Notes: a model not told the origin generated them from the letters alone. A stretch of 7,213 nt of DNA from Candidatus Mcinerneyibacteriota bacterium (GCA_030630935.1 DAOVMD010000149.1:1-7213), one strand, 5' to 3'; numbered from the stretch's first letter, positions 1 through 7,213 are shown. Numbers and translations: made by a program.

Positions 1-81
1 AATAGTATCTTCCCCTATCAACATCTTTCCTTTGATTTTGAAGATTGAGACACCTTCCTTTTCTTTGACTGTCAACTTCAT
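1..81 (-). CDS. STAS-domain protein, probable anti-sigma-factor antagonist (N-terminal 27 codons; runs off the left edge)
   Basis: Only the first 27 codons are in the window. Reading begins at ATG (81-79) and stays open to base 1. The peptide starts MKLTVKEKEGVSIFKIKGKM and continues LIGEDTI. This is the usual opening of SpoIIAA/RsbV-type STAS domains: a first strand, a short turn, a second strand ending in a K/D-G-K/R-type turn, then a hydrophobic residue and G-E before helix 1. Such proteins are phosphorylated on a serine by RsbW-like kinases and dephosphorylated by SpoIIE-type phosphatases; that serine would lie beyond the window. The start is well supported: AGGAG lies 6 bases upstream, inside the last codons of the molybdo-hydroxylase gene, whose TAG ends 3 bases before this ATG, so translation is probably coupled. 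The family call rests on a short stretch and could change once the rest is read. Confidence 0.68.
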   Translation of the reverse strand, partial: MKLTVKEKEGVSIFKIKGKMLIGEDTI

Positions 82-84
82 CTT

Positions 85-2352
85 CTACTCCTTTTTTTGT
101 TTTATTATTAATTCAGGAAGAGCCGGAATCTCTCTGACTCTAATCCCAGTTGCATTATAAATTGCATTAGTAATTGCAGGGGCGACGCCCATCAAGGGGC
201 ATTCTCCAAGGCCCTTTGCTTTATAAGGTCCCTTGGAATAACCTTCATTTACAATTATCGGTTTTACCAGGGGAACATCCATTGTAGTTGGAATTAGATA
301 TGTCGAGAACCCCGGGTTAATAAAAATACCTTTCTCAGAATAAAGGTTTTCCATGATACCGTAACCCATTCCCTGGATGACACCGCCTTCAATCTGACCC
401 TCTGCCATTTTGGGATTAATAGGCTGGCCAAAATCCTCAGCTGATACCAAATTCAATACTTCAACTTCACCGGTCTCAATATCTACTTCAACTTCTGCAG
501 TATTTGTTACAAATGAATAAATGAAGTAGGCATTACCTAAACCGGTATCATCATCCCAACTTGTTGAAGGTGCTTTGAACCAACCTTGAGATGTTAAGTG
601 ATATCGCTGATTAAAACAGTGTTCAACGACATCGATAAAAGAAATTTTTAATTCATTACCCGCAGTTAAAACCCGACCGTCAATTAATTCAATAGCTTCT
701 TCGGGCTTACCGGACAGCTCAGATGCGCCTAATAAAAGATAATGCTTAATCTGATCTGCAGCATTCCGAATTGCATTGCCTGTCATAACAGTTGAGCGGG
801 AAGCTACTGTGGGTCCGCTATCAGGAACACGACTTGTGTCGATAGGTAAGATTGTAACATTATCAGGTGAACAACCAAGGGCTTCAGCTGTTAACTGTGC
901 GAAAACAGTATTTGAACCTTGACCCATCTCTGTCGTACCAACCGCAACATTAACTGAACCATCTCTATATACCTGAATAAAAGCGCCTGCACGACGGAGC
1001 ATTCCTCCCTTCGCTCCTAACCCAACTCCATAAAATAAAGTTGAAATCCCGACACCGCGTCTCTTCCTTCCGGTCTTCTCAGAAGGTGGAATGAACTTAT
1101 TCTTCCAATCAATACCATCAGCAGCAAGATGTAATGATTTCTCAAGACCTACACTCTCGTCAAGGTCATGACTGGTCCCGGTCGAATCACCTACTTTTAA
1201 AATGTTTATTTGCCGAAGATCGATAGGTGAAAGATTCAGTTTCTCTGCAGCAATATCCATTTGAGTCTCACATGCAAAGATTACCTGGGGAGTTCCAAAA
1301 CCCCTGAATGCACCACAGGGAACAGTATTTGTTGCAACTGCATATGCGTCAATATGAATATTATCACAAGCATAAGGACCCATTGCATGAACCAACCCGC
1401 GCCAGAGAACAATGGGAGTTAGGGTCGAGTATGCACCGGCATTGAAGTAAAACTCTACTTTAATCGCAAGCAGTTTTCCAGCTTTTGAAAAGCCTGTTTT
1501 AAATTTAATCCAGGCAGGATGACGTTTACTCGTCGTCATAATATCTTCTGCTCTGTCAAAAACCATTTTAACCGGTTTATTCAAAATAACTGCGGGAACT
1601 GAAGCAAACCCTGCAATAATTGAAGGAACATCTTCCTTCCCTCCGAATGCTCCACCCGTTGTAGTATGAATAATCCGAACATCCGACAATGGATACCCGG
1701 TTATTTCAGAAACGCCTTCCTGAACATAAAAAGGACATTGCATAGAACCATAAACTGTAATGGTCTTCTCAGGATTCGGTACAGCAATCATTCCCTGTGT
1801 CTCAAGGTATGCATGTTCCTGGTAACCGGTTTTGTATTCTTCCTCAAAAGAAATATCAGAAGATTTAAAACCTTTCTCAAAATCACCTTTTCGAATCTTA
1901 TAATGTGAAAAAATATTATCCGGTTTTGAACAGATATCAGGGACGGTTTTATTAATGGAGTCCTCAATCGTTAAAATTGACGGGAGCTCTTCATAATCAA
2001 GTTTAATTAATGAAACTCCCTCTTCTGCAATATCGGGGTCATCAGCAACCACAATTGCAATGGCTTCACCGGCAAAATTAAAAACTTCATCAGCAAGTAA
2101 GGGTTGATCCTTCTCAACAACAGGGACAATATTCGCACCTGGAATATCCTTTGCTGTGAAGATTCCTTTTATCCCCGCTAATTTCTCAGCTGCTGAAAGA
2201 TCCAGGTTCTTAATCCGTCCCCGCGGGACTGGTGCTCGAAAAATCCTGGCGTAAAGCATGCTGTCGAAATAATAATCATCAATAAACTTTGCTGAACCAT
2301 TTACTTTTGAAACAGCATCAATTCTCTGAATTGACTTACCGATAAAACTCAT
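85..2352 (-). CDS. Xanthine dehydrogenase family protein, molybdopterin-binding subunit
   Basis: This 755-residue protein is the full usual length for a separate Mo subunit, without the fused Fe-S or FAD domains of eukaryotic XDH. The N-terminal a/b hammerhead domain covers about 1-125; Mo-cofactor domains follow. Visible motifs are GGAFGGKE (233-240), CGAFRGFG (346-353), EMGQG (475-479), SRSTVMTGNA (518-527) and GLGE (714-717). By family alignment from memory, Q205, F236, E240, R350 and E717 match bovine XDH Q767, F798, E802, R880 and E1261. E717 would be the base that activates the Mo-bound hydroxyl. The expected role is cytoplasmic hydroxylation of a purine or another N-heterocycle or aldehyde; the substrate cannot be read. 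The AYRCSFR loop of CO dehydrogenase is absent. ATG at 2352 follows the STAS stop by 2 bases, with a purine-rich AAAGAGAG upstream. No Fe-S or FAD partner subunit is in the window, and both neighbours are STAS genes, which is unusual. Confidence 0.93.
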   Translation of the reverse strand: MSFIGKSIQRIDAVSKVNGSAKFIDDYYFDSMLYARIFRAPVPRGRIKNLDLSAAEKLAGIKGIFTAKDIPGANIVPVVEKDQPLLADEVFNFAGEAIAIVVADDPDIAEEGVSLIKLDYEELPSILTIEDSINKTVPDICSKPDNIFSHYKIRKGDFEKGFKSSDISFEEEYKTGYQEHAYLETQGMIAVPNPEKTITVYGSMQCPFYVQEGVSEITGYPLSDVRIIHTTTGGAFGGKEDVPSIIAGFASVPAVILNKPVKMVFDRAEDIMTTSKRHPAWIKFKTGFSKAGKLLAIKVEFYFNAGAYSTLTPIVLWRGLVHAMGPYACDNIHIDAYAVATNTVPCGAFRGFGTPQVIFACETQMDIAAEKLNLSPIDLRQINILKVGDSTGTSHDLDESVGLEKSLHLAADGIDWKNKFIPPSEKTGRKRRGVGISTLFYGVGLGAKGGMLRRAGAFIQVYRDGSVNVAVGTTEMGQGSNTVFAQLTAEALGCSPDNVTILPIDTSRVPDSGPTVASRSTVMTGNAIRNAADQIKHYLLLGASELSGKPEEAIELIDGRVLTAGNELKISFIDVVEHCFNQRYHLTSQGWFKAPSTSWDDDTGLGNAYFIYSFVTNTAEVEVDIETGEVEVLNLVSAEDFGQPINPKMAEGQIEGGVIQGMGYGIMENLYSEKGIFINPGFSTYLIPTTMDVPLVKPIIVNEGYSKGPYKAKGLGECPLMGVAPAITNAIYNATGIRVREIPALPELIIKQKKE
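88..92 (-). promoter_or_regulatory. Shine-Dalgarno AGGAG for the second STAS gene
   Basis: On the minus strand AGGAG is followed by a 6-base spacer and ATG at 81. The motif lies within the last codons of the upstream gene, and that gene's TAG falls in the spacer. Ribosomes finishing the molybdo-hydroxylase gene would therefore end on the next start site. Confidence 0.7.
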
Positions 2353-2354
2353 AA

Positions 2355-2714
2355 TTAACTCTCTTTGAACTTTTTAATTGCATCAGTTTCTGAATCAAAT
2401 ATCTGGAAAATCTCATCAAATTCAAGCAGCTTAAATATTTCAAAAACATCTGGGATCATCCTGACCAGTTTAAGATCTCCGTTATTTTCACGGATATTCT
2501 TTATCTCACTTACAAATATTCCCCAACCCGCACTGCTAATATAATCAATCTCTTCAAGGTTAATTATAATCTTGAAAATACTGTCATAAACTAATTTCCT
2601 GATTGCATGTTCAAAATCACTGGAAGTATTTGAGTCAAGAAACCCCTGTAATTTTATTACTGCAATATCAGGATTGTTAGTGTCTTTTTCAACTTTAATT
2701 GATAGACCAGGCAT
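2355..2714 (-). CDS. STAS-domain protein, anti-sigma-factor antagonist (SpoIIAA/RsbV type)
   Basis: A stand-alone STAS domain of 119 residues, or 121 if the ATG at 2720 is used. In the 121-residue numbering, the first strands cover about 6-27 (LSIKVEKD, then IAVIKLQGFLDS). Helix 1 follows, then the strand IFKIIINLEEIDYI and the phosphorylation loop ISSAGWG (61-67), where S63 aligns with the phosphoserine of SpoIIAA. Such proteins bind an RsbW-like anti-sigma or switch kinase when unphosphorylated and are reset by a SpoIIE-type phosphatase. The D before the two serines in SpoIIAA is I here, a change common in many STAS antagonists. The start at 2714 is preferred because AGGA lies 5 bases upstream, whereas the same AGGA overlaps the first base of the ATG at 2720. 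It is the first gene of its unit, with a candidate promoter just upstream. The kinase and phosphatase domains of the membrane protein at 3382-5625 are the obvious partners. Confidence 0.9.
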   Translation of the reverse strand: MPGLSIKVEKDTNNPDIAVIKLQGFLDSNTSSDFEHAIRKLVYDSIFKIIINLEEIDYISSAGWGIFVSEIKNIRENNGDLKLVRMIPDVFEIFKLLEFDEIFQIFDSETDAIKKFKES

Positions 2715-2719
2715 ATTCA

Positions 2720-2723
2720 TCCT
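2720..2723 (-). promoter_or_regulatory. Shine-Dalgarno AGGA that decides the first STAS start
   Basis: The minus strand reads ATAGGATGAATATG. AGGA (2723-2720) includes the A of the upstream ATG, so it cannot serve that start. It sits 5 bases before the second ATG at 2714, an ordinary distance. Confidence 0.55.
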
Positions 2724-2746
2724 ATATTATTATCTAATTATCAATA

Positions 2747-2775
2747 AGTTTATCATAAATATATAAAAAAGTCAA
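2747..2775 (-). promoter_or_regulatory. Candidate sigma-70-type promoter for the STAS / molybdo-hydroxylase / STAS unit
   Basis: On the minus strand TTGACT (2775-2770) is followed by a 17-base AT-rich spacer and TAAACT (2752-2747). Transcription would start near 2740 and leave a leader of about 25 bases. A better -10 word, TATGAT (2757-2752), lies in the spacer but only 12 bases from the -35. The whole area is AT-rich, so chance matches are easy. Its position just before the first gene after a long spacer supports the call. No regulator site can be named. Confidence 0.45.
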
Positions 2776-2854
2776 GAAAATAAGTTTCGCTAACGCTTCA
2801 CAATGAAGAAGGAATAATGAAGAATGGATTTTCATTTGTATTCTTATGCTTTAA

Positions 2855-2889
2855 TATAGATATCTATAATAAAAAGTTTTTTTTATTAT
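2855..2889. repeat. A/T palindrome and adjoining A/T hairpin
   Basis: A perfect 14-base palindrome (tatagatatctata, 2855-2868) overlaps a 10-base inverted repeat (ataataaaaa at 2866-2875, tttttattat at 2880-2889, loop gttt). The second has an A-run on one side and a T-run on the other, so it looks like a weak bidirectional terminator. However, it lacks the GC stem of an intrinsic terminator. A role as a backup stop for the upstream unit is only a guess. Confidence 0.35.
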
Positions 2890-2978
2890 TTTCATACTAT
2901 GTAACTTCGCATAAGTCTTTCGACACTATTGCTTTTTATCATTGCAAAAAATGTTATTCCATATAATTATTATTCATG

Positions 2979-3018
2979 TCAGTTGCACGATTGGCCAATT
3001 GGCCAATCGTGCAACTGA
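2979..3018. repeat. Perfect 40-bp palindrome with no central spacer
   Basis: Each half is tcagttgcacgattggccaa, and the second half is its exact reverse complement. The centre reads TTGGCCAA twice in tandem. The first mismatch outside is at 2978/3019. RNA from either strand could fold into a long hairpin, but neither side has a T-run, so it does not look like an intrinsic terminator. It ends about 205 bases upstream of the promoter candidate. Possible explanations are a REP-like or mobile-element remnant, a large operator, a recombination site, or an assembly or amplification artefact. Confidence 0.9.
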
Positions 3019-3111
3019 AGATAATGTTGTTTAATGACGAATTAAAAATGCGCCGCTATATTAATCTCGCTATGTTTCGATGCGCAAGAGACAAATAACA
3101 GTTTATTTAAA

Positions 3112-3155
3112 GGGAGCTTGCTCCCAGATTGCCGCGCTTTGCTTTAGCGCGTGGC
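3112..3155. repeat. Two adjacent GC-rich hairpins
   Basis: The first is gggagc-tt-gctccc (3112-3125). The second pairs gccgcgc (3131-3137) with gcgtggc (3149-3155) around an 11-base loop. The second has one G-T wobble if transcribed from the plus strand and a C-A mismatch if transcribed from the minus strand. Neither is followed by a T-run. They adjoin the repeat unit at 3156-3263 and probably belong to the same repeat-rich element. Confidence 0.55.
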
Positions 3156-3263
3156 TGGAGTGTAACGGAAGTCATCCCGACGCGTCGGGACAATGACATA
3201 ATAACGTTTTTTATGCAGCACAACGTTATTTGTCATCACGAGCAGATCACGTGATGCACTCCA
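3156..3263. repeat. 108-base palindrome-rich unit with 7-base terminal inverted repeats
   Basis: The unit begins TGGAGTG and ends CACTCCA. Inside, in order, are four elements. First is a perfect 16-base palindrome, tcccgacgcgtcggga (3175-3190). Second is a long stem in which 3193-3208 pairs with 3222-3236 (15 pairs, one bulged base, 13-base loop). Third is catcacg (3234-3240) with cgtgatg (3250-3256). Fourth is the 10-base palindrome atcacgtgat (3246-3255). The words gtcatcccga and gtcatcacga (3171 and 3232) are near-identical direct copies. This density of nested symmetry is typical of REP-like or small MITE-like repeats. No flanking target duplication is seen and no transposase is nearby. 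Confidence 0.55.
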
Positions 3264-3310
3264 TAAATTCAATCTTTTGAATATTTTTCTGCAAAACGAC
3301 TGTTTCCGCG

Positions 3311-3342
3311 CCCTGCACCCTAACGAAGTGCGTGGTACAGGG
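3311..3342 (-). repeat. Hairpin in the 3' region of the phosphatase transcript
   Basis: In the minus-strand RNA CCCUGUACC pairs with GGUGCAGGG over 9 positions with one U-G wobble, around a 14-base loop. In plus-strand RNA the same position would be a C-A mismatch, which slightly favours a function in the phosphatase transcript. There is no U-run after it, so it is more likely a 3'-end stabiliser or a repeat remnant than an intrinsic terminator. Confidence 0.45.
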
Positions 3343-3366
3343 TCTGTTCTCTGCTTTCTGTTCTCT
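3343..3366. repeat. 10-base direct repeat, period 14
   Basis: The word tctgttctct occurs at 3343-3352 and again at 3357-3366, separated by gctt. It lies between the two hairpins that follow the phosphatase stop. Confidence 0.6.
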
Positions 3367-3380
3367 ACAGCGAAGCTGTA
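3366..3380 (-). repeat. Short hairpin directly after the phosphatase stop codon
   Basis: TACAGC-TTC-GCTGTA on the minus strand gives a 6-bp stem with a 3-base loop, beginning 2 bases after the TAG. No T-run follows, so it cannot be called a terminator with confidence. It may protect the 3' end of the message. Confidence 0.45.
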
Positions 3381-3381
3381 C

Positions 3382-5625
3382 CTATTTTTTCATGTACTTG
3401 CTGTAGATTCGACGTTTTTCTTTATTGGTAAGATTTAACCGCTTTAATTCCTTTAACAGTATCTTTTCATCAATCTCAATTTCCATCTCATTCAATTTTT
3501 TCATGATTCTTTTTATGCCAAAATCCGGAGTCGCCTTAATAACGTCGAGGACTTTTTCAATCAATTCAAATGGTAGAAAGTTTATTTTTTCAAATCGTTT
3601 TTCATAAATACCCTGACTCTGTCCGAGGTCTTTTATTAAGACTAAAGTGATATCATCACTCTGGGGTTGGTCCCCAATAAAATCACTTAGACTCCGTTCT
3701 AATATCTCAAGAAATTTACCGAGTTCCTTTTTATTGGAATTTTTTATAATCTTTAAAAATCGTTTTTGGGAATATTGTTCAAATTTGGCATTCATCGCTT
3801 CCGTAATTCCATCAGTATAAATAATTATCAAGTCATCTTTCTTCAGTTTAATTGTTTCAGATTTTATAGATTTCAAAAAGAAATCCGTTTCCATTAATTT
3901 CAATCCAATCGGAATCCCTTTTGGGTTTAAAGAATAAACTTCACCCGTTTCACCTCGGTGAAGCAGCATTGGAGTATGACCTGCACTTGAGAATTGGAGT
4001 TCATGAGTTTTCGTATTTAAGATAACAAAATAAATTGTTATAAACATTCCTCTATTGAGATCGTTCTGAATTATATTATTTAATTTTATCATCACTTCTT
4101 TTGCTGAATGACTCCGTGGTGCGATTAACCTGACTGCAGTTCTAATCATTGTCATTATCATTGATCCCGGAACACCTTTGCCGGAGACATCTGCTACTAT
4201 GATCCCCAGTTTATTCTTTGAGATGGGAATGAAATCATAATAGTCACCGCCAACTTCTTTTGCTGATTTATAAAATGCGTTTATCTCAAACTCGTCCAGG
4301 TCAGGAAATATTTTTGGGAGGAGAGTCTGCTGAATACTCTGTGCAACCTGCATTTCTTTTTTTAAAAGTTCATGATCAAGAAGGTCACGCTGAGCATCTG
4401 TAAGGGTGTTTCGCGTCTCTTCAAAACGCATTGCAAATTCATTAAATATACGCTTTATCTGGCTGAATTCGTCTTTTCCGCGCATCGTATGCGGTCTGGA
4501 AAGTTTACCGCTTTCAATCTCCATTACCCCGTCAAATAATTTCTTCACCGGAGCAACAAAGAAATAAACAACAAGGATTATCGCGGTAAAACCTATCCCA
4601 ATTAAAAATATTATAAAATTCCGCAGATTGGTTTGATGTAATTCCTTAACTTGAATTTTAATCATTTTGAAATCAACAACAGAGTATATTACACCCAACT
4701 CATTTTCACTTTGAAGAATTATATACTTTAATAGAAGCTGATTGTTATCCAAAATATAATAGTGAAATCCGGTTTTCTCAAGAAACAATAATAACTCCGG
4801 ATCTTTATAAACTGTTAAGAATTTATTGATATCCGTATCAGCAACAATTATATTTTCATTATTTACAATAAAAATTTCTTTTAGATAATCATTCTTTATC
4901 TCACAACTCTTAATTAAAATTGATAAGTATTCATAGTTTTTTTCTAAAATCGAGATTTTACTTGTATTTCCAATATCTGAAATGGAGCTCTCAATTTGGT
5001 TAAATATCCCTTTTTCAAAAGTTTTTTCCTGTTCTGTTTGGAAAAACCAGAAGGCACCGGTAGAGATTAAACAGATTGTTAAAATTATAATAGATGGCCA
5101 CTTCAATCCGATCCCGAAGAGAATCGGTCTGCGAATGGATTTTGTTAAGGTTAAGATATTATAAATATCATCCTTTCGTGATGAGATTTTATCTACCAGG
5201 TTTTTAATAAGATAAATCCCAAACCCGCCTTTTCTCTGGGATTTCATATAGTTCTCAAGGTCCGGAGCCGGGATGCTTTCCCAATCAAAACCGATTGTCT
5301 TATCCTTTAAAACGATTTCAATTCTCAAGAATCTGAAGAATGCCCGGAACTCAATATCAATAAAAACATCTCCAACTTCATATTTATAACCATGTTTCAT
5401 TATATTTGTAAACGCTTCATCTGTTGCAAGGATAATATTATAAACATCTTCTTGAAGAAGACCGTACTTATAACATTTCTCCTTGATAAAATTTTGAAGT
5501 CCCCGTAAACCACTGCCATCTGACTTTGTATTATATGAAAACTTTTTCACTCTTATTAAATTAAATTTCTCTGCAAGGTCAAGGATTTTCATGGTAAATT
5601 TACTCGGTCCGATTTTTTTCTTCAC
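3382..5625 (-). CDS. Membrane-bound partner-switch protein: RsbW-like kinase domain, sensor, HAMP, SpoIIE/PP2C phosphatase, HTH-like tail
   Basis: A 747-residue protein. Residues about 35-165 form an RsbW/SpoIIAB-type ATPase, with N-box DEAFTNIMKHGY (69-80, E70 and N74), a G1 box with D108 and G112 (its first glycine is T110), and G2 box KGGFGIYLI (132-140). Membrane segments at about 176-195 and 335-358 enclose a sensor region of about 140 residues, possibly a single Cache/PAS-like fold. HAMP (about 359-410, DEF at 385-387) and a short coiled coil lead to a PP2C/SpoIIE domain (about 425-665). Its metal-binding motifs are intact: GGDYYDF (459-465), ADVSGKG (478-484), TDG (604-606), SDD (656-658). 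Residues about 680-747 resemble a helix-turn-helix of the transposase/integrase type. It likely phosphorylates and dephosphorylates STAS proteins in response to a periplasmic signal. The start is GTG, 5 bases after the previous stop, with GGGGA 9 bases upstream. ATG at codon 12 is a weaker alternative. There is no HisKA phosphoacceptor region, so it is not a histidine kinase. Confidence 0.9.
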   Translation of the reverse strand: MKKKIGPSKFTMKILDLAEKFNLIRVKKFSYNTKSDGSGLRGLQNFIKEKCYKYGLLQEDVYNIILATDEAFTNIMKHGYKYEVGDVFIDIEFRAFFRFLRIEIVLKDKTIGFDWESIPAPDLENYMKSQRKGGFGIYLIKNLVDKISSRKDDIYNILTLTKSIRRPILFGIGLKWPSIIILTICLISTGAFWFFQTEQEKTFEKGIFNQIESSISDIGNTSKISILEKNYEYLSILIKSCEIKNDYLKEIFIVNNENIIVADTDINKFLTVYKDPELLLFLEKTGFHYYILDNNQLLLKYIILQSENELGVIYSVVDFKMIKIQVKELHQTNLRNFIIFLIGIGFTAIILVVYFFVAPVKKLFDGVMEIESGKLSRPHTMRGKDEFSQIKRIFNEFAMRFEETRNTLTDAQRDLLDHELLKKEMQVAQSIQQTLLPKIFPDLDEFEINAFYKSAKEVGGDYYDFIPISKNKLGIIVADVSGKGVPGSMIMTMIRTAVRLIAPRSHSAKEVMIKLNNIIQNDLNRGMFITIYFVILNTKTHELQFSSAGHTPMLLHRGETGEVYSLNPKGIPIGLKLMETDFFLKSIKSETIKLKKDDLIIIYTDGITEAMNAKFEQYSQKRFLKIIKNSNKKELGKFLEILERSLSDFIGDQPQSDDITLVLIKDLGQSQGIYEKRFEKINFLPFELIEKVLDVIKATPDFGIKRIMKKLNEMEIEIDEKILLKELKRLNLTNKEKRRIYSKYMKK

Positions 5626-5630
5626 TGATT

Positions 5631-7213
5631 TTATTCCCCAAGCTCTAACATTTTCTTTGCCCTTATAATTCCGCGTTTAGCACTGTAGTTTAAAGGATCC
5701 AGTTTTAAAACTTCTTCCCACTTCTCAATTGCTTCTTTATACTCTCCCTTTGTATAAAACTCAAGTCCTTCTTTATAGAGTTCAAGAACCTTCTCACTTT
5801 CAAATTCTTCGTGAGTTGTGTTAAGGCGATTAATAAGATCAATCTTCTTAATTACAATTGCATTATCAGGATGAAGGTCCTTTATATTCTCAAGTTTTTC
5901 CAAAGCAGAATCCAAATCACCGGCATCAATCTCTTCCGATGCTTCAATATAAACTTCCAGCATTTTAATTTTCTTCTTATTCATCTGGCTTTCAAGTATA
6001 ATTGATTCGGAACCTTGGTCAAGCTGTTTATAATAATCTGTTAAATCACTTAGAAAACGCAGAGCATCTGCATTATTAGTGTCATAATTAAAAATTACTG
6101 CTAAATGCGCAAGAACATCTGAAAAGTTTTTCTCTTTATATGCTGTCTGCACCTTATTCAGTTCATCTGTAATAAGTGCTCGTTTCTTCCCGAGTACTTC
6201 AAGTAACCCATTCTCAGCGTCCTTATTCTCAGGGTCAAGTTTCTGGACCTGCTGATACTGGTACTCAGCAAGTTTATACTCACCAGTTTCAAGAAAACCC
6301 TGACCTTCCGAAAGGTATTTATTGACTTCCCGGAAACGCTGGTTAGTCTTCCATTTCTCATATAAGAGATCCTTTGCATCATCAAGTAAATTCTGAACAT
6401 CTCGGTCATCAGGATACTCTTCGAGAATTAATCTATAATAAAATATTGCTTCATAATAATCTTCAAAATTCTTCGCATCTTTTGCCTTCTGAAGGAGGTC
6501 ATCCCGGTTGATTTTGAGCTTACCCGAGGTATCTTTATCTTCGGAATCTTTTGGGGGTTTATAAGGGATATATGAAAAACTCTTCCTGTAACCAATGGTG
6601 AAAAATGAATCAAAAGAATAATCATCATAAGTATAACCTGCTTCAAATCCATGACAATTATATTTAACAGAAACCGATTTCAAATAATCCCTTGAATAGC
6701 CAAGGTTAACCTGAAAATTTTTATAAAAATTCATATTCAGAAGAAATATCTTATAGTCTTTATCTGAAACATATTCATAACCCAAACCGCAATTAAAGTG
6801 ATTCATTAATTTTATGTTATACTTAATTCCAAAAATCGACGTCATTTTATATAGATAATCTGTTAAATAATATGAGTCAAGTGAACCGTCAAGCCAAAGG
6901 TAAGTTCGATGATCAAATGAAAATATTGGTTCAAGAATATTATTTAATGTGTATGCAAAAGTGAAATTCCCTAAAAAATCCTTGCGGTTTCCAAAGTCCG
7001 AAATTACGCCAAGATTTAATGCAGGTAAATGCCGATGCAAAGAAATATTTATTAATTTTAAATTTGCTCCAAATTTAATGTTATTTATTGTTAAATTAGG
7101 TGCGTATGAAATTGCAATAACTTTTTCCTTAAAGTAATAAGTATCTGAATCCCAATCCCGCTTGCTAGTGCCATTACTAAAACAACCAAAACCCCAAGTG
7201 CCATTGTATTGAG
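5631..7213 (-). CDS. PorV/UPF0164-like outer-membrane barrel protein with C-terminal TPR repeats (5' end beyond the window)
   Basis: The frame is open to the right edge, giving 526 visible residues. A TTG at 7040 could be read as a start, but the 57 codons upstream of it continue the same protein, for example VIAISYAPNL and IKFGANLKLI. Visible residues 1 to about 217 are rich in alternating aromatic/hydrophobic strands with Y/F-ending turns (GLGYEY, NLGYSRDYL, AGYTYDDYSF, FTIGYRKSF), as in PorV/UPF0164-type barrels. A charged proline-containing linker (about 216-238) leads to at least five TPR units near 246-282, 300-337, 354-390, 423-459 and 477-513. The last, with GLEFYTKGEYKEAIEKWEEV and KLDP, is the clearest. 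The likely site is the outer membrane with the TPR part in the periplasm; no signal peptide can be seen because the N-terminus is missing. It ends 5 bases before the partner-switch gene, so the two are co-transcribed and may share a signalling or envelope task. The TPR call is firm; the barrel family is less certain. Confidence 0.85.
   Translation of the reverse strand, partial: QYNGTWGFGCFSNGTSKRDWDSDTYYFKEKVIAISYAPNLTINNIKFGANLKLINISLHRHLPALNLGVISDFGNRKDFLGNFTFAYTLNNILEPIFSFDHRTYLWLDGSLDSYYLTDYLYKMTSIFGIKYNIKLMNHFNCGLGYEYVSDKDYKIFLLNMNFYKNFQVNLGYSRDYLKSVSVKYNCHGFEAGYTYDDYSFDSFFTIGYRKSFSYIPYKPPKDSEDKDTSGKLKINRDDLLQKAKDAKNFEDYYEAIFYYRLILEEYPDDRDVQNLLDDAKDLLYEKWKTNQRFREVNKYLSEGQGFLETGEYKLAEYQYQQVQKLDPENKDAENGLLEVLGKKRALITDELNKVQTAYKEKNFSDVLAHLAVIFNYDTNNADALRFLSDLTDYYKQLDQGSESIILESQMNKKKIKMLEVYIEASEEIDAGDLDSALEKLENIKDLHPDNAIVIKKIDLINRLNTTHEEFESEKVLELYKEGLEFYTKGEYKEAIEKWEEVLKLDPLNYSAKRGIIRAKKMLELGE
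5635..5639 (-). promoter_or_regulatory. Shine-Dalgarno GGGGA for the GTG start of the partner-switch protein
   Basis: The minus strand reads GGGGA, 9 bases, GTG (5625). It overlaps the end of the TPR gene, whose TAA lies 5 bases before the GTG. This supports the GTG over the internal ATG at 5592, which has only a weak GAG-type match upstream. Confidence 0.5.

Follow-up and report, generated by a model that had tools for sequence, protein, structure and literature searches.

Organization of the locus

The window analysed here is an entire contig of 7,213 nt (G000:C63; Candidatus Mcinerneyibacteriota bacterium, GCA_030630935.1 DAOVMD010000149.1:1-7213) belonging to a fragmented MAG of 3.16 Mb (G000; 471 contigs, 80% complete). 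The following features were identified, given in their order along the minus strand:

7211-5631, minus strand: outer-membrane/TPR-type protein, 5' end open (ORF call)
3382-5625, minus strand: RsbW-like kinase, membrane segment, HAMP and SpoIIE phosphatase in a single protein (ORF, Pfam)
2747-2775, minus strand: sigma-70-like promoter upstream of STAS1, TTGACT-17-TAAACT with TG before the -10 (consensus match only)
2355-2720, minus strand: STAS1, a single-domain STAS protein of the anti-sigma-factor-antagonist type, 121 aa (ORF, Pfam)
85-2352, minus strand: XDH-family molybdopterin-binding (Mo) subunit, 755 aa, intact (ORF, Pfam, active-site residues)
88-93, minus strand: ribosome site of STAS2, AAGGAG, within the 3' end of XDH (same site found in G001)
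1-81, minus strand: first 27 codons of STAS2, truncated by the contig end at base 1 (identity to STAS2 of G001)

STAS1 is followed after 2 bases by XDH and XDH after 3 bases by STAS2, and the gene of the RsbW-SpoIIE fusion lies upstream of STAS1 with 661 bp between them. A first-pass annotation of this DNA had given these coordinates and gaps and had placed the STAS2 ribosome site inside XDH, all of which proved correct. A search of the window against Rfam returned zero matches.

A perfect 40-bp palindrome was observed at positions 2979-3018, within a MITE-like imperfect palindrome (unit about 2905-3095) whose ends resemble ctatataactgcgcat/atgcgcagttatatag. Twelve copies of this element were found in G000, in gaps between genes, and none in G001; paired changes among the copies preserve the palindrome, and a strong hairpin is predicted (z -4.8).

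Comparison at the family level covers two genomes, both incomplete, namely G000 and one other member of a different genus (G001). In the latter, contig C198 was found to encode the TPR protein, the RsbW-SpoIIE fusion, STAS1 and XDH up to residue 649, with the order of the fusion gene and STAS1 shared with the window. Contig C348 carries the last 128 codons of XDH (87% identical to the window), followed by a STAS2 of 136 aa, a GAF/SpoIIE phosphatase, a HATPase_c_2 (RsbW-type) kinase and a TonB-dependent receptor. As the facing ends of the two contigs agree at 64 of 65 bases (compared by eye), they are very probably adjacent. The gaps around XDH in G001 are 12 and 1 bases, so exact spacing is not fixed between the genera.

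The order STAS1-XDH-STAS2 is real, being found in two independent assemblies. That the STAS-XDH joins are chimeras of assembly or binning is highly improbable. The window does come from a MAG in 471 contigs and ends within STAS2, and XDH of G001 is divided between two contigs, but identical joins occur in both assemblies at approximately 71% protein identity and the contig ends of G001 overlap.

A promoter-like sequence with the layout of that in the window was identified upstream of STAS1 in G001 (TTGACA-17-TAAAAT with TG before the -10; consensus match), with the remainder of the intergenic gap differing between the two genomes. This shared layout, together with gaps of 1-12 bases, makes it likely that a single transcript runs from STAS1 onwards and includes XDH and STAS2, although a consensus match is no proof. 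The co-transcription envisaged in the first-pass annotation is supported by these features and by the position of the STAS2 ribosome site within XDH.

The XDH-family Mo subunit

Pfam domains Ald_Xan_dh_C, MoCoBD_1 and MoCoBD_2 were identified across the full length of the XDH product (86.5, 273.2 and 282.3 bits, each exceeding its cut-off; E 2e-24 to 6e-84), and it was found to align over its length with bovine xanthine oxidase (E 2e-95) and other molybdo-hydroxylases. Active-site residues Q205, E240, R350 and E717 are intact; they align with bovine Q767, E802, R880 and E1261. The catalytic Glu (E717) and the cofactor-site Gln (Q205) are invariant in all 41 aligned sequences and, with the three domains, place the protein in the broad molybdo-hydroxylase family. 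The substrate-binding Glu (E240, motif FGGKE) and Arg (R350, motif AFRGFG) of the purine type are also present, with E240 kept in 38/38 aligned members of the XDH clade and replaced by A/Q in the three paralogues. The same three domains and active-site positions are found in the Mo subunits of known enzymes of the XDH type (bovine XDH/XO, Rhodobacter capsulatus XdhB, Escherichia coli XdhA and PucD). In contrast to these, the protein of the window scored below the purine-specific equivalog cut-offs of NCBIfam (XdhA, PucD and XdhB; the best was XdhA with 535.8 against 780 bits), and its gene lies apart from its putative 2Fe-2S (FeS) and FAD pair, on another contig. Since every equivalog cut-off was missed, it was assigned to the XDH family, with an active site of the xanthine type, and not to XdhA.

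Codon differences between the XDH genes of G000 and G001 were 0.23, 0.16 and 0.56 at positions 1, 2 and 3, respectively. This concentration of changes at third positions between genera indicates that the gene is under purifying selection and, with the intact active site, rules out gene decay.

Orthologues of XDH in Bipolaricaulota were found clustered with an AA_kinase-family gene and two genes of the carbamoyltransferase (OTCase) type, with a PALP (PLP) enzyme in one. The uricolytic cluster of E. coli contains the genes YqeA, YgeW and YgeX (PMC12507026), and the resemblance of the Bipolaricaulota neighbours to this cluster supports a role in purine metabolism. Clusters for anaerobic (reductive) degradation of purines and uric acid (XdhD/XdhA, YgeW, YqeA, YgeX, SsnA; PMC12507026) thus have like neighbours to those of the Bipolaricaulota orthologues, but the XDH copy of the window itself lies outside any such cluster. 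Other Mo subunits of G000 were found with AllG/AllH-type genes and an amidohydrolase alongside.

Putative FeS and FAD partners encoded elsewhere

No FeS or FAD gene was found beside XDH in the window, on either contig of G001 or in the sister family (five genomes, G002-G006). Among the 45 relatives for which 3 kb or more of sequence flanks XDH on each side, both an FeS and a FAD gene lie within a radius of 5 kb in 20 and neither does in another 20; an orphan Mo subunit is thus common among these relatives. The premise of the first-pass annotation, that Mo subunits normally adjoin their FeS and FAD genes, therefore fails in this XDH clade.

An FeS-FAD pair with no adjoining Mo subunit was identified at G000:C84:6871-8177, and one such orphan pair is present in each genome of the class (G000 and equivalents in G001-G006). 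An NTPase_1 gene comes next in both families (not seen on the short stretch available for G005), and the upstream neighbour varies: in G000 it is of the FmdE type, G001 has a gene resembling it, and sister-family genomes have XdhC. On the G000 contig (L238:6380-8733), accC-like and FmdE-type genes precede the pair and NTPase_1 comes after it. In a joined FeS and FAD tree, all seven orphan pairs were found to group, with moderate support (SH-aLRT 88), with the cognate subunits of this clade, which are encoded beside its XDH genes in other phyla; the FeS and FAD subunits of the paralogues fall apart from both. The simplest reading of these sequence data is that the orphan pairs are the displaced partners of the XDH Mo subunit, in which case cognate 2Fe-2S and FAD subunits of a purine enzyme would be available in G000 through the C84 pair. 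We infer that the XDH gene encodes the Mo subunit, displaced from its partners, of a molybdo-hydroxylase of the purine type, with purine as the putative substrate.

STAS proteins and the partner-switching module

STAS1 was matched to the Pfam STAS family (E 3.8e-18) and is 72% identical to its orthologue in G001. The 27-aa stub of STAS2 alone matched no Pfam family, but its residues are 93% identical to the first 27 of the complete STAS2 of G001, which carries PF01740 (STAS; E 2.6e-14). This match identifies the truncated left gene as STAS, and its designation in the first-pass annotation as a second STAS gene was right. Searches of G000 by protein and by DNA gave no contig continuing STAS2 (bin 80% complete). 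Ser is present in the motifs YISSAGW of STAS1 and YMDSAGI of STAS2, a position that, judging by the motif, we take to be the usual STAS phosphorylation site.

In G001, the genes of the GAF/SpoIIE phosphatase and the RsbW-type kinase (L114:822-2198 and 2195-2626) continue the run from STAS2, so the XDH-bearing operon carries a full partner-switching module with a SpoIIE/RsbU-type phosphatase and its kinase in the same operon; the contig of the window ends earlier. A single-domain STAS protein, a HATPase_c_2 kinase and a GAF and SpoIIE (PPM) phosphatase in one run are likewise found in the modules RsbV/RsbW/RsbU and SpoIIAA/SpoIIAB/SpoIIE. The present locus differs from these in having a metabolic enzyme gene between two STAS genes, and no candidate for a sigma factor or other switch-target gene was found on the stretches examined around it.

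In the protein encoded at 3382-5625, partner-switch kinase and phosphatase are joined in one polypeptide, and the G001 orthologue of this protein is of equal length and identical layout. The nearest kin of STAS1 in the sister family was found to directly follow a SpoIIE gene, with no XDH, and a pairing of STAS1 with the upstream RsbW-SpoIIE fusion fits this arrangement. Eight STAS matches were counted in each of G000 and G001, against one to three per genome in the sister family, numbers that represent an expansion of switch proteins in the family of the window.

Gene neighbourhoods of XDH among relatives

The XDH orthologues of the sister family are 46-48% identical to the gene of the window and form one clade with it (SH-aLRT 90) in a Mo-subunit tree with several long branches. 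They follow thiC in all five genomes, the spacing (overlap or gap) ranging from -20 to 0. In four of the five (G002-G005; loci L116-L119), XDH overlaps a small gene leading into gatA and gatB, and in G006 gatA follows XDH after 188 bp. A GatC family search of the sister family scored nothing, and it is by its position alone that the 100-aa gene upstream of gatA is designated gatC. G001 has, after thiC and the thi genes, a gene of the metallo-beta-lactamase fold in the place that XDH occupies in the sister family; it is Apyc1-like (L378:309-1028). Because XDH stands after thiC in the sister family and not in G001, it has moved from one operon to another within the class. The sister-family gene is packed just as tightly, among genes that have no obvious connection with it, and a special link of XDH with STAS is not supported.

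A survey of the best 80 relatives in genome contigs identified STAS within 5 kb of XDH in three, namely the contig of G001 and two loci from related MAGs (L035 and L036). In the latter two, an XDH-FeS-XdhC-FAD run is followed by STAS-RsbW after 80 and 147 bp. Identity of STAS2 to the STAS proteins of L035 and L036 was 31-35%, against 39-40% to STAS proteins of unrelated genomes. With gaps of this size and no special kinship to STAS2, these loci were rejected as strong independent support for an association of XDH with STAS. A conserved order of STAS, XDH and STAS, which the first-pass annotation had proposed to look for in related genomes, was kept in G001, but the sister family has thiC and gat neighbours instead.

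Relationship between the enzyme and the switch

Between G000 and G001, neighbours were found to be conserved for 30 of 35 pairs at all spacings and for 21 of 23 tight same-strand pairs, the latter a small baseline of partly non-independent pairs from sampled contigs, some of which read as N. Against this background, a STAS-XDH order shared by two genera is expected, and linkage beyond background synteny, which would mark a STAS-regulated enzyme, was not found, the sister family having XDH with thiC and gat. It is probable that XDH is an ordinary displaced enzyme gene in a partner-switching operon, linked to the switch through shared transcription only. The first-pass annotation had offered as its alternative that the Mo subunit was lodged in a STAS operon, and this fits best, with the sister-family gene equally tight between thiC and gat and the FeS and FAD genes elsewhere. 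Its main proposal, an enzyme made in fixed ratio with a partner-switching module, its activity or assembly tied to phosphorylation of the STAS proteins, was not supported: nothing found points to such a complex or control, and conservation in two genera is as expected from background synteny.

As an ordinary displaced enzyme gene, XDH would supply a Mo subunit that assembles as one enzyme with FeS and FAD proteins encoded at another locus, and the assembled three-protein enzyme would hydroxylate purines. STAS2, the GAF/SpoIIE phosphatase and the RsbW kinase would form a separate switch in which, as in the textbook cycle, the phosphatase would dephosphorylate STAS, which would then capture RsbW and free the target of RsbW. 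STAS1 would act as a partner switch with the upstream RsbW-SpoIIE fusion. The tie between enzyme and switch would be shared transcription only, as for thiC and gat in the sister family. Counting against this reading are the retention of STAS1-XDH-STAS2 in both family genomes compared, the STAS2 ribosome site within XDH, which translational coupling would also give, and the presence of STAS-RsbW after a full XDH operon in L035 and L036. The small size of the synteny baseline and the moderate support for the FeS and FAD grouping also weigh against it.

These same features, with the single promoter-like site and the small gaps, are also what would be seen if the hydroxylase and the switch were needed together (for example, in starvation or purine use), with selection keeping them on one transcript and STAS not touching the enzyme. 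Such adaptive co-regulation is considered rather unlikely, as in the sister family this enzyme is kept beside thiC and gat, and gene order is so generally conserved in the family that it carries little information.

A direct contact, in which STAS binds the Mo subunit, or the Mo subunit is a sensor or output of the switch, and phosphorylation controls activity, assembly or signalling, would be in keeping with the Ser retained in both STAS motifs and with the kinase and phosphatase genes that belong to this run in G001. Direct action of a STAS protein on an enzyme has a precedent in SiaABCD of Pseudomonas aeruginosa, likewise an operon of a STAS protein, a kinase, a phosphatase and an enzyme gene, where SiaC binds and activates the diguanylate cyclase SiaD (PMC8457831). 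In the present system, by contrast, relatives of the enzyme stand in unrelated operons. Outside the family of the window, STAS was found near orthologues in L035 and L036 only among the 80 relatives surveyed, the kin of STAS1 in the sister family adjoins SpoIIE with no XDH, and an ordinary switch already appears complete with STAS2, the phosphatase and the kinase. Furthermore, a search of one literature library found no paper joining the STAS domain, xanthine dehydrogenase and partner switching. Direct coupling is accordingly judged improbable, and control of the enzyme by STAS phosphorylation unlikely. The more specific form, in which both STAS proteins bind the Mo subunit and its assembly with the FeS and FAD subunits comes under the control of the GAF/SpoIIE phosphatase and RsbW, or the hydroxylase reports to the switch, appears distinctly improbable.

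Implications

If true, contact between STAS and the enzyme would extend partner switching to molybdo-enzymes. With XDH as an ordinary displaced gene, the locus provides a worked example in which tight spacing and conservation in two genomes point to a functional link, but a broader comparison lends it no support. The clade of XDH-type Mo subunits described here, whose gene is split from those of its putative FeS and FAD partners and moves between operons, matters for annotation by neighbourhood.
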